DNA of 64,000 nt from Bifidobacterium sp. (GTDB taxonomy: Bacteria; Actinomycetota; Actinomycetes; Actinomycetales; Bifidobacteriaceae). The stretch is taken from contig JALCCT010000006.1 in NCBI GenBank assembly GCA_022640915.1, forward strand, positions 55,589 through 119,588, written 5' to 3'. Positions 1 through 64,000 of this stretch are shown one piece after another. Position 1 is the first letter of the stretch; each line of letters starts with the position of its first letter. The position numbers were made by a program, and so were the translations under genes. Under the pieces are notes generated by a model. It was not told where the DNA came from. It searched no databases and saw only the letters and a list, made by a program, of their open reading frames with translations.

Positions 1-579
1 CGCGATCTTGTTTTCGAGCTGCCGCTCGCTCTGCTGCCATGTAGAATTCAGCGTCGCGTATGCGTCTTTGTTCTTGGCATCAGCAGCCTGATAAGCCTTG
101 GTAATCGCGTCTGCGGTCGCTTTGCGCACAGCGGCGGAAAACCACACATGCGGATTGTCGCCTTCCTTGATGCCGCCGGCCTCAGCCGCGTTCACGACTG
201 TGGCGCCAGCGGACTCAGCAGCTTTCAGAGCCCATGGATCGTAATCAGCGCCGTTCACTACAACGACCTCCGCCTTGGAGATCTTCGCAACATCGCTCGT
301 AGAAGGCTCGTAATCGTGCGCCTCCACATTCGTGTTGCTCATGATGCTGCTCACGTCAACGTGCGAGCCGCCTAACTCCTTGGCCACTGAAGCCCACTGG
401 TTAATGCTCGCGACCACGCTGATCGTGCCGGAGCCCTTCGGCGCGCCACTGCCGGACGCATTCTCACCGCCACTGCCCGAGCCGCCACATGCGGCCACTA
501 CCAGGGTCATCGCCCCGGCCACGGCAGCCGCCATAATGCGGGCGAGTTTGGAGGACTTCTTCATCGTATTGCGTATCAT
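1..579 (-). CDS. ZnuA/TroA-like metal ABC transporter substrate-binding lipoprotein (partial, 3' end outside window)
   Basis: Translating the minus strand from 579 gives an open frame to the window edge (193 codons); it is absent from the ORF track because it runs off. The start MIRNTMKKSSK has GAAGG 7 bases upstream. A signal peptide ends in the lipobox VVAAC, followed by a Gly/Ser linker. The mature part SVVASINQWASVAKELGG is typical of cluster A-I (ZnuA/TroA) metal-binding proteins. EAHDYEP and NPHVWFS carry the first two expected metal-ligand histidines. The family captures Zn2+ or Mn2+ outside the membrane for an ABC importer; the metal cannot be told from sequence. Permease and ATPase genes are probably just outside the window to the left. 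Confidence 0.85.
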   Translation of the reverse strand, partial: MIRNTMKKSSKLARIMAAAVAGAMTLVVAACGGSGSGGENASGSGAPKGSGTISVVASINQWASVAKELGGSHVDVSSIMSNTNVEAHDYEPSTSDVAKISKAEVVVVNGADYDPWALKAAESAGATVVNAAEAGGIKEGDNPHVWFSAAVRKATADAITKAYQAADAKNKDAYATLNSTWQQSERQLENKIA

Positions 580-953
580 CGAGCCACCTTCGTTTCTCTT
601 GTTCTTCTCTGTTCGCCTTAGCTACCCCTACCGGGTTGCTGCGCCGCATTCATCGGTCGCCGCAGGAACCTTACGGATCGCCTGAGGGCAGGTGCGACGT
701 CCTGAATTCGAATACTCCGTCAGTATAGAAGAATAGCGAGACTCATTATCATTTTAAGCGATGGTGACGCAGCGTCGAACAGGACATTCACAACTTCCCA
801 TGGCCTTACTCAGCCCTTGAGCACACCACCCCTCCGTTTTGGGCAGTTGCGGATGGAGCGGTGGGCAGGAACACGCCTATGGAAAAACGAGTGGGCCGGA
901 TATTGCTGTGGCCCCGCCAGCACTGTTGAGTTGTCGCAGGGTGTGCGGCGGTT
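580..953. other. Intergenic region between metal-binding lipoprotein gene and sucP
   Basis: No convincing gene. The short ORFs here are off-frame. It carries the upstream region of the metal-binding lipoprotein gene, including a candidate promoter with an overlapping AT-rich regulator-like site (listed separately). No clear intrinsic terminator for sucP is visible in the first 100 bases below its stop. Confidence 0.5.
722..755 (-). promoter_or_regulatory. Candidate promoter and Zur/Fur-like half-site upstream of the metal-binding lipoprotein gene
   Basis: On the minus strand a -10-like TATACT (722-727) lies about 140 bases upstream of the start. The stretch AAAATGATAATGAGT (741-755), just upstream, resembles one half of a Fur-family (Zur/Fur) site. 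There is no good -35. The assignment rests on motif likeness plus the metal-uptake gene it precedes. Confidence 0.3.
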
Positions 954-2477
954 TCATTGACCCAGAGCCGGCGGATCGGCGATCAGATCGTCGCTGCGAT
1001 GGTCACCATCGGCATCCCTCCAGGCCAACGAGACAACCGAGGCCTTGTTGTCAACCCCCGGACCACGGCCGGGCTCGAAGCTGAGCGAAGCCTTGCTCAC
1101 CCCGTCTGCGGCAACCCAGTCGAGGGTGAGCGAACGATTGCCATCGACGCTGTAGCTGAAATCGCCGTTGAAGGCGGCAAGCGTATTGCGCAGTCGGCAC
1201 AGAGCATTCAATGCACGCACTACAGGGCGTTTGAGATTGCTGTCGATTTCGGCGACCGGATAGTAATGCCGGTTGATATCACGGCCGCTGTTAGTCGTAG
1301 CCAGCAGTTCCATGTCATTCGCGCCCGCCAAAGCCCCGACGTAATACACCTGCGGAACGCCAGGCAGGAAGAACTGTACGGCCCGCGCCGCGATGTAGTG
1401 CTGGTCATTACACCCGAGTGCTGAATAATACGTGGAGTTGATCTGGTAGAGGTCGAGGTTGCTTGCCGCAGCGCCCGTGGCGGCTGCCGACTCGCCATGG
1501 GTGTTCGCATGGATCGTGTTGACCAGGCTGTCCACAGCCTCGTCCGGGATCAGTCCTTTGAGGCTGCGGTCAAGCTGGTCCGAGCCGATGTCGATCACGC
1601 CGATGCCGTCGTGTGTGTCGAGCACATTGACCGCGTTGTTCGGGCGGACCTTGATCCAGTGCGCCAAAGCTGCCGTTTCCCCGGTGAACAGTGTATGCAG
1701 CAGAAGTGGCGGCAGCGCGAAATCATAGACCCGATCGACCTTCGAGGCGATGTCAATCTGCTTCTTGTAATACGAATGGACTTCGATGAGGGTCTCCAGA
1801 CCACGCCGGTCCGCCTCGGCCTTGATTCTGCCGATCAAATCGAAGGTCTTCGGCGTCATGAAGCAGCTTGTGCCGATCTCCTTGGCGCCATACCCCACGG
1901 CATCGAGGCGAATATCGTGCACGCGGCTTGCCGCCAGACGATCGAGGATCGAGATCAGATATCCCCAGCCTTCCACCGAGTCAGTGTCGATGTCGACTTG
2001 CTGCGGCGTGAACGTCGTCCACACCAGACGCGTGACGCCTCCCCAGTTGTAATGCGTAAACGGCAGGCCCGGGCGCGGGCGGTAAATACCGGCGAGCTCC
2101 TCCTCGTTGGCGCCGTCGGGGAAAACGCTCGACATGGTCAGAAACATTTTCGCGTAGGGGCTGTCTTCACCTTTAGCCATTACATCTTGGAACTGGCGCG
2201 ACTGCCATGACATATGGTTGACGATGGTGTCCACCATGATCTCGTGGCTGCGACCCAGATCAGCCACATCACCCCACGAGCCGAGCCGCGGATCGACCTG
2301 CGTGTGGTCGATCGGGTCAAATCCTGCATCCGCTCCGTCGAAGGGCGTGAAGAACGGCAGGATATGCACGCCCTCATACACTCCTTCGAAACGTGTGCGC
2401 AGCATGTCTGTCATTGAAGCGATCGTTCCGCTGCCGAAGCGGTTGGCGTACGTGATGAGCTGAACTGCATTCTTCAT
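954..2477 (-). CDS. sucP: Sucrose phosphorylase (GH13)
   Basis: 507 aa. Catalyses sucrose + phosphate to alpha-glucose-1-phosphate + fructose in the cytoplasm, feeding the bifid shunt at low ATP cost. The whole length reads as the bifidobacterial enzyme: HILPFFTPFDGADAGFDP near the N terminus, the nucleophile Asp in IRLDAVGYGAK, the acid/base Glu in LIEVHSYYKK and the transition-state Asp in LDTHDGIGVID. I chose the internal ATG (MKNAVQLITY) over the ORF-track start because the family begins there and GGAA lies about 10 bases upstream; the preceding 46 codons look non-coding. It lies downstream of two permeases and a binding protein on the same strand, so imported sucrose or sucrose-releasing oligosaccharides are the likely source. 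A terminator-like hairpin separates it from the permease, so it may have its own promoter. Confidence 0.96.
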   Translation of the reverse strand: MKNAVQLITYANRFGSGTIASMTDMLRTRFEGVYEGVHILPFFTPFDGADAGFDPIDHTQVDPRLGSWGDVADLGRSHEIMVDTIVNHMSWQSRQFQDVMAKGEDSPYAKMFLTMSSVFPDGANEEELAGIYRPRPGLPFTHYNWGGVTRLVWTTFTPQQVDIDTDSVEGWGYLISILDRLAASRVHDIRLDAVGYGAKEIGTSCFMTPKTFDLIGRIKAEADRRGLETLIEVHSYYKKQIDIASKVDRVYDFALPPLLLHTLFTGETAALAHWIKVRPNNAVNVLDTHDGIGVIDIGSDQLDRSLKGLIPDEAVDSLVNTIHANTHGESAAATGAAASNLDLYQINSTYYSALGCNDQHYIAARAVQFFLPGVPQVYYVGALAGANDMELLATTNSGRDINRHYYPVAEIDSNLKRPVVRALNALCRLRNTLAAFNGDFSYSVDGNRSLTLDWVAADGVSKASLSFEPGRGPGVDNKASVVSLAWRDADGDHRSDDLIADPPALGQ

Positions 2478-2841
2478 TGAATTTCCAATCTGATGCGCCA
2501 TGGTAGGTAATCTGCCTCGACGCCACCGTCTGCATCGAACCGGTTTTACTTCATCGAATGTAAAATACCGGCAAGACATAATGACACGGTGAACGCTCGT
2601 CGCAAGGAACCACACAACGCACGCGGCACAAGTCGGCCAATAGCGATTTCCGATGGCGGAATTCGGCTAGTCGAAAACACTATCGCCCGACTTGCATACA
2701 CCAAACCGGACGCAGCGCAGGGGTGAACGTACCCGGGTTGTTCACTATTTCGCCGCGCCCGGCAACTATTAGCCCTCAATGTTCCCTAGCGGCCCTTGGC
2801 GGGCCGCTAGGCGCGCTAAACGGACAGCGCATTGCGCTCCG
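2478..2841. promoter_or_regulatory. Upstream region of sucP with operator-like palindrome
   Basis: 364 bases with no gene. It contains two hairpins next to the permease stop (separate entries) and an AACCGGTT palindrome with a central CG at 2538-2545, 61 bases upstream of the sucP start. That is the general shape of a LacI-family operator. No clear -10/-35 pair could be assigned. Confidence 0.35.
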
Positions 2842-2843
2842 TT
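2785..2843 (-). terminator. Tandem hairpins after the sugar permease gene
   Basis: Two stable inverted repeats directly follow (and slightly overlap) the permease stop: a stem with AGCGC/GCGCT and a CGG/CCG base at 2819-2843, and an 11-bp perfect stem CCTAGCGGCCC/GGGCCGCTAGG with a 5-base loop at 2785-2811. Neither has a long T-tract. They would terminate the transporter transcript or protect its 3' end before sucP. Confidence 0.6.
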
Positions 2844-3735
2844 ATTTTACCGCACCGCTCATCACCCCACTAATGACCCACTTCTGAGCGAAGACGTAGA
2901 CGATCAAGACCGGCGCCATGGCCATGAGGTAACTGGCGAAGGCCATGGGGTAGTTCGAAGTGAATTGGTTCTGGAAGCCGTATTGGGCCAGCGGCAGCGT
3001 CTGTGCGCTGCGGTCGGTGAGGATGATCAACGGCAGCAAGAAGTCATTCCAGGCCCAGAGCGTCGTCAGGATCGCGATGGTCGCGTTAATCGGGCCCATT
3101 AGCGGGAACACGATTCTCCAGAAAATAGTCCATGTGGTGGCACCGTCAATGCGCGCGGATTCCTCAAGCGAAATCGGGATCGAACGGATGAAACCGATCG
3201 CGATGAACAGGTTCGAGCCGATGCCCAGAATCATGTACAGCAGGAACAGCCCAACGATATTATCCAAGTGCAACGCGCCCATCTCTTTGGCGATCGGCAG
3301 CATGATCACGGTAAAAGGCACGAACATCATGGCTAGGAAGAAGTAGTACAGGAAGCGGAAGAAGCGCTTGTCCATGTTGCGGGCGACCGCGTATGCCACG
3401 AAGGTATTCGTCAGCAGGGTCAGCAGCACCGCCGCCACGGTGACAATCGCGGAATTCAGCGCAGCTTTTGGATAGTTGACCTGTGTCCACGCATCGGCGA
3501 AATTATGCCACTGCCAGCTCGACGGAAGGCTGAATGTTCCCGCCTCGGCCGGCGTCTTCAGCGCGGTGACAACCGTAAAGTACAGCGGCACCAGAATCGT
3601 CAGCGACATGACAGCGATCACGGCGGTAAGCCACCAGTTGACCTTATGATCCTTGTGATACCCCTGCTGCCGATACCCGCCCTTCGCGGTCGGCTTCGGT
3701 TGGGAAAGATGTGAAATACTCGCTGCATTGCTCAT
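2842..3735 (-). CDS. Carbohydrate ABC transporter permease (MalG-like)
   Basis: 297 aa inner-membrane permease of the CUT1 class. After a short cytoplasmic N terminus there are about six membrane segments (for example VNWWLTAVIAVMSLTILVPL). The cytoplasmic EAA-type loop reads EESARIDGATTWTIFWRIVFP and docks the ATPase. The start has AAGGAG 9 bases upstream. It is the last gene of a binding protein-permease-permease set that ends without an ATPase gene. The divergent ROK regulator and nearby alpha-galactosidase and sucrose phosphorylase suggest raffinose-family or alpha-1,6-glucoside oligosaccharides as substrate; this is inferred from context, as in the raffinose/isomalto-oligosaccharide loci of other bifidobacteria. 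Confidence 0.92.
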   Translation of the reverse strand: MSNAASISHLSQPKPTAKGGYRQQGYHKDHKVNWWLTAVIAVMSLTILVPLYFTVVTALKTPAEAGTFSLPSSWQWHNFADAWTQVNYPKAALNSAIVTVAAVLLTLLTNTFVAYAVARNMDKRFFRFLYYFFLAMMFVPFTVIMLPIAKEMGALHLDNIVGLFLLYMILGIGSNLFIAIGFIRSIPISLEESARIDGATTWTIFWRIVFPLMGPINATIAILTTLWAWNDFLLPLIILTDRSAQTLPLAQYGFQNQFTSNYPMAFASYLMAMAPVLIVYVFAQKWVISGVMSGAVK

Positions 3736-3809
3736 TATTCATGCTCCTTATGGCGTAACGGCTGCTCATGACGGCCTGTTGCGTATCGTCATATCGACCC
3801 AAAGGCCGG

Positions 3810-4754
3810 TCAGACCTTTTCCTTGCTGCCGAAGAAATTCAGCTGGATGAACGCGAACACAGCAAGCACGATGAAGAAGATGACCGCATTGGCCATCTGA
3901 TATGAATATTCGCCATTGCCCAATCCGTTGGTGAAGATGAGGTAAGAGACGGACTCGGTCTTGGAGTCCGGGCCGCCGTTCGTCAACGCGACGATCTGAT
4001 CAAAGATGCCGAGCGAATTCTTCAGGCTCAGCACCATGTTGATCGTCACGAACGGGCCGATCAACGGGAACGTAATTCTCCAGAATCGCTGCCACGTGTT
4101 CACGCCGTCGATGGCCGCCGCCTCATACAGTTCGGCATCGATCGTCTGCAAACCTGCCAAATAGATCAGCGTGGTATAGGCTACGCCTTGCCAGATCGAC
4201 AGAAACACGATTGGAAACCAGGCCAGCTGCGGATTCGTCAGCATCGAGGTGGACAGCCAGGGAATGTGCAAAGCCTGCCCGAGCGCAGGAATCGGCACCA
4301 TAAACAAATACTTGAATACATAGCCGATGACCAGCATTGCCAAGGTGAACGGAATGAAGAAGATGGCGCGGAAGCCGTTTCTGAAGGCGATCTTTCCATT
4401 GAGCATCACCGAAATCAGTAACGCGAGCATATTCGTGCCAACAGTGATGAGAATGGCGACGACGATCGTGAACAAGTAGGCGTTGCGCACACGGCTGTCC
4501 GAAATCATGGCGCCATAGTTCTTGAAGCCGATCCACTTGAAAACGCCGTATCCTTGCGAATTGGTGAAGGAGTAGGCGGCGCCTTGGATGAAAGGCCAGT
4601 AGAGAAAGACCACAACTAATAGTGCCGCCGGAATAGTCATCCAATAATAGGCTTTGTCGACTTTACGTTTGGAGTACGCGCTGGTCTTCCTCGGCTTGCC
4701 GCGTTTAACCTGCGGCGCTGCGTTCGATGCGACTGTTTGTGCTGTTTGCTGCAT
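3810..4754 (-). CDS. Carbohydrate ABC transporter permease (MalF-like)
   Basis: 314 aa CUT1 permease partner with a basic N terminus and about six membrane segments, beginning near YYWMTIPAALLVVVFLYWPF. The EAA loop is YEAAAIDGVNTWQRFWRITFP. I chose the fourth codon of the ORF-track frame (ATG at 4754) because GGGGAG directly abuts the first ATG (spacing zero) but lies 9 bases from the second. It is 18 bases downstream of the binding-protein gene and 74 bases upstream of the second permease, so the three form one operon. It should pair with the MalG-like permease to form the translocation pore. Confidence 0.92.
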   Translation of the reverse strand: MQQTAQTVASNAAPQVKRGKPRKTSAYSKRKVDKAYYWMTIPAALLVVVFLYWPFIQGAAYSFTNSQGYGVFKWIGFKNYGAMISDSRVRNAYLFTIVVAILITVGTNMLALLISVMLNGKIAFRNGFRAIFFIPFTLAMLVIGYVFKYLFMVPIPALGQALHIPWLSTSMLTNPQLAWFPIVFLSIWQGVAYTTLIYLAGLQTIDAELYEAAAIDGVNTWQRFWRITFPLIGPFVTINMVLSLKNSLGIFDQIVALTNGGPDSKTESVSYLIFTNGLGNGEYSYQMANAVIFFIVLAVFAFIQLNFFGSKEKV

Positions 4755-4772
4755 GATGTCCATCTCCCCTTC

Positions 4773-6065
4773 TCAGCGGAAGTTACGCGCTTGCGCTTTA
4801 TCGTATTCGGTCTGCATGTTTGCGGTGAACTGATCGACGTTGCCGTTCTGCACCAGCGTGGTGAGGAAGCCCGCGATATTGATGCTCGGCGGCACGTAAT
4901 GATCGCAGAAATCGGTTAGACGCGCCTCCTTGAAGAATGGCACGACACCCTCGAGCGCCTTGTCGCCCACGTAGGTCTCTTTAAGTGGAGTGAAGGCCGA
5001 CTGGATTTTCGAATAATCTTCCAGGCGTTCGCGCTGCATGAGGAAGTCAATGAATTCACGCGCCTCCTTGGGATGCTTGGTGTTCGCGCCCATAGTCAGG
5101 ATCACGTCGTCGCCCGCCGTGAGCATCTGCTCCTCAGGATTGTTGGTGGCTGGCATCTGTGCGAAACGGATGTTCATGTCCTTGTTGATCAGGCGCACCT
5201 GCGGAATGGCATACGTGCCGAGCGGAAGCACCGCCGCCTTGCCGTTGGCGAAGTCTTGCGTGGCCTGCTGATATGTCGCGCCCGGATTCGCCTGAGTGTA
5301 ATTCTGGTAGAGTTCGACCAGTTTGCCCGACACCGGCTTCCACAGGTCGGCGAAGGTCGTGGTGCCTGCCTTGAGCTTCGTATATTCACTTTCCGGCACC
5401 AGCGTCGAGTTGAGTGACGACAACGGCGCCTGCAGTGTCCACGGATCGCCATAGCTGGCCTCGAGCGGCGTGATACCTTGCTGCTTGAAGGTCTTCAGGG
5501 CGCTGATGAACCCGTTCCAGGTAGTTGGCGGGTGATTAGGATCGAGACCGGCTTTACGCCATAGATCCACGTTGATTATATAGCCACTGGCATTGCCCGA
5601 GAAGGGCAGCCCATAGAGGCGCTTATGTGAGGGGTCTGCACTCTGGACCAAGTCCTTAGCGATTTTCACCATACCCGGGTTGAGCTTGCTCACGACCGGA
5701 TCGTCGGTGAAATCGTGGAATACGCCCGCTTCTGCGAGCATTCCGTAATTGATATCGCCGTTAACGGTGATGACGTCGGGAGTGCGGTTCTTCACCAATC
5801 GCGTGCGCAGATCGGTCACGGCGTTGGGCGAGTTGTTCACGTTGACGCGGATGTCAGGATGCGTTTTCTCGAAATCACGTGCGGCCTGGGTAAACCAACT
5901 GCTCGCCTCGAATTTGAATTGGAAGAAATCCAGATAGACTTTCTGGCTGCTCGAAACGCCGCAGCCTGCGAGGCTAATACCGGCAGCGAACGCGCACAAT
6001 GCCGCTGCCACTTTGCCCAGTCCGCGGCACAGCAATCCTCGAGTCCGATGAGAATCCATGTCCAT
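4773..6065 (-). CDS. Extracellular sugar-binding lipoprotein of CUT1 ABC transporter
   Basis: 430 aa. The N-terminal signal peptide ends in lipobox SLAGC, so the protein is membrane-anchored outside the cell. The mature part is a family 1 extracellular solute-binding protein ([34 protein letters not shown] onward). The start [10 protein letters not shown] has AAAGGAG 8 bases upstream; the longer ORF-track start has no such site and overlaps the divergent control region. First gene of the operon with two permeases. Likely ligand, from context (ROK regulator, GH36, sucrose phosphorylase), is a raffinose-family or isomalto-oligosaccharide. Confidence 0.92.
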
Positions 6066-6423
6066 ACAGCGACTCCTTTGCTCGTGAATCCACAGCTTCC
6101 TCGCCATGGCTTCAATGTATCTTCACGCTAGCCATCATGCATTTTCATTCCAAATCCGCGCGCGCCCCGAACCTCCGGCAAATAATGGCGCTCTCCCGCG
6201 TCATCCGTGTGCGCCACCGGCCGCATCGCCCACGACCACGCATCGTTCCAGCCGCCTCGCAAAATCCGCGCGCGCCACCTGTATCATCCAACGAATCTTC
6301 TTTCTGCTGAGACACGAAGGCGACACACTTACGTCAGTGGCGGAAAAACGAAGTTTCGACTATTTTGTTATTTACGTAAAGAAAATGTCTGTATTGCGTC
6401 GCAGTCCTGTGAAAGAGGTGGCC
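6066..6423. promoter_or_regulatory. Divergent control region between sugar-binding protein operon and ROK regulator
   Basis: 358 bases without a gene. Features seen: a perfect 10-bp palindrome TTTACGTAAA at 6371-6380; a near-palindrome ACTTACGTCAGT at 6327-6338 with the same TACGT core; and a 15-bp direct repeat AAATCCGCGCGCGCC at 6152-6166 and 6262-6276. The ACGT-centred sites near the regulator start are candidate operators for its autoregulation. The GC-rich repeat may mark a second binding site. Confidence 0.5.
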
Positions 6424-7638
6424 ATGGCCGCACTTCATCCGATACCGCAATGGTTCACCGGCTCGGACTACACCTATCGGGTAGCTGCAGCCATCGCACA
6501 ATACGGCCCGGTGGCACGCACCACACTGGCCAGTCTGCTCCGGCTTTCGCAGGGCGCTCTCTCACGCATCACAAGCGACCTGCTTTATGAGGGCGTCATC
6601 GAAGAGCTTGCTCCGCCGGAAGCATCAGCGGGGAGGCTACCACATGCGTTTGCCCCCAAACCCGGCGCGAGGCATCGAGGCCGTCCGCAAACCGCGCTAG
6701 CAATACGAGGAGACGCCAAAACTTTCATCGGCATCAAGGTGCAGGCCAAATCTGCGATTGGCACGGCCGTAAATGCGCATGGCGAGATCGTCTCAGGCCG
6801 GCATGAACGCCGCTTCAACGATCAGTCGCCTGCGGCAGTGGTTTCGTGCTTGGCCGCACTTGCCGCTGATTGCGCGCAAGACACAATTGATGCCGGGTTG
6901 CCCTCGCCCACTGCCATAGGCGTCTCGCTTGCTGGGCACATCGAGCGTGACGCGATTGTGACATTTTCGCCCTTCCTGCACTGGGAACACCCCGTGGATC
7001 TGGCGGAGCTAATCACAGAAGCTGCTGGATTGCCGACCGGAATATTCAATGATATCGATTCGCTACTGATGGATGCCTGCTGGTTCGGCTCGGGTGTCGG
7101 GCTCAATGCCTTCGCCATCATCACCATGGGTGTAGGCGTTGGCTACTCGCTAGCTATGCACGGCAAGCCGGTGGATTGTCCGGACAAAAGCTACGGTCTG
7201 GCCGGGCATATCCCGCTTGATCCCGATGGCCCACGCTGTGGTTCGGGACACATCGGCTGCGCGCAATGCCTGACCACCGATTCAATCGCCCAGGAGTATT
7301 CGCAGATGATCGGCCATGAGGCTAGTTTCAGCGATTTCGAACGCGACGCACGTGCCGGCACGTCCCTTGCCACGCGCCTAGTAAGCCGTACCTGTTTCCG
7401 CCTAGGCACCATGATCGCCATCGTTGCGAATCTGGCCATGCCCGAAACGATTATGATCGCCGGCGAAACGGCTTTCATCGCCACTCTGGCCACTGATTCG
7501 GTGCGTGACGGCATCAACCGATACCGGCATAGCCAAAGCGCCCCAGTGCATTTTGAAATTGCGAAACACGACTGGCAGCTCTGGGCGAAGGCCGCTGGGA
7601 CGCGCGTGCTTATTCGCCACATCAGCCCATTAGAATAG
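6424..7638 (+). CDS. ROK-family transcriptional regulator
   Basis: 404 aa. The N terminus is a MarR-type winged helix-turn-helix (YGPVARTTLASLLRLSQGALSRITSDLL, about residues 25-55). The C terminus is a sugar-kinase-like ROK domain with GVGVGYSLA, a GH...CxxxHxGCxxC zinc motif (CGSGHIGCAQC) and the region AGHIPLDPDGP. No active kinase is expected; sugar binding should release DNA. I chose the internal ATG at 6424, with GAAAGAGGTG upstream, not the ORF-track start 106 codons earlier, which lies in the divergent promoter region. Its place between the ABC operon and the alpha-galactosidase argues that it controls both. Confidence 0.88.
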   Translation: MAALHPIPQWFTGSDYTYRVAAAIAQYGPVARTTLASLLRLSQGALSRITSDLLYEGVIEELAPPEASAGRLPHAFAPKPGARHRGRPQTALAIRGDAKTFIGIKVQAKSAIGTAVNAHGEIVSGRHERRFNDQSPAAVVSCLAALAADCAQDTIDAGLPSPTAIGVSLAGHIERDAIVTFSPFLHWEHPVDLAELITEAAGLPTGIFNDIDSLLMDACWFGSGVGLNAFAIITMGVGVGYSLAMHGKPVDCPDKSYGLAGHIPLDPDGPRCGSGHIGCAQCLTTDSIAQEYSQMIGHEASFSDFERDARAGTSLATRLVSRTCFRLGTMIAIVANLAMPETIMIAGETAFIATLATDSVRDGINRYRHSQSAPVHFEIAKHDWQLWAKAAGTRVLIRHISPLE

Positions 7639-7706
7639 GCCCGGCGCACGCCCAAGGCATTGTCGTGCATAGCATTCCAGGCGCGGCGCGCAACCAGCGC
7701 CTCGGC

Positions 7707-10073
7707 CTATTGCCGTACAGTCTCGAATAACACGGCCTGCGCGGGGTGCAGGGAGGGCACGCGCAAGCCGTAGGTCTGCAGGGCGCGGCCATCGAGCGTG
7801 ACACCATCCGCATTCCACCAGCCACTCACGCTCTGCGCGTTGGTGACGTCGCAGCCGAGCTCACGGTTCACTGCCAACGGGAGTACGCGATAAAGCGCAT
7901 CAGCGTCCAAGCCAGGCAAATGCACAGGCGCGGCGGGATACGTGGCCGACGTAGTGCGTTGGGTGAACCGATAGACTGCCCGCGAACCGTCGGCACTTAC
8001 GATGCCATCCAGCTGTACCGCTGGATCCGGAGAATCGTTGTGCACGACCAACCCGGAGGCAAAATCGGAGCGGTGCGCCTTGAACGCCTCCACCCAAGAT
8101 TTTAGCGCGGCAAGCGATTCGGGAGACTGTTTGAGCAGATTCCATTCGATGCCCATATGCCCGAAGAATGTCATCGCCGCACGCAGCTGCTGGCTCGTGG
8201 CGCGCAGCGTGGAGTGCGCCGGGCTCGCACCTACATGCTCGCCCATCATCTCAGGCGGCACCAGCAGCGATGTATAGCGCTGGATCGTTGCACGCTCCAC
8301 TGGATCTACGCAGTCGGAGACCCACACACGACTCGCAAATTCGAGGATTCCCAAGTCGATGCGCCCGCCACCGGACGAGCAGCTTTCGATCTCCAAACCC
8401 ATGTAATGCCGCCGAAGCTCACGGAAAATGCCATATACCGCCAAGGTCTGCGCATGCACTGCCGGCCTGCCGGTGCGTGGCGACACAGCCTCGGTCACCA
8501 GTTTGTTATGATCCCATTTGATGTAATCAATGCCTAACTCACCGACCAATGCGTCCATGCAGCCGAACGTGTAGTCTCGCGCAGCTGGGTTCGTCAGATC
8601 AATGACCTGCTGCGAACGTCCCTGCATCGGCAGCCGATTCACGGTGGGCCTAAGGATCCAATCGGGATGTGCACGAGCTGTGTCGGAATCAGGGCTGATC
8701 ATCTCCGGCTCGAACCACAGACCGAACTCCAAGCCCAGCCCATGCACATAATCGGCAAGCGCCTTAAGGCTTTTCTCGCCCTCCGGCCACACCTGCTGCG
8801 AAATCTGCCAGTCACCCAACGCCCTCGTATCGTCGCGCCGCGCCCCGAACCAACCGTCGTCCACGACGAAACGCTCTACGCCGGATGCCTTGGCTTTGTC
8901 GGCAAGCGCCTTCAACGTGTCGAAGTCGTGTTCGAAGTACACAGCCTCCCAAGTGTTCAATATCACGGGGCGCGGCTTGGCGGACAATTCGGGATGCTGC
9001 GCGCGCACAAAGGAGTGAAAGCGCTGGGCGATTTCATTCAGACCATCGCCATAGGCGCCATAAATCCAAGGGGTTGCGTATGAATCTGGCTCGGCTGGTG
9101 CGCCAGCCTCGTTCGGCGCACCAGCCTGTGATGCGGTGTCATTCGGTTCAAGGTCATTGCCGGCACCAGCTGAACTGACGGCACCAGCCGCCCCAGCCAC
9201 GTTTTCGCACAGATTTTCCTCGCCGCGGCCTTTCAACATTATCTCGCCGCCGAGCAGTACTTCGCCGCCGCTGATTTGCGTCTGCGTGTAGGCATTACGC
9301 TCGGCCGCCAGTACGCTGTTGCCGCTCCACGCCGTGTGCACGGCATACGCCTCGCCACGCTCGAACCCGAAGCCCGGCACGCCGACTGTCAGCAGTAAAG
9401 ACGCATCGAAATCAGGCCGGCCCACCATGGATACCCGCTCGATGCGTTCCTGCTGCAGCAGCTGGCGCTGCGGATGACGTTCACGCAGATGGTGGCCAGT
9501 GGTCGTCAGTACCTCAGTGGCGCCGGCTGGCAGTGTAAAGCCAAGCTCCACTTTATCGATGGCAAGCTCACCCTGGCCGGTATTGCGCACCACTGCCCGC
9601 TGGCGTACGAGTCCGCTTGCAGTCAGTTCGCATATCCATGTCAGCGCGACACCTTGTTCGCTGTCCTCGGCCGCTACAGTGAGCGCTGCTTTTGCGGCAT
9701 CGATACGGACCTCGCTGACCACGAATTTACAGAACAACTCCACGCCTGCACGGCGCGCAACGAAGCGCGTGGATCCGGTCCACCCCTCGGCCTGCGTTGG
9801 TAGCACGCCTGGCCATGGCGTCTCGTCCAACACTCCCGAAACGCGTTGAGGCTTGAGCGCAGCAACCGAATTCAGCAGAGTTTCCGGGTATTCGAGCGGC
9901 CGGCCCCAATGCACGATCCGGGGCAATTCACGCTCGACAATCACGACCGCGAAGGCAACGCCCGGATGTGCAGCTTCGGCATATATCATTTGGATCGGGC
10001 CGCCATCCGGCGAGGTGCCGGTGAACGATCGCATCGTAGGAGCAGCTGTCACAGCAAGGGTTTTCGTCGTCAT
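7707..10073 (-). CDS. aga: Alpha-galactosidase (GH36)
   Basis: 788 aa cytoplasmic enzyme that removes terminal alpha-1,6-galactose from raffinose, stachyose or melibiose. The nucleophile Asp is in YIKWDHNKL and the acid/base Asp in WVSDCVDPVER, both in the GH36 TIM barrel; a beta-sandwich domain precedes it. The start MTTKTLAV has GAAGGA about 10 bases upstream; the ORF-track start is a GTG six codons earlier. Unusual: between the beta-sandwich and the conserved GAYGDGLNEI there is a roughly 40-residue Ala/Gly/Pro/Glu-rich insertion (AGAVSSAGAGNDLEPN region) that looks disordered. Raffinose cleavage would give galactose plus sucrose, which the nearby sucrose phosphorylase can use. Confidence 0.94.
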   Translation of the reverse strand: MTTKTLAVTAAPTMRSFTGTSPDGGPIQMIYAEAAHPGVAFAVVIVERELPRIVHWGRPLEYPETLLNSVAALKPQRVSGVLDETPWPGVLPTQAEGWTGSTRFVARRAGVELFCKFVVSEVRIDAAKAALTVAAEDSEQGVALTWICELTASGLVRQRAVVRNTGQGELAIDKVELGFTLPAGATEVLTTTGHHLRERHPQRQLLQQERIERVSMVGRPDFDASLLLTVGVPGFGFERGEAYAVHTAWSGNSVLAAERNAYTQTQISGGEVLLGGEIMLKGRGEENLCENVAGAAGAVSSAGAGNDLEPNDTASQAGAPNEAGAPAEPDSYATPWIYGAYGDGLNEIAQRFHSFVRAQHPELSAKPRPVILNTWEAVYFEHDFDTLKALADKAKASGVERFVVDDGWFGARRDDTRALGDWQISQQVWPEGEKSLKALADYVHGLGLEFGLWFEPEMISPDSDTARAHPDWILRPTVNRLPMQGRSQQVIDLTNPAARDYTFGCMDALVGELGIDYIKWDHNKLVTEAVSPRTGRPAVHAQTLAVYGIFRELRRHYMGLEIESCSSGGGRIDLGILEFASRVWVSDCVDPVERATIQRYTSLLVPPEMMGEHVGASPAHSTLRATSQQLRAAMTFFGHMGIEWNLLKQSPESLAALKSWVEAFKAHRSDFASGLVVHNDSPDPAVQLDGIVSADGSRAVYRFTQRTTSATYPAAPVHLPGLDADALYRVLPLAVNRELGCDVTNAQSVSGWWNADGVTLDGRALQTYGLRVPSLHPAQAVLFETVRQ

Positions 10074-10169
10074 ATCCTTCAATTCCTTCACGTTTCACTT
10101 CGCTCGTTGCAACTACCGTTCAATTCATCTTTGAATCCGCTGAAACTGGGCGGTTCTCACGCTCTCAAT

Positions 10170-10295
10170 GCTAAACGTTCACGGCTTTCTTTCCGCGTCT
10201 CCGCGTGTTTCTTACCGCCAACAAGAAAATAGAGCCGAATCCACACCTGTTCAACGTGGAGAATTCACAGCCAGAGCATATCGTAAACGGTTTCG
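10170..10295 (-). promoter_or_regulatory. Promoter and operator-like sites of the alpha-galactosidase gene
   Basis: On the minus strand TTGAAC (10249-10254), a 17-base spacer and TATTTT (10226-10231) form a good sigma-70-type promoter. CGTAAACGGTTTCG at 10282-10295 (upstream of -35) and GCTAAACGTTCACG at 10170-10183 (downstream) look like LacI-family operators. The first shares GTAAACGGTT with the site upstream of the LacI gene at 31 kb. Confidence 0.5.
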
Positions 10296-10307
10296 TGCCA
10301 TCAAGCC

Positions 10308-10844
10308 TCAGATCCGCGACGCCTCCCTACGCAGGCAGAAGAAATCATGCAGCAGCGCCGCGCAAGCTTCTTCCCTTATGCCGCCAACGACCTCCGGGTG
10401 CGAACCGATATGAGGATCGCGCGCTATATCCCATACCGATCCACAGGCGCCGAGCTTGGCGTCCCACGCTCCGAAAACAATGCGACCAATATGCGTTTGC
10501 AACGCCGCCCCAACGCACATCGGACACGGTTCGAGTGTGACCACCAGAGTGCAGTCTGCGAGGTTCCACTGTGCTGATTTGCGCGCAGTCCCCTCAGATA
10601 GCGCCTCCCCTGGCATTGGCCTTCCTGACATTGACGTCGCCGGCCCGGCCGTATTAGCTGCCTGGCGCATCGCCTCGATCTCGGCATGCGCCAACGGGTC
10701 GCCATCTGCCTCGCGGCGATTGCGCCCACGCCCAAGCACACGCCCATCCGCATCAAGCACAAGCGCACCAACCGGGACGTCACCATCAGCGAACGCCCGG
10801 CGCGCAAGCGCAAGCGCCTCGTTCATCGCGTCTTCATACCGCAT
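10308..10844 (-). CDS. tadA: tRNA-specific adenosine-34 deaminase
   Basis: 178 aa zinc-dependent deaminase that converts A34 to inosine in the anticodon of tRNA-Arg(ACG). Zinc and proton-transfer motifs are clear: HAEIEAM in the N-terminal half and EPCPMCVGA further on, with FGAWDAKLGACGS after them. The linker between the two motifs is about 20 residues longer than in the E. coli protein (AGPATSMSGRPMPG region). The ORF-track ATG is kept, though MNEALALARR seven codons in is also possible. It is upstream of the alpha-galactosidase on the same strand but separated by 230 bases containing a promoter, so the two are probably independent. Confidence 0.93.
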   Translation of the reverse strand: MRYEDAMNEALALARRAFADGDVPVGALVLDADGRVLGRGRNRREADGDPLAHAEIEAMRQAANTAGPATSMSGRPMPGEALSEGTARKSAQWNLADCTLVVTLEPCPMCVGAALQTHIGRIVFGAWDAKLGACGSVWDIARDPHIGSHPEVVGGIREEACAALLHDFFCLRREASRI

Positions 10845-11044
10845 ACGGCCAGTCTAAACCAGCCTCCTCAGCTATCTGGCCTACCTAATCCAAGACACAA
10901 GTCGACGGATTGCCGCAAGGGTTCGTCCGGCCAGCTATGACCTCCACCGCCCTCACCATCGCCACAGGGCCAGGCAGCGGGATATTCAAAGGCATGCGGC
11001 GGCCGTGTTACGCCCTGCGGCGCAACGCCGACATACTACCCCCT

Positions 11045-11050
11045 TATAAT
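11045..11050 (+). promoter_or_regulatory. -10 element of the antiporter gene
   Basis: A perfect TATAAT 39 bases upstream of the antiporter ATG. The matching -35 position is poor, so activation or an alternative sigma factor is possible. Confidence 0.5.
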
Positions 11051-11088
11051 CGAATACCACAGAGCCAGGCCCAAAGGGGAGATGAACC

Positions 11089-13164
11089 ATGGACGTGTTC
11101 ATATTGATATTGTATGTGATCGGCGCCGTTGTGCTCTCATCTTTCATTGGTCGTTTCATCCCCCGGATTTCCATGCCACTGGTGCAGATTGCGCTCGGCG
11201 CAGCCATGGCGCAGCTGCCCTTCTTCCCAAATGTCGAGCTGGATCCGGCACTGTTCATGGTGCTGTTCATTGCGCCGCTGCTGTATCTGGAAGCCCACGA
11301 GATCGACAAATCCGCATTGATCAAAAGTCTGAATCTTTCACTGTCACTGGCCATAGGGCTGGCATTGATGACCATGGTGACCATCGGATTCGCACTGCAC
11401 GGCGCATGGCCGATCATCCCTTTGGCGGCCGCATTCGCTCTCGGCGCGGCGCTTGGGCCGACCGATGCGGTCGCCGTCTCCTCGATCGGCAACGTCGCCT
11501 CGCTCACCAGTCGCCAGCGCAGCGTGCTGGAGGGCGAGTCGCTGTTCAACGACGCATCAGGCGTCGTCGGCTTCCAATTCTCGATCCTCGCCGCAGTCAC
11601 CGGAACCTTCTCGCTGGCCCATGCCACCGGCGAATTCCTGGTCTCGTTCATAGGAGGCACGATATTCGGCCTGTTGCTTGGCCTCCTTGCCAATCTGCTG
11701 TTCGAAACTTTGCGTTCATTCGGTTGGGAGAGCACAACCACCAGAATTCTCATGGAAATTTTCCTGCCATTCCTCATCTATCTGAGCGCTGACATGATCG
11801 CGCATGTCTCAGGCGTGCTCGCCGTCGTCGCAGCTGGGCTGGTCATTCACTTCGACCGCACCGGGGTAGGTCCAAACGTGGCCAGAACAAACATCGTCTC
11901 CGGCAGCGTGTGGTCCGTGCTCTCCTTCAGCCTCAATGGCGCGGTGTTCATTCTGCTCGGACTACAGCTGCCCATGGCGCTGAGCACCAGCTGGTCTCAC
12001 CCCGCCGTCAGCCATGCCATACTCATCGAGATCATCGCGCTGGTGTGCCTGATCGTCATCGGGCTGCGATTCGCGTGGATGAGTTTCGTGCTCTGGCTCA
12101 CTAAGGACCAAGAGAGCGGCAGGCGGCGCACCATGACGCCGAACCGCTGGCGCTCCGCGGCAGTGATGACCTTTGGGGGAGCCAAAGGCACCATCACGCT
12201 ATCGTTGATGTTCACCATTCCCTATGCCATCAGATCCGGCGCGCCCTTCCCGCTGCGCGACGAACTCATCTTTGTCTCTTCCGGAGCCATCGTCATCACT
12301 CTCATTCTGGCGAATTTCATGCTGCCTCTGCTCGCGCCGAACCGCGGCGACAACAAGGCCAACGAGATGACGGACATCACCATCGAGGCGGTTCACCGAA
12401 CTATCGAGGAGCTCACCAAGCGCGTTACCCCGGAGAACCGGCGGGCTGTGTTGCAGGTCATCGACTCCTATACCAAGCGGATCAGCCGCTTGCGCCAGCA
12501 CATCGACCGCGTCGATCCGCGCAAGCTCGAACAGTTGCAGGTCACCGCGCTGCATTGGGAAAAAGATTACATCCGCGAACAGCTCAACCAGGCAAAAGCG
12601 GATGAGCAGGCCGATCCTCACGCCCGAGGCCTGACGGTCGAAGCCTGCGAGCGCATGCTCGACCAGATCATGAATTCGCTGCGTCACGTTTCCAGGAATC
12701 ATCCCTCAGGCAGAACCGTCTCGCAGATACGTGGCAGGATCCGCGCGCTGCAGCGCCGAACGCTTATTCTGGCGCGTCGCGCCAACTCCAGGATCCGGCG
12801 GACAACGCCGCTTGTGAGCGAGAACGAAGTCCACACGCATATGCGCAATTTGCAGCTCGAAGCCCTCGAATACGTGATCGACCATCTCTACGACGAGATG
12901 GGGCAGGATTCCGACAACACCGAATACTGTTCGGCGCTGATATTGGATTATCGTCGCGCCGAAGCCGCACTGCGCTCCCGCCCCAGCATCGGCCGCGGAG
13001 CCCAGCTGCTGGCCCAAGTCGATGAGGTCAGACGCGAAAGCTACGCCATCGAGCTCGGTATCATCCAGGATATGGTCGAGGCCGGCGACATCACCCGCGG
13101 CCAGGCACGACAAATGAGAAGAAACGTGTATGTGATGCAGGTTGACGCCGATAGCGAGTTATAA
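11089..13164 (+). CDS. Na+/H+ antiporter of the CPA1 (NhaP) family
   Basis: 691 aa. Residues 1 to about 420 are membrane segments with the CPA1 signatures ALGAALGPTDAVAVSS and EGESLFNDASGVV; the Asp residues in these are the ion-binding and proton-coupling positions of the family. The remaining 270 residues are soluble, highly charged and helical (HRTIEELTKRVTPENRRAV, SRLRQHIDRVDPRKLEQLQ), a cytoplasmic regulatory tail. AAGGGGAG lies 6-8 bases before the ATG. Expected role is Na+ or K+/H+ exchange for pH and salt tolerance. It is a single-gene unit. The last codons are duplicated downstream as part of a 59-bp repeat. Confidence 0.92.
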   Translation: MDVFILILYVIGAVVLSSFIGRFIPRISMPLVQIALGAAMAQLPFFPNVELDPALFMVLFIAPLLYLEAHEIDKSALIKSLNLSLSLAIGLALMTMVTIGFALHGAWPIIPLAAAFALGAALGPTDAVAVSSIGNVASLTSRQRSVLEGESLFNDASGVVGFQFSILAAVTGTFSLAHATGEFLVSFIGGTIFGLLLGLLANLLFETLRSFGWESTTTRILMEIFLPFLIYLSADMIAHVSGVLAVVAAGLVIHFDRTGVGPNVARTNIVSGSVWSVLSFSLNGAVFILLGLQLPMALSTSWSHPAVSHAILIEIIALVCLIVIGLRFAWMSFVLWLTKDQESGRRRTMTPNRWRSAAVMTFGGAKGTITLSLMFTIPYAIRSGAPFPLRDELIFVSSGAIVITLILANFMLPLLAPNRGDNKANEMTDITIEAVHRTIEELTKRVTPENRRAVLQVIDSYTKRISRLRQHIDRVDPRKLEQLQVTALHWEKDYIREQLNQAKADEQADPHARGLTVEACERMLDQIMNSLRHVSRNHPSGRTVSQIRGRIRALQRRTLILARRANSRIRRTTPLVSENEVHTHMRNLQLEALEYVIDHLYDEMGQDSDNTEYCSALILDYRRAEAALRSRPSIGRGAQLLAQVDEVRRESYAIELGIIQDMVEAGDITRGQARQMRRNVYVMQVDADSEL

Positions 13165-13309
13165 CCCACAACAACCTGCATCCCTCGCAGCCTCAGCGGC
13201 TGCTCACCTCGCCTACAGACAGCCCACAGGGCTGTCTGCTTAACGGCTCAGCAGGTTGACGCCGATAGCGAGTTATAACCCACAACAACCTGCATCCCTC
13301 GCAGCCTCA
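13137..13309. repeat. 59-bp direct repeat duplicating the 3' end of the antiporter gene
   Basis: The sequence from GCAGGTTGACGCCGATAGCG to CTCGCAGCCTCA occurs exactly at 13137-13195 and again at 13251-13309, 114 bases apart. The first copy covers the last nine codons and stop of the antiporter; the second is intergenic and ends where the convergent esterase gene stops. Between them is a 55-base segment with a 10-bp perfect hairpin. Confidence 0.9.
13216..13238. terminator. Hairpin between the two 59-bp repeat copies
   Basis: CAGACAGCCC-ACA-GGGCTGTCTG is a perfect 10-bp stem with a 3-base loop lying between two convergent genes. There is no long T-tract. A bidirectional terminator is the simplest reading; it is also part of a short intergenic repeat seen again near 16.1 kb. 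Confidence 0.55.
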
Positions 13310-14119
13310 TCACAACATGCCGGAGGCGATGTCGTTGAGCAGGAGCCATTGACGAATATCGCTGAACTCCTCGAGGCCTACAGCATGGTCAAGCCCACGA
13401 TAGCTTTTGGAAGTCAGCCAGGTATGTTCCTCTAGCCAGGCAGAGAAAGCATACGATTCGTATTTGGGAATCAACGTATCGTTGGCGCCGAAACCGTAGA
13501 ACACCGGGATTTCGAGCTCGGGAAGACGCCCGTCGCCCGGGAGCGCCCCGGGTGCCAGAAATCCGGACAGCGTAATCGCCGCGCGATAGCGTTCAGGGCG
13601 GACTCGCAGCACATGCACCGCCAACACGCCGCCTTGCGAAAACCCGATGGGCACCACAGCGCGTTCGGCAGGAATGTTGGACGCAACCCAGGCATCGATT
13701 GCCTGCGCCGCCGCCAGTGCATCATGATCAAGATCCTCGCCCACCGGCACGGATTCATGGAACCAGCTGTAGGCTCCGGGCGAATAGCCGCCAAATCCGC
13801 CCAGTTTCCCCGGAGCTTCTAGCTCCAGCGGCGCGCGGAGCGAGACGTAGTCGTTATACGGTGCCACATAGCGCATCATGTCTGCAAGATCCTCTTCATT
13901 GGATCCCCACCCGTGCAGGCACAGGAACATCGGTCGATTGGGGGAGGCCTTGCCACCACCGCGTGAAAACGCAGTGTGCGTCACATGCAACGGATCACCA
14001 TAGTGCCCCGGCACCACAGTGGATTTGCGGCCGACGGTCTGATTAGGCGTGGATTGACTTCCAACCGGTTCACGCCCGGCAGGCTCGTATTCAGCAAAAT
14101 GGGATTCTTGCGCAGTCAT
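13310..14119 (-). CDS. Alpha/beta-hydrolase, phospholipase/carboxylesterase family
   Basis: 269 aa cytoplasmic serine hydrolase. The catalytic triad is visible: Ser in PIGFSQGGVLA, Asp in FGANDTLIPKYE, His in GLDHAVGLEE. LCLHGWGSNEEDL provides the oxyanion-hole region. This is the family of small carboxylesterases and lysophospholipases (YpfH/acyl-protein thioesterase type); the substrate is unknown. I prefer the ATG at 14119 to the GTG at 14125. There is no Shine-Dalgarno site, but a -10-like TATATT ends 7 bases before the ATG, which suggests a leaderless mRNA. The first 45 residues are not conserved family sequence. Confidence 0.85.
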   Translation of the reverse strand: MTAQESHFAEYEPAGREPVGSQSTPNQTVGRKSTVVPGHYGDPLHVTHTAFSRGGGKASPNRPMFLCLHGWGSNEEDLADMMRYVAPYNDYVSLRAPLELEAPGKLGGFGGYSPGAYSWFHESVPVGEDLDHDALAAAQAIDAWVASNIPAERAVVPIGFSQGGVLAVHVLRVRPERYRAAITLSGFLAPGALPGDGRLPELEIPVFYGFGANDTLIPKYESYAFSAWLEEHTWLTSKSYRGLDHAVGLEEFSDIRQWLLLNDIASGML

Positions 14120-14236
14120 AGTCACAATATACGTCAGCGCGACGGCAAGAGCGTCCTATATCGCGCAGATCCAGCCTCGCCGTCCAAGCGGCCCGCCGGC
14201 TACGACCGGCGATGCGCCGCACAGCCAATTCTGCGT

Positions 14237-15079
14237 CTACTCCGTCGTATTCTCAAGTGTCTCCAGTGTGCCGCCCCATATCTTCTGCAAGGCCACCATG
14301 TCTCTGCGTTGGCCGACCGCGATCCATAGCGGCCCGTTGAGCGTGCTCCAGTCGCCCTTGGCCCGCGCATCATCCGCATGTTCCTGCAGCAGCTGCTCCA
14401 TAAGAGCCTGCGCCGGGGCGCGATCCATTGCGGCGGCGGCTTTGCTGTCGAAAGTCACATATGCCACGCGCATATGTGTACATGCCATAATTTGAGCGAC
14501 CCCCGGGTAGCCACTGGTCGGAAATTCGCGCCAGCCGCCGTGGCACACTCCGGCCACCTGCTCAAGTCCTCGCTTCATTTGCGCGCTGTTTTCGACCGGC
14601 GCGACGTCCTGGACCGCAGGCTTAATGATGCCTTGCGGCGCCATACTCGAAATGAGCATACCTGCGCCCGCGAGCATGAGCGCGCATATAGCGCTGACGA
14701 TGGAAAGCGAGCCTATACGGCTGCGCATGGTTCTCGGCGTCCGGGTTCTCACGATTATGACCAACGCTATGGCCAGCGCGGCTGCTACTGCGGCCACAGC
14801 CACCAGCATCGGTTTCGCAGCAAACGGGAACGCAGCCGGAGCTACTGCACGAGTAACTGCTCCCAGACTCGCCAGCAAAGCCGTGAGACCGGAGAAACCG
14901 GCCAGCCATCGCAGCCAGCTGACAGTCGAAGAACGCTGAGCATGATTGTAACCTCCGCCTGCGTTTTCACCGGCGGCCCTACTGTCGGCATCATATGGCG
15001 AGGCCAGATCCGCTGCCGATGCTGCAAGACGGTGCTGCTGGGAATCAAGTTCTCCGAAGATATCGAAATCGTCGCCCAT
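14237..15079 (-). CDS. Membrane protein of unknown function
   Basis: 280 aa. I do not recognise a family. A cytoplasmic N-terminal stretch of about 55 residues (MGDDFDIFGEL...) is followed by three hydrophobic segments (WLAGFSGLTALLASLGAV; LVAVAAVAAALAIALVIIV; IVSAICALMLAGAGMLI). A C-terminal domain of about 120 residues, probably outside, holds two Cys (GVCHGGW, MACTHM) that could form a disulfide. The ATG at 15079 has AAGGAAA upstream; the 35 codons above it in the ORF track look non-coding. The gene stands alone between a convergent dcd-side region and the esterase. A strong minus-strand terminator lies just upstream, so it may have an attenuated leader. Confidence 0.7.
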   Translation of the reverse strand: MGDDFDIFGELDSQQHRLAASAADLASPYDADSRAAGENAGGGYNHAQRSSTVSWLRWLAGFSGLTALLASLGAVTRAVAPAAFPFAAKPMLVAVAAVAAALAIALVIIVRTRTPRTMRSRIGSLSIVSAICALMLAGAGMLISSMAPQGIIKPAVQDVAPVENSAQMKRGLEQVAGVCHGGWREFPTSGYPGVAQIMACTHMRVAYVTFDSKAAAAMDRAPAQALMEQLLQEHADDARAKGDWSTLNGPLWIAVGQRRDMVALQKIWGGTLETLENTTE

Positions 15080-15119
15080 ATGTATTTTCCTTACACCATC
15101 ACCACCCAAGTATAGGCCT

Positions 15120-15341
15120 TGGAAAAAGAAACCCCGGCGGGATTGGCGCCGGGGAGAGAAAGGAGAGAAGAAGAAAGGTTTCAATTGTCCGAAGCAGTGC
15201 TCCTGGCCAGCTCTTGCTGACAGTTATTACTTAACCACTCGTTCCTTGAAATACCTCTGGCGTTCTCTGACAACTTCCTGTGAGTCTGTGTAAATTTTGC
15301 CGTATGACCCGTTTCATCGCATATGAGCACGATTGTGGCGT
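15120..15341 (-). ncRNA. Candidate small RNA or attenuated leader
   Basis: On the minus strand TTGACG (15371-15376), a 17-base spacer and TCTAGT (15348-15353) predict a transcript starting near 15341. It would end at a textbook terminator: CCCCGGCG/CGCCGGGG stem (15132-15154) followed by TTTCTTTTTC. The RNA would be about 220 nt. It contains a 28-codon frame starting MKRVIRQNLH with no ribosome site, so a leader peptide is possible but weak. Either a stand-alone small RNA or transcription attenuation of the downstream unknown gene fits. Confidence 0.4.
15132..15154 (-). terminator. Intrinsic terminator upstream of the unknown membrane protein gene
   Basis: A perfect 8-bp GC-rich stem CCCCGGCG/CGCCGGGG with a 7-base loop, followed on the minus strand by a T-rich run TTTCTTTTTC. 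Confidence 0.85.
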
Positions 15342-15434
15342 TAACGAACTAGACTGGTCTGAGCAATCGTCGTCAATCATATCTCGCCATGCAGCGCGCG
15401 CCGCAGCCGGGCGAGCGTCCCGTGAGGGGGAACC

Positions 15435-16016
15435 ATGCTTCTGTCCGATCGCGACATCCTCGCGTTCCAAGCCGCCGGCCATATCTCGCTGGATCCGTGG
15501 ACTGCCGAAATGGTGCAGCCCGCATCGATCGATGTGCGTCTTGATCGCTTCTTCCGCCTGTTCAATAACCACGCATATACCTATGTGGACCCAGCGGAAA
15601 ACCAAGGCGCGCTCACCGAGCAATTCGAAGTGGCCTCCGGAGAGCCGTGGATCCTGCATCCGGGCGAGTTCGCGCTTGCCTCCACATGGGAATACGTGAA
15701 ACTGGATGCGACCGTCGCCGCGCGGCTCGAGGGCAAAAGCTCGCTCGGGCGCTTGGGCATCCTCACCCACTCGACCGCCGGTTTCATCGATCCGGGCTTC
15801 GAGGGGCATATCACGTTGGAACTGTCGAATGTGAGCACGCTGCCGGTCAAACTGTGGCCAGGCATGAAAATCGGCCAGATGTGCTTCTTCGAACTCAGCT
15901 CTCCCGCCGCGCACCCGTATGGCTCTGCTGGCACCGGTTCGCATTACCAGGGCCAACGCGGCCCGACCCCCTCGCGCTCGTACGAGCACTTCTACAGGGC
16001 CGCGATCAATGATTGA
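15435..16016 (+). CDS. dcd: dCTP deaminase (probably bifunctional dUMP-forming)
   Basis: 193 aa cytoplasmic homotrimer supplying dUMP for thymidylate synthesis. The core [33 protein letters not shown] contains the catalytic Glu and the loop of the actinobacterial enzyme that both deaminates dCTP and hydrolyses the triphosphate. The tail [16 protein letters not shown] is the conserved nucleotide lid. GAGGGGG lies 5 bases before the ATG. No separate dut gene is seen nearby, consistent with a bifunctional enzyme, but the double activity is inferred from the family. Confidence 0.95.
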
Positions 16017-16032
16017 GGCCATCTGACGTAAA

Positions 16033-16130
16033 CCGGAGCCTCCTATCCCCTAGCGGGGCCTCACTTCGCCTGCGCACAGTCGCGGACTGTACGCTGTACA
16101 GCTCGGCTGTGTGCTCAACGGCTCAGCACA
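16033..16130. repeat. Copy of a short intergenic repeat
   Basis: CCTCACTTCGCCTGCGCACAG ... GGCTGTGTGCTCAACGGCTCAGCA resembles the segment at 13190-13254 (CTCACCTCGCCTACAGACAG ... GGCTGTCTGCTTAACGGCTCAGCA). Both lie between convergent genes and both have inverted ACAG/CTGT arms. This suggests a dispersed, hairpin-forming intergenic element. Confidence 0.5.
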
Positions 16131-16150
16131 ACGCTCCCGAGATACCTATG

Positions 16151-16206
16151 CAAATCGGCTGATAGCACCCGCACGCACTGCATGCATACCGCTATCAGCC
16201 GATTTG
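16151..16206. terminator. 16-bp perfect inverted repeat between dcd and the cation ATPase gene
   Basis: CAAATCGGCTGATAGC at 16151-16166 and its exact complement at 16191-16206, separated by 24 bases that include ACTGCATGCAT. It sits between convergent genes, so a bidirectional terminator or 3'-end stabiliser is likely, though it lacks T-tracts and its loop is long for a terminator. Confidence 0.5.
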
Positions 16207-16236
16207 AATATGACACTTACTGAAGTTCAGTGCTGG

Positions 16237-19200
16237 TTACCGAGCAAGACCTCTATTGCCTGGAAGAGCCCTCAATATAACCTTGCGCAGTTCGGAGGCA
16301 ACGAGCACGAACAGGGCCAAGGCAATGCATTCGAGCCAGGCCAAAGGTTTCAACGGCGTCGTGCCGAAAGCGGCATTGAGGAACGGTACGTAAATGACCA
16401 CCAGCTGCAGCAGTGTGGAGACGACGATCGCACCCCACAGCCACTTGTTGGCGAACAAGCCTTTGAACACACTCTGCAAGTGGGAGCGCGAGGCGAGAGC
16501 GTTGAACATCTGGGCAAACACGAGGATCGTGAAGCCCATGGTGCGCGCCTCAACCATTTGCGCCTCGTGACCCATCGTCGACACGCTACGATCGGTGAAC
16601 AATCCACCGGACAAGTGCATGTCCATGCCGATCAGCGTGACGACGGCCATGATGATGCCAATGAAAACAATGTCACCCCACATTTCCGTGTTGATCACGC
16701 GATCGGTGACCTTGCGCGGAGCCCTGCCCATCATATCCTCCGACGACCTGTCGACGCCCATCGCGAGCGCAGGTGCGGCATCGGTGAGCAGATTAATCCA
16801 CAGCAGCTGGGTAGCGAGTAGCGGGACGGTGACGCCGGCCGTTCCCGGCTGGGTGATGCCGAGGAATCCGGCGAACATCACTCCACCGAACACTGTAAAG
16901 ACTTCGCCTACATTAGAGCTGAGCAAATAGCGCAGGAATTTCTTGATGTTGTCGAAAATGCCTCGGCCTTCGCGCACTGCCGAGACAATAGTAGAGAAGT
17001 TGTCGTCCGCGAGGATCATATTCGCGGATTCCTTCGTCACCTCGGTGCCGGTGATGCCCATGGCCACGCCGATATCCGCGGACTTGACCGCAGGAGCGTC
17101 GTTGACGCCGTCGCCGGTCATCGCCACGATATTGTGCTGGCGCTGCAGCGATTCGACGATCTTCAGCTTGTGTTCAGGCGCCACGCGAGCGTAAACCGAG
17201 ACCTCCGAAGTGGCCTTATCCAGTGCCGCATCGTCGACGAGCTCGTCAAGCTGCTCACCGGTCAGCGTTTTCTCGCCGAGCGTCTTGCCGCCAACATTCT
17301 CAGTGCTCCCGGACTCGATGATGCCCAGATCGGAGGCGATGCGCGAGGCGGTCAGCGGATGGTCACCGGTGATCATCACCGTGCGAATACCAGCGCGATG
17401 CGCCTCGGCCACACTGGCACGAACTTCGGTGCGCGGCGGGTCGATGATACCGACCATGCCGGCCCAGACCAGCCCGGTCTCGATGGCCTCACTTTGTTCC
17501 GAAATGTCGGTCACCTGCCCTGCAGCGTTCGAACGAACGCCCGGCACATCAGCCAACGACTGCGTTTCCAGCGGCCGATAGGCCTGCCCCAACGTGCGGT
17601 AGGCCTGCGAGGAGAGTTGTTCGACCGTATCGAGGATAGCCTCACGGTCGCCATCAGTCAGTCGCCGCACCGCACCGCCCACCGCGATATGAGTGCAGTA
17701 ACCCAGCAGTACGTCGGGCGCGCCTTTGGCGAAGACCGTAAGTTTGCCGGAATCGGCATTGTCCCTAGCGATGACCGCCATACGCTTGCGTTCGGAAGTG
17801 AAGGGAATCTCAGCAATACGCTCGAAATTCGAGAAGCGCGACATGGCCTTAACTTTGCGCGCGGCAACGATGAGTGACACCTCAGTGGGGTCGCCCACGG
17901 CCTCCCACACGCCCTTCGCATCACCTGAACCGCTCTGCCGCAGGTCACCATCGTTCGCGATGGAACCAGCAGCCAGCGTGGTGAGCACCTCATGCACGAG
18001 GTCTGCGTCAATATCGTCACCGCTGGGCCCTACCATGCGGCCCTGCGGCGCGTAGCCGGTGCCGGTAATCTGCACTTCACCGCTCGGCGTCACCACGCGC
18101 TCGACAGTCATCTCATTGCGTGTGAGCGTGCCGGTCTTATCGGAACAAATCACCGAAGCAGATCCAAGCGTCTCCACGGACGAAAGCTTTTTGACGATGG
18201 CGTGGTGCTGAGCCATGCGCTGCACGCCAAGCGCAAGTACCACGGTGAGAATCGTGGCCAGACCTTCGGGCACGGCTGCGACGGCCAGCGACACCGCAAG
18301 CAGCAGCGAGTCAATGACGTCATGGATATCGTGGAAACCCTCCACAGTCGCGAGCGCAACCAACACAACTACGGCGATAATGACCACAGCGACACCGAGG
18401 ATCTTGGAGACACGACTCATCTCTTTTTGGAGCGGCGTCGCCTCGTCGCTGGTATGCGAAAGCATCTCAGCGATTTTGCCGACCTGTGTGTCCATACCGG
18501 TGCCGGTGACGATGGCGCGGCCCGTGCCCTGCGTAACGGCAGTGCCGTTGAAAACCATGTTCATACGGTCGCCCAGTGCCTTGGCTTGTTCAAGCGTAGC
18601 GGGCTTCTTGCCCACCGGCACGGACTCGCCAGTTAGGCTGGCCTCCGCGATGCGTAGCGATGCAGCCGCGAATAGGCGGCCGTCGGCAGATACCGAGTCT
18701 CCTTCGCCCAGCACGAGGATATCGCCGGGAACAACTTGGGAGGTATCGATACGAATGACCTTGCCGTCGCGCAGCACCGAGGTCTGCGGGGCAGTCATTT
18801 TCGCCAGCGCGTCAACGGCTTGCTCAGCCTTCGCCTCCTGCAAGTATCCCAGCACTGCGTTCACGATCAATATCAGCACGATCACGATGGCGTCGAAAGG
18901 CAGCGCCTCGCCGCCTTCGGCTCCCGGCTGCGCATTCGCACGCTCGATGAACCATGCGACCAGCGAGATCAGCGTCGCGGCAAGCAGTAAATACACCAGC
19001 GGATCTTGGAACTGCTGCAGGAATTTCTTCCATTTGGGCGTTTTAGGTCCGCTGGCCAGCTCGTTGCGGCCGAATTGCTCCAAGCGCCGCCGCGCCTCGT
19101 CATCGCTCAAGCCAGTGGCTGGATCGACATTCAACGCCTTGGCAACGGCTTCGGCATCAGTAAGGCTGGGATCAGCCTTGTCGGGCGTGACTTTATGGAT

Positions 19201-19368
19201 ATGCGAATCTGTAGACGATGCCGCATCGATTGGCGCCATATCCACCGCCGCCATATCCATGGATACCGCGCCTGAGGATGTTGTGCCGTCTGCTGATGGC
19301 GCTGCGTCTTGAGATGGCGTCTTGCTACTCACATGCACAGCGGATTGATCATCGGATCGACCAACCAT
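16237..19368 (-). CDS. Cation-transporting P-type ATPase (P2A, Ca2+-ATPase-like)
   Basis: 1043 aa membrane pump. In order: an extended N terminus of about 70 variable residues, the cation-ATPase N-terminal domain (VDPATGLSDDEARRRLEQFGRNEL), the first membrane pair, the actuator with TGESVPV, the phosphorylation site ICSDKTGTLTRNEM, the nucleotide domain with GDPTEVSLIVAARK and FAKGAPDVLL, the hinge MTGDGVNDAPAVKSADIG, and six C-terminal membrane segments. This is the P2 class (Ca2+, possibly Na+/K+ or Mn2+). The start at 19368 is chosen for CAGGAGAA 5 bases upstream. It stands alone, divergent from rlmB. The substrate cannot be fixed without comparing membrane-segment residues. Confidence 0.93.
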   Translation of the reverse strand: MVGRSDDQSAVHVSSKTPSQDAAPSADGTTSSGAVSMDMAAVDMAPIDAASSTDSHIHKVTPDKADPSLTDAEAVAKALNVDPATGLSDDEARRRLEQFGRNELASGPKTPKWKKFLQQFQDPLVYLLLAATLISLVAWFIERANAQPGAEGGEALPFDAIVIVLILIVNAVLGYLQEAKAEQAVDALAKMTAPQTSVLRDGKVIRIDTSQVVPGDILVLGEGDSVSADGRLFAAASLRIAEASLTGESVPVGKKPATLEQAKALGDRMNMVFNGTAVTQGTGRAIVTGTGMDTQVGKIAEMLSHTSDEATPLQKEMSRVSKILGVAVVIIAVVVLVALATVEGFHDIHDVIDSLLLAVSLAVAAVPEGLATILTVVLALGVQRMAQHHAIVKKLSSVETLGSASVICSDKTGTLTRNEMTVERVVTPSGEVQITGTGYAPQGRMVGPSGDDIDADLVHEVLTTLAAGSIANDGDLRQSGSGDAKGVWEAVGDPTEVSLIVAARKVKAMSRFSNFERIAEIPFTSERKRMAVIARDNADSGKLTVFAKGAPDVLLGYCTHIAVGGAVRRLTDGDREAILDTVEQLSSQAYRTLGQAYRPLETQSLADVPGVRSNAAGQVTDISEQSEAIETGLVWAGMVGIIDPPRTEVRASVAEAHRAGIRTVMITGDHPLTASRIASDLGIIESGSTENVGGKTLGEKTLTGEQLDELVDDAALDKATSEVSVYARVAPEHKLKIVESLQRQHNIVAMTGDGVNDAPAVKSADIGVAMGITGTEVTKESANMILADDNFSTIVSAVREGRGIFDNIKKFLRYLLSSNVGEVFTVFGGVMFAGFLGITQPGTAGVTVPLLATQLLWINLLTDAAPALAMGVDRSSEDMMGRAPRKVTDRVINTEMWGDIVFIGIIMAVVTLIGMDMHLSGGLFTDRSVSTMGHEAQMVEARTMGFTILVFAQMFNALASRSHLQSVFKGLFANKWLWGAIVVSTLLQLVVIYVPFLNAAFGTTPLKPLAWLECIALALFVLVASELRKVILRALPGNRGLAR

Positions 19369-19582
19369 AGTGTTCTCCTGTAGATTGGCCGCGAAGTAGT
19401 CAATTCCGTTCGCAACGAGAATGTGCACAACGGAACTGCGCGGTTAGTGGTCGCCGCGGCCCGTGCCGCCGGCGAATACAGATTCCATAGTACACAACTG
19501 TGCAACATCGTCTGCAAACGTTGGCACGTCTTTGCATATGGCGAAACGCCATTTGCCCCGGGGTTCTGGGACAATGACGGTT

Positions 19583-20590
19583 ATGGCTATGAAGAAGGGC
19601 CCGACCAAGGGGTCGGGCGGGAAACACCGTAACGCATTGAAGGGCAGAGGCCCCACTCCGAAGGCGGAGGATCGCGTCTATCACAAGGCGTATCGCGCAA
19701 AAACAGCCGCGGATCGCCGCAAAGTCGCCGACCCCCGAATCGCCGCACGTCGTCGCGTCGCAAAGTTCACTTCAGACTCCGACGATCTGGTCATCGGCCG
19801 CAACGCGGTGCTCGAGGCGCTGCGCGCGGGGGTTCCCAGTTCGCAGTTGTATATCGCTTCACGCATCGAGCATGACGACCGCACGCGCGACATCGTACGA
19901 CTTGCGGGCGAACAAGGCCTCAATCTGCTTGAGGCTGACCGGCTTGAGATGGATCGCATAGCGCGCTCCGGCAATCATCAAGGGGTGATTCTCAAAGCCC
20001 AGCCGTACCAGTATTCCTCGCTGCAGGAACTGGCTGAACGGGCTGAGAGGAGGGCCAAGGCGATGCAGTCCGCAGATCGCGAGGAGACACGGACCACTGC
20101 ACGACCGCTATTCATCGCGCTCGACGGCGTCACCGACCCACAAAATCTCGGAGCTGTAATCCGCTCAGCCGCCGCATTCGGTGCCAACGGCGTCATTCTG
20201 CCCGAGCGCCGTTCGGCTTCGGTGACAGCGGCCTCGTGGAAGGTGTCCGCTGGCGCTGCCGCGCATATTCCGGTGGCCCGTGTCGTCAATCTCACCAAGG
20301 CGCTGGAGGCCCTCAAAGAACGCGGTTACTATACCGTCGGTCTCGATGGCGGTGGCGATACGCTCGTCGGCGAGACCGGCTTCGAATCCGATCCGCTCGT
20401 CATTGTCCTAGGCTCCGAAGGCAAGGGCCTGAGCCGTTTGGTGAAAGAGGCCTGCGACGCCATCGCCAGCATTCCAATCACGAATGCGGTTGAATCGCTT
20501 AACGCATCAGTCGCAGCGGGCATAAGCCTGTATGCGGCTGCCCGCGCACGCCGCGAAGCCGCCGCAGCAGGGACAGTGCCCGCTCGCTAA
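19583..20590 (+). CDS. rlmB: 23S rRNA (guanosine-2'-O-)-methyltransferase, TrmH/SpoU family
   Basis: 335 aa. A basic N-terminal tail (KKGPTKGSGGKHRNALKGRGPTPKAEDR) precedes the substrate-binding domain (VIGRNAVLEALRAGVPSSQLYI). The knotted SPOUT methyltransferase domain has its three motifs: LDGVTDPQNLGAVIRSA, VLGSEGKGLSRLV and IPITNAVESLNASVA. Uses S-adenosylmethionine to methylate rRNA ribose; position G2251-type is inferred from family. The start is uncertain: ATGs at 19574, 19583 and 19589 are in frame. I took 19583 because GGGA is at a workable distance; the long upstream ORF-track extension is intergenic. Confidence 0.9.
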   Translation: MAMKKGPTKGSGGKHRNALKGRGPTPKAEDRVYHKAYRAKTAADRRKVADPRIAARRRVAKFTSDSDDLVIGRNAVLEALRAGVPSSQLYIASRIEHDDRTRDIVRLAGEQGLNLLEADRLEMDRIARSGNHQGVILKAQPYQYSSLQELAERAERRAKAMQSADREETRTTARPLFIALDGVTDPQNLGAVIRSAAAFGANGVILPERRSASVTAASWKVSAGAAAHIPVARVVNLTKALEALKERGYYTVGLDGGGDTLVGETGFESDPLVIVLGSEGKGLSRLVKEACDAIASIPITNAVESLNASVAAGISLYAAARARREAAAAGTVPAR

Positions 20591-20631
20591 CTACAGCAAC
20601 AACTGCGGTAACAGAGTCATCGACGCAATTG

Positions 20632-20666
20632 GCGCGGATGCCAGATACATCCATCCGCATCCGCGC
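20632..20666. terminator. Hairpin between rlmB and the DUF4032 gene
   Basis: Perfect 10-bp stem GCGCGGATGC/GCATCCGCGC with a 15-base loop between the stops of two convergent genes. Probably a bidirectional terminator; there is no T-tract. Confidence 0.55.
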
Positions 20667-20676
20667 ATTCAGGGAT

Positions 20677-22128
20677 TCAGCGGCTCGCCCAGACAGCAGC
20701 ATCAGGATCGTTATCGACTTCGTCTGAACCGTAGCCATCCTCATTGCTGTTGTAGGCCGACTCATCATCGACCACTCCGGAATCGGCCTCTGCATTGAGC
20801 TGCTCGACGTCTGCAGTGTCGAGTTTGTATTTCGGCAGCACCGTGTCGATGTAGCTTTTGACGGCCTCACGCATCGGGATGTCATGACCGGCTTTTTCGG
20901 CCAAGAACCAACGGTGCTCCAAAATCTCGTGGAAGAACTGCGCCGGCTCAATCTGCGAACGGTATTCGGGCGGAATCATACGAACGGTCGGTTCGAAGAC
21001 GACGCGCATCCAATCGGTGGCAACGATTTCGAGATCCTCGTCATCCTGCCAAGTCGAAGCACGGTAGGCGTCGAGGTCGTTGAGCAGACGCCGAGCCTGG
21101 TTTTCCTGCACATCGAGACCGGTGAGCCGCAGCAGCTTGCGTGAAGCATATCCGGCATCAACCACGCGCGGCCGCACCAGAATACGGTTGCCATCCTCGG
21201 TTGTTTTCATCTCCAGCTCGTCCACGTCGAAGCCGAGCTCGTTCAATTTATTGACGCGGCGCTCGATTTTCCACATCTCGTCTGGCCCGTAGTTTTCGGT
21301 GTTGGTCAGCGTGCTCCAGAGCGAATGATAGCGCTCGACCAGTCGATTCCCCACCTCGACCTCATCCACGTCACCGGGCAGCAGCTTGCCGGAACTCAAA
21401 TCCATCAGCTCGCCGATAATGTTAGTGCGCGCTAAGTCCATATCGTATTCGCGCTGGCCGTCCGTCAACGTTTCATGCAGATCGCCAGTCTCAGCATCAA
21501 CCAGAAAGGCGGTGAACTCGTCCGCATCACGCAGAAACAGTACATTCGACAGTGATACGTCGCCCCAATAAAAGCCTACCAAGTGAAGCCGCACCATGAG
21601 CACAGCAAGCGCGTCAATCAATCGCTGCGCAGTGTCGGGACGCAGATTGCGAGCGAATAGCGCACGATACGGAAGAGAGAACTTCAGGTGCCTCGTCACG
21701 AGAATCGATTCGAGCGGCTCGCCAGACTTGTCATGGCGACCGGTGACCACGCCTATCGGCGTCACGGTAGGCAGGTCGAGTTTCTGCAGATGGCGCAGCA
21801 GCTCATATTCCCGCTCGGCTACATTGCGCGTGATCTCTTTCATCGCGTAGACATCATCGCCGACGTGCACGAACCGAACGACATGCCTTGAAATACCGCG
21901 CGGCAGATTGGCCAGCAGATCTTGCGGCCAGGTCGACAGCGGATGTTCCCATGGCAGGGTGAACATCTTCGGGTTCGAGCTCGCCGCCGTGATTGTCAAG
22001 GTTCGCGGCTCCCGGGAGCGCACCCCATGTCCGCCAGCTGTGCCGCCTTGTGGCGCCGCATCTCGCAAAGCCTGCGACGCTGGCAGGCCGGCAAGCGTAT
22101 TCGTTTCTGCCGTAGTGAGAAATTCCAT
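20677..22128 (-). CDS. DUF4032 domain protein with a kinase-like fold
   Basis: 483 aa, soluble. The N-terminal half resembles small-molecule or lipopolysaccharide kinases: DVYAMKEITRNVAEREYELLR (Lys and Glu pair), a catalytic-loop-like GFYWGDVSLSNVLFL and a DFG-like FLVDAETGDL. The C-terminal half matches the DUF4032 region common in actinobacteria (WDDEDLEIVATDWMRVVFEPTVRMIPPEYR). The function is not established. The three motifs suggest catalysis is possible. I chose the ATG of MEFLTTAETN; the ORF-track start three codons earlier is a TTG. It stands between convergent rlmB and the msmK gene downstream of its promoter side. Confidence 0.75.
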   Translation of the reverse strand: MEFLTTAETNTLAGLPASQALRDAAPQGGTAGGHGVRSREPRTLTITAASSNPKMFTLPWEHPLSTWPQDLLANLPRGISRHVVRFVHVGDDVYAMKEITRNVAEREYELLRHLQKLDLPTVTPIGVVTGRHDKSGEPLESILVTRHLKFSLPYRALFARNLRPDTAQRLIDALAVLMVRLHLVGFYWGDVSLSNVLFLRDADEFTAFLVDAETGDLHETLTDGQREYDMDLARTNIIGELMDLSSGKLLPGDVDEVEVGNRLVERYHSLWSTLTNTENYGPDEMWKIERRVNKLNELGFDVDELEMKTTEDGNRILVRPRVVDAGYASRKLLRLTGLDVQENQARRLLNDLDAYRASTWQDDEDLEIVATDWMRVVFEPTVRMIPPEYRSQIEPAQFFHEILEHRWFLAEKAGHDIPMREAVKSYIDTVLPKYKLDTADVEQLNAEADSGVVDDESAYNSNEDGYGSDEVDNDPDAAVWASR

Positions 22129-22178
22129 ACCGCCCAATCTACTGTTCGGATAAGAAAAACCGCAAGAATAATAAGAAA

Positions 22179-22200
22179 AGCCCCGCAGCTATGCGGGGCT
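22179..22200 (-). terminator. Terminator of the msmK-type ATPase gene
   Basis: AGCCCCGCA-GCTA-TGCGGGGCT, a 9-bp perfect stem, followed on the minus strand by TTTTCTTATTATTC. It is a strong intrinsic terminator 75 bases below the ATPase stop. Confidence 0.9.
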
Positions 22201-22274
22201 TTCCCAACGAGACCTGAAGAGAGGAAGAGGTAGTCTCGTTTACTGGTTGGCTCGGTCTTTCGACCAAACCAAGA

Positions 22275-23402
22275 TTAGTTGAGGCGCAGCTCGGACGACG
22301 GCGCGAACAGGTGCATCTTGACCGGATCGATCTTGATCTTGACAACCTCGCCGACCTTCGGCAGCGCACGCGGATTCACACGAATCGTGGTGAGCTTGTT
22401 CTGATCAGACATTGTCGCCGAAGCCTCGAGAACCGAGTCGTCGGTGATGATGTTGCCGTAGATGTACCCGTCAGAACCCAGATCCTCAACGTTCACAACC
22501 TTGAGTGAGAAGGCGTTCGGGTCATCGGAAGTCGCCAGTCCGGCGTCCTCCGGGCGGAAGCCGATCACGATCTGACCATTGTCTTCGGGAGCCAGCTTAG
22601 CAACGACATCAGCCGGCAGATCAACGGTGTCGCTGCCGATCTTCGCCTTGCCGTCGACCACCGGGTGGGTGTTGAGATTCATCGACGGGGAGCCGATGAA
22701 GCCCGCAACGAAGACGTTCGCCGGGGTATCATACAGCTCAGTCGGCGCGCCGACCTGCTGCAGGAGGCCGAGCTTGATGACGGCGATGCGATCGCCCATC
22801 GTCAGCGCCTCGGTCTGGTCGTGGGTCACGTACAGAGTGGTGACACCCAGCTGACGCTGCAGAGCGGCGATCTGAGTACGGGTCTGCACGCGCAGCTTCG
22901 CATCAAGGTTCGAGAGCGGCTCATCCATAAGGAAGACCTTTGGCTCGCGAACGATGGCGCGACCCATTGCGACGCGCTGACGCTGGCCGCCGGACAGGGC
23001 CTTCGGCTTGCGGTCGAGGAACTCGGTGAGGTCAAGGATCTCAGCGGCCTTTTCGACACGCTTGCGGATCTCGTCCTTGGGAGTACCTGCGATCTTCAGA
23101 GCGAAGCCCATGTTGTCGGCTACAGTCATATGCGGATACAGTGCGTAGTTCTGGAAGACCATGGCGATGTCACGATCTTTCGGCTGCATCGTGGTAACGT
23201 CTTTGCCGCCGATGAGGATACGGCCCTTGTTCACCTCTTCCAGGCCTGCCAGCATGCGCAGAGTCGTTGACTTTCCGCAGCCGGAAGGGCCGACGAGCAC
23301 GAGGAACTCGCCATCCTTGATATTGAGATTCAAATCGTCTACAGAGGGCTTATCGTTGCCCGGGTAGACACGAGTGACATGCTCGAATACTACTTCTGCC
23401 AT
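22275..23402 (-). CDS. msmK: Orphan sugar ABC transporter ATP-binding protein (MsmK/UgpC type)
   Basis: 375 aa cytoplasmic ATPase. Walker A GPSGCGKST, Q-loop region VFQNYALYPHMTV, signature LSGGQRQRVAMGRAI, Walker B VFLMDEPLSNLDAKLR and the switch His in YVTHDQTEA are all intact. The C-terminal third is a MalK-type TOBE regulatory domain (VIGFRPEDAGL). I chose the ATG at 23402 (MAEVVFEHV), with GAAAGG 9 bases upstream; the 48 extra ORF-track codons lie in the leader. It has no permease or binding-protein neighbours. Two CUT1 permease sets in this window lack an ATPase, so it probably serves them and others, as MsmK does in streptococci. Its promoter overlaps a LacI-type operator. Confidence 0.93.
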   Translation of the reverse strand: MAEVVFEHVTRVYPGNDKPSVDDLNLNIKDGEFLVLVGPSGCGKSTTLRMLAGLEEVNKGRILIGGKDVTTMQPKDRDIAMVFQNYALYPHMTVADNMGFALKIAGTPKDEIRKRVEKAAEILDLTEFLDRKPKALSGGQRQRVAMGRAIVREPKVFLMDEPLSNLDAKLRVQTRTQIAALQRQLGVTTLYVTHDQTEALTMGDRIAVIKLGLLQQVGAPTELYDTPANVFVAGFIGSPSMNLNTHPVVDGKAKIGSDTVDLPADVVAKLAPEDNGQIVIGFRPEDAGLATSDDPNAFSLKVVNVEDLGSDGYIYGNIITDDSVLEASATMSDQNKLTTIRVNPRALPKVGEVVKIKIDPVKMHLFAPSSELRLN

Positions 23403-23551
23403 GATGGTCATCCTTTCATCGGCAGGTACGTGCCGAACGATCCGTTGTGAAGGGTTATGCATCCACTCATCGTAGCCAACTTCGGAAACGATAAACTTCT
23501 GCGTTAACTTTTCCGGCCATTGAAAGATTTCTCTTCGTTGAGCCAATGCCC

Positions 23552-23579
23552 ACTATACACCCTGGAAACGTTTCGTCAA
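23552..23579 (-). promoter_or_regulatory. msmK promoter with overlapping LacI-type operator
   Basis: On the minus strand TTGACG (23574-23579), 16-base spacer, TATAGT (23552-23557). The spacer holds the palindrome GAAACGTTTC (23565-23574), extended as TGACGAAACGTTTCCAGG, the form of a LacI-family operator. A repressor bound here would block RNA polymerase, so the shared ATPase gene is predicted to be sugar-controlled. Confidence 0.7.
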
Positions 23580-23761
23580 TTCACCACTGAGATCGCAATA
23601 CAAGTGCGACAGAGTGTCTGTGCCTAGGATTTGAGGAGATTCTATTGCCATATAGCGTCGCCTCGGTTCGTCATCCGTGATTTATATTGTTCCGTGACGT
23701 TCCCTGCGTCGTGTGCAGTTTTCTTTGGCGACACTGCACCTGCACAGACGCTGCCGCACAC

Positions 23762-23801
23762 GCACAAGGGCCTAAGCGTAATAACGCCTGAGCCCTTGTG
23801 C
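23762..23801 (-). terminator. Hairpin downstream of mscL
   Basis: GCACAAGGGC at 23762-23771 pairs with GCCCTTGTGC at 23792-23801; the inner sequence has a second short stem GCGT-AATA-ACGC. No T-tract follows. Confidence 0.6.
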
Positions 23802-23857
23802 CGCAACCTATCTGGAATACTGGCTCCGGATACACAGCATGCTGTATCGCTGCCTCA

Positions 23858-24286
23858 TTACTTCATGATGACGGTTTTGCCGTCACCGCCCTTGGCCAGC
23901 TCGTCGCGGATCTCCTGGAGTAATGCCACGGTTTGCTCTTCGGGGCTGAGCGTCGCGGCCTCCTCTTCCTGCACGCCATGCCGTGCGGCGGCCATATCGC
24001 GGAACTTGTTGATCGGCAGCACGATGCAGAAGTACACGGCTGCGGCGACCACGAGGAAGTTGATCAGCGCGCCGAGAACCGCGCCGAAGGAGACCGTTGA
24101 TTTGTTGACGGTGAATGCCAGCAGCCCGTCCATATTCTCGGAACCAAAAATCATGGCGATCAGCGGGTTGATGACATTCTTGACGATTGCGGTGACCACG
24201 GCGGTTACCGCTGCGCCCATGACCACACCAACGGCCATATCGATCATGTTGCCTCGGGCGATGAACTTCTTGAATCCGTCGAGCAT
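23858..24286 (-). CDS. mscL: Large-conductance mechanosensitive channel
   Basis: 142 aa membrane protein forming a pentameric pore that opens on osmotic downshock. MLDGFKKFIARGNMIDMAVGVVMGAAVTAVVTAIVKNVINPLIAMIFG gives the N-terminal helix and first membrane segment; the second is AVLGALINFLVVAAAVYFCIVLPINK. The C terminus has the conserved cytoplasmic bundle (EEQTVALLQEIRDELAKG). AAGGAGA lies 3-4 bases before the ATG. It follows the beta-glucosidase gene by 95 bases on the same strand but probably has its own promoter. Confidence 0.96.
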   Translation of the reverse strand: MLDGFKKFIARGNMIDMAVGVVMGAAVTAVVTAIVKNVINPLIAMIFGSENMDGLLAFTVNKSTVSFGAVLGALINFLVVAAAVYFCIVLPINKFRDMAAARHGVQEEEAATLSPEEQTVALLQEIRDELAKGGDGKTVIMK

Positions 24287-24381
24287 TATCTCTCCTTGTT
24301 GTATTTGCCGGGCTTTGTATATCAGATATACCCCTCAAAGAAGTTTAGCTCGACACGGCATCAACTGCTCGCCACAGCGTT

Positions 24382-25821
24382 TTATATCGCGTTGCGCACC
24401 ACGATCTCACGCAATCGCAGCGCCGAATCCTTCCAGATGCGCTTCTGGGTGTCATAGTCGACGCGAATGATGCCGAAGCGCTTGGAGTAACCCAGCGCCC
24501 ACTCGAAGTTGTCGAGCAGCGACCACGCGAAGTATCCTTTCACGGCGGCGCCTGCCGCTATCGCATCGGCCACGGCACGCACATGAGCCTCCAAGTACGC
24601 CACACGCCTAGGATCATGCACGATTATGCCGTTAGGAGCTGCCGGGTCGGCGCTTACTTCGTCGTTCCACGCCGATCCGTTCTCCGAAACGAACAGATCG
24701 AGACCGGGGAAGCGAGCACTCAGTTCAGTGAGTAGGGTCGTAAGCCCTTGTGGTTCCTGATTCCAACCCATAGCCGTCAGCTCGCCGGCCGGAGGCAGGC
24801 CTTCGACGATATCTTGTGCAGGCATGGGATTGCGCTCGGCTGGTGAGACCGGGCGCGCAACCGAGGCGGCCACACCGGCAACCGCGCTGGCAGCTGCGGC
24901 CGTCGCGTCCCGATAGCGTACATGAGTGGTTGAGTAGTAGTTCACGCCAAGCGACTGCACCGGCTGGTGGATGAACTCCTCGTCTCCGTCATGGACGAAG
25001 GACCAGTCGGTGTAGGGCTTGGTCACCTCGAAGATCTCGGGGTTGTAATGGCCCTCGAACATGGGGCTTAGGAAAACCTCGTTAGCGATCAGATCGGCGC
25101 GATGCTTGGCTGCCAGATCCGCCTCGCTCTCGGTCTGCGCGATATTGGCCGCCAGATTGAGCACAGTGGAAATATTCGCCGTCTCTCCTAGACGAGCGCG
25201 GATCGCCTGCACGCCCAGCCCATGCGCAAGGTTCAAATGATGCACGGCCGCGAGCGCCTTGCCATAATCACGCACGCCCGGCGCGTGCACGCCGCTGCCG
25301 TAGCCCAGATAGGCGGAGCACCACGGTTCGTTAAGTGTCGTCCAGATGCCAACCCGATCGCCCAATCCGCGGGCCAGTGCATCCGCGTAATCACCGAAGC
25401 GCAGCGCCGTGTCTCGATTCGTCCAGCCACCACGATCCTCGAGATATTGCGGCAGATCCCAATGATACAGCGTCACCACGGGCAGAATGCCCGACTCACG
25501 CAGCAAGTCCAGTTCACGCCGGTAATGGTCAATGCCTAGCTGATTGACAGCACCGTCGACGCTCGGCACAATACGCGGCCAGGCGATGGAGAGCCGGTAG
25601 GCCTTGACGCCCAGATCGCGCATCAGCGCGATGTCTTCGGGGTAGCGGTGGTACTGGTCGCAGGCGACTTCGCCGGACGAGCCGTCGGCCACTGTGCCGG
25701 GCTGCGCACAGAAGATATCCCAGATGCTGGGGGTTCGGCCGTCCTCTCGAATTGCGCCTTCGACTTGGTACGAAGCCGTGGCGGTGCCCCAGATAAAACC
25801 TTCCGGGAACGTAGTAGTCAT
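24382..25821 (-). CDS. Beta-glucosidase (GH1), CldC-like
   Basis: 479 aa cytoplasmic glycosidase. Family GH1 motifs: N-terminal FPEGFIWGTATASYQVEGA, acid/base Glu in TLNEPWCSAYLGY, nucleophile Glu in LFVSENGSAWND, and the C-terminal substrate-site region GYFAWSLLDNFEWALGYSKRFG. It would cleave imported cellobiose, cellodextrins or other beta-glucosides to glucose. ATGs at 25839 and 25821 are both possible; neither has a strong ribosome site, and I took 25821 because it fits the family N terminus. It is the last gene of a unit with two permeases and a binding protein, matching the cldEFGC order known in Bifidobacterium breve. A 166-base gap with an ACGT-centred site (near 25842-25852) precedes it. 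Confidence 0.92.
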   Translation of the reverse strand: MTTTFPEGFIWGTATASYQVEGAIREDGRTPSIWDIFCAQPGTVADGSSGEVACDQYHRYPEDIALMRDLGVKAYRLSIAWPRIVPSVDGAVNQLGIDHYRRELDLLRESGILPVVTLYHWDLPQYLEDRGGWTNRDTALRFGDYADALARGLGDRVGIWTTLNEPWCSAYLGYGSGVHAPGVRDYGKALAAVHHLNLAHGLGVQAIRARLGETANISTVLNLAANIAQTESEADLAAKHRADLIANEVFLSPMFEGHYNPEIFEVTKPYTDWSFVHDGDEEFIHQPVQSLGVNYYSTTHVRYRDATAAAASAVAGVAASVARPVSPAERNPMPAQDIVEGLPPAGELTAMGWNQEPQGLTTLLTELSARFPGLDLFVSENGSAWNDEVSADPAAPNGIIVHDPRRVAYLEAHVRAVADAIAAGAAVKGYFAWSLLDNFEWALGYSKRFGIIRVDYDTQKRIWKDSALRLREIVVRNAI

Positions 25822-25987
25822 GGTGGTATTCGCTTTCATTCGATAACGTTCATTTGCGTAAAGCTCACTAGATATAACAACACTGCACAAATTTCGTTGG
25901 GCAAAGCTCACAGCGCAAAGGCGATTATGCAATGTCCGTTGCATGGTTGCACCTGTTGCCATGCACGATGCCTTGAGCGTCGTCTTC

Positions 25988-26974
25988 TCAGCCCTTGACG
26001 GCCCCGGCCATAATGCCAGAGACAAGCTGGCGACCTGCGAAGAAGAACAGCACGATGAGCGGGAAGGTAGTCAGGATAACGCCGGACATCACCATCGTGT
26101 AATCAGTGAAGTAGGCGCCCTTGAGCGCTGCGGCTGCCACAGTGAGCATGCTGTTCTTGTTCGAGCCGAGCACAAGCATGGGCCAGAAATAATTCGTCCA
26201 CTGGCCGATGAAGGTGAACAGGAACAGCATCGAGGCCGCAGGCCGGGCCGCCGGCATAGCAACCGACCAGAAAGTGCGGATCATCGAGCAGCCGTCGACG
26301 CGCGCCGCCTCGATCAGCTCGTAGGGCAGCGCGTCGCTGATATACTGCGTCATCCAGAACACGCCGAAGGCACTCACCAAGCCGGGGATAATAACGGCCC
26401 ACAGGCTGCCGTACAGGCCAGCCTTGTTCGCCATGATGTACAGCGGCACAACGCTCAGCTGCTGTGGGATGGTCATCGTCGCCACCACGAAGGTGAGCAG
26501 GAAGTTGCGCCCGCGGAAATGCAGTTTGGCGAAGGAGTAGCCGGCCAGTGTGCTGAACAACACAGTGGAGATGGAGACCAGCGTGGCGACGAAGAAGGTG
26601 CCGCTGAGCGCCTGCCAGAAGTCGATTGCATCGAAAGCACGGCCGATGTTGGCCAGCAATGCACTGCCCGGGATCAGCGCCCGCACGCCGTACTGATTGC
26701 TGGGGCTGTTCTGCGAGGCGATGGAGACCGCGTAATACAACGGGAAGACGAAAACCAGGATGGCCACTACCAGAATCAGATAGCTTGGCCATCCCGGTTG
26801 GCGGCCCCCAGAGGTCAGACCCAGCTTCTTGGCCCGGCCTCTTGCCGCAGCTCTGGCCACGCCCTTGCCGTATGCCTGCTCGAGCGCGGGAACGCCGTAA
26901 TCGGTGCCGTTATTGCCATTACCAGCATTAGCATTGCGAGCATTGCCGGTTGATGCTGTGCTTGACTTGCTCAT
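25988..26974 (-). CDS. Carbohydrate ABC transporter permease (MalG-like, CldG-like)
   Basis: 328 aa. A basic, Asn/Gly-rich cytoplasmic N terminus of about 60 residues is followed by six membrane segments, starting YLILVVAILVFVFPLYYAVSIA. The EAA loop is IEAARVDGCSMIRTFWSVAMP. It begins 8 bases after the stop of the partner permease, so the two are co-translated. Expected to carry beta-glucosides such as cellodextrins or gentiobiose, inferred from the neighbouring GH1 enzyme. No ATPase gene accompanies it. Confidence 0.92.
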   Translation of the reverse strand: MSKSSTASTGNARNANAGNGNNGTDYGVPALEQAYGKGVARAAARGRAKKLGLTSGGRQPGWPSYLILVVAILVFVFPLYYAVSIASQNSPSNQYGVRALIPGSALLANIGRAFDAIDFWQALSGTFFVATLVSISTVLFSTLAGYSFAKLHFRGRNFLLTFVVATMTIPQQLSVVPLYIMANKAGLYGSLWAVIIPGLVSAFGVFWMTQYISDALPYELIEAARVDGCSMIRTFWSVAMPAARPAASMLFLFTFIGQWTNYFWPMLVLGSNKNSMLTVAAAALKGAYFTDYTMVMSGVILTTFPLIVLFFFAGRQLVSGIMAGAVKG

Positions 26975-26982
26975 CGTTACCC

Positions 26983-28167
26983 CTACGCTTCCTGCCGCAT
27001 TGCGACTGCATTTGCGGCTGCATCTGACGTGGCTGTGCTCAATGTTCCCGCGGCAGCCATGCGTGCGTTGTATCCGGAGCGGATAGCGCGCTGGCGCTCC
27101 GCTTCGTTGCGCTCCTCCATGCGGTGTATCGTCTGCTTGCTTCGCCGGGCTTGCCCGCCGGAGGCGAGTCGCTGCGTGATCAGGTAGTTAAGTACAGCGA
27201 TAAGCACAATGATGAGGAACAGCAACCATGCGACGGCTGCGGCACGACCCATATTCGGCTGGCCAGGCGTCACGCTGACGAATCCGAGCTTGTACAGGTA
27301 CAGGCTCACGGTCAGATATTGGTTGTTGACACCGCCGCCCGCACTGGCCGCGTTGTGGAAAAGCTGCGGCTCATCGAAGATCTGCAGGCCGCCGATCGTC
27401 GAGGTGATGATGACGAATATCAGGGTCGGGCGAAGCATCGGCAGCGTCACCGAACGGAAGGTGCGCCATTTGCCGGCACCATCCACGACCGCCGCCTCAA
27501 CCACATCGCGCGGCACGGCCTGCATGGCTGCGAGCAAGATGAGCGTGTTGTAGCCGGTCCAGCGAAAATTCACAATCGTGGCGATAGCGATATGCGACCA
27601 TATCGTGCTGCCGTGCCACATGATCGGATTCAGTCCGATCTGCTGGAGCAGCACGTTGATGGCGCCCATTTTGTCGGAAAAGATCTGCGAGAAGATGATG
27701 CCGGCTGCTGAAGGGGCCACGACGTACGGCAGCAATACGCCCATGCGCCAGAAGGTCTTGGCTTTCAGGTTCGCGTCTAGGATCCACGCCAGCAGCAACG
27801 CTAGCATGATCTGCGGCACGGAGCTCAAGAGGAAGATCGACACTGAGTTGCGCAGCGCAACATAGAAGGCCTGCTGATGCAGGACCCATGCGAAATTGCC
27901 GAACCATGAGGGCGTGGTGCTTCCGCAGGTGGCGCCGCACACCGCAAGCCCGCCGTTGCCGGTGAGTGTGTTCCAGCTGCGCGTGGCCACGACCATCGTG
28001 TACAGCAACGGGAAGAGCCCGACGATGGCGAACAGGATGAAGAACGGCGCCACATAGATATACGGCGACGCTTTCCACTCGAATCGCCCGAGCCGCGTGC
28101 GCCACTTGCCCGGCTGACGGCTCTGTTGGTCGCCGCTCACGCCGGCGGCTTGATGTAAGTGTGACAT
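26983..28167 (-). CDS. Carbohydrate ABC transporter permease (MalF-like, CldF-like)
   Basis: 394 aa. Start MSHLHQAAGV has AAGGAGA 5 bases upstream; the 59 extra ORF-track codons are leader. The membrane part begins at YIYVAPFFILFAIVGLFPLLYT and has an enlarged first outside loop (GNGGLAVCGATCGSTTPSW) with two Cys. The EAA loop is VEAAVVDGAGKWRTFRSVTLP. A C-terminal cytoplasmic tail of about 60 residues (RLASGGQARRSKQTIHRMEERNEAERQ...) is longer than in most family members and highly charged. Second gene of the cld-like unit. Confidence 0.92.
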   Translation of the reverse strand: MSHLHQAAGVSGDQQSRQPGKWRTRLGRFEWKASPYIYVAPFFILFAIVGLFPLLYTMVVATRSWNTLTGNGGLAVCGATCGSTTPSWFGNFAWVLHQQAFYVALRNSVSIFLLSSVPQIMLALLLAWILDANLKAKTFWRMGVLLPYVVAPSAAGIIFSQIFSDKMGAINVLLQQIGLNPIMWHGSTIWSHIAIATIVNFRWTGYNTLILLAAMQAVPRDVVEAAVVDGAGKWRTFRSVTLPMLRPTLIFVIITSTIGGLQIFDEPQLFHNAASAGGGVNNQYLTVSLYLYKLGFVSVTPGQPNMGRAAAVAWLLFLIIVLIAVLNYLITQRLASGGQARRSKQTIHRMEERNEAERQRAIRSGYNARMAAAGTLSTATSDAAANAVAMRQEA

Positions 28168-28372
28168 AGTCTCTCCTTCTTGGCTCACCGTCTGCCTCGT
28201 CGCCGATTGTTGCCTGCTGATTGCTCTGGTTGCTAGCTGATTGTTAGCGGCAGCGGCCAGCCGCCAGCTACCAAATTGCCACAGTGCAGGCGTTCTGGGT
28301 GCTTGAAGCCTTAGCGACTTCTCAGGTGCACGGGACGCCTGCAACTTGGTGGATTGCAGGATTTGCAGATGG

Positions 28373-29680
28373 TTAGGACAGCGCCTTGACGTCGTTCACG
28401 TACTGCGTCCAGCTCTGCGCAGGCGTCTGCTCCTTGGTCACATCGACGCGACCGAGGGCATCACCCAACTTGGAGTCGATGTCGTAGTACTGTGCGCCGG
28501 TGAAAGGCACGACCGTCACAGCCTTGGCGCGGTCGGCAAAGATCTTGCCGGTTGGCGCGTTATTCAGGAAGGTGTCCGTCTTGTCAGCCACGGCCGGGTC
28601 GGCCATCGCCTTGGGGGAGCTGGGGTAGTTCGAGGCGGCCTTGAAGGTCGCGACCTGCTGCTCAGGGGCGGTCAGCCACGCCACCAGTTTGGCGGCCTCG
28701 TCTTGCACCTTGGAGGTCTTGGGCACAACGAGCCAGGAGCCGCCCTGGTTGGAGCCGCCGCCAGGCGTCACGTCGGCGATATCCCAGCCCTTGAAGTCGG
28801 AGCCGGAATTTCCTTTGATGTTGTTGACCAGCCAGGCCGGGCACATGATCGTAGCAAAGCCCTTGTCGGACTTGAAGCTGGCGTTCCAGTCGTCGGACCA
28901 TTGGTTGAGATGAGCCGATTCATCGCTGGTCGCGGTCAGTTGATCATACAGGCTTTTGATCTTGCTGTCCGTGGCGATGACGGTGCCGTCCTTCTTTACA
29001 TAAGCTTCTTCGATCTGGGTTTTCATCGCGCCCCAGATGCCGCCCATTGCGTCGTACCATGGCAGCCCGGTCTTCTCGGTGTACTGCTTGCCGACCTTGA
29101 AATAAGTGTCCCAGGTAGCGCTGTCCCCGCCGAGCAGCTTAGCTACTTCGTCGCGGTCAGTCGGCAGGCCAGCCTTGGCGAACAGATCCGAGCGGTAGCA
29201 CACAGCGGTGGGGCCGATGTCGTTGCCGGCGCCGATAACCTCACCATTGGCTGTGGTGGCACCCTGTGTCTTCCAATCGAGCCAGTCATTGTTCTTGATA
29301 TAGTCCTTCAAATCCATGAATTTGTCCGGCATCGCCGTGATCGAAGGCATCCACGCAATATCGGCCGCGTAGATATCGTAGGCGTTCGAGCCGGACGAGA
29401 TGGCGGTGTTGAAGGCGGAGCGGGCATCGTCTGAGCCGGAGGCGACAGTCTCTTCAATTTTGACGTTCGGATGCTCCTTCTCGTATGCGGTCCACAGATC
29501 GGCACCCGGACGCTCATTGCTGGGCTTACCGTAGCCGAAGTTGTTGAAAGTCTGAATTTTGATGACGGTTTTACCACCTGATTTAGCCCCATTTTGCGAG
29601 TTGCTGGATCCACAGGCGGCCATGCTGGCCAACGAGGCAATAGCAGTAACGGAGGCGAGTATTCGAGTGCTTCGCTTCAT
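28373..29680 (-). CDS. Sugar-binding lipoprotein of ABC transporter (CldE-like)
   Basis: 435 aa. Signal peptide with lipobox SMAAC, then a Ser/Asn/Gly linker and a family 1 solute-binding domain (VIKIQTFNNFGYG, WTAYEKEHPNVKIEETVASGS). GAGGAAAGGAA lies upstream of the chosen ATG (29680); the ORF-track start 17 codons earlier lacks a site. First gene of the unit with two permeases and the GH1 beta-glucosidase. A near-perfect 22-bp operator lies 74 bases upstream, and the LacI gene is just beyond, so sugar-induced derepression is likely. Confidence 0.92.
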   Translation of the reverse strand: MKRSTRILASVTAIASLASMAACGSSNSQNGAKSGGKTVIKIQTFNNFGYGKPSNERPGADLWTAYEKEHPNVKIEETVASGSDDARSAFNTAISSGSNAYDIYAADIAWMPSITAMPDKFMDLKDYIKNNDWLDWKTQGATTANGEVIGAGNDIGPTAVCYRSDLFAKAGLPTDRDEVAKLLGGDSATWDTYFKVGKQYTEKTGLPWYDAMGGIWGAMKTQIEEAYVKKDGTVIATDSKIKSLYDQLTATSDESAHLNQWSDDWNASFKSDKGFATIMCPAWLVNNIKGNSGSDFKGWDIADVTPGGGSNQGGSWLVVPKTSKVQDEAAKLVAWLTAPEQQVATFKAASNYPSSPKAMADPAVADKTDTFLNNAPTGKIFADRAKAVTVVPFTGAQYYDIDSKLGDALGRVDVTKEQTPAQSWTQYVNDVKALS

Positions 29681-29753
29681 GGTGTTCCTTTCCTCATCGC
29701 ACATCAACGTGCGATTTCTCCACCGGTGCATGCTACTTTACATACCACCGATG

Positions 29754-29775
29754 TTTTTGGAACCGTTTCCAAAAA
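29754..29775. promoter_or_regulatory. LacI-family operator upstream of the CldE-like gene
   Basis: TTTTTGGAACCGTTTCCAAAAA is palindromic at 10 of 11 paired positions with the central CG typical of LacI-family operators. A -10-like TAAAAT lies just upstream on the minus strand, so a repressor here would block transcription of the uptake unit. The adjacent LacI gene is the natural candidate regulator. Confidence 0.75.
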
Positions 29776-29973
29776 CACAGATATTTTATCACATCCTCTG
29801 ATGATCTTCTATCGCATTGCCCTTAGTTGTGCGCTTCTGTATGCAACTGTGTGACTCTGTGCGTTCGCTCCGATAACACTCTCGGCCTGTGATCATTTTG
29901 CGGTACCTTCTGTAAGCTTGTGAACAATTTTGTAGAAGCGAACAGCGACACCCACCGAAGCGGTCATGACAAC

Positions 29974-30984
29974 TCACGCGCTTTCCCTCATCACCAATTT
30001 GACCGGAAAGATTTGGGCCGTGGTCTTCCACTCGCCCGCCTTGAGCCGATGAATCAGCATATCGGTGGCCGCCTGCGCCAACTCGGTGAGCGGCTGCGCT
30101 ATCGTAGTCAAGCGAGGCGAGGTGGCGCTGGCAACATGAAAATCATCAAATCCAACAACCGCTACGTCCCTCGGCACCCGCTTGCCGCGTTGATGCAACG
30201 CATGCAAGGCTCCAGCCGCAATCTGGTCGGATTGCGCGAACACGCCGTCAACCTCCGGGTGCGTATCAAGGATCGTATTCATAGCCTCGATACCGTGCTC
30301 AAAATCATAGGGACCGGAAAGAATATCAACGGGAGTAAGGCTCGCCTCGCCTAGCGCCATTACACAGCCCTCGGTACGCAGATTCTTGCCTGCCGGAGAC
30401 TGCATATCGACCGGCCCTTCGATAAGAACGACATGCCTCCTGCCATGGTTCGTCAGCAGCTGTCCGGCGAGATAACCGCCTTGAATCTGGTCAGGGTCGA
30501 CATACGGGTAATTCATGCCGACGGGCGGCTTGCCGACGAATACCGTGGGTTTGCCCGATGCCTTGATAATTGTCGCGAAACGCTTGGAATAGTGGAAACT
30601 GACGACCACCATGCCATCGGCGCCCGAGTTGCGCAATAAGCGCATGAAGCCGTCGGCGTCCGTCGGCGCGATCAGCACTAGGAACGGTAGCAGATTCGCC
30701 TTGGAGAATGAGCCCATGAGCCGGCTGACGATATCAGAGATGAAGGCGTCGCGGAAGGCGAAGTCCGGGGATTCGGTAATAACAATCGCCACAATGTTCG
30801 ATCTGCCGGAAGTCAGCTGTTTCGCGGCCATATTCGGCACAAAATGCAGATCTTGGGCCGCCTGACGCACCTTGCTGCGTGTCGTCGGCGACGCGGAACC
30901 CTCGCCCAGCGCGCGCGAGGCGGTCGACACAGCTACGCCTGCCCTGCGCGCTACATCGCGTATCGTGACCGTCTGCTGTGCCAT
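29974..30984 (-). CDS. LacI-family transcriptional regulator (CldR-like)
   Basis: 336 aa. The N-terminal helix-turn-helix VTIRDVARRAGVAVSTASRAL and hinge helix region FVPNMAAKQLTSGRSN are typical. The rest is a periplasmic-binding-like sensor (FAQSDQIAAGALHALHQRGKRVPRDVAVVGFDDF). GGAGG lies 6 bases before the ATG at 30984; the longer ORF-track start reads through the control region. Upstream, ATGTAAACGGTTCCAT shares a core with the operator at 29754, so it probably controls itself and the adjacent beta-glucoside unit. The inducer is unknown. Confidence 0.92.
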   Translation of the reverse strand: MAQQTVTIRDVARRAGVAVSTASRALGEGSASPTTRSKVRQAAQDLHFVPNMAAKQLTSGRSNIVAIVITESPDFAFRDAFISDIVSRLMGSFSKANLLPFLVLIAPTDADGFMRLLRNSGADGMVVVSFHYSKRFATIIKASGKPTVFVGKPPVGMNYPYVDPDQIQGGYLAGQLLTNHGRRHVVLIEGPVDMQSPAGKNLRTEGCVMALGEASLTPVDILSGPYDFEHGIEAMNTILDTHPEVDGVFAQSDQIAAGALHALHQRGKRVPRDVAVVGFDDFHVASATSPRLTTIAQPLTELAQAATDMLIHRLKAGEWKTTAQIFPVKLVMRESA

Positions 30985-31009
30985 AGCTGCCTCCACACTG
31001 GCGATCCGT

Positions 31010-31025
31010 ATGTAAACGGTTCCAT
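31010..31025. promoter_or_regulatory. LacI-type operator at its own gene
   Basis: ATGTAAACGGTTCCAT, 26 bases upstream of the regulator start, shares GTAAACGGTT with 10282-10295 and AAACGGTTCC with the reverse strand of 29754-29775. Likely autoregulation. Confidence 0.6.
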
Positions 31026-31104
31026 CAATTCGACTGCAATTGTAGCGCCATCGTGTAGCTGCTGGCACAACAGACGCTGAGGGAGTTCGGCGTAGCAGCT
31101 CGGT

Positions 31105-32106
31105 CTACTCGTGCCTAGGAAGTACGACCGGGTTCCTGCGCGACTCCTCGATACTGAAGGGGGCAAGCCGCGCGGTGTTGGCACGTACGGCGTCGCATGA
31201 AGCGGCAAAGCCGGCCCTCTCCTTGTCATTCAGATCCAGTTCGACGATATCTTCGACCCCGTTCGCGCCGATGATGCACGGAACCGAAATGAACAAGCCA
31301 TTCTGGCCATACTGACCCTCAAGCTGCACCGACCCGGGCATCACCGCATGCTCGTCATGCAGGATCGCGCGAGTGATGCGGGTCGCCGCGTTGGCGATCG
31401 CATACTCTGTGCACTGCTTGCCGCGGTAGGCTACATACCCGCCGTCACGCGCCTTAGCCTGCACATCCTCGGGCTTGAGATCGCTGAATCCTGGCTTGCT
31501 GATGACGTTCTTCATCGGTACCCCGGCGAAGCTGATGGCCGACCATGCGGCGATCTGCGTATTGCCGTGTTCGCCGATCATGTAAGCCTGAATCGATTCA
31601 GGCGCGAGCTTCGTGGCCAGTGAGATCACCTCGCGCAGCCGTGCGGAGTCAAGACAGGTGCCAGTGCCGATGATATGGCTTGCGGGCAGACCCGACAACC
31701 GGTGCAATTCGGCGGACACCACATCACAGGGATTGGCCACATTCACCCAGAATCCTTCGAACCCGGCCGCGGCGAGCCGGCCGGCGAAAGTACGAACCGA
31801 ATCAATAGTAGCGAACAGCTCGCCATCGCGACTCACTGCGGCGAGCTTGACATGGCCAGCCGCGTTGATGATGACATCGCAGCCTGCCAGCTGTTCATAA
31901 TCGGCATGGCAATTCCTTACCACGACCCGATGCGGCGCGAAGACGACGGAATCGTTGAGGTCCTGCACCTCAGCGGCAAGCTTGCCTTCATCGATGTCGC
32001 ACAGCAGCAGCTCATCCGCAATACCTTGCAGAATCAGGCTGTTCGCCGTGTGCGGACCGACGTGGCCGATACCGATAATGCCGATGGATACTGGACGATA
32101 GCCCAT
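31105..32106 (-). CDS. L-2-hydroxyacid dehydrogenase of the LDH/MDH superfamily
   Basis: 333 aa cytoplasmic NAD-dependent oxidoreductase. NAD-binding loop GIIGIGHVGPHTAN; catalytic His in MIGEHGNTQIAAWS; substrate Arg in GTGTCLDSARLR. The active-site loop reads AAGHVKLAAVSRDGELFATI instead of the QKPGETR type of lactate dehydrogenase, closer to L-2-hydroxyisocaproate dehydrogenases. So a branched or broader 2-oxoacid substrate is likely, though bifidobacterial copies are often annotated lactate or malate dehydrogenase. AGGAGGGG lies 5 bases before the ATG. It is downstream of its own 359-base control region. Confidence 0.85.
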   Translation of the reverse strand: MGYRPVSIGIIGIGHVGPHTANSLILQGIADELLLCDIDEGKLAAEVQDLNDSVVFAPHRVVVRNCHADYEQLAGCDVIINAAGHVKLAAVSRDGELFATIDSVRTFAGRLAAAGFEGFWVNVANPCDVVSAELHRLSGLPASHIIGTGTCLDSARLREVISLATKLAPESIQAYMIGEHGNTQIAAWSAISFAGVPMKNVISKPGFSDLKPEDVQAKARDGGYVAYRGKQCTEYAIANAATRITRAILHDEHAVMPGSVQLEGQYGQNGLFISVPCIIGANGVEDIVELDLNDKERAGFAASCDAVRANTARLAPFSIEESRRNPVVLPRHE

Positions 32107-32465
32107 ATGAATCCCCTCCTTGTACGGCGCGCGCCTGGCCGCCGACTGTGCCCGACATTATTGGCCTGGCATGCATCGCCGGACCGGGTGCGCGCCAGCC
32201 TGCGATACGCCGCCGAATCGCCACGCATCGCACAATGCTTTGTAACCGCGATATTACCCCTTGGGGCTCGCCAACGTTGACAGTCACACGGAAACGTGAC
32301 AGACATATACATATGCCGCTGCGAACTAACCTGCATCCGACATGGGTGATAACCATGGGTGATAACTCATACGATTCCAAGGCTACCTGCATGGTTTCGA
32401 AGCTACTAGGGCGCTAGCGGGTTCTTTGCGGCCATACCATGCGGACCGAATCAGTGCACGCCGCG
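32107..32465. other. Control region upstream of the hydroxyacid dehydrogenase gene
   Basis: 359 bases without a convincing gene. A 13-bp perfect tandem repeat CATGGGTGATAAC lies at 32341-32353 and 32354-32366. An inverted GTCAC...GTGAC pair (GTCACACGGAAACGTGAC) sits near 32282-32299. No confident promoter was assigned. Confidence 0.4.
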
Positions 32466-33602
32466 TCATCTCAAGGATTGTGTCTGTTCGTGCAGCTTTG
32501 GTCTGCCGGGAATAAAGTCGTAGGGCAGTTGGCGCGCGACGATCCAAATGAGCAGCATCGCCAAAGCCACCGCAAAGGATACCCGGGTCGATCCCGCGTC
32601 GAACGCAGATTTGATGGAACGCGTGCCAAGGACATCGTCGTTGCGACCGGGTTGCAACAACGCGTAGAGCAGGATGCTCCTCAGGGCGTAGAACGCAGCC
32701 CTGACCTTGCCGTGTCGCCACTTGGTTTCAACGGTCATATGCGTGAACATGCCGCCCAAGGTCTGTCCATAATGGGTGACCGGAATCCACAGCTCGAACA
32801 CGAGGAATGCGAGGACGGCGACGACGCGGGCGAGAACGGTAAACACCGCGATGCCAAAGGTCAGCCCCCCGAGCCTGTAATCACCGTCGGGCAATGGCGT
32901 GGCGGCATGGTGCAAAAGGAATATCCCCGCTGCAGCAAGGCAGAAGTAGACAACTGAGACGAGGCACATATCAATGACCAAAGTCACTGCACGGTGCAGC
33001 AGCTTGGGCGCAACGTTGATCTCATCCCTGTCGATCTGCTCAGGAGGCGAGATGCGATCAAGCAGCCATGCCAAAGCCCATCCAAGGATCGCGCCAAGTG
33101 TATTCGTCATGAGGTCGTCCACATCAAAATGCCGGTAGGCGCACGGGTACAGGCCCCAGAACCCCGTCAGCTGCGAGCATTCGATGGTTAGCGACACCAG
33201 GAATCCGGCTGGAATCACCACCCAGCCCTCCCAGCGCAACCAGCGGGCCATCACAAAGCCAAGCGGCACAAACAATACGACATTCAGCACAAGTTGAAGC
33301 AGCCCGTCCAATCCACCAGTGCGTATATCCCTAACGAAACGCATTACGCTGAGTTGGGGGGCGAACTGGTTCGTTTCGCAATACACCTGCGGGTTGTCCG
33401 GCATCGGATACAAGGTGAAGGCCACCAGCCCGAGCAGATAGAGCACGGCGAGATAGGCGGCCACCACTGCACTAAATCGCAACTGATGATGGCGGTGGTA
33501 CATACCGGCAAGAATCGGCAAAGTCAGCACCGCCGAAACGAAAGGCCACGCGATCATCGTAACAATGAACGAAGCGCTAAAATGTCCCAGATAGGCAAGC
33601 AT
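32466..33602 (-). CDS. VanZ-like and RDD-domain membrane protein
   Basis: 378 aa with many membrane segments. Residues 1 to about 205 form a VanZ-like domain with the characteristic ECSQLTGFWGLYPCAYRHFDVDDLMTNTLGAILGW. From about 215 on, RAVTLVIDMCLVSVVYFCLA, GQTLGGMFTHMTVETKWR and the last helix resemble an RDD domain. The start codon has only a weak ribosome site (AAGAAA). VanZ homologues are linked to teicoplanin tolerance and cell-surface functions, but this fusion has no established role. It is adjacent to DUF3566 and gyrA on the same strand. Confidence 0.8.
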   Translation of the reverse strand: MLAYLGHFSASFIVTMIAWPFVSAVLTLPILAGMYHRHHQLRFSAVVAAYLAVLYLLGLVAFTLYPMPDNPQVYCETNQFAPQLSVMRFVRDIRTGGLDGLLQLVLNVVLFVPLGFVMARWLRWEGWVVIPAGFLVSLTIECSQLTGFWGLYPCAYRHFDVDDLMTNTLGAILGWALAWLLDRISPPEQIDRDEINVAPKLLHRAVTLVIDMCLVSVVYFCLAAAGIFLLHHAATPLPDGDYRLGGLTFGIAVFTVLARVVAVLAFLVFELWIPVTHYGQTLGGMFTHMTVETKWRHGKVRAAFYALRSILLYALLQPGRNDDVLGTRSIKSAFDAGSTRVSFAVALAMLLIWIVARQLPYDFIPGRPKLHEQTQSLR

Positions 33603-33725
33603 AGTGTTATTTCTTACGACTTGCGGCCACTCACGATGGCATCATCGGCAAGCTGCGCTACGACTGCGACTCTGCGGCTGAAGTGACCAGTACCGCCGAT
33701 ATCGTACCGACTCAGCACAACTGGC

Positions 33726-34352
33726 TCAGTCGTCGCCGAGCGTCACGTGGATGCCGCCGACCAAGGCGCTGACCACGTTGTAAAGCCAAGCAATGATGGT
33801 GGCGAGTAGCGTGACCAGCACGACCTCGATGATCGAGAAGATCGTGACGACGCTCAGGACTGTGCTCAGTGAAAACACGTCGGCGAGGTTGAATCCGCCG
33901 GCATCTAGTCCGGTCGAGGAGACAATCTGCGTCACCTGATCGAAAACGCCGACGATATTGAGCAGGATCCAGATCAACGCCGCAGCCACTATCTGAATGA
34001 TGGCCCCGGCGACGCCGAGGAGAAAGGTGACCTTGGCTACCGACCAGGCGTCGAAGTGGACGAGCGAGAGGCTCATGCGACGAGCGCGCGGCGCGCGGCG
34101 GCGATTGGAGCCGGCTGCGTACGGCGCCGCTGTGGGAGCCGAAGCATTCTGCGGTCGGTTTGCTGGTTGACCTACGTACTGGTTTGACGCCGAACGGGCC
34201 ATTCGTGGCGCGTGCTCATACGGACCAGCCTGAAGCTGAGCGCCTTCAGTTTGCTCCTCGCCGAAACGTTCGCTAGCAACGCCATCAGCTTCAGGCGCAA
34301 AGCCGTTCGGCTCGATGGCGTTCGGCTCATTGCCCTCAAGATTTTCGCTCAT
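33726..34352 (-). CDS. DUF3566 membrane protein
   Basis: 208 aa. A variable, Ala/Gln/Pro-rich cytoplasmic N terminus of about 95 residues precedes a basic patch (RRRAPRARRMSLSLVHFDAW) and two membrane segments (VAKVTFLLGVAGAIIQIVAAALIWILL; VVTIFSIIEVVLVTLLATIIAWLYNVVSALVGG). It matches the conserved actinobacterial family always found just after gyrA; the function is not established. AAGGAGC precedes the ATG. It follows gyrA by 170 bases. No tRNA-Ile/Ala pair follows, unlike in many actinobacteria. Confidence 0.85.
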   Translation of the reverse strand: MSENLEGNEPNAIEPNGFAPEADGVASERFGEEQTEGAQLQAGPYEHAPRMARSASNQYVGQPANRPQNASAPTAAPYAAGSNRRRAPRARRMSLSLVHFDAWSVAKVTFLLGVAGAIIQIVAAALIWILLNIVGVFDQVTQIVSSTGLDAGGFNLADVFSLSTVLSVVTIFSIIEVVLVTLLATIIAWLYNVVSALVGGIHVTLGDD

Positions 34353-34521
34353 CGCTGCTCCTTGTCACTGGCGACCTCGACCCGCTTGGCCTCTGCCAAG
34401 ATATTGCTCAATCCTAGGCTGAGGCTACCAGCGTTCTGGGACGATTGCCGACCATCCTACGCAGTCTGCACTGTTTCAACATCACAGCTTCGACATCATG
34501 ATTCCCATATCGCAACTGTTA

Positions 34522-37197
34522 TCACAGATCATGCCCATCCGAAAGCTTTGCCGAAGTCGAGACATCTGCCGGAATCAAAGGATCTGATGTGTGTTCGCCA
34601 TCCTTAGCCTCAGCGGCCTGGTCCTCGTCCTGCTCCTCGTTGCGTGCGATGGATAGAATCTCGTCACCCCTGTCGGGCTTGGCAAGCGTCACGCCTTGGG
34701 TATTGCGCCCAGTGCGATTGACCTCGGCGACGCCCGAGCGGATGACTTTGCCGGACTTCATAATGGCCATGACCTGATCGGTGTCTGAAACAATCAGCGC
34801 GCCGACGAGTGAGCCACGGCCTTCGGCCATATTGAGCGCCTTGACACCATAGCCGTTGCGTCCCTGCAGACGATATTCGCCAATCGCGGTACGTTTGGCG
34901 AAGCCCTCGTTAGTAACTACGAGCAAGTCCTGCTCACTTGCCTCCGGCACCACATCCATGGCGAGCAGCTCGTCTCCTTCGCGGAAGCGCATGCCCTGCA
35001 CGCCTGCGGTCTGCCGACCCATCGGGCGCAGTTGCTGGTCATCGGCCTGGAATTTGAGACTCATGCCCAGCTTGGACACCAGGATGATATCGTCTTCGGC
35101 GTTGCACAGCGCGGCGCCAACCAGTTCATCAACAGGCTCTGCGCTCTCCTCGTCCGACATCAACCGTACCGCGATCAAGCCGCCCTGGCGCGCAGAATCG
35201 TATTCGGACAATGCAGTCTTTTTGATTCTGCCCGAACGGGTGGCAAGCACAAGATATTTCGCCACCTCGTAGTTCGGTATCGAGAGCACGGTCTGGATGT
35301 TCTCTCCGGGGCCAAGCTGCAGCAGATTCGCCACATGCTGCCCCTTCGAATCGCGCGATCCTTCGGGCAGCTCGTACGCCTTGATACGGTAGACGCGGCC
35401 ACGGTTGGTGAAGAACAGCAGCCAGTTGTGCGTCGATGTGAGGAAGAAGTGGTCGACCACATCATCCTCGCGCAGCTTAGCACCTTTGATGCCCTTGCCG
35501 CCGCGGTGCTGAGCCCGATATTCGTCGGCCTTAGTGCGCTTGACGAAGCCAGAATGCGTGACCGTGACGACCACGTTCTCCTCGGCGATCAAGTCTTCGA
35601 CGTTCATTTCGCCGGAGTATGGCAGAATCTTCGTGCGCCGTTCATCGCCGTAGCGCTCCACGATGCCGTCCAACTCATCGCCCACTATCTGGCGTTGGCG
35701 TTCCGGGTGCGCAAGAATATCGTCGTAATCAGCGATCTTGCGCATGAGATCCTCGTGCTCATCAAGGATTTTCTGGCGTTCCAACGCCGCCAAACGGCGC
35801 AGCTGCATGGCCAAAATGGCGTCAGCCTGCACCTGATCCACATCGAGCAGTTCCATCAGCCCGGTACGCGCAGTGTCCACGTCAGCCGAGGCGCGAATCA
35901 GGGCGATGACCTGCTCGATCATATCGAGGGCCTTCAAATAGCCCTGCAAAATGTGGTCGCGTTCCTCAGCCTCGCGCTTGAGATATCTGGTCCGCCGCTC
36001 GATGACATCCATCTGGTGATTCACCCAATGGCGGATGAACGCGTCAAGGCTCAACGTACGCGGCACGTTGTCGACCAACGCGAGCATATTCGCGCCAAAG
36101 GTTTGCTGCAGCTGGGAGTGCTTGTACAGGTTGTTGAGCACAACCTTGGGCACGGCGTCGCGTTTGAGCACGAGTACAAGCCGCTGGCCGGTACGACCCG
36201 AGGTTTCGTCGCGCATGTCGGCGATGCCTTGGATCTTGCCGTCGCGCACAGCCTCGCGTATGGAAACAACCAGCCGATCGGGGTTGACCTGGTAGGGCAG
36301 CTCCGTGACGACCAGGCACATACGACCCTTGATCTCCTCGGTGTTGACGACTGCACGCATGGTGATGAGCCCGCGTCCGGTGCGATAGGCCTGCTCGATG
36401 CCCTTGTGTCCCAGAATTGTGGCGCCAGTAGGAAAGTCAGGGCCCTTGATGCGCTGAATCAGCGCTTCGAGCAACTCCTCGCGACTGGCGTCAGGGTGGT
36501 CGAGCGCCCAATGCACGCCATCGGCGACCTCATGCATATTATGCGGCGGAATGTTGGTGGCCATACCCACGGCGATGCCGGCGGATCCGTTGACCAAAAG
36601 ATTCGGGAAGCGAGCCGGCAGCACGGTCGGCTCCTGTGTTTTGCCGTCGTAATTCGGTACGAAATCAACGGTGTCTTTGTCGATGTCGCGCACCATCTCC
36701 ATGGCAAGCGGGGCCATACGGCATTCGGTGTACCTCATGGCGGCAGCCGGGTCGTCGCCCGGAGAGCCGAAATTGCCCTGCCCGTCGACCAGCATGTAGC
36801 GCATCGACCACGACTGCGCCATGCGCACGAGGGTGTCATAAATCGCAGAATCACCGTGCGGATGGTATTTGCCCATGACGTCGCCTACAACACGCGAACA
36901 CTTGTTGTAGCCACGATCAGGGCGGTATCCGCCGTCGTACATCGCGTAGATCACGCGCCGATGCACTGGCTTCATGCCGTCACGCACATCCGGCAGCGCG
37001 CGTTCGACGATGACAGACAACGCATACGCCAAGTAGGATTCGCGCATTTCTTGCTGCAGATCCATATGCTTGATTCGTTCGCCTGCAAGCAGGCCATAAT
37101 CGGTGTTGTCGCTCTCTTGCGGGCTGGGCGGCTCGAGTGAGCCCTCGGCGCCCGGCTGCCCGGTCATGTCATTCGTGTTATCAGTTTCGTCTGCCAC
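34522..37197 (-). CDS. gyrA: DNA gyrase subunit A
   Basis: 891 aa. With GyrB it introduces negative supercoils. The quinolone-determining region [20 protein letters not shown] has the Ser and Asp of sensitive enzymes. The catalytic Tyr is in the [11 protein letters not shown] segment. The C-terminal half has repeated beta-pinwheel blades and the GyrA-box region ([13 protein letters not shown]). GTG start with AAAGGGAAG upstream; the first 30 residues are a variable acidic extension, and the C terminus ends in a further acidic tail. It is downstream of gyrB after a 257-base gap with its own hairpin structures. Confidence 0.98.
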
Positions 37198-37454
37198 GAT
37201 GCTTCCCTTTGTTGTATTGCCTACTGCTTGGCTGAGTATTACGTTACGTGTTTACGATGTTGCGACGTGTGTCGGTGTCTGCTGGGCTACATGGTCATGT
37301 AGTTGGGTCTTGACAGTCGCGGTTGTGAGAAGTTCATTGAGGATCCGTTCTCAACAGGTATCATCTGACCGACTCTTAAGAGCCGATCAGACGGCTAGGC
37401 TGAAGTACACAGCAGTCCGCTTGTAGCTGACGCCCGCGCACGCCTTATTGACGT
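37198..37454. promoter_or_regulatory. gyrB-gyrA intergenic region with quasi-palindrome
   Basis: TCTGACCGACTCTTAAGAGCCGATCAGA at 37364-37391 is a 28-base near-palindrome with a perfect CTCTTAAGAG centre; the non-complementary pairs can be G-U wobbles in RNA. A second inverted pair TGAGAA/TTCTCA lies just before it. It could terminate gyrB or regulate gyrA in response to supercoiling. Confidence 0.4.
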
Positions 37455-39605
37455 TTAGGCGTCGATGAAGCGTGCGTCATGCGCGTTCCTCTGTATGAAC
37501 AACCGTCTCGGTTCGACTTCGTCTCCCATCAGCATCGAGAAGGTTTCGTCGGCCTGCGCCGCATCCTCAATATGGATTTGCTTGAGGACCCGGTGCTCAG
37601 GATCCATGGTGGTTTCCCACAGCTCTTGGTAGCTCATCTCGCCCAAGCCCTTGTAACGCTGGATTCCTTCGCCCTTGGGCAACTGGCGGCCGGCGGCCTT
37701 GCCTTCCTCGAGCACACGGTCGCGTTCCTTGTCCGTATAGACGAAATCGTGCGCGCCTTTGGTCCATTTGAGTCGGTAGAGCGGCGGCATGGCGACATAC
37801 ACGTAGCCGGCGGTAATCATCGGGCGCATGTAACGGAAGAACAGCGTCAGGTTCAGCGTGGCGATATGGGCGCCGTCCACATCAGCGTCGGCCATGATGA
37901 TGACCTTGTGGTAGCGCACTTTGTTCAAATCGAATTCCTCTCCGTAGCCTCCTCCGACAGCGGTGATGAGTGATTCGATGGTTTCCGACTTCAGCATGCG
38001 GTCGAACGATGCACGCTCGGTGTTCAGGATCTTTCCGCGCAACGGCAAAATCGCCTGCGTTATCGGATTGCGGCCCTGGATTGCGGAGCCACCTGCGGAA
38101 TCACCCTCGACGATGAACAGCTCGCATTCCTCAGGGTTGCTCGACTGGCAGTCTTTGAGCTTGTCCGGCATGCCGGCCGTCTCGAAGATAGACTTGCGTC
38201 GAGTATTCTCGCGTGCCTTTTTGGCCGCAAGTCGGGCCCGAGAGGCTTCCATTGACTTCTGGATGATGTTCTTGGCGTCTCCCGGATGAGCGTCGAACCA
38301 GTCGCCAAGCCGTTCGGTCATCACACGCTGCACGAAGGTCTTCGCTTCGGAATTGCCCAGTTTGGTCTTGGTTTGGCCTTCGAACTGCGGGTTCGTGAGC
38401 TTGACGGAGACGACGGCGGTCAGGCCTTCGCGCACATCGTCGCCGGAGAGGTTCTCGTCCTTTTCCTTAAGAATGCCCTTGTCACGCGCATAGCGGTTCA
38501 CCAACGATGTCAGCGCCGCACGGAAGCCTTCCTCATGCGTGCCGCCTTCGGTGGTGGAGATGGTGTTGGCGAAGGTGTGTACAGCCTCGGAGTAGGCGGT
38601 GGTCCACTGCAAGGCGATTTCGGCGGAGATGCCGAGCTTCAGATCCTCGGCTTCCAGGTCGATCACGTCTTCTTCGATCGGCATGGCCTTGCGCGATTTG
38701 ACCAAATAGTCGACATAATCTCTGATGCCGTTCTTATATTGGTAGCTGATGGTCTGCTTCAGTTCTTCGAGGGCATTGTCACCGTCTCCGGCGACCTCAT
38801 CCGTATCGGCATGACGCAGGTCAGTCAGCGTGATTTTCAGACCCTTATTGAGGAACGCCATCTGCTGGAAGCGCGAACGCAGAGTTTCGAAGTCGTAGAC
38901 CGTGGTTTCGAAAATCGCCGGATCCGCCCAGAAAGTGACTGTCGTTCCGGTGCTTTCGCCTTCGGCCATCGGCTTGCCCTTGGCCAGTGGCGCGATAGCG
39001 TGTTGATCCTTGAAATTCTGATACCAATGGAAACCCTGCTGGCGTACTTCGACATTGATGCGGGTAGAAAGCGCATTGACCACGGAGATGCCCACGCCGT
39101 GCAAGCCTCCGGAAACCGCGTATCCGCCGCCGCCGAACTTGCCGCCGGCATGCAGTTTGGTCAATACAGTCTCCACACCAGAGACGCCTTCGCCGGGTAC
39201 TTCATCCACGGGAATACCACGGCCGTCGTCGGTGACGCTCACGCCGTTATCCGGCAGGATCGTTACTTCGATATGCGAGGCATACCCAGCCAGAGCCTCG
39301 TCAACCGAATTGTCGACAATCTCATAGACCAAATGATGCAGACCGCGCGGTCCAGTCGAGCCGATGTACATGCCTGGCCGAATACGCACGGCCTCCAAAC
39401 CTTCCAGCACGCGCAAGTCGCTGGCATCGTAATGCGCAGGAGCGAGCGAATCGTCAAGCTGACGGTTGTCAAGCTCGTCTTGCTCACCGGCAGCCCCGGC
39501 CTCATCGCCCGATTCTAAGCTACCTAACTCCGCAGCCGATTCGATGTCATTGTGTTCGATGTCGTTATCGTCGATATCACCTTGCTCGGTGGTATTGTCT
39601 GCCAC
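37455..39605 (-). CDS. gyrB: DNA gyrase subunit B
   Basis: 716 aa. GHKL ATPase (EGLEAVRIRPGMYIGSTG, VDEALAGYASHIEV, DDGRGIPV, GGLHGVGISVVNALS), transducer, then TOPRIM domain (LFIVEGDSAGGSA, IIMADADVDGAHI) and the C-terminal gyrase B region (QRYKGLGEM). I chose the GTG at 39605 (MADNTTEQ), with AGGAAGGA 6 bases upstream, over the ORF-track start ten codons earlier. The first 60 residues are acidic and low complexity, longer than in most GyrB proteins. It is preceded by the DUF721-recF-dnaN-dnaA set on the same strand. Confidence 0.97.
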   Translation of the reverse strand: MADNTTEQGDIDDNDIEHNDIESAAELGSLESGDEAGAAGEQDELDNRQLDDSLAPAHYDASDLRVLEGLEAVRIRPGMYIGSTGPRGLHHLVYEIVDNSVDEALAGYASHIEVTILPDNGVSVTDDGRGIPVDEVPGEGVSGVETVLTKLHAGGKFGGGGYAVSGGLHGVGISVVNALSTRINVEVRQQGFHWYQNFKDQHAIAPLAKGKPMAEGESTGTTVTFWADPAIFETTVYDFETLRSRFQQMAFLNKGLKITLTDLRHADTDEVAGDGDNALEELKQTISYQYKNGIRDYVDYLVKSRKAMPIEEDVIDLEAEDLKLGISAEIALQWTTAYSEAVHTFANTISTTEGGTHEEGFRAALTSLVNRYARDKGILKEKDENLSGDDVREGLTAVVSVKLTNPQFEGQTKTKLGNSEAKTFVQRVMTERLGDWFDAHPGDAKNIIQKSMEASRARLAAKKARENTRRKSIFETAGMPDKLKDCQSSNPEECELFIVEGDSAGGSAIQGRNPITQAILPLRGKILNTERASFDRMLKSETIESLITAVGGGYGEEFDLNKVRYHKVIIMADADVDGAHIATLNLTLFFRYMRPMITAGYVYVAMPPLYRLKWTKGAHDFVYTDKERDRVLEEGKAAGRQLPKGEGIQRYKGLGEMSYQELWETTMDPEHRVLKQIHIEDAAQADETFSMLMGDEVEPRRLFIQRNAHDARFIDA

Positions 39606-39752
39606 AACGGTTCCTTCCTGCATTTTCATCCGCACGAGGGGTTCAGGTGCGGACGATACGCTCTAGAACGCAAATAATGGGGCCTTCTAGGCGTTTACAC
39701 ATACTGTACGATATTCTACTAGCGAATAGGGACTTTGCGGCCTATGCCAGCG

Positions 39753-40241
39753 CTAGCGCGAATAATGCCTTCCTGCTCCCATCCGACCTCGGCCAAACGA
39801 GTCTGCACGCGGCCCAGTGACGCGGATTTCGCGGATATCCAAGCCTTGTAGGCGCTTACGAATAGTTGCGCTCAATTGCGGCATGAGATATGTCAGCTGC
39901 GTAGCCCACACCGTTGATTCGGTGCGGATGGTTAATACGCCATCTTCGAAACCGACGACCTGCGAATGCTGAGCTACCGCTTGACCCACCACCTGGTCCC
40001 AGTGGTTGCGCAGCTGCGCGATCTTGAGGTTTGGCACCCAGCCGCCACGATCAGCCAGCACACTCAGCACTCCGGCAAGCCTGTCCGGATCACGACCAGG
40101 CTTACCGAAGCTTTCCCAAGCGTCTTGCTCGCGTTTCTTTCTATCGCGATACACCCCGGACTTTGCGGCAAAGCGATTGAACGTTTCGGCGGGGAGTTTG
40201 CGCTGGTCGAGATGCAAGGTCAGGACTATTGGCGGCGTCAT
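39753..40241 (-). CDS. DUF721 (DciA-like) protein
   Basis: 162 aa. The core VGQAVAQHSQVVGFEDGVLTIRTESTVWATQLTYLMPQLSATIRKRL is the DUF721 fold, related to DciA, the ancestral bacterial helicase loader. The ATG overlaps the recF stop by four bases (ATGA), so it is co-translated with recF. The place between recF and gyrB is the conserved actinobacterial one. A role in DnaB loading or origin replication is inferred from DciA; direct evidence for this protein is lacking. Confidence 0.85.
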   Translation of the reverse strand: MTPPIVLTLHLDQRKLPAETFNRFAAKSGVYRDRKKREQDAWESFGKPGRDPDRLAGVLSVLADRGGWVPNLKIAQLRNHWDQVVGQAVAQHSQVVGFEDGVLTIRTESTVWATQLTYLMPQLSATIRKRLQGLDIREIRVTGPRADSFGRGRMGAGRHYSR

Positions 40242-41569
40242 GCCCCAGCCTCGCCACGCATAGCCTGCAGCTGCGCAATAATCTGCGCGTCGCCGCCGCG
40301 CACTGATGCTTTAAGTTGAGACACATCGATGGTATTCGGGATGACGGCTTTGTCAGCATCAGCGAAGACTGGGATATCGCCGCGCGCGGCAACGGTGATG
40401 AACACCTGCTGCTGTGCGGCCGCAAAAGCAAGGATCTGTTGTCGTCTCGTCTCGTCAAGCTGGGCGAAGACATCGTCAAGAATCACGATAGGCGCCATGT
40501 CACTCTTTTTTTTCACGACCTCGAATAAGGCCATTTTAAGCGCCAGAGCTATTGTCCACATCTCACCGTTCGAAGCGAACTCACGCGCAGGCATGCCCTC
40601 CAGTTCAAGGCTCATGTCGTCACGATGTGGCCCGATGAGATTTTGCCCGCGCGCAATTTCACCCGGATAAATACGCTGAAAATGTCTGCTAATTGCCGCT
40701 TTGGAAGCATCGTTGACACCGGCGAACACCTCGCCGAATGACGGCTCGTAAGCGAGCTGAACGGCATGCGAAACCCGGCCGGATTGGGCCGCCTGCACGG
40801 TTGGATCAGTAATTGCAGTGTTGCTAAGCGCAACGTCGGTAGGCTCAGCACCGGCAAGCGCATCGTAAATCACGGATAACGGCTCGCGCAACGCATTGAC
40901 GATACGCTGGCGATCCATGGTCAGGGCAATGCCCGCCTCAATGAACTGCCCAGTCCAGATTTCCAGACCGCTTAAGGTTGCGCTTGCGTCGCCTTCAGAT
41001 CGTTCAAGCTGCTTGAGCAGGGCAGCACGTTGTTTGGCTATCCGGGTACAGGTTTGCAGGCGGGCTATGTAGCCTGGTATGAGTAACGCTCCGGCCTGGT
41101 CTAGGAAATGCCGCCGCAGGGCCGGGTCAGCAGTAACCAGCCGTTGATCTTCTGGAGTGAAGGAAACACTGGGAATCCGGCCGACGATATCACGCAGATA
41201 CAACGCTGGCCCGCCGTTGATTCTGGCTCGGTTCGCTCCGCGCGCCGCAATGGTCGCCTCATAGGTCTCGACACGCTGCGCTCGAGAACGTTCGCCCCCG
41301 ACCGACTCTAGGGAGTTGTCCAGGCTCTCTCCGATAGCCATCGCACTGACATTCGCCCTGATCGTCGCCGCCGTGGCCCCGCGCTCAACCAACGGCAGTG
41401 AGCTTGCCGTCCGATGGCTCGAACCGGTCGAGAGCACTTCGATGGCTTCAACGATATTCGTCTTGCCTAGCCCATTTGCGCCGCGCAGGATGTTGATACC
41501 CGGCGTGAAATCGACGACACAATGCTCCCACGATCGGAAATGATCCAACGCAAGTCGGCTGATGTACAC
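40238..41569 (-). CDS. recF: DNA replication and repair protein RecF
   Basis: 443 aa SMC-like ATPase that helps load RecA at gaps. Walker A GANGLGKTNI in the first 40 residues, signature motif FASNGEMWTIALALKMALFE, Walker B APIVILDDVFAQLDETRR. The middle has a moderately longer variable segment (IGESLDNSLESVGGERSRAQ) than in most homologues. GTG start. It is downstream of dnaN by 96 bases and overlaps the DUF721 gene. Confidence 0.96.
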   Translation of the reverse strand: MYISRLALDHFRSWEHCVVDFTPGINILRGANGLGKTNIVEAIEVLSTGSSHRTASSLPLVERGATAATIRANVSAMAIGESLDNSLESVGGERSRAQRVETYEATIAARGANRARINGGPALYLRDIVGRIPSVSFTPEDQRLVTADPALRRHFLDQAGALLIPGYIARLQTCTRIAKQRAALLKQLERSEGDASATLSGLEIWTGQFIEAGIALTMDRQRIVNALREPLSVIYDALAGAEPTDVALSNTAITDPTVQAAQSGRVSHAVQLAYEPSFGEVFAGVNDASKAAISRHFQRIYPGEIARGQNLIGPHRDDMSLELEGMPAREFASNGEMWTIALALKMALFEVVKKKSDMAPIVILDDVFAQLDETRRQQILAFAAAQQQVFITVAARGDIPVFADADKAVIPNTIDVSQLKASVRGGDAQIIAQLQAMRGEAGA

Positions 41570-41665
41570 GGCACTCTTTCTTGACTGGGCAGGGACGGTG
41601 GACTCAATTACGGATGAAACCGCAGTAGGTCAGTGCATTGATTATTCGATGCAGCAGCGGGTTGT

Positions 41666-42790
41666 TTAGTTGTTGTACCGCATCGGTACCAGCAGGTAAC
41701 GGTAATCCATCGATTCGTCACCATCCGCTTCCTGTTGACCGTTGAATTCGACCGGCTTGACCGCTGTCGTCATTTTCATGCGTACAAAAGGTTCGGTGAT
41801 TGCGCTCAGTCCTTCGATAAGGTAGGCCGGATTGAAGGCTACGGTGATGTCTTCGCCATCTAAATCGACATCGAGAATTTCCCGTGCCTGTGATTCGTCG
41901 ACGGATCCGGCGCTGAGCAGCAATTCTTGGCCGTTGAATTCCATGCGAATCGGGGCGTTGCGCTCGGCCACCAGCGAAACACGCTTGATTGCACCGATTA
42001 ACACCTGCTTATCGATGACAACTTGCGTGGGGTATTCGTCGGCGAACAGTCGATCGATCGCCGGGAATTCGCCGTCGATCAGCTGTGAAGTCGAGACCCG
42101 TCCGGCGTTCTCGAAGCCGAGCAGCGACGGATTGTCCGCGTCAAAATCGATGACAACGTTTTGATGCTCGTCCAGCGCACGCGCCACATCACGCAGCAAC
42201 GAACCACGCACCAACGTGACGGTTTGCGTATCGACGTTCTGCGGTGTCCATGAGAATGTGGAGCGTGACAGACGGAAGCGATCGGTTGATGTCATCACGA
42301 CTTTGCTGCCTTCGAACTGGACTCGCACGCCAGTGAGTACCGGGCGATTTTCCTCGCGGGAAACGGCCACGCCAGCCTGAGTCACAGCTTGTACGAAGGT
42401 CGGCGCATCTACTTGCCCGAGAGCGGGAGGGACAGAAGGCAAGTCGGGGTATTCGCTCAACGGCATGAGCTGCAACGTGAATGTCGATTTGCCGGAGGTG
42501 ATAGTCAACGAGGAATCAGAGGATACTAGCTGTGTTTTTTCCGCAGGCAACGATTTAGTGATGTCGGCAAGCAGTTTGCCCACGACAAGTACGCTTCCGG
42601 GTTCCTCGATACCAGCTTCGATATGATGACGTGCGGATATCTCGTAGTTGAATGCGCACAGCTGCAAGGTTCCATCGATGGCTTCAAGGCGAACGCCTGA
42701 AAGGATAGGCTGGGCTGGTCGGGCGTCAATGACGCGTGTTGTCCAAGCTACGGCGTCCGCAAGGGCTGCGGAATCTATCTCAACCTTCAT
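41666..42790 (-). CDS. dnaN: DNA polymerase III beta subunit (sliding clamp)
   Basis: 374 aa. Forms the dimeric ring that tethers the polymerase to DNA. Three repeated clamp domains are visible; RPVLTGVRVQFEGSKVVMTSTDRFRLS and AYLIEGLSAITEPFVRMKMT are typical, and the C terminus YRYLLVPMRYNN closes the protein-binding pocket. GAGGAA lies upstream of the ATG. The gap to dnaA holds the main DnaA-box cluster. Confidence 0.97.
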   Translation of the reverse strand: MKVEIDSAALADAVAWTTRVIDARPAQPILSGVRLEAIDGTLQLCAFNYEISARHHIEAGIEEPGSVLVVGKLLADITKSLPAEKTQLVSSDSSLTITSGKSTFTLQLMPLSEYPDLPSVPPALGQVDAPTFVQAVTQAGVAVSREENRPVLTGVRVQFEGSKVVMTSTDRFRLSRSTFSWTPQNVDTQTVTLVRGSLLRDVARALDEHQNVVIDFDADNPSLLGFENAGRVSTSQLIDGEFPAIDRLFADEYPTQVVIDKQVLIGAIKRVSLVAERNAPIRMEFNGQELLLSAGSVDESQAREILDVDLDGEDITVAFNPAYLIEGLSAITEPFVRMKMTTAVKPVEFNGQQEADGDESMDYRYLLVPMRYNN

Positions 42791-43399
42791 GGTGTGTGTT
42801 CCTCGGTTCGTAAGTACAGGCTCATAACAGGTTCTGTGGTTATTCTAGCGGCTCTTATGCCACGGTGCGATGCTTAGCTGTGGTCGGACGTTATTGTTCT
42901 GATGATGAACGTAAGAGATATCAAGTAGTCGTCATAATAAGGCCTGTGGATAGTGTGGATAAGTGCGTTTAGCCCCACTGCGAGCTGGCGGGGAAGGTTT
43001 TGTCTTGTTGTGGATAACTTTTGGATTACCTGTGGATAACTTGCCGACTTATCCACAGCAGGGGCTTCGAATTTATGTTATCCACATTTTCGTTCAGGCT
43101 ATCCACGAGTTCTCCACCATGAAGAACCCCTCTATCCACGACTTAGTCGCAGGTTTTACGCACATTTGTGCATAACGATGTGGATAACTTTGTTTGTAGA
43201 AAATCGTAGAGCCGGTGTGTCGGGAAGTCGAATATTGGATTGCTGACAACGTGCTGTGGGTGCCGTTCTGCTGAATTTGGCACCTCAGGTAACTGGAAAA
43301 GCCGTAGAGAAACGGGTGCGGTACCGTGGTGTCGCAGATAACGCCAACCACAGCTGCAACAAGCATTAATAATCCGGAGAAGCTGCGCCTGAGTGCGTC
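42791..43399. other. oriC: dnaA-dnaN intergenic region, candidate oriC core
   Basis: 609 bases without a gene, rich in DnaA boxes. Exact TTATCCACA or its complement occurs at 42954-42962, 43009-43017, 43031-43039, 43049-43057, 43078-43086 and 43179-43187. Near matches are at 42945-42953, 43099-43107, 43132-43140 and 43167-43175. An AT-rich stretch just left of the first box (about 42885-42942) could be the unwinding element. The nearby switch in gene direction fits an origin here. Confidence 0.85.
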
Positions 43400-45001
43400 T
43401 CAGTCGCTGGGGCGTTGTTTGAGGCGTACGGTGAGTTCCATTACGTAGTTATATATTTCTTGCTTTTCCTGCATTTCGTCGGAGATACGGGTGTAGGCGT
43501 GCATGACGGTGGTGTGGTCGCGTCCGCCGAAGACCTCACCGATGTCGACTAGACTCATGCTGGTCATTTCCCGCGTCAGGTACATGGCGACCTGCCGGGC
43601 CAAAGCAACGTTCTTGGTGCGCGCGCGGCCAACTAAGTCGTCGAAAGTCAAATGGAAATACTTGGCCACTTGCCCGATGATGTCAGTGGGTTTGATCTCC
43701 ACATCGGAGGTGAAGAAATCCTGCAGCGTCTGTTCGGCAAGCGCGCGCGATACCGGCTGATTGCTCAACGAGGCGACTGCAGTGACGCGGGTGAGCGCGC
43801 CTTCGAGCTCGCGGATGTTTTCGGTAAAACGTTCTGCAATGAGGTCGAGAACGTCGTTGGGGATGTTAGAACGGCTCATCGTGGCCATCATCCGTAAGAT
43901 AGCAATGCGGGTTTCTAGATCCGGCGGCTTCACATCGACGGTGAGGCCTGATTCGAAGCGGGAGATAAGCCGTGCCTCGAATCCCTTGAGATTCTTTGGC
44001 GCCACGTCGGAGGCGATGACAATACGCTTGTTCGCCTGGTACAGCGCATTGAAGGTATGGAAAAACTGCTCGAGCGTGGCTTCTTTGCCGCCGAGGAACT
44101 GGATATCGTCGATGAGCAGTACATCGACCTCCCGGTAACGTTTGTTGAAATCGGCTATCTGACCTTGGGCTTGGTTGGGAGTCTGTAGCGCCTCGATAAA
44201 TTCATTGGTGAATTCCTCGCTGGTGACATAGCGGACTTTCACCGAATCGTCCTTAACGAGCGCGTAATTCCCGATCGCGTTGAGTAAATGGGTTTTGCCT
44301 AGCCCTGAACCGCCGTATATACACAACGGATTGAAGTCGCGGCCTGAGCCTTCGGCAACAGCCAGCGCGACTGTACGCGCGAAGCGGTTCGAATCCCCTG
44401 GCACGAAAGTGTCGAACGTGGCGTTCTTGTTGAGATGGGTCAACGGATCCAGCAGTGCCTTGTTCTGTTCGACTGGGTAAGCGCGCTCTTCCGCCATTTC
44501 GGGCATCGGCTGCACAGGCTGCGGGAGTGCGTTAGATGAGGCGGTGTTTTGTGCACGAGGAGAGGCGAACTCGGGCTGGGATGCCTGTAGTTGTGGTTTC
44601 GAAACCACATTGACTGCGGTTTCCTCAGCGATAAATTGTGAGGATTGCAGGTGTTGCGGTTGAGAATGATCCGATTGCTGCTCGTATGAATTCGTGGGCG
44701 TCGTCGGTTCACGCATCGGCATGGTAGCAGGCACGATCTTGAACGCCGGAAACATATCCTGCCCGGACGCCATGCGCAAGGCCGCAAGTAGTGGTTCGTT
44801 CAGTTCATTTTGCAAAGCCTGTTGGGTGGAGGAGCTGACGACACACAACACAATCGTCGGGCCGTATACGGCCTCAGGGGTTACGCCCTCCAGCCAGCCT
44901 TTGGCGCGCGGAGTGAGCGAGGGGCTGTGCTGGAGAACGGCTAATGTGGCAGACCACAGCCGGGTGGCCTGTTCGGACGGATCGATATGCTCGTCTGTCA
45001 T
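43400..45001 (-). CDS. dnaA: Chromosomal replication initiator protein DnaA
   Basis: 533 aa. Domain I ([26 protein letters not shown]), a long Gln/Pro/Ser-rich domain II (about residues 100-195), the AAA+ domain III with Walker [16 protein letters not shown] and Walker [12 protein letters not shown], and domain IV with the DNA-binding signature [28 protein letters not shown] precedes the ATG. It binds boxes on both sides of its own gene, so autoregulation is likely. Confidence 0.98.
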
Positions 45002-45376
45002 AGCCCCCCTCTTCCCTGTCGAACCTAGTAATTCCTACCATGCGTGTGGCGAACGCCATCTCATGCGTGGTCATGTACAAAGTCAATACAGACGACATGT
45101 TTACTCCAAATCGTGGAAGTTATCCACAGCCTTGCGTGTTGCAATCGCTCAATTGTGAATAACATCGCTGTTATTTGTGGATAAGTCTCATATATTATGC
45201 ACCGCGTATTGGCCTGAATTTCAACGGTTTGCGACTTCCGGAGTGGCGACGTTCAGCATTCGCGATGTGAAAAAACCGCTGTGTTTTTTGACTCTAGGCT
45301 AGTGTGAGAGTACGTTAGTAGAGCTTGACTCATGAGGAGCCATACTTTTGCATGGCTGAAAACCGGGAGCTTACCT
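45002..45376. other. oriC: rpmH-dnaA intergenic region with second DnaA-box cluster
   Basis: 375 bases. Exact boxes at 45120-45128 and 45176-45184, near matches at 45154-45162 and 45196-45204, a 7-bp inverted repeat AATAACA/TGTTATT at 45158-45175, and an AT-rich patch near 45180-45205. A weak minus-strand promoter for dnaA (TTGACT at 45081-45086, TGAGAT at 45058-45063, 17-base spacer) lies left of the boxes. The rpmH promoter lies right of them. Confidence 0.75.
45288..45316 (+). promoter_or_regulatory. rpmH promoter
   Basis: TTGACT (45288-45293), 17-base spacer, TACGTT (45311-45316). It gives a leader of about 55 bases before rpmH. Confidence 0.65.
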
Positions 45377-45511
45377 ATGAAGAGGACATTCCAACCGAAT
45401 AACCGTCGTCGCCACATGAAGCACGGATTCCGTGTGCGCATGCGGACCCGTTCAGGCCGCGCGCTGATCAACCGTCGCCGTGGCAAGGGCCGCAAGTCCC
45501 TGTCCGCTTGA
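45377..45511 (+). CDS. rpmH: 50S ribosomal protein L34
   Basis: 44 aa, too short for the ORF track. [22 protein letters not shown]...KGRKSLSA is the full, very basic L34 sequence. GGGAGC lies upstream of the ATG. First gene of the plus-strand set right of the origin; the stop is followed at once by the rnpA frame. Confidence 0.98.
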
Positions 45512-45525
45512 GGTTTAACGGCGTA

Positions 45526-45915
45526 GTGGACGTGGAACGGCTGCAGAGTCACCGTGATTTCGTCGCCGTGCTGAAGAGTCGTCGAAAAGTTGTCGCGAAG
45601 GATATCGTCGTGCATTACCTAATGCGCGGCGATACAGTATTTCCAACGAATATTGTCGGATTACCGAGCCGACGATTGGGGCTGGCAGTCTCGAAAGCGG
45701 TAGGTAATGCGGTCGCGCGTAATGGCGTGAAGCGACGGTTCCGTGTTTTGGCGCGGGCGCATGAGGCAGTGTTGCCCGCTGATTGCGATATTGTCATGCG
45801 GGCGAAACCAGGTGCGGCTTCAGCATCATTCCAATCCTTGGATATGCAGGTGTCGGAGCTGTTTCGTGATGTCCGCGCGAAGGCGCCGGTTGCGAACGCA
45901 GGGAATCGATCATGA
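45526..45915 (+). CDS. rnpA: Ribonuclease P protein component
   Basis: 129 aa basic protein that binds the RNase P RNA for tRNA 5' processing. [17 protein letters not shown] gives the N terminus and the family RNR-like helix is [26 protein letters not shown]. The start is unsure: the ORF track uses a TTG overlapping the rpmH stop; GTGs at 45526 and 45532 fit the family length better and GAGG lies about 12 bases before the first. The stop overlaps yidD by four bases. Confidence 0.92.
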
Positions 45916-46211
45916 CCAGTTGTTCGGCGCAGGCCTTCTTGAGTGTTATTCGGTGGTATCAGCGACAGATTTCTCCGAACACACCGCCGCACTGCCGGTA
46001 TTACCCGACCTGTTCTACATACGCATATCAGGCTATTGACCGGTATGGCGCATTGCGTGGCGGGCTGCTTGCGACACTACGATTGCTGCGTTGCCGCCCA
46101 TGGAGCCGTGGCGGAATTGATGATGTTCCGCAGCATTACTCGGTGTTTTATCGATTTTCGTGGTCCAAAGCTCATGAAGAGCCGCGTCTGACGCCACTGG
46201 CTAACGAATAA
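45912..46211 (+). CDS. yidD: Membrane protein insertion efficiency factor
   Basis: 99 aa. [41 protein letters not shown] is the family signature with its Cys residues and an amphipathic helix at the membrane. It overlaps rnpA (ATGA) and precedes yidC by 16 bases. It helps YidC-dependent insertion; the mechanism is incompletely known. Confidence 0.95.
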
Positions 46212-46227
46212 AGGAGACGGCCATATC

Positions 46228-47244
46228 ATGTTTAGTCCCATGAATTCAGATAAATTTCTTTTAGACAGCGGTTTTTTTGGCTGGCTGTACAAGATCCTGA
46301 CCCCTGTTGAATGGCTCATGACGCAGATCATGGTGTTGTTCCATAAGCTGCTTGTGCTGATTGGTATGCCGGCTGAGGGTGTCTCATGGATTCTGGCCAT
46401 TGTTTTTCTGGTATTGGTAGTGCATGCCTGTATTCTGCCGATTTTCGTGCGGCAGATGCAATCGATGCGTAAGATGCAGGCACTGCAACCTAAGATGCAG
46501 CATATCCAAAACAAATACAAGGGCAAGAAAGACGCGGCGAGCCGCGAGGCCATGAGCCGCGAGATGACTAAACTTTACCAGGACAACGGCGCTAATCCGG
46601 CTGGATCCTGCCTGCCAATGCTCATCCAGGGCCCGGTCTTCATGTGCATGTTTTACACTCTCTCGGCGATCCCTTACATCGCTAGCGGTATACGGAAACC
46701 GCTTGGAGCTTTTACCAAAGAAATTGCGGGCAATTTCTCCAACACAAGTTTTCTTGGCGTCAAAATCACAACGACCTTCGGATTAGCTGATACCTCAGGG
46801 AAAATCGTTATCGGTATTTTCGTTGCGCTGATGTGCGCGGCGATGTGGTTCATGCAGTTCAACAATATGCGAAAGAATCTGCCCCGCGCCCAGATGGAGG
46901 GTTCGCAGTACAAGATGCAGCAGGGTATGACCTGGATCTTCCCGATCATGTATATTTTCTCCGGCGTGACCATGCCTTTCGCCGTCCTGATTTATTGGCT
47001 GACCAACAATATCGCTAACATGGTTCGCTCAATGTGGCAGGTCTACACCTTCCCGACTCCGGGATCTCCTGCGGCCGAGGAGAAGGAGGTGCGCGATCAT
47101 GAGCATGAGAATGTCCGCCGAAAGCGCGTCGGACAGATCTCTCTTGAAGAGGAGGAGCTGGAACGGGCGAAAGAGGTTGCAGAACAACGCGAAGGTCAAG
47201 GATTCCAAAGGCAGCAGCCAAAACGAAAGGGACGCAAGAAGTAA
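46228..47244 (+). CDS. yidC: Membrane protein insertase YidC
   Basis: 338 aa, the Oxa1-like short form of Gram-positives without the large periplasmic domain. Membrane segments include VSWILAIVFLVLVVHACILPIF, with the hydrophilic-groove Arg at FVRQMQSMRKMQALQPKMQHIQNKYKG, then PAGSCLPMLIQGPVFMCMFY and the C-terminal pair. A basic and acidic C-terminal tail (KRKGRKK) can contact the ribosome. AAAGGAG is upstream. Confidence 0.96.
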   Translation: MFSPMNSDKFLLDSGFFGWLYKILTPVEWLMTQIMVLFHKLLVLIGMPAEGVSWILAIVFLVLVVHACILPIFVRQMQSMRKMQALQPKMQHIQNKYKGKKDAASREAMSREMTKLYQDNGANPAGSCLPMLIQGPVFMCMFYTLSAIPYIASGIRKPLGAFTKEIAGNFSNTSFLGVKITTTFGLADTSGKIVIGIFVALMCAAMWFMQFNNMRKNLPRAQMEGSQYKMQQGMTWIFPIMYIFSGVTMPFAVLIYWLTNNIANMVRSMWQVYTFPTPGSPAAEEKEVRDHEHENVRRKRVGQISLEEEELERAKEVAEQREGQGFQRQQPKRKGRKK

Positions 47245-47364
47245 GTAGACGCCATGAGGTGTTGCTTCATGGGTGACGGACGGCTGCTTGTCTTATCAGC
47301 TACACGTCCACGATCGCGTAGTTTGCGATTGAGTTTCGTGTCGCTACTGTAGTTATGATTGCAA

Positions 47365-47380
47365 TGTTTCACGTGAAATA
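47365..47380. promoter_or_regulatory. parS: parS site (one mismatch) upstream of jag
   Basis: TGTTTCACGTGAAATA matches the consensus TGTTTCACGTGAAACA at 15 of 16 bases. It lies in the yidC-jag gap. Confidence 0.85.
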
Positions 47381-47514
47381 CGCAGGCGAATTCATGCTGT
47401 ATTCCTCACATGGCATCGAACGAGATAACCGGACGAAATTGCAAAGATCCGGCCGCGTGTATGAATAAGACTGTTAGACTTTGTAAACCAAGGAACGGCG
47501 TAAAGGAGTTCATG

Positions 47515-48261
47515 ATGGCTCAGGAAGAACCTAAGACGATCGAACAGCTCAATGAAGAAGCTGATATCGCAGCCGATTATTTGGAGGGACTGCTAGATAT
47601 CGCTGATTATGACGGCGACATCGAGTTGGGGGTGCGCAATAATCGGGCGACTCTTCAGATCGTTGCGGATGATGACACTGATATTAAGCATCTGATTGGT
47701 CGTAACGGTGAAGTCGTGGATGCCCTGCAGCAGTTGACGCGACTTGCTGTGCAGCAAAAGACAGGAGATCGTTCGCATCTCATTCTCGATGTCGATGGGT
47801 ATTTGAAACGCAAGCGGAAGCATTTGCAGGATATAGCGTTTGACGCTATTGACGAAGCACGGGAAACCGGTGAGCCGGTCGATTTGAAGCCGATGAATTC
47901 CTTCGAGCGTAAAGTGGTTCACGATCTTGTTCGTGACGAGGGTTTGAAATCACGTTCTCATGGCGAAGAACCGCATCGATATGTCAGTATTTTTGTTAAA
48001 GCCGGGGCGCAGGATGCGCTCACAGATGATGATAGTGTTGGCGTCGATGAAAGTAATGACGATATTTCCGGCGGAGAAATTGCTGAGATTCAGACCAATA
48101 ATTCTGCAGCTGGTCGCAACGACGTCGTTGATGACGTACTCGTTAATGATGATGTCGATGATGACAGTGAGATTGATGATGATCCTGTAGTTTCCGATGA
48201 AGGCGAGATTGGCGATGGTTTAGATTCCGACATGGAACACGCCGCTAATGATGTCGAATAG
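47515..48261 (+). CDS. jag: Jag/EloR-type KH-R3H RNA-binding protein
   Basis: 248 aa. The start MAQEEPKTIE has AAAGGAG 6 bases upstream; the 35 ORF-track codons above it lie in the gap containing parS. A KH domain (LIGRNGEVVDALQQLTRLAVQ) and an R3H domain (ERKVVHDLVRDEGLKSRSHGEEPHRYVSIF) are clear. The firmicute Jag N-terminal domain is absent. The C-terminal 75 residues are an Asp/Asn/Ser-rich acidic tail (DDVLVNDDVDDDSEIDDD) that looks disordered. Firmicute homologues regulate cell elongation with YidC; the role here is inferred from position. Confidence 0.9.
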   Translation: MAQEEPKTIEQLNEEADIAADYLEGLLDIADYDGDIELGVRNNRATLQIVADDDTDIKHLIGRNGEVVDALQQLTRLAVQQKTGDRSHLILDVDGYLKRKRKHLQDIAFDAIDEARETGEPVDLKPMNSFERKVVHDLVRDEGLKSRSHGEEPHRYVSIFVKAGAQDALTDDDSVGVDESNDDISGGEIAEIQTNNSAAGRNDVVDDVLVNDDVDDDSEIDDDPVVSDEGEIGDGLDSDMEHAANDVE

Positions 48262-48941
48262 GATGATAGTGCGGCCGCATAGGGCTGATTGATGCATTTA
48301 GGCAGGTATGGATCTTGATCCCTGAGCTGTTTTGGTGATACTGAGGTTGATGGGTGTTTTGGCGCTGCAGTAGACGGTTGCAGATGCTGTTTCCACAACG
48401 CTTCATCGAGCAACGTCGACGTAGGTTTCTTGGTTTGGTGAAGATATATTGACGTTGGTACCGTGTGCACACGGCCCCGTTGTGTTCAGTCCCTGTCAGT
48501 TCCTGTCAGTTCCTTTAGCGCCAGTGTATAGATCGAGAAGGTATTTGTAGAAGGCAGGCATAGTCTGGTTAATGTCTTATGCGCAGCATTGGAACCATGG
48601 CCTGTGATTTCTTGCCGTGTTGTTTGACGTTGTGACGAGAGCCTACACACTGCGATATCCAACCGTGGTAGGGAAGTATGACGTGAGGAATTGTATTTAG
48701 CAGTTTTCCGGTATGAAATTGATTTTCCTTGTGAAATCGGATAGTAATTTTTATTATCTGTCTACTATTTGTTTTGTACTTTACGGTATGCGAATTGCGT
48801 GATAGAGAACAGTGCTGAAAGAAAACGGAACAATAGTTCTATTCAACGGATGCTTGATGCGGATCTGAGGCAGTAGCATAGAACAGGATGCTGAAAATGT
48901 GACTTGCTTGAGAGGCGAAAGGCAAAGGAAAGAGTTCGTAT
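48262..48941. other. 680-base AT-richer gap between jag and rsmG
   Basis: No convincing gene on either strand. The minus-strand ORFs reaching in from jag are antisense to its acidic tail. A 10-bp direct repeat CCTGTCAGTT (twice in a row near 48490-48512) is the only clear repeat. The right half is visibly AT-rich and should contain the rsmG promoter. Confidence 0.5.
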
Positions 48942-49634
48942 ATGGTGGAGTACGTAGTTCATACAGATGTAGAAATAGAAGAATCGGGAGTCGCTGAGCA
49001 GATATTAGGCGATACCGCTTTTACTGTCTGCCAATTGTTTCACGTGAAACTTTCCAAGGAAGGAGTGTTACGCGGGATCATTGGGCCTCGTGATAGTGAG
49101 ATCCTTTGGGAACGGCATATCCTGAATTCTGCGGCTATTGTGCCGTTCATTCGGCAGGCTGCTGCTGGTCGAAAGCGGAAGACTGTGGCCGATGTAGGAA
49201 GCGGTGGTGGGTTCCCAGGGCTTGTCGCAGCGGCTTGTCTTCCCGATTATGAATTCACGCTTATTGAGCCTATGGAGAGACGGTGTTCATGGTTGCAAGA
49301 GTGTATTGGTCTCATGCAGCTACACAATGTTCGGATACTGCGTAATCGTGCTGAAGAAGCTATTGCCCGTATGCACACCGACCATTCATTTCATTCGTTT
49401 ACCGTTGTTACATGCCGAGCGGTTGCACCTATGAAAAGACTCAGCGCATGGACGCTGCCACTTGTCGCTTCCCAAGGGCAACTAATTGCGTTAAAAGGAC
49501 GGTCGGCCCAGGCAGAGATCGAGAAAAGCTCTGCAGCAATAGCGAAGTCAGGCGGATTCAGGCCTCGGGTCGTAGAGGCGACAGTCGGACCTGATATGGA
49601 CCCTACTCACGTAGTGATCATCGATAAACACTAG
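48942..49634 (+). CDS. rsmG: 16S rRNA (guanine-527-N7)-methyltransferase
   Basis: 230 aa. The SAM-binding motif is [20 protein letters not shown], followed by [16 protein letters not shown] and [25 protein letters not shown] lies before the ATG. Modifies the 530 loop of 16S rRNA. A parS-like site lies inside the coding sequence (CQLFHVKL region). Confidence 0.95.
49036..49051. promoter_or_regulatory. parS: parS site (one mismatch) inside rsmG
   Basis: TGTTTCACGTGAAACT matches consensus at 15 of 16 bases and codes for the LFHVKL part of RsmG. Confidence 0.85.
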
Positions 49635-50151
49635 TTGGAATACATGAGGTTACTTGCGTTGCCTATAAGGAAGGGCAGAGCGAACATATGTTTTGAGTAC
49701 GTTCCGCATGGGTTGCTGTGTTGGAGTTTTGGTTACCAGCATTGATGGGTTGTGGTCTGAGTTGAAACCGTGCTGTGCCGCGCGATGATGTCTGCTGGTT
49801 AGTTCTTTCAAGGCACGAACGTGATGGCGAGTGTACAAACTGGGTTCACGCCTCGGGTGCCGCAAAGATGCATTAAGGCATCCGAGCGTCAAGCAGTTGA
49901 AAATGTTAGCAGGTCCGAGGCGTGTAGCAATCTATTTAGGCAATGCAACCTATCGAACAGGCTCAGCACTTGAGCATGCTCTTTATGCTATCGTCGTTGA
50001 GACATAACGATTTGATTTATTCGTGACATTTTCTGACTCAAGTGATCGAAGCCTTCATTCCAGGTTATGAATCTGACCTCATTCAATTACAAATGGATAT
50101 GGTCAGACTGTTGCAAGTCGCAGATACGAGGATTATTTTAATGGTGCATTC

Positions 50152-50201
50152 GAATTTCGCATGGGAGATGTTTCACGTGAAACATCTCCCATGCGAAATT
50201 C
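50152..50201. repeat. parS: Perfect 50-bp palindrome centred on a consensus parS
   Basis: GAATTTCGCATGGGAGATGT and onward to position 50176 is exactly complementary to 50177-50201. The central 16 bases (50169-50184) are the perfect parS TGTTTCACGTGAAACA. The flanks add 17 perfectly paired bases on each side. It can form a cruciform or, if transcribed, a long hairpin. Confidence 0.97.
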
Positions 50202-50212
50202 TAATTACCAAG

Positions 50213-50361
50213 TTATCCACAGCATTTTGCTGCACTCAGACTTATACACAGAAAATGTGCATAAGTCTGAGTGCAGCAAAACCATTCTCGTATTTATGCT
50301 TGTGGTAATCGAAAGAGAAGTTATCCACATAGTTGTTCATAGTTATCCACACTTATACACA
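50213..50361. other. Third DnaA-box cluster, upstream of parA
   Basis: TTATCCACA at 50213-50221, 50321-50329 and 50343-50351; TTATACACA at 50242-50250 and 50353-50361; TGTGCATAA at 50256-50264. Six boxes lie in 150 bases, between the parS palindrome and parA, 5 kb from dnaA. Confidence 0.8.
50225..50281. repeat. Hairpin with 26-bp arms carrying paired DnaA boxes
   Basis: The arm at 50225-50250 (TTTTGCTGCACTCAGACTTA then TACACA) pairs with 50256-50281 at 25 of 26 positions, loop GAAAA. The inner ends of the arms are the DnaA-box-like 9-mers TTATACACA and TGTGCATAA. Confidence 0.95.
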
Positions 50362-50489
50362 GTATTGAACAAAATGCCGAAGATCTGATCTGTCCACCCG
50401 AGTGACGAAACTGGAACAACTGTCATTCGCGACTTGAAGCCGTCGACGGCTGCTACTCGTTAGGAAACAGAAGGGAAAGGGCATTCGTT

Positions 50490-51434
50490 ATGGAATCTGC
50501 TGCGGAAACCATTCAACGTATTTTTGGCGATGCCCAGAGTTCAGTTGGCGCCGAAATGGCAGAGACAACTACGCTGTATAAGCGTCTCCATGAGACCGTT
50601 TTTCCCAAGCCATCTTCGACGAGATATATAGCAGTCGCAAATCAAAAGGGCGGGGTTGGCAAAACATCGACGACGGTGAATATCGCTGCGGCACTTGCAC
50701 AGGCAGGTGCCCATGTCTTGCTGATTGATATGGATCCGCAGGGGAATGCTTCTACAGCACTTGGTGCACGGCATAATTCAGGCGATGCATCGGTGTACGA
50801 CGTTCTCGAAGAACGAATGGGAATAGAGAAGGTCAAGCAGCAATGCGCTGAGTTCCCTTCGCTTGACGTTGTCCCCTCCTCGATTGATCTCAGCGGCGCC
50901 GAACTCGAAGTAGCTAATTTAAATGGAAGAACGTATCTGCTCAAACAAGCTTTGGAGTCGTTCATAGCGCAATCTAGCGATCACTATGACTATATCTTCA
51001 TCGACTGTCCCCCAAGCCTCGGGTTGTTGGTCATCAACGCTATGTGCGCTGTTACTGAGATGCTTATTCCTATTCAGGCTGAGTATTATGCCCTCGAAGG
51101 TCTTGGTCAACTCATTCACACCATCGGACTTGTGCAAGAGCATTATAATTCTTCGTTGCTGGTTTCGACGATGCTGGTCACAATGTTTGATAAGCGTACA
51201 TTGCTTAGCCGAGAAGTATATGAGGAAGTGAAAAAGCATTATCCCAGTATTGTGCTGAATACGACTATTCCTAGGACTGTCAAGATTTCGGAAGCACCCA
51301 GCTTCGGACAAAGCGTGATCAGTTATGATCCCCGAGGAATGGGAGCGGTGGCATACGTGGAGGCTGCTTTAGAGATTGCACAACGGTCGCCTGTAGTCTT
51401 AGCCGCGATTGAATCAAAACAACGAGAGGACTGA
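50490..51434 (+). CDS. parA: Chromosome partitioning ATPase ParA (Soj)
   Basis: 314 aa Walker-type ATPase. Deviant Walker A NQKGGVGKTSTTVN, then DMDPQGNASTALG and DYIFIDCPPSLGLLVINAM. An N-terminal extension of about 45 residues precedes the ATPase. With ParB it moves the newly replicated origins apart. GAAGGGAAAGGG precedes the ATG. It is followed by parB with one base between the stop and the next ATG. Confidence 0.97.
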   Translation: MESAAETIQRIFGDAQSSVGAEMAETTTLYKRLHETVFPKPSSTRYIAVANQKGGVGKTSTTVNIAAALAQAGAHVLLIDMDPQGNASTALGARHNSGDASVYDVLEERMGIEKVKQQCAEFPSLDVVPSSIDLSGAELEVANLNGRTYLLKQALESFIAQSSDHYDYIFIDCPPSLGLLVINAMCAVTEMLIPIQAEYYALEGLGQLIHTIGLVQEHYNSSLLVSTMLVTMFDKRTLLSREVYEEVKKHYPSIVLNTTIPRTVKISEAPSFGQSVISYDPRGMGAVAYVEAALEIAQRSPVVLAAIESKQRED

Positions 51435-51435
51435 C

Positions 51436-52971
51436 ATGGCTACGAAATCACGGTTAGGCAAGGGCCTTGGAGCATTATTCCCAGACCTTCCCGGGGAGCC
51501 GTTGTCGCTGAGCGCGAATGAAGATGAACAGAGCGTTGCACAAGCCGTTGTTGATGACTCTGCTGCTGATCATGCAGTGGCGAATTCAAATTCGTATGAG
51601 AGTGCGGAGCAGCCTGAGGTCTCAACAGATCCTGCGGCGGCAGATCGAACGCATCAAGCAGATCCGAAGGGGAAATTATCCACCAGGCACAAGCACCCAG
51701 CAAAGCACGATGTTTCACGTGAAACATCCAAAAGCACGGGAAAGAAACGTGTGAGCGTTCCCACGCTGAGTGAAATAGTGCATCCAAGCGACGTGTTCTT
51801 CGGTGCGACAGGCGATATAACAACTGCTCGAAGGCGTAATGAAAGCGTTCAGGACGATGCTATGGACGCGAGACAGGTTTCTCCGAACAGCAGAGAGACC
51901 GCGAATGTCGGTGCAGAGTTCATCTCTCACGATGATGAAATTGCTTCGTCTGAAACTGAACTTGCTCCGGTGCAGGGTGGATACCTTGCTGAGATCAAAG
52001 TTTCTGATGTTGGCCCTAATCTTCATCAACCCCGAACTGTGTTTGATGAAGACGAATTAAAAGAACTCGCCGACTCGATACAAGAGGTTGGTGTACTGCA
52101 GCCAATTGTTGTGCGAAAACGTCCACAGAACCAGCAACCTGAAAACAACACAAAGAGTTCCGGCCCTGGGGCTTCGCTAGCGCGTACAAACAGAATCGAA
52201 CACGTAAAAGCAGGGATTGCAACTCATGATGAGACGCACAATGTACCGAGCTCGGCTTCTGACGTTTCGGCATCTCCGGCTATGGACAGCGTCTATGAGC
52301 TAATTATGGGGGAGCGTCGCTGGAGGGCTTCTCAGCTCGCCGGTCTTGAAACGATCCCGGCTATAGTCAAAACTACTGCTGATGACGATATGCTCCGGGA
52401 TGCCCTCTTGGAGAATCTTCATCGCGTGAATCTGAATCCCTTGGAAGAAGCCGCAGCATTTCAGCAAATGATCAAGGAATTCGGCTTGACTCAAGCTGAG
52501 CTGTCTCGTGCGATTTCAAAGTCCCGTCCACAGATCGCCAATACCTTACGGCTGTTGAATCTTCCTGGCTCAGTACAGAAGAAAGTCGCGGCCGGAGTAC
52601 TTTCCGCTGGTCACGCCCGTGCACTGCTGTCGCTTCCTACCCAGGCAGAAATGGACAAGCTTGCAACAAGGATCATAGCTGAAGGGCTTTCCGTCCGCAG
52701 TACCGAGGAAATCGTAGCGATATCGTCTGCGTCAGCTGATCAGCCAGCGAAGGCGAAGGCACCGAAGAAGAATCCGTGGCTGGATTCGCCGATTCAGCGT
52801 AATCTGGAGAATCATCTTGATACTAAAGTGTCTATCAAGGGAAACCACAAACACGGCAGAATTGAAATCGTTTTCTCATCCCCTGAGGACATGGATCGCA
52901 TCGTTGATCTACTGATGCCAAATACTGGTGCAGCAGCTAATTCCGTGACAGCACATACTGAGTGGGTCTAA
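51436..52971 (+). CDS. parB: Chromosome partitioning protein ParB with insertion
   Basis: 511 aa, long for chromosomal ParB. N-terminal ParA-contact motif KSRLGKGLGALFPDL; then about 160 variable residues; the N-terminal CTPase domain (EIKVSDVGPNLHQPRTVFDEDELKELADSIQEVGVLQPIVV); an insertion of about 50 residues (KRPQNQQPENNTKSSGPG through SPAMDSV) before GERRWRASQLAGLETIPAIV; box II ENLHRVNLNPLEEAAAFQ; helix-turn-helix TQAELSRAISKSRPQIANTLRLL; and a C-terminal dimer domain. The ATG at 51436, one base after the parA stop, is chosen over the ORF-track start. A consensus parS lies inside the variable linker. Confidence 0.95.
   Translation: MATKSRLGKGLGALFPDLPGEPLSLSANEDEQSVAQAVVDDSAADHAVANSNSYESAEQPEVSTDPAAADRTHQADPKGKLSTRHKHPAKHDVSRETSKSTGKKRVSVPTLSEIVHPSDVFFGATGDITTARRRNESVQDDAMDARQVSPNSRETANVGAEFISHDDEIASSETELAPVQGGYLAEIKVSDVGPNLHQPRTVFDEDELKELADSIQEVGVLQPIVVRKRPQNQQPENNTKSSGPGASLARTNRIEHVKAGIATHDETHNVPSSASDVSASPAMDSVYELIMGERRWRASQLAGLETIPAIVKTTADDDMLRDALLENLHRVNLNPLEEAAAFQQMIKEFGLTQAELSRAISKSRPQIANTLRLLNLPGSVQKKVAAGVLSAGHARALLSLPTQAEMDKLATRIIAEGLSVRSTEEIVAISSASADQPAKAKAPKKNPWLDSPIQRNLENHLDTKVSIKGNHKHGRIEIVFSSPEDMDRIVDLLMPNTGAAANSVTAHTEWV
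51711..51726. promoter_or_regulatory. parS: Consensus parS inside parB
   Basis: TGTTTCACGTGAAACA, a perfect match, coding for VSRET in the variable linker of ParB. Confidence 0.92.
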
Positions 52972-53340
52972 CCAACACTGAGGCAACATGAGTGCAGCAC
53001 TGACAGGCTCAGGGGTTGATACAGCTGCTCGCAATCTTGGTGAATGAAGCATCTCAAATTCGTTGTTTCACGGTTTAGTGCATGTTGCGCGGGCAAACTA
53101 TTGTATGGCGTGTAAAAGCCGTATGGCTAATATGCCATGCTAGAAAGATGCAGATTATACAGCACAGCGTAGCTGTTGATTATGGGCAGCTAAAGTTACC
53201 CATAATCAACGCTATAGGCAGTTGTCATGAGTTGCTCGGCATGAGTGTCAATACGAGACAACAGGCTGATGATCCATTTACGATATGGCACTAGCCCACT
53301 GCACGGCAAGCAACGCTAAATCCAGCTTCACTCACCGAGC
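52972..53340. other. Gap between convergent parB and trxB
   Basis: 369 bases with no gene. A 12-bp perfect stem GTTGATTATGGG/CCCATAATCAAC (53175-53186 and 53199-53210) with a 12-base loop lies in the middle and may end both transcripts. It lacks a T-tract. Confidence 0.55.
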
Positions 53341-54270
53341 TCATCCCAAATATTCCTGTGCATCGAGGGCGGCGCGGCAACCGGTGCCTGCAGCGGAGAT
53401 AGCCTGTCGGTATACGCTGTCGACGCAGTCACCAGCAGCGAATACTCCGGCAAGAGAGGTTCGCGTAGAGGCGCCTTCAGTCGTGATGTAGCCCTGCTTG
53501 TCGAGCGCCAATGCGCCGTCGAGGAATCTAGTGGAAGGGTTGTGTCCGATGGCGACAAAGACACCGCTGGCCGGAATCGTTGTGACCTCACCGGTTTTGA
53601 TGTTCTTCACCGTGACCGATTCAGCCTCCTTATCGTTGCCGTTGACCTGCTCGACAACGGAATCAAGCACGAAGGAGAGCTTATCGTTGGCTTTGCCGCG
53701 ATCGACCATGATCTTGGAGGCGCGGAACTCGTCGCGGCGGTGAATCAGCGTGACTGAGGAGCCGAAGCGCGTGAGGAAGTCGGCGTCCTGGAAGGCGCTG
53801 TCACCGCCACCGACCACGACGATGGGCTTATCGCGGAAGAAGAAGCCATCGCAGGTTGCGCAATAGGAAACGCCACGGCCTGAATATTCCGCCTCGCCAG
53901 GAACACCCAGCTTCCTATAATCAGAGCCGGTCGTAATGACTACTGCGCGGGCCTGATAGCTGTCGCCGCCGTCGCAGGTGATACTTTTTACATCGCTGTT
54001 GAGATCGACCGATACGACATCATCCCAGATAATTTCTGCGCCGAATTTCTCGGCTTGGTGCTGCATCGCATCCATGAGGTCTGGCCCCAGAATGCCGTCG
54101 GGGAAGCCTGGATAATTCTCTACTTCGGTAGTATTCACCAGTTGGCCGCCGGGAGTGACAGCTCCGGCGATCACCAGCGGCTTGTAGCCAGCGCGGGCGA
54201 GATAGATTGCCGCTGTATAGCCGGCAGGGCCGGAGCCAATAATCACTGCATCACGTATGTTTTCAGTCAT
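53341..54270 (-). CDS. trxB: Thioredoxin reductase
   Basis: 309 aa flavoprotein. FAD site VIIGSGPAGYTAAIYLARAG, redox pair CATC in GVSYCATCDGFFF, NADPH site VVVGGGDSAFQDADFL, and C-terminal FAAGDCVDSVYRQAISAAGTGC. Transfers electrons from NADPH to thioredoxin in the cytoplasm. The ATG of MTENIRDAV is chosen; the longer ORF-track start overlaps the ddl side. No thioredoxin gene is adjacent. Confidence 0.96.
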   Translation of the reverse strand: MTENIRDAVIIGSGPAGYTAAIYLARAGYKPLVIAGAVTPGGQLVNTTEVENYPGFPDGILGPDLMDAMQHQAEKFGAEIIWDDVVSVDLNSDVKSITCDGGDSYQARAVVITTGSDYRKLGVPGEAEYSGRGVSYCATCDGFFFRDKPIVVVGGGDSAFQDADFLTRFGSSVTLIHRRDEFRASKIMVDRGKANDKLSFVLDSVVEQVNGNDKEAESVTVKNIKTGEVTTIPASGVFVAIGHNPSTRFLDGALALDKQGYITTEGASTRTSLAGVFAAGDCVDSVYRQAISAAGTGCRAALDAQEYLG

Positions 54271-54327
54271 AGGCACCACGCTACCATTACCGGTGCTGGA
54301 AGGTGTGCCTTGAGCGCAATGCAATTC

Positions 54328-55503
54328 TCAGCTATGCGGTTGGACACGATCCTGGCGCAGCACTGACTCCACAAGCTGCGAGTAAAGATCAGCCAGATCG
54401 TATCCGGCGGCGATGGCAGCTTGCGGCAGTAACGAGGTGTCGGTCATGCCGGGGGCGACATTCGATTCGAGGAATCTCGGCACGCCGTCAGCATCAACGA
54501 TAAAGTCCGTGCGTGAAATGTCGCGCAGGCTCAGGGTCCTGTGTGCTGCCAGCGCCGCATCTTGCGTGGCCTGGAGCACTGTGGCGGGAAGGCGGGCAGG
54601 AACATAAAAATCAGTAGGCCCAGGAGTGTAGCGGGCGTCGTAATCATACGTGCCGTTCGGTGTCACTATCTCCAGCGGCGGCAGCACCAGCGGCTCACCA
54701 TCGATCTCCAACACTGAAACCGAGACCTCTGTGCCGCTGACCGCTCGCTCGACCAGTGCAACCTCGCCATAAGCGAAGCAGCTTACCATGGCCTGCGGCA
54801 GTTGCCTCGCATCGGTCACGAATGTACAGCCGAGCGCCGAACCGCCCATCGTGGGTTTAACGAACAGCGGTAAACCCAGTGAATCGACAAGCAGCTCCAT
54901 GACTTTGTTTGCGCCGAGCTCGCGGAACATCGATTCGGGCAGGGTGACTGAATGCGAAGTATGCAACCCTGCGAGCTTGCGCACGACATTCTTCGCGATG
55001 GGTTTGCTCCATGCTGTGCGCGAGGCCTTGGCGCGCGAACCGATATATGGCAGCGCCTCCATCTCGAGGATGTCGCGGATGGAGCCGTCTTCGCCGTTTG
55101 CTCCATGCAGCAGTGGCCAGACAATGTCGGGCCGGGTATCAGGATCCGACAGATACTGCAACAACTCACTGTCCATATCGTGGAAGCCGACCTTCCAGCC
55201 GGCGTCATCGAGAAAGCCACCGACGCGATGACCTGAACTGAGGGATACATCGCGCTCGTGGCTCAGGCCGCCGCAGATGATGAGCACCTTGGTTTCCCCC
55301 CGTGACCGCAGTTTGGGGGCAGCAGTGGCCGCCTGCGTAGCTCTCTGTGCGGCTTTCCTATGAGCAGGTGATTGGCGCCGCATGGTCGCCTTGTAGCTGG
55401 TATGTTCTGAATTGTCTGACTCGCCGGCATGTGCCGCCGCTGGATTGTTCTGGTCCGATTGCGTTGCCGCGTCGGCGGAAGGATCGTCCTGAATCGTTGC
55501 CAT
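54328..55503 (-). CDS. ddl: D-alanine--D-alanine ligase
   Basis: 391 aa ATP-grasp enzyme making D-Ala-D-Ala for peptidoglycan. TKVLIICGGLSHERDVSLSSG, LLHGANGEDGSIRDILEMEALPYIGS, LFVKPTMGGSALGCTFV and FLESNVAPGMTDTSLLPQAA are family motifs. A low-complexity N terminus of about 65 residues (SADAATQSDQNNPAAAHAG) precedes the fold. AAAGG lies 8 bases before the ATG at 55503; the ORF-track start is 18 codons earlier. It is 57 bases upstream of trxB on the same strand, perhaps co-transcribed. Confidence 0.93.
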   Translation of the reverse strand: MATIQDDPSADAATQSDQNNPAAAHAGESDNSEHTSYKATMRRQSPAHRKAAQRATQAATAAPKLRSRGETKVLIICGGLSHERDVSLSSGHRVGGFLDDAGWKVGFHDMDSELLQYLSDPDTRPDIVWPLLHGANGEDGSIRDILEMEALPYIGSRAKASRTAWSKPIAKNVVRKLAGLHTSHSVTLPESMFRELGANKVMELLVDSLGLPLFVKPTMGGSALGCTFVTDARQLPQAMVSCFAYGEVALVERAVSGTEVSVSVLEIDGEPLVLPPLEIVTPNGTYDYDARYTPGPTDFYVPARLPATVLQATQDAALAAHRTLSLRDISRTDFIVDADGVPRFLESNVAPGMTDTSLLPQAAIAAGYDLADLYSQLVESVLRQDRVQPHS

Positions 55504-55664
55504 GGCGTTCGCCTTTCTTGGAAACCTTGTCACTGTGTTGTATGTGCTGTGTTCCATATCACTGCATTATGTGTCATTCGTTATATGTTTTGCGTTATGC
55601 CGGCGAAGATATCGCGTGTTGATCGCGCTGCGAAATGCCACGATACTGACCGCAGCCATCCGAC

Positions 55665-56984
55665 TTACGGAATATGCGGGCCGGGATGCTCAGAGTCGTG
55701 CGGATCGGGATCGGGCACTCCGCTGGTTCCGAAGAGCTCGGTGGTCGCGCGCTCGGCATCGATTACGCCGGCCAGACGCCGGATGCCTTCGTGAATGCGC
55801 TCAGGCGTGGGATAGCAGAACGACAGGCGCATATGATGGCGGCCTTCGCCGTTCATGTAGAATCCTGTTCCGGCCACGTAGGCGACTTTGGCAGTGACTG
55901 CACGCGGTAGCATCGCGCGCGAATCGAGTCCCTCGGGGATCTTGAGCCAGATGTAGAAGCCTCCTTTGGGCTTGTGCCACGAGCAGTACGGCAAGTACTC
56001 TCGCAGTGCGGCATCCATTGTGTCGCAGCGCTTTTTGTACATACCGCGATAGTCGTTGATCTGCTTCTTCCAGTCAAAATTGTCCAGATACGTGGTGATC
56101 GTGAGCTGACTCATATTCGGCGGGCATAGAATCGAGGCCTCGTTGGCCAGCACGAGTTTCTGCCGGATACCCAGTGGCGCGAGCATCCACGCGATACGCA
56201 TGCCCGGGGCGATGATCTTGGAGAAACTCGAAAGATACACGACATTTTGATTGTCCATCGAACGCAGCGCCGGGTAAGTTTGCCCGTTGAAACCGAGCAG
56301 GCCGTAAGGATTGTCTTCGACGATGAGGACATGGTATTTACGCGCGATCTCAAGAATGCGAGGTCGGCGCTCGATGCTCAGCGTCACGCCGGCTGGGTTA
56401 TGGAAATTCGGCACGGTGTAGAGAAACTTGACCTTTTTGCCCAGCTTACGCTGCTCGACGATAGCTTCCTCGAAGGATTCGGGGATCAATCCGTTCTCGT
56501 CGAGCATGACGTTGACGACCGTAACCTGGAAGGACTGGAACACGCCGAGCGCGCCGACGTAATTCGGCGCCTCGGAGAGCACGACATCGCCTGGGTCGCA
56601 CATAATGCGCGTGATGAGGTCGAGGGCGTTCTGCGAGCCGTTGGTAATGACCACATCGTCGGGATGGGCATCAGTGATGCCCTCAAGCTCCATGATCTGC
56701 AGCACATCCTCGCGCAAATGCGGGTCTCCTTGCGCGGAGCCATACTGCCACGCCACATCGCCCCGCTCGACCATCATCTTGGCGATGAGTTCGGAGAGCT
56801 CCTTGAACGGCATATATTCGAGATAGGGCATGCCGCCGGCGAGCGAAACCACTTCAGGTCTGGAGGCCACTGCGAACAACGCTCGGATCTCGGAGGCTCG
56901 CATAGCCTCCGCGCGGGCGGCATATGAGCCGTACCAAGGATCGTTTTTGATGACCTTCGAAGATGGAGTGTCGGTTTCGGACAT
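55665..56984 (-). CDS. PLP-dependent class I aminotransferase (2-aminoadipate/MocR-like type)
   Basis: 439 aa. The PLP Lys is in YLSSFSKIIAPGMRIAW; TNGSQNALDLITRIMCDPGDVVLSEAPNYVG and YTVPNFHNPAGVTLS are typical of the 2-aminoadipate/aromatic group. There is no DNA-binding domain, so it is an enzyme. GAAAGG precedes the ATG at 56984; the 108 extra ORF-track codons cover the intergenic region. The amino acid substrate is unknown. It lies between murJ and ddl on the same strand. Confidence 0.9.
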   Translation of the reverse strand: MSETDTPSSKVIKNDPWYGSYAARAEAMRASEIRALFAVASRPEVVSLAGGMPYLEYMPFKELSELIAKMMVERGDVAWQYGSAQGDPHLREDVLQIMELEGITDAHPDDVVITNGSQNALDLITRIMCDPGDVVLSEAPNYVGALGVFQSFQVTVVNVMLDENGLIPESFEEAIVEQRKLGKKVKFLYTVPNFHNPAGVTLSIERRPRILEIARKYHVLIVEDNPYGLLGFNGQTYPALRSMDNQNVVYLSSFSKIIAPGMRIAWMLAPLGIRQKLVLANEASILCPPNMSQLTITTYLDNFDWKKQINDYRGMYKKRCDTMDAALREYLPYCSWHKPKGGFYIWLKIPEGLDSRAMLPRAVTAKVAYVAGTGFYMNGEGRHHMRLSFCYPTPERIHEGIRRLAGVIDAERATTELFGTSGVPDPDPHDSEHPGPHIP

Positions 56985-57244
56985 GCTACAGCCTTTCTTC
57001 ACAATGCATCCGACGATGCACGGCATGACGCGTCCCGTTTGCATCCATTCCCCCGCGCTGGGCCGCGAACGGCATGCGCGCAGGCTCGGCGTTGAAGCGT
57101 AGACGTATAGGGAAATTCTAGTCGGACGAGCGGAAGAACGATCAGCGACGTTCAAAAGGTCACGACTTTGACACGCACACTCTGCAGCTGGAGATAGCGA
57201 CCGGAAAGCTGCGTGGCAGCGTGCGATGAGGCTGGTGCCTAGCG

Positions 57245-60200
57245 TCAGTAAATCTGTACCATATCGACGTACAGTTTGTGATTTGGCAGGCTGTTCATAG
57301 GAACCCACAGCAGGAAGTCCTGCGAAGTGACTGGCTTAGTGAACTTCACATCAGTGGTGAGGCTGGGATCGAAAGCGAAGTCAGCGACTTGTTCGCCCTG
57401 TGCCGGATCGTTCGTGCTGTTGGCGAATAGATAGGCATGGCCGCCGGAAGAGCGGATCTTGATGACAAAGCGGTATGCCTTCTCCGGTTGACTCAGCTGG
57501 ATGTAATATCCGAACCCACGCTGCCCACCAGGATTGACGAGGAATTGCCTTCGTTGGATATTATACGGAGTCGTATTCAGAGGAACCTGAGGCTCTGGCA
57601 CCTGTGCCGCATTTTTGTCTGCTGTGATGATGCTGGGCGCCTTGATAGGTTGCTTTGTGATGCTTTCCGAAGCGCTCTGTGATGGTGACGTGGTAGCACT
57701 GGCGCTCGTGCTCGATGCTTTGTCATTGCCGGATGCGCGTTGGCTCGGCCCGAACGGCACATCATTGAGATTGGCGCTTGGCCACGGATTTGAACCATTT
57801 TGGCTGGTGCCGTTGGAATTGCGGCCTGCCAGCCCCTGCAGAGCGAAGAAGAGCGCTGCGATTACGACGATGACCACCACGACTAGCGAAACGATTTTGG
57901 TCGTGAAACCACCGAAAAGCGGCGTATCGGCGATGTCATCATCGGCGATATCGTCGACGGAATCGTCAGTGGCGGCGTCACTGAATTCACCGTGAGGAAC
58001 CGCGTGAGGCGCAGCAGTAGGCTTCGAAGGACGGGTTGCTGGAGCGAAGCTTGGCGGCATCGCAGCGGCCGCCTTCTCGGCGTTGGCTGTGCGGATGATA
58101 TTGGCTGGCGCATCAGTGATCCCTGCTGCACTGGTGCCTGCTGTACTGACTGCGCCTGGCAGGTCTGGCGCGTATATGCCGACTGTTGCGGCACGACCTG
58201 CGGTGGCTGCAACGGCAGTATCATCGCGTGCGGTGCCCTGGAGTACAGCGGATTGGGACGGTGCAGGTTGCCGTGCAGGGGGTTCCTGCGCAGAATGCTG
58301 CGAGTCATGATGCTCGTCGTTCGTAGGCGCCTGTGCTACGTCCTGTGCGTTGGTCGGCGCATCACCTTGTACGCTGTTTTGATCGGATCTGATCCCGCGC
58401 TCGGCATCTTGCGCTGCCTCACGCTGCGCCTGCTCCTGTGCGAGCGCACGCCGGGATTCGGCCCCAGGCTCCACTGGATTGCCGTTCTCATCGATGATCG
58501 GAATGCGGCCGGTCGCCGCAAAAGGCTGAGCTGCTGCGTCGTTCAGCCCTGCCGATGCATTCATGAATTGCGGCGAGGAGAGATCGAACTGCATGGTCGG
58601 ATTTGCGGTGCCGCCGGATTCGCCCCCCATTGTGAAGTCGAAGTTCGGGAAAAGCTCCTCGTCGTCACCCGGTGCATCGGGGGCCATGATCTGTGCCATT
58701 TCCGCAGCTGCGATATCGCGGAAAACGGGGATATCGTCGCCTTGTGAATTGTGCAAGTCCTGCATGTCCTGGGCCGCATCGTCATCGCGACCGGAACCTG
58801 TGAGGGCCGCTTTGCCGCGATCCCACAGCGATTTGAGCTCTTTGAACGGGCTTGATCCTTTGTCCGGCCCGAGTTCCCTGTCGCTAGCGTCCAAGGCCTG
58901 GTTTGATGCGTCCGCCGTGCCGGCGACCGCATCAAGTTCGGCGTTGTCTGTGTCCTTGCGGGCAGCTGCGGCGTCCACACGCTCGTGGCTATCGTCGTTT
59001 GTGGTGTCGGGGTAACTACCGTGGCCGTCTGTGCCGTAGCCGGCATCAGCATCGTCATTGGCGTCGCCATAGTCAGCGAATGCGCCGACAGCCATGCCTG
59101 CGCTGGCGGGCGAGATTTCAACAGCCGGCTTTTCACTGGTGAACAATGTGTCGGTGACGTTGATTAGCCGGTCCTCCGCTGTGTTACGCAGCGCTGCGGT
59201 GCTAATGGATGCCGGGCCGTTCATTCCGGGCTTGGTCATATCTAGCGAAGTCAGCTGCGAGAATGGCTTCCATTCACCCAGCAGCGCAGTCAGCTCGGCC
59301 AATGTCAGCATAGGAACGCTGGCGTTTCCGGACTTGTCTCGAAGGCTCAGGCCACGTCTGCAGATCAGCTGGAATTCTTCAGGCGTATCGCTTGGCAATG
59401 TGCTCAGGTCGTATCTGCCGCCTACGTCGGCCGACGGCGTGTCGGTCAGCAGTGCATACAGCACCGCCGCAAGCTGCCAAATCGCCAGCTGCTCGTTATG
59501 AAGGGACTGTGGAGGCCGTGAGACATCGTCCAGCAGCGGGCACAGCGGCACATCAGCGAATTGCACGCCGTGCGCGGTGACTCTGATGGTATCGGTGTTG
59601 AGCGTGAACTGCTCGAGGCCGTCGTCCAGCAATTGCTGTGCGAGCTGCGCCGATTGGGCCAGAACCGAACGCATCGCGCCGAAGCTCATCATGCGATCCG
59701 CCCTGCCTTGGCAGTACTCACCCAGCGTCGAACCGGCATCAAGCTGTGTTACGACGATGGCGACGCCGTCGCGATGCTGCAGTTGAAGGACGGGAGTGAC
59801 ATGCGCATTGTGCGAGAGCGCCATCGACGAAGCTATCGCACTGACTTGTGGCACCGCATCGGCGTCGCTGATCAGGAAGAGCTGGCAATCGCGTGCCAGC
59901 ACGCGGTCGTTGGCCTTCCACGCCTGCAGGCCAGGCTGGCTGCGCAGCAACGACACCAACGTATAGCGGTTGATGACAACGTCTCCCAGTTCAGGCTTCA
60001 TGATTCCCTTGGCTCCCCGGTGGATTCCCTGGCGCGATGGCGGCGCAAGGCTCTGCGACGCTGTGGACATTCTACCGGTGGGACTGGTCGAATTCTTCAG
60101 TTGCAACGCATGGCCTCCAGGCGAGACCTGTGCATGCGTCCGGGGATCGAACATCGGCGGCCGGGTTGCGATATCGCCGGTAACGTCGTTGCGATCCGGG

Positions 60201-61948
60201 GTGCTGGATGCAGCGCTATCTGGCGCCGTATCAGCTGCCGTAGCGCGCGTAGCCATGGCAGGCACTGCGGTGTCCGCCGGCCTGCTGATCGGCCGGTGCA
60301 GGAATCGACTCGATAACGTGCCCACGATTGAGATGAATTCCTGTGTGCGCAGCAGCCAGAGCACCCCGGTGTACAGTACAGCCACGATCACGCCGAGAAT
60401 GAGGCATACGGCGAGGGCTTGGAACCAGTTCATTGTGCCGCCGCCGGAGGTTATATGCGCCCCGACCAGCGCATATGCTGGCCCGCGCATCCACAATCCA
60501 CCCACGATTGCGGCGCCCATGGCGATTAGCGCCTTCGTATACGTGGCAATGATGCGCCTGCCGTCTACGCGGCCTTCGAAGCGCTTGTGGATCATTTTGG
60601 CGAGGATTGGGAAGGCCAGCAAATAGCCGCTCGTGACCGACGCTCCCAGCAGTGTCGCCCAGTGCACAGGCGAGAGCAGGAGCACACCGGCCATCAGTAC
60701 GATCAGCTGAAGGCCAGTTTGCAGCAGCGTGAACAGGAAAGGACGACGTCCGTCCGCGAAGGCATAGAAGGTGCGTTGGATAATCAAATACGCACTCCCC
60801 AGCGGCAGACTGACCGCAAGCGCCGTCATGGGGCCCGCAATCAGCAGCGCCTCGTGTACGCTCACGGAAGGCAGTAGCGCCAGTGTGATCGGAGTGGGCA
60901 TCACGATGAATGCCACGGTGAAGAAGCACATAAGTAGTCCGACGTTGCGAAGTGCCTGGCTCAGATCCTTGCGCGCCCCATCAAGATCATGAGAGGCGAT
61001 GGCCTGCGCGATTCTGGGGAACACCGCCGTCGCCACTGAGACGGCGATCAGTGCATACGGCAGCAGATAAATCGTGGCGGCATTCTGATAGCTTGCATTA
61101 CCAGCTACCTGATACTGGCTCAGACCGAGTAGCCGCATCGCCCGATCCGGCGCGCTGGTGGTCACATTCGTGTCGATGATAGTGGCAAGCTGGCCGATAA
61201 CCACGATGCCGATACTCCACGCGGCGACAGGCCCCATGGAGCGCAGACCGATACCTTTGACTCCCCAGCTGGGACGGTATCTAAGGCCGGTCTTGTGCAG
61301 CGGAAAGAACAGCACGAGGGCTTGGAAGGCCACGCCCAGAGTCCACGCGCCCGCCGTGAGCATGATCTTGTCCGAGGTCCAGAAGCCGAGTGGGCGCCGG
61401 TTGGCGCGCCCGAACAGGGCTATGAAAGCGATGAAACCAGCACTGCTGATGATATTCGCGCCCACCGAGCTCCATGCGTAGGTGCCGAAACGGTTTTTGG
61501 CTGCGAGGATCTGCCCGACCACCGTGTACAGGCCATAGAAGAAGATCTGCGGCATGCACCATAGCGTGAAGGCGTTAGTAAGCGCCAGCATATCGCCGTC
61601 CCCGCCCACATAGAGCCGCGTTAGCAGCGGCGTGCCGAGCGTCATGAGCAGCGTGACTCCCAGCAGTAATGTGATGACAAAAGTGATGAGCTTGTTGAGC
61701 CGGTCTTCGGCGTCCTTGTGCTGCAACGTGCGCACGATCTGCGGCACGAGCACCGCGTTGAAGATGCCGCCGGAGACCAGCGTGAACACCTCCTGCGGGA
61801 TCATCGAGCCAGCCTGGTAGGCGTTTGCTGCGATGCCGGTCGTACCGACCGCAGAGGCGAGCAGTATCGTGCGGATCTGCCCGGTGACGCGAGAGGCTGC
61901 GGTGCCAGCGGCCATGATCAGGGAGTTGCGCCCTACGGTTGAGCTCAT
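57245..61948 (-). CDS. murJ: Lipid II flippase MurJ fused to pseudokinase and C-terminal domain
   Basis: 1567 aa. Residues 1 to about 550 are a 14-segment MurJ/MviN core (SLIMAAGTAASRVTGQIRTILLASAVG) that flips lipid II for wall synthesis. About 650-890 is a pseudokinase: the kinase-like layout is present (INRYTLVSLLRSQPGLQAW) but the catalytic Lys, HRD and DFG motifs are not. A long Ala/Asp-rich linker leads to a membrane segment (about 1348-1373) and an outside domain at the end (PEKAYRFVIKIRSSGGHAYLF). This layout is known for actinobacterial MurJ such as mycobacterial MviN, where the pseudokinase recruits regulators. It overlaps the DUF6049 gene by four bases. Confidence 0.93.
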   Translation of the reverse strand: MSSTVGRNSLIMAAGTAASRVTGQIRTILLASAVGTTGIAANAYQAGSMIPQEVFTLVSGGIFNAVLVPQIVRTLQHKDAEDRLNKLITFVITLLLGVTLLMTLGTPLLTRLYVGGDGDMLALTNAFTLWCMPQIFFYGLYTVVGQILAAKNRFGTYAWSSVGANIISSAGFIAFIALFGRANRRPLGFWTSDKIMLTAGAWTLGVAFQALVLFFPLHKTGLRYRPSWGVKGIGLRSMGPVAAWSIGIVVIGQLATIIDTNVTTSAPDRAMRLLGLSQYQVAGNASYQNAATIYLLPYALIAVSVATAVFPRIAQAIASHDLDGARKDLSQALRNVGLLMCFFTVAFIVMPTPITLALLPSVSVHEALLIAGPMTALAVSLPLGSAYLIIQRTFYAFADGRRPFLFTLLQTGLQLIVLMAGVLLLSPVHWATLLGASVTSGYLLAFPILAKMIHKRFEGRVDGRRIIATYTKALIAMGAAIVGGLWMRGPAYALVGAHITSGGGTMNWFQALAVCLILGVIVAVLYTGVLWLLRTQEFISIVGTLSSRFLHRPISRPADTAVPAMATRATAADTAPDSAASSTPDRNDVTGDIATRPPMFDPRTHAQVSPGGHALQLKNSTSPTGRMSTASQSLAPPSRQGIHRGAKGIMKPELGDVVINRYTLVSLLRSQPGLQAWKANDRVLARDCQLFLISDADAVPQVSAIASSMALSHNAHVTPVLQLQHRDGVAIVVTQLDAGSTLGEYCQGRADRMMSFGAMRSVLAQSAQLAQQLLDDGLEQFTLNTDTIRVTAHGVQFADVPLCPLLDDVSRPPQSLHNEQLAIWQLAAVLYALLTDTPSADVGGRYDLSTLPSDTPEEFQLICRRGLSLRDKSGNASVPMLTLAELTALLGEWKPFSQLTSLDMTKPGMNGPASISTAALRNTAEDRLINVTDTLFTSEKPAVEISPASAGMAVGAFADYGDANDDADAGYGTDGHGSYPDTTNDDSHERVDAAAARKDTDNAELDAVAGTADASNQALDASDRELGPDKGSSPFKELKSLWDRGKAALTGSGRDDDAAQDMQDLHNSQGDDIPVFRDIAAAEMAQIMAPDAPGDDEELFPNFDFTMGGESGGTANPTMQFDLSSPQFMNASAGLNDAAAQPFAATGRIPIIDENGNPVEPGAESRRALAQEQAQREAAQDAERGIRSDQNSVQGDAPTNAQDVAQAPTNDEHHDSQHSAQEPPARQPAPSQSAVLQGTARDDTAVAATAGRAATVGIYAPDLPGAVSTAGTSAAGITDAPANIIRTANAEKAAAAMPPSFAPATRPSKPTAAPHAVPHGEFSDAATDDSVDDIADDDIADTPLFGGFTTKIVSLVVVVIVVIAALFFALQGLAGRNSNGTSQNGSNPWPSANLNDVPFGPSQRASGNDKASSTSASATTSPSQSASESITKQPIKAPSIITADKNAAQVPEPQVPLNTTPYNIQRRQFLVNPGGQRGFGYYIQLSQPEKAYRFVIKIRSSGGHAYLFANSTNDPAQGEQVADFAFDPSLTTDVKFTKPVTSQDFLLWVPMNSLPNHKLYVDMVQIY

Positions 61949-64000
61949 TCGTCAGGATCTTTCTTGCGGTGGAATTGTCGCCATAGACCGAGTACGCCAA
62001 ACGCCACGGCTGCGGCGATGAAGGCGAACCCGCTCATGTCGCTGATCTGCAGCGTGCTGATGATCGGCGTGGCGCGGGGGATGGAGAATTGTGTTCCCTG
62101 TCTGTCCAGAAGGGTCAGATGGGCGGTGGTACTGCCCGAGGTAGACACACGTATGGCGAAGGTCGTCTGTGTGCTGCCGTGCGCTGGCACTTCGACGGTG
62201 GAGAAGCGCTCGGTGACGATTTCCATGGAGTCGGTGAGCGAGGAGATCTTTACTCGCACAGGATAGGGATGATCGTTGCTCACGGTGACCGGCATGCTGG
62301 CTGTTTCGCTGACGACGGTTACACGTTCAGTGGGGGTTATTCTGACTCCTCCCAGCAGTTCGGAGGCCAACTTTTTCGCCCCGGATGCCAGACCTGCGCG
62401 AAGTGATGTGCTGCCGCTCAGTGCGTGCAAAGCCAGTGAGTCGTGACAGGAGAGGATCTTGATTATCCAAGCGCCGCCTGCCCGTGCCTGCTTCGAGCTG
62501 GCGTTTTGCTGCGCCAAAGCCTGCGGGCTCCCGCTGCTCGGGCTGCTGTTGGAAGGGCTGCTTGCATCCTTGTGTTGTGATTCATCGGCCAAGATCGAAG
62601 TGCCAAAACGGCTGATGTCTCTGCGGCTTTCCTGCAGCGTCCGCAACGTGTCATCGCGTGCCTGCGTCTGCTTCGCGCTTATGCCGGAATCGCTGGAGGT
62701 GAGCGCCGCTGCAGTGCTGCCTGAAGCATACGGCTGAGCCGAGGATAGCGCATTCAGATCACTGAGCGCGAGCCAAGGGGCCTGTTCGATCGCGTTCATG
62801 AGCTCGTTTTCGCTGCTTGCATCCGTGCCGGCGTCGAAGCATATGAGCAGGTTGCGCACGGTGTAAGGCTGCTCCATCTGGTAGAACGCACTCTGCGCCA
62901 TGAAACGGGCCAGGCGCCCCGCGGCGCTGTGCTCGCTGTGCGCTGCGCCCGCTGTGGCCTTGCCGCGCGCCAGGTCGCTGAGCTCCTTTTGCGCGGCGAG
63001 CACAGTGACATCGCCGGCTGGAGTCGGCACGACGTATTTACCGGTGTGGACTGTGGCTGAGTCCCGGTCGTCGAATCCGCTGCTGGCTATCACTGTCGCA
63101 TAGCCTTGACGCTTAGCCTGTGTGAGAGCTTGCATGGTCCAACGGCCCGATCCTTGCCAGGCATATGCCGTCCTGGTTGCCCCAGGGTCTCCTAGCGCCT
63201 TGCGCAGGCGGGAAAGCGCATTGGCCGCATTCCAATCCGCAGGTCTTACGCCGGCCCTCGTATAGGCACCAGCGTCATTGTTATCCGCATACCCGCTGAT
63301 GTCGAAGTAGCCGGGCTGCATGATGCCACTGCTTTGCGTCGGCAGCTGCAGGGCCTGCAGATAGGCAGGATCGGCGACGACCTGCAGCTGCTCGTGCTGG
63401 GCAAGTAGCTGGCTGGTGTCTTGCGCAATCTTGGCGTTATTTCCCGGTGCCAGGATTGCACTGGCATCCGTGTGTGCAGCGTCGTCGCCCGTCATCAGGG
63501 AGGACACGGTCTGCTCGTTGAGTCGCCAGGAGTGCTCAACTAGGGGCATTGCCACCGTGAGATTCATGGGTGGGGTATCAGCGGTTTTCAAGCCATCACT
63601 GGAACGGGTCAGAAACGTGGTGGTCTGGGCGATGATGCTTTGTTTTGTGTCTTGCGTATCTTGTGCGATGCGATATTCGATACGCACTGGCTTGGGCCCC
63701 CAATTGGCCATCGCTGTGAGTCGGTTGAAGTCGGCAGGTACGTCGATGCTGACCGTTGCGCTTGCATCGGGTGCCAGCTCGGAGACATCGGCCTGGCCGA
63801 GTTGATCAGGCGTGGGGATGCGCACCTCGTCCTGCGCCCACTGCTGGATGTCGGTGCGAGAGACAAAACCATAGAAAACATTGGTCGAGAGCGTAAGCGT
63901 ACCGGCCGGCAAGGGTTCCTGCGTACGGTTTTTTACGGTGGCCTTGAGGTGATAGCCCGAGCTCGACGTGACTACCGGTGTTGCGGCGTCGATGACGATC
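61945..64000 (-). CDS. DUF6049 family cell-surface protein (partial, 5' end outside window)
   Basis: The frame is open to the window edge, beyond the ORF-track start at 63912: codons there read VVTSSSGYHLKATVKNRTQEPLPAG, a usual early part of this family. A large outside domain (TVEVPAHGSTQTTFAIRVSTSGSTTAHLTLLD near the end) precedes a C-terminal membrane anchor (MSGFAFIAAAVAFGVLGLW) and a basic tail. It is the conserved actinobacterial neighbour upstream of murJ and the two are translationally coupled (ATGA). A role in envelope assembly is inferred from position; no function is established. Confidence 0.88.
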   Translation of the reverse strand, partial: IVIDAATPVVTSSSGYHLKATVKNRTQEPLPAGTLTLSTNVFYGFVSRTDIQQWAQDEVRIPTPDQLGQADVSELAPDASATVSIDVPADFNRLTAMANWGPKPVRIEYRIAQDTQDTKQSIIAQTTTFLTRSSDGLKTADTPPMNLTVAMPLVEHSWRLNEQTVSSLMTGDDAAHTDASAILAPGNNAKIAQDTSQLLAQHEQLQVVADPAYLQALQLPTQSSGIMQPGYFDISGYADNNDAGAYTRAGVRPADWNAANALSRLRKALGDPGATRTAYAWQGSGRWTMQALTQAKRQGYATVIASSGFDDRDSATVHTGKYVVPTPAGDVTVLAAQKELSDLARGKATAGAAHSEHSAAGRLARFMAQSAFYQMEQPYTVRNLLICFDAGTDASSENELMNAIEQAPWLALSDLNALSSAQPYASGSTAAALTSSDSGISAKQTQARDDTLRTLQESRRDISRFGTSILADESQHKDASSPSNSSPSSGSPQALAQQNASSKQARAGGAWIIKILSCHDSLALHALSGSTSLRAGLASGAKKLASELLGGVRITPTERVTVVSETASMPVTVSNDHPYPVRVKISSLTDSMEIVTERFSTVEVPAHGSTQTTFAIRVSTSGSTTAHLTLLDRQGTQFSIPRATPIISTLQISDMSGFAFIAAAVAFGVLGLWRQFHRKKDPDE

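Follow-up and report, generated by a model that had tools for sequence, protein, structure and literature searches.

The window, a 64-kb stretch of DNA, represents the origin region in a species of Bifidobacterium whose source genome comprises 1.76 Mb in 22 contigs and is 78% complete. The gene order is dnaA (minus strand), rnpA, yidC, jag, rsmG, parA, and parB (plus strand), and the identities of the DnaA, RsmG, ParA, and ParB proteins were established. The strict DnaA box TTATNCACA occurs 16 times in the window versus 0.74 times expected, and all 16 boxes are confined to three clusters, between dnaN and dnaA (7 boxes), dnaA and rpmH (3 boxes), and rsmG and parA (6 boxes). The last of these packs its six consensus boxes into 149 bp, a density beyond chance, within an 855-bp gap that also holds a long hairpin (Table 1). 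Three oriC clusters, with TTATCCACA and TTATGCACA among their box types, have been reported in the same genus for B. longum DJO10A and NCC2705 (PMC2430713). The passage of that paper on the clusters gives no positions for them and mentions no hairpin; they are presumably the three clusters of the window, the parA-proximal one included.

Table 1. Features of the Bifidobacterium origin region (window positions)
Feature	Position	Strand	Remarks
dnaN-dnaA DnaA-box cluster	42925..43187	.	7 strict boxes; GC-skew turn nearby
dnaA-rpmH DnaA-box cluster	45120..45184	.	3 boxes
rsmG (gidB)	48942..49634	+	upstream neighbor of the array
parS (TGTTTCACGTGAAACA, 50169-50184) in a 50-bp perfect palindrome	50152..50201	.	
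DnaA box 1 (TTATCCACA)	50213..50221	+	about -277 from the parA start; position kept across the genus
57-bp inverted repeat (hairpin)	50225..50281	.	arms 50225-50250 and 50256-50281; convergent DnaA boxes at inner ends
DnaA box 2 (TTATACACA)	50242..50250	+	spacing from box 1 of 29 bp, conserved
Convergent partner of box 2 (TTATGCACA)	50256..50264	-	5-nt gap; convergent pair kept in a four-species subclade
DnaA box (TTATCCACA)	50321..50329	+	
Tandem DnaA boxes (TTATCCACA c TTATACACA, 1-nt gap)	50343..50361	+	genus-conserved; box starts 50343 and 50353
parA	50490..51434	+	
parB	51409..52971	+	second perfect parS inside, at 51711

The hairpin has arms of 26 nt, of which 25 are paired, around a 5-nt loop (GAAAA), with one DnaA box in each arm. 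This structure agrees in every coordinate with the description in an earlier note on this DNA, and the further boxes that it listed at 50213, 50321, 50343, and 50353 are all strict matches to TTATNCACA. The sole mismatch of the stem, an A opposite a C, falls at position 5 of the DnaA box, which is the degenerate position. The placement of the hairpin beside parS was also borne out, as a perfect parS at 50169 lies 40 bp to its left, with the parS core ending 29 bp before box 1. No other inverted repeat in the window is as long as the parS palindrome or the hairpin, and these two are direct neighbors. The parS palindrome extends 18 bp beyond the 14-bp core, the longest extension among the 81 parS sites examined.

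Folded as DNA, the hairpin has an energy of -26.6 kcal/mol (z = -10). A hairpin this long is expected by chance about 7e-9 times per 64 kb, and inverted repeats in Markov resamples never reached 13 paired bases; a chance origin is excluded. Long stems per se are not exceptional in this genome, since 400 kb elsewhere in it contain three hairpins with at least 25 paired bases and 17 with at least 15. Near-perfect examples with 26- to 35-nt arms, which have no T run immediately after the stem, lie at L204:9127, L204:621, and L194:5903. A repeated element or MITE was considered and rejected, as the only other match of the arm in the genome is a chance one with 3 mismatches. An assembly artifact was also considered. 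Judged from the assembly without reads, the locus is sound, because both of its flanks align with those of relatives, which also have the convergent boxes.

A cluster of six strict boxes, near the number found between dnaN and dnaA, might mark another functional origin of replication, or the part of a split oriC at which unwinding takes place, and the cluster would be one of three published oriC clusters if these match the three that the text of PMC2430713 reports for B. longum. However, the cumulative GC skew reaches its minimum at 41,580, near dnaN-dnaA, and is already rising at 50 kb, so that no turning point falls at the rsmG-parA cluster. No run of two or more DnaA trios stands beside any box of that cluster, which thus lacks the succession of DnaA box, short spacer, and repeated trios of a basal unwinding system, whereas at the dnaN-dnaA cluster tandem boxes are accompanied by a GC spacer and by a run of two trios, with imperfect trios after it. 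The oriC published for B. dentium is likewise dnaA proximal (PMC2788695). Because the skew turn and the trios are found only at dnaN-dnaA, we regard that gap as the likely oriC and the rsmG-parA cluster as an accessory one 7 kb away; a second or split origin at the latter is improbable. At the dnaN end of the dnaN-dnaA gap (window 42925-42965), tandem boxes are followed by a GGCC spacer and the trio-like series AAG TAG TCG TCA TAA TAA. Tandem boxes, a GC spacer, and trio repeats are the layout of the basal unwinding system (PMC8287927), which makes this segment a candidate basal unwinding element for Bifidobacterium.

The parA-upstream regions were taken from 80 genomes of the family, of which 78 regions, including that of the window, were full length. 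Two or more strict boxes were found in 67 of these 78 regions, and 47 contained two plus-strand boxes 27 to 33 bp apart. In none of the 78 genomes did a control interval located farther upstream (-1200 to -780) contain a box, nor did the parA-upstream kilobase of the Actinobacteria outside the Bifidobacteriaceae that were examined. In a consensus of 66 aligned regions, box 1 is separated by 29 bp from box 2, which is followed after about 100 bp by box 3, 1 nt, and box 4, and often by 4 nt and an inverted box 5. This convergent fifth box, present downstream of the tandem pair in many species, is degenerate in the window. Among convergent boxes, spacings of 4 nt (28 cases) and 5 nt (7 cases) stand out as a sharp peak, while spacings between divergent boxes show no peak. 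Both the position and the layout of the array are thus conserved among relatives. The array is dispensable in some lineages, because about a tenth of the sampled genomes (9) have no strict box upstream of parA. Its immediate proximity to parS is not genus-wide either, since a parS core lies within 100 bp before the first box in 16 of the 78 regions. A search of viral contigs with ParA returned remote ParA homologues only.

Two further observations concern the same region. Between the array and parA, a block of the form TGTCCAy.CGAATGA.GAAACTGGA (window 50390-50440) is conserved across the genus and is perhaps the parA promoter. In several species (L154, L172, L170, L148, and L135), palindromes of 19 to 23 bp occur at the tandem-box end of the array; in each, a tandem pair of DnaA boxes faces an inverted pair, giving four boxes with dyad symmetry.

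The earlier note had proposed covariation in the arms as a test of the hairpin, with conservation beyond strain level as one of the two points, next to DnaA binding, on which its idea depended. We compared the hairpin with the corresponding DNA of the closest three species with data (G092, G115, and G111; ParA 89%, 81%, and 81% identical). The convergent pair at box 2 is present with an identical 5-nt gap in all three, and in G115 both boxes are changed (TTGTCCACA/TGTGGACAA), that is, on both sides of the dyad. Beyond the boxes the picture is different. In the 17 bp beyond each box, all 17 positions pair in the window, versus 4, 5, and 4 of 17 in the three relatives, which is the background level. 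The hairpin sequence has no DNA match in 119 relatives, and the extended parS palindrome of the window is shared with none of the three species. A count of compensated pairs on the four sequences looked positive, but the signal came from the boxes and from the window. A hairpin conserved by covariation was accordingly rejected, as the window supplies the structure while the other three species pair at background outside the boxes; pairing is not kept through compensatory changes in the arms. A genus-wide hairpin was rejected as well, as the box palindromes of other species lie at different positions. When the flanks of 38 other convergent pairs were permuted across genomes, the flanks of one genome paired better with each other than with those of other genomes at essentially no position but the first base past the box. 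It follows that the conserved element is the pair of inverted binding sites and not the long stem. Apart from their boxes, the long arms are confined to this species, and the long hairpin is not conserved beyond it, which is one half of what the earlier note had set as a refutation.

Template switching is a known route from short dyads to perfect hairpins (PMC8794818), and the long hairpin is probably a species-specific extension of a palindrome made in this way. A short dyad of two inverted DnaA boxes would have been converted into a near-perfect palindrome by a template switch during replication. The right flank matches relatives at 18 of 51 positions and the left flank at 9 of 51. This slightly greater closeness of the right flank fits, weakly, a left arm overwritten by template switching, although the polarity is statistically weak.

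The same comparison bears on the structural switch that the earlier note had proposed, in which a supercoil-driven cruciform, or a fold of the single strand, would alter the access of DnaA to its boxes and thereby couple DnaA to segregation at parS. The great stability of the hairpin (z = -10), the second, equally stable palindrome at parS 19 bp away, and the long box-containing palindromes in the same region of other species (e.g., G048, G089, and G055) are all in keeping with it. On the other hand, the extended arms are absent from the closest relatives, and the palindromes of other species are located at different boxes and mostly reflect the fact that the boxes are themselves inverted tandem repeats. 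Nor does the supposed competition between extrusion and DnaA binding follow, because each arm of the extruded cruciform is a hairpin that keeps one duplex DnaA box, mismatched at the degenerate position only; binding and extrusion need not exclude each other. We therefore consider a switch quite unlikely. The other half of the proposal, a link between DnaA and segregation, is plausible, because it is the cluster of DnaA sites, and not the hairpin, that is conserved across the genus beside parS and parAB.

A DnaA box held within a hairpin stem is also what defines the A-site of the ABC primosome, where DnaA binds the box inside the stem (PMC6127211, in its account of Masai 1990). By analogy, an exposed single strand at rsmG-parA would fold to form a duplex DnaA box, here mismatched at the degenerate position only, from which DnaA would load the helicase near the origin. 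The precedent described in that account acts on single-stranded templates, whereas the Bifidobacterium hairpin lies within a double-stranded box array, four other boxes of which are outside hairpins, is not conserved in sister species, and has no phage or plasmid context; such a priming site is very unlikely. Equally hard to credit is the view that the rsmG-parA gap carries a transcription terminator or an RNA structure and that its DnaA boxes are a coincidence: the stem is long and intergenic, long stems occur elsewhere in the genome, and the neighboring parS palindrome scores as terminator-like, but on both strands the hairpin has a T run before the stem and an A run after it (AAAA at the stem end), the reverse of an intrinsic terminator, it was not called by terminator prediction, it has no match in Rfam, and its boxes are part of a conserved array.

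We consider it probable that the locus is a third, parA-proximal accessory DnaA-binding array linking DnaA to parAB and parS, in which the hairpin is a species-specific by-product. The sites themselves are observed, and DnaA binding and function are predicted from them. In the mechanism that we propose, DnaA would bind the conserved boxes, in double-stranded form, that lie between parS and parAB some 7 kb away from the likely oriC. In this way DnaA may influence segregation through control of parAB expression, through its own loading on the side of parS, or through both, and the array may also take up DnaA near the origin. The convergent pair at box 2, kept within the four-species subclade, would represent a DnaA-binding geometry, and extrusion of the hairpin would not be needed for function.

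Two known systems resemble this arrangement. A DnaA-centromere link is not without precedent: DnaA binds at parS in Caulobacter crescentus, according to the statement in PMC6399470 that cites Mera et al. 2014. As described there, DnaA boxes are located some 8 kb from the origin, at parS or close to it, and a coupling of initiator level to segregation has been suggested; DnaA boxes are likewise adjacent to parS in the window. The lineages are unrelated, the Bifidobacterium boxes stand directly upstream of parAB, and binding and phenotype were demonstrated in Caulobacter, where here there are sites alone. On chromosome II of Vibrio cholerae, RctB and ParB2 act at rctA, upstream of parAB2, and both control parAB transcription (PMC3141006). 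The rctA/parS2 locus thus also combines initiator sites with parS immediately upstream of parAB; it differs in that the initiator is RctB, not DnaA, and in being a negative control element of a secondary chromosome.

A bolder proposal, which we put forward tentatively and think may well not hold, is that Bifidobacterium DnaA directly couples initiation to origin segregation through the genus-conserved array of tandem and convergent, 4-nt-spaced boxes between rsmG and parAB, which is next to parS in some lineages. The array would then be an actinobacterial counterpart of DnaA-parS in Caulobacter and of rctA in Vibrio, and the paired DnaA and ParB sites would in some species have been shaped into long palindromes, perhaps affecting local DNA structure. 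How bacteria tie the start of replication to origin segregation is largely open, and few cases of initiator sites at a centromere are known. In a genus that is both culturable and medically relevant, a genus-wide, position-conserved DnaA array directly upstream of parAB would permit a direct test of such coupling in the Actinobacteria. It is the array that is worth following; the hairpin itself matters little, and it serves mainly as a warning that mutation at the species level can produce a striking palindrome around binding sites that are conserved.

Against the by-product reading, the extension of two neighboring sites, parS and the box pair, in one species could also mean selection for extrudable DNA. 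Extended parS palindromes with unrelated sequences recur in other species (e.g., G027, G099, G102, and G025), some of them with T-rich tails, and because of these tails some may double as transcription terminators. The sole Rfam match in the window lies away from the hairpin and is an msiK RNA motif (RF01747) on the minus strand at 23404-23462.
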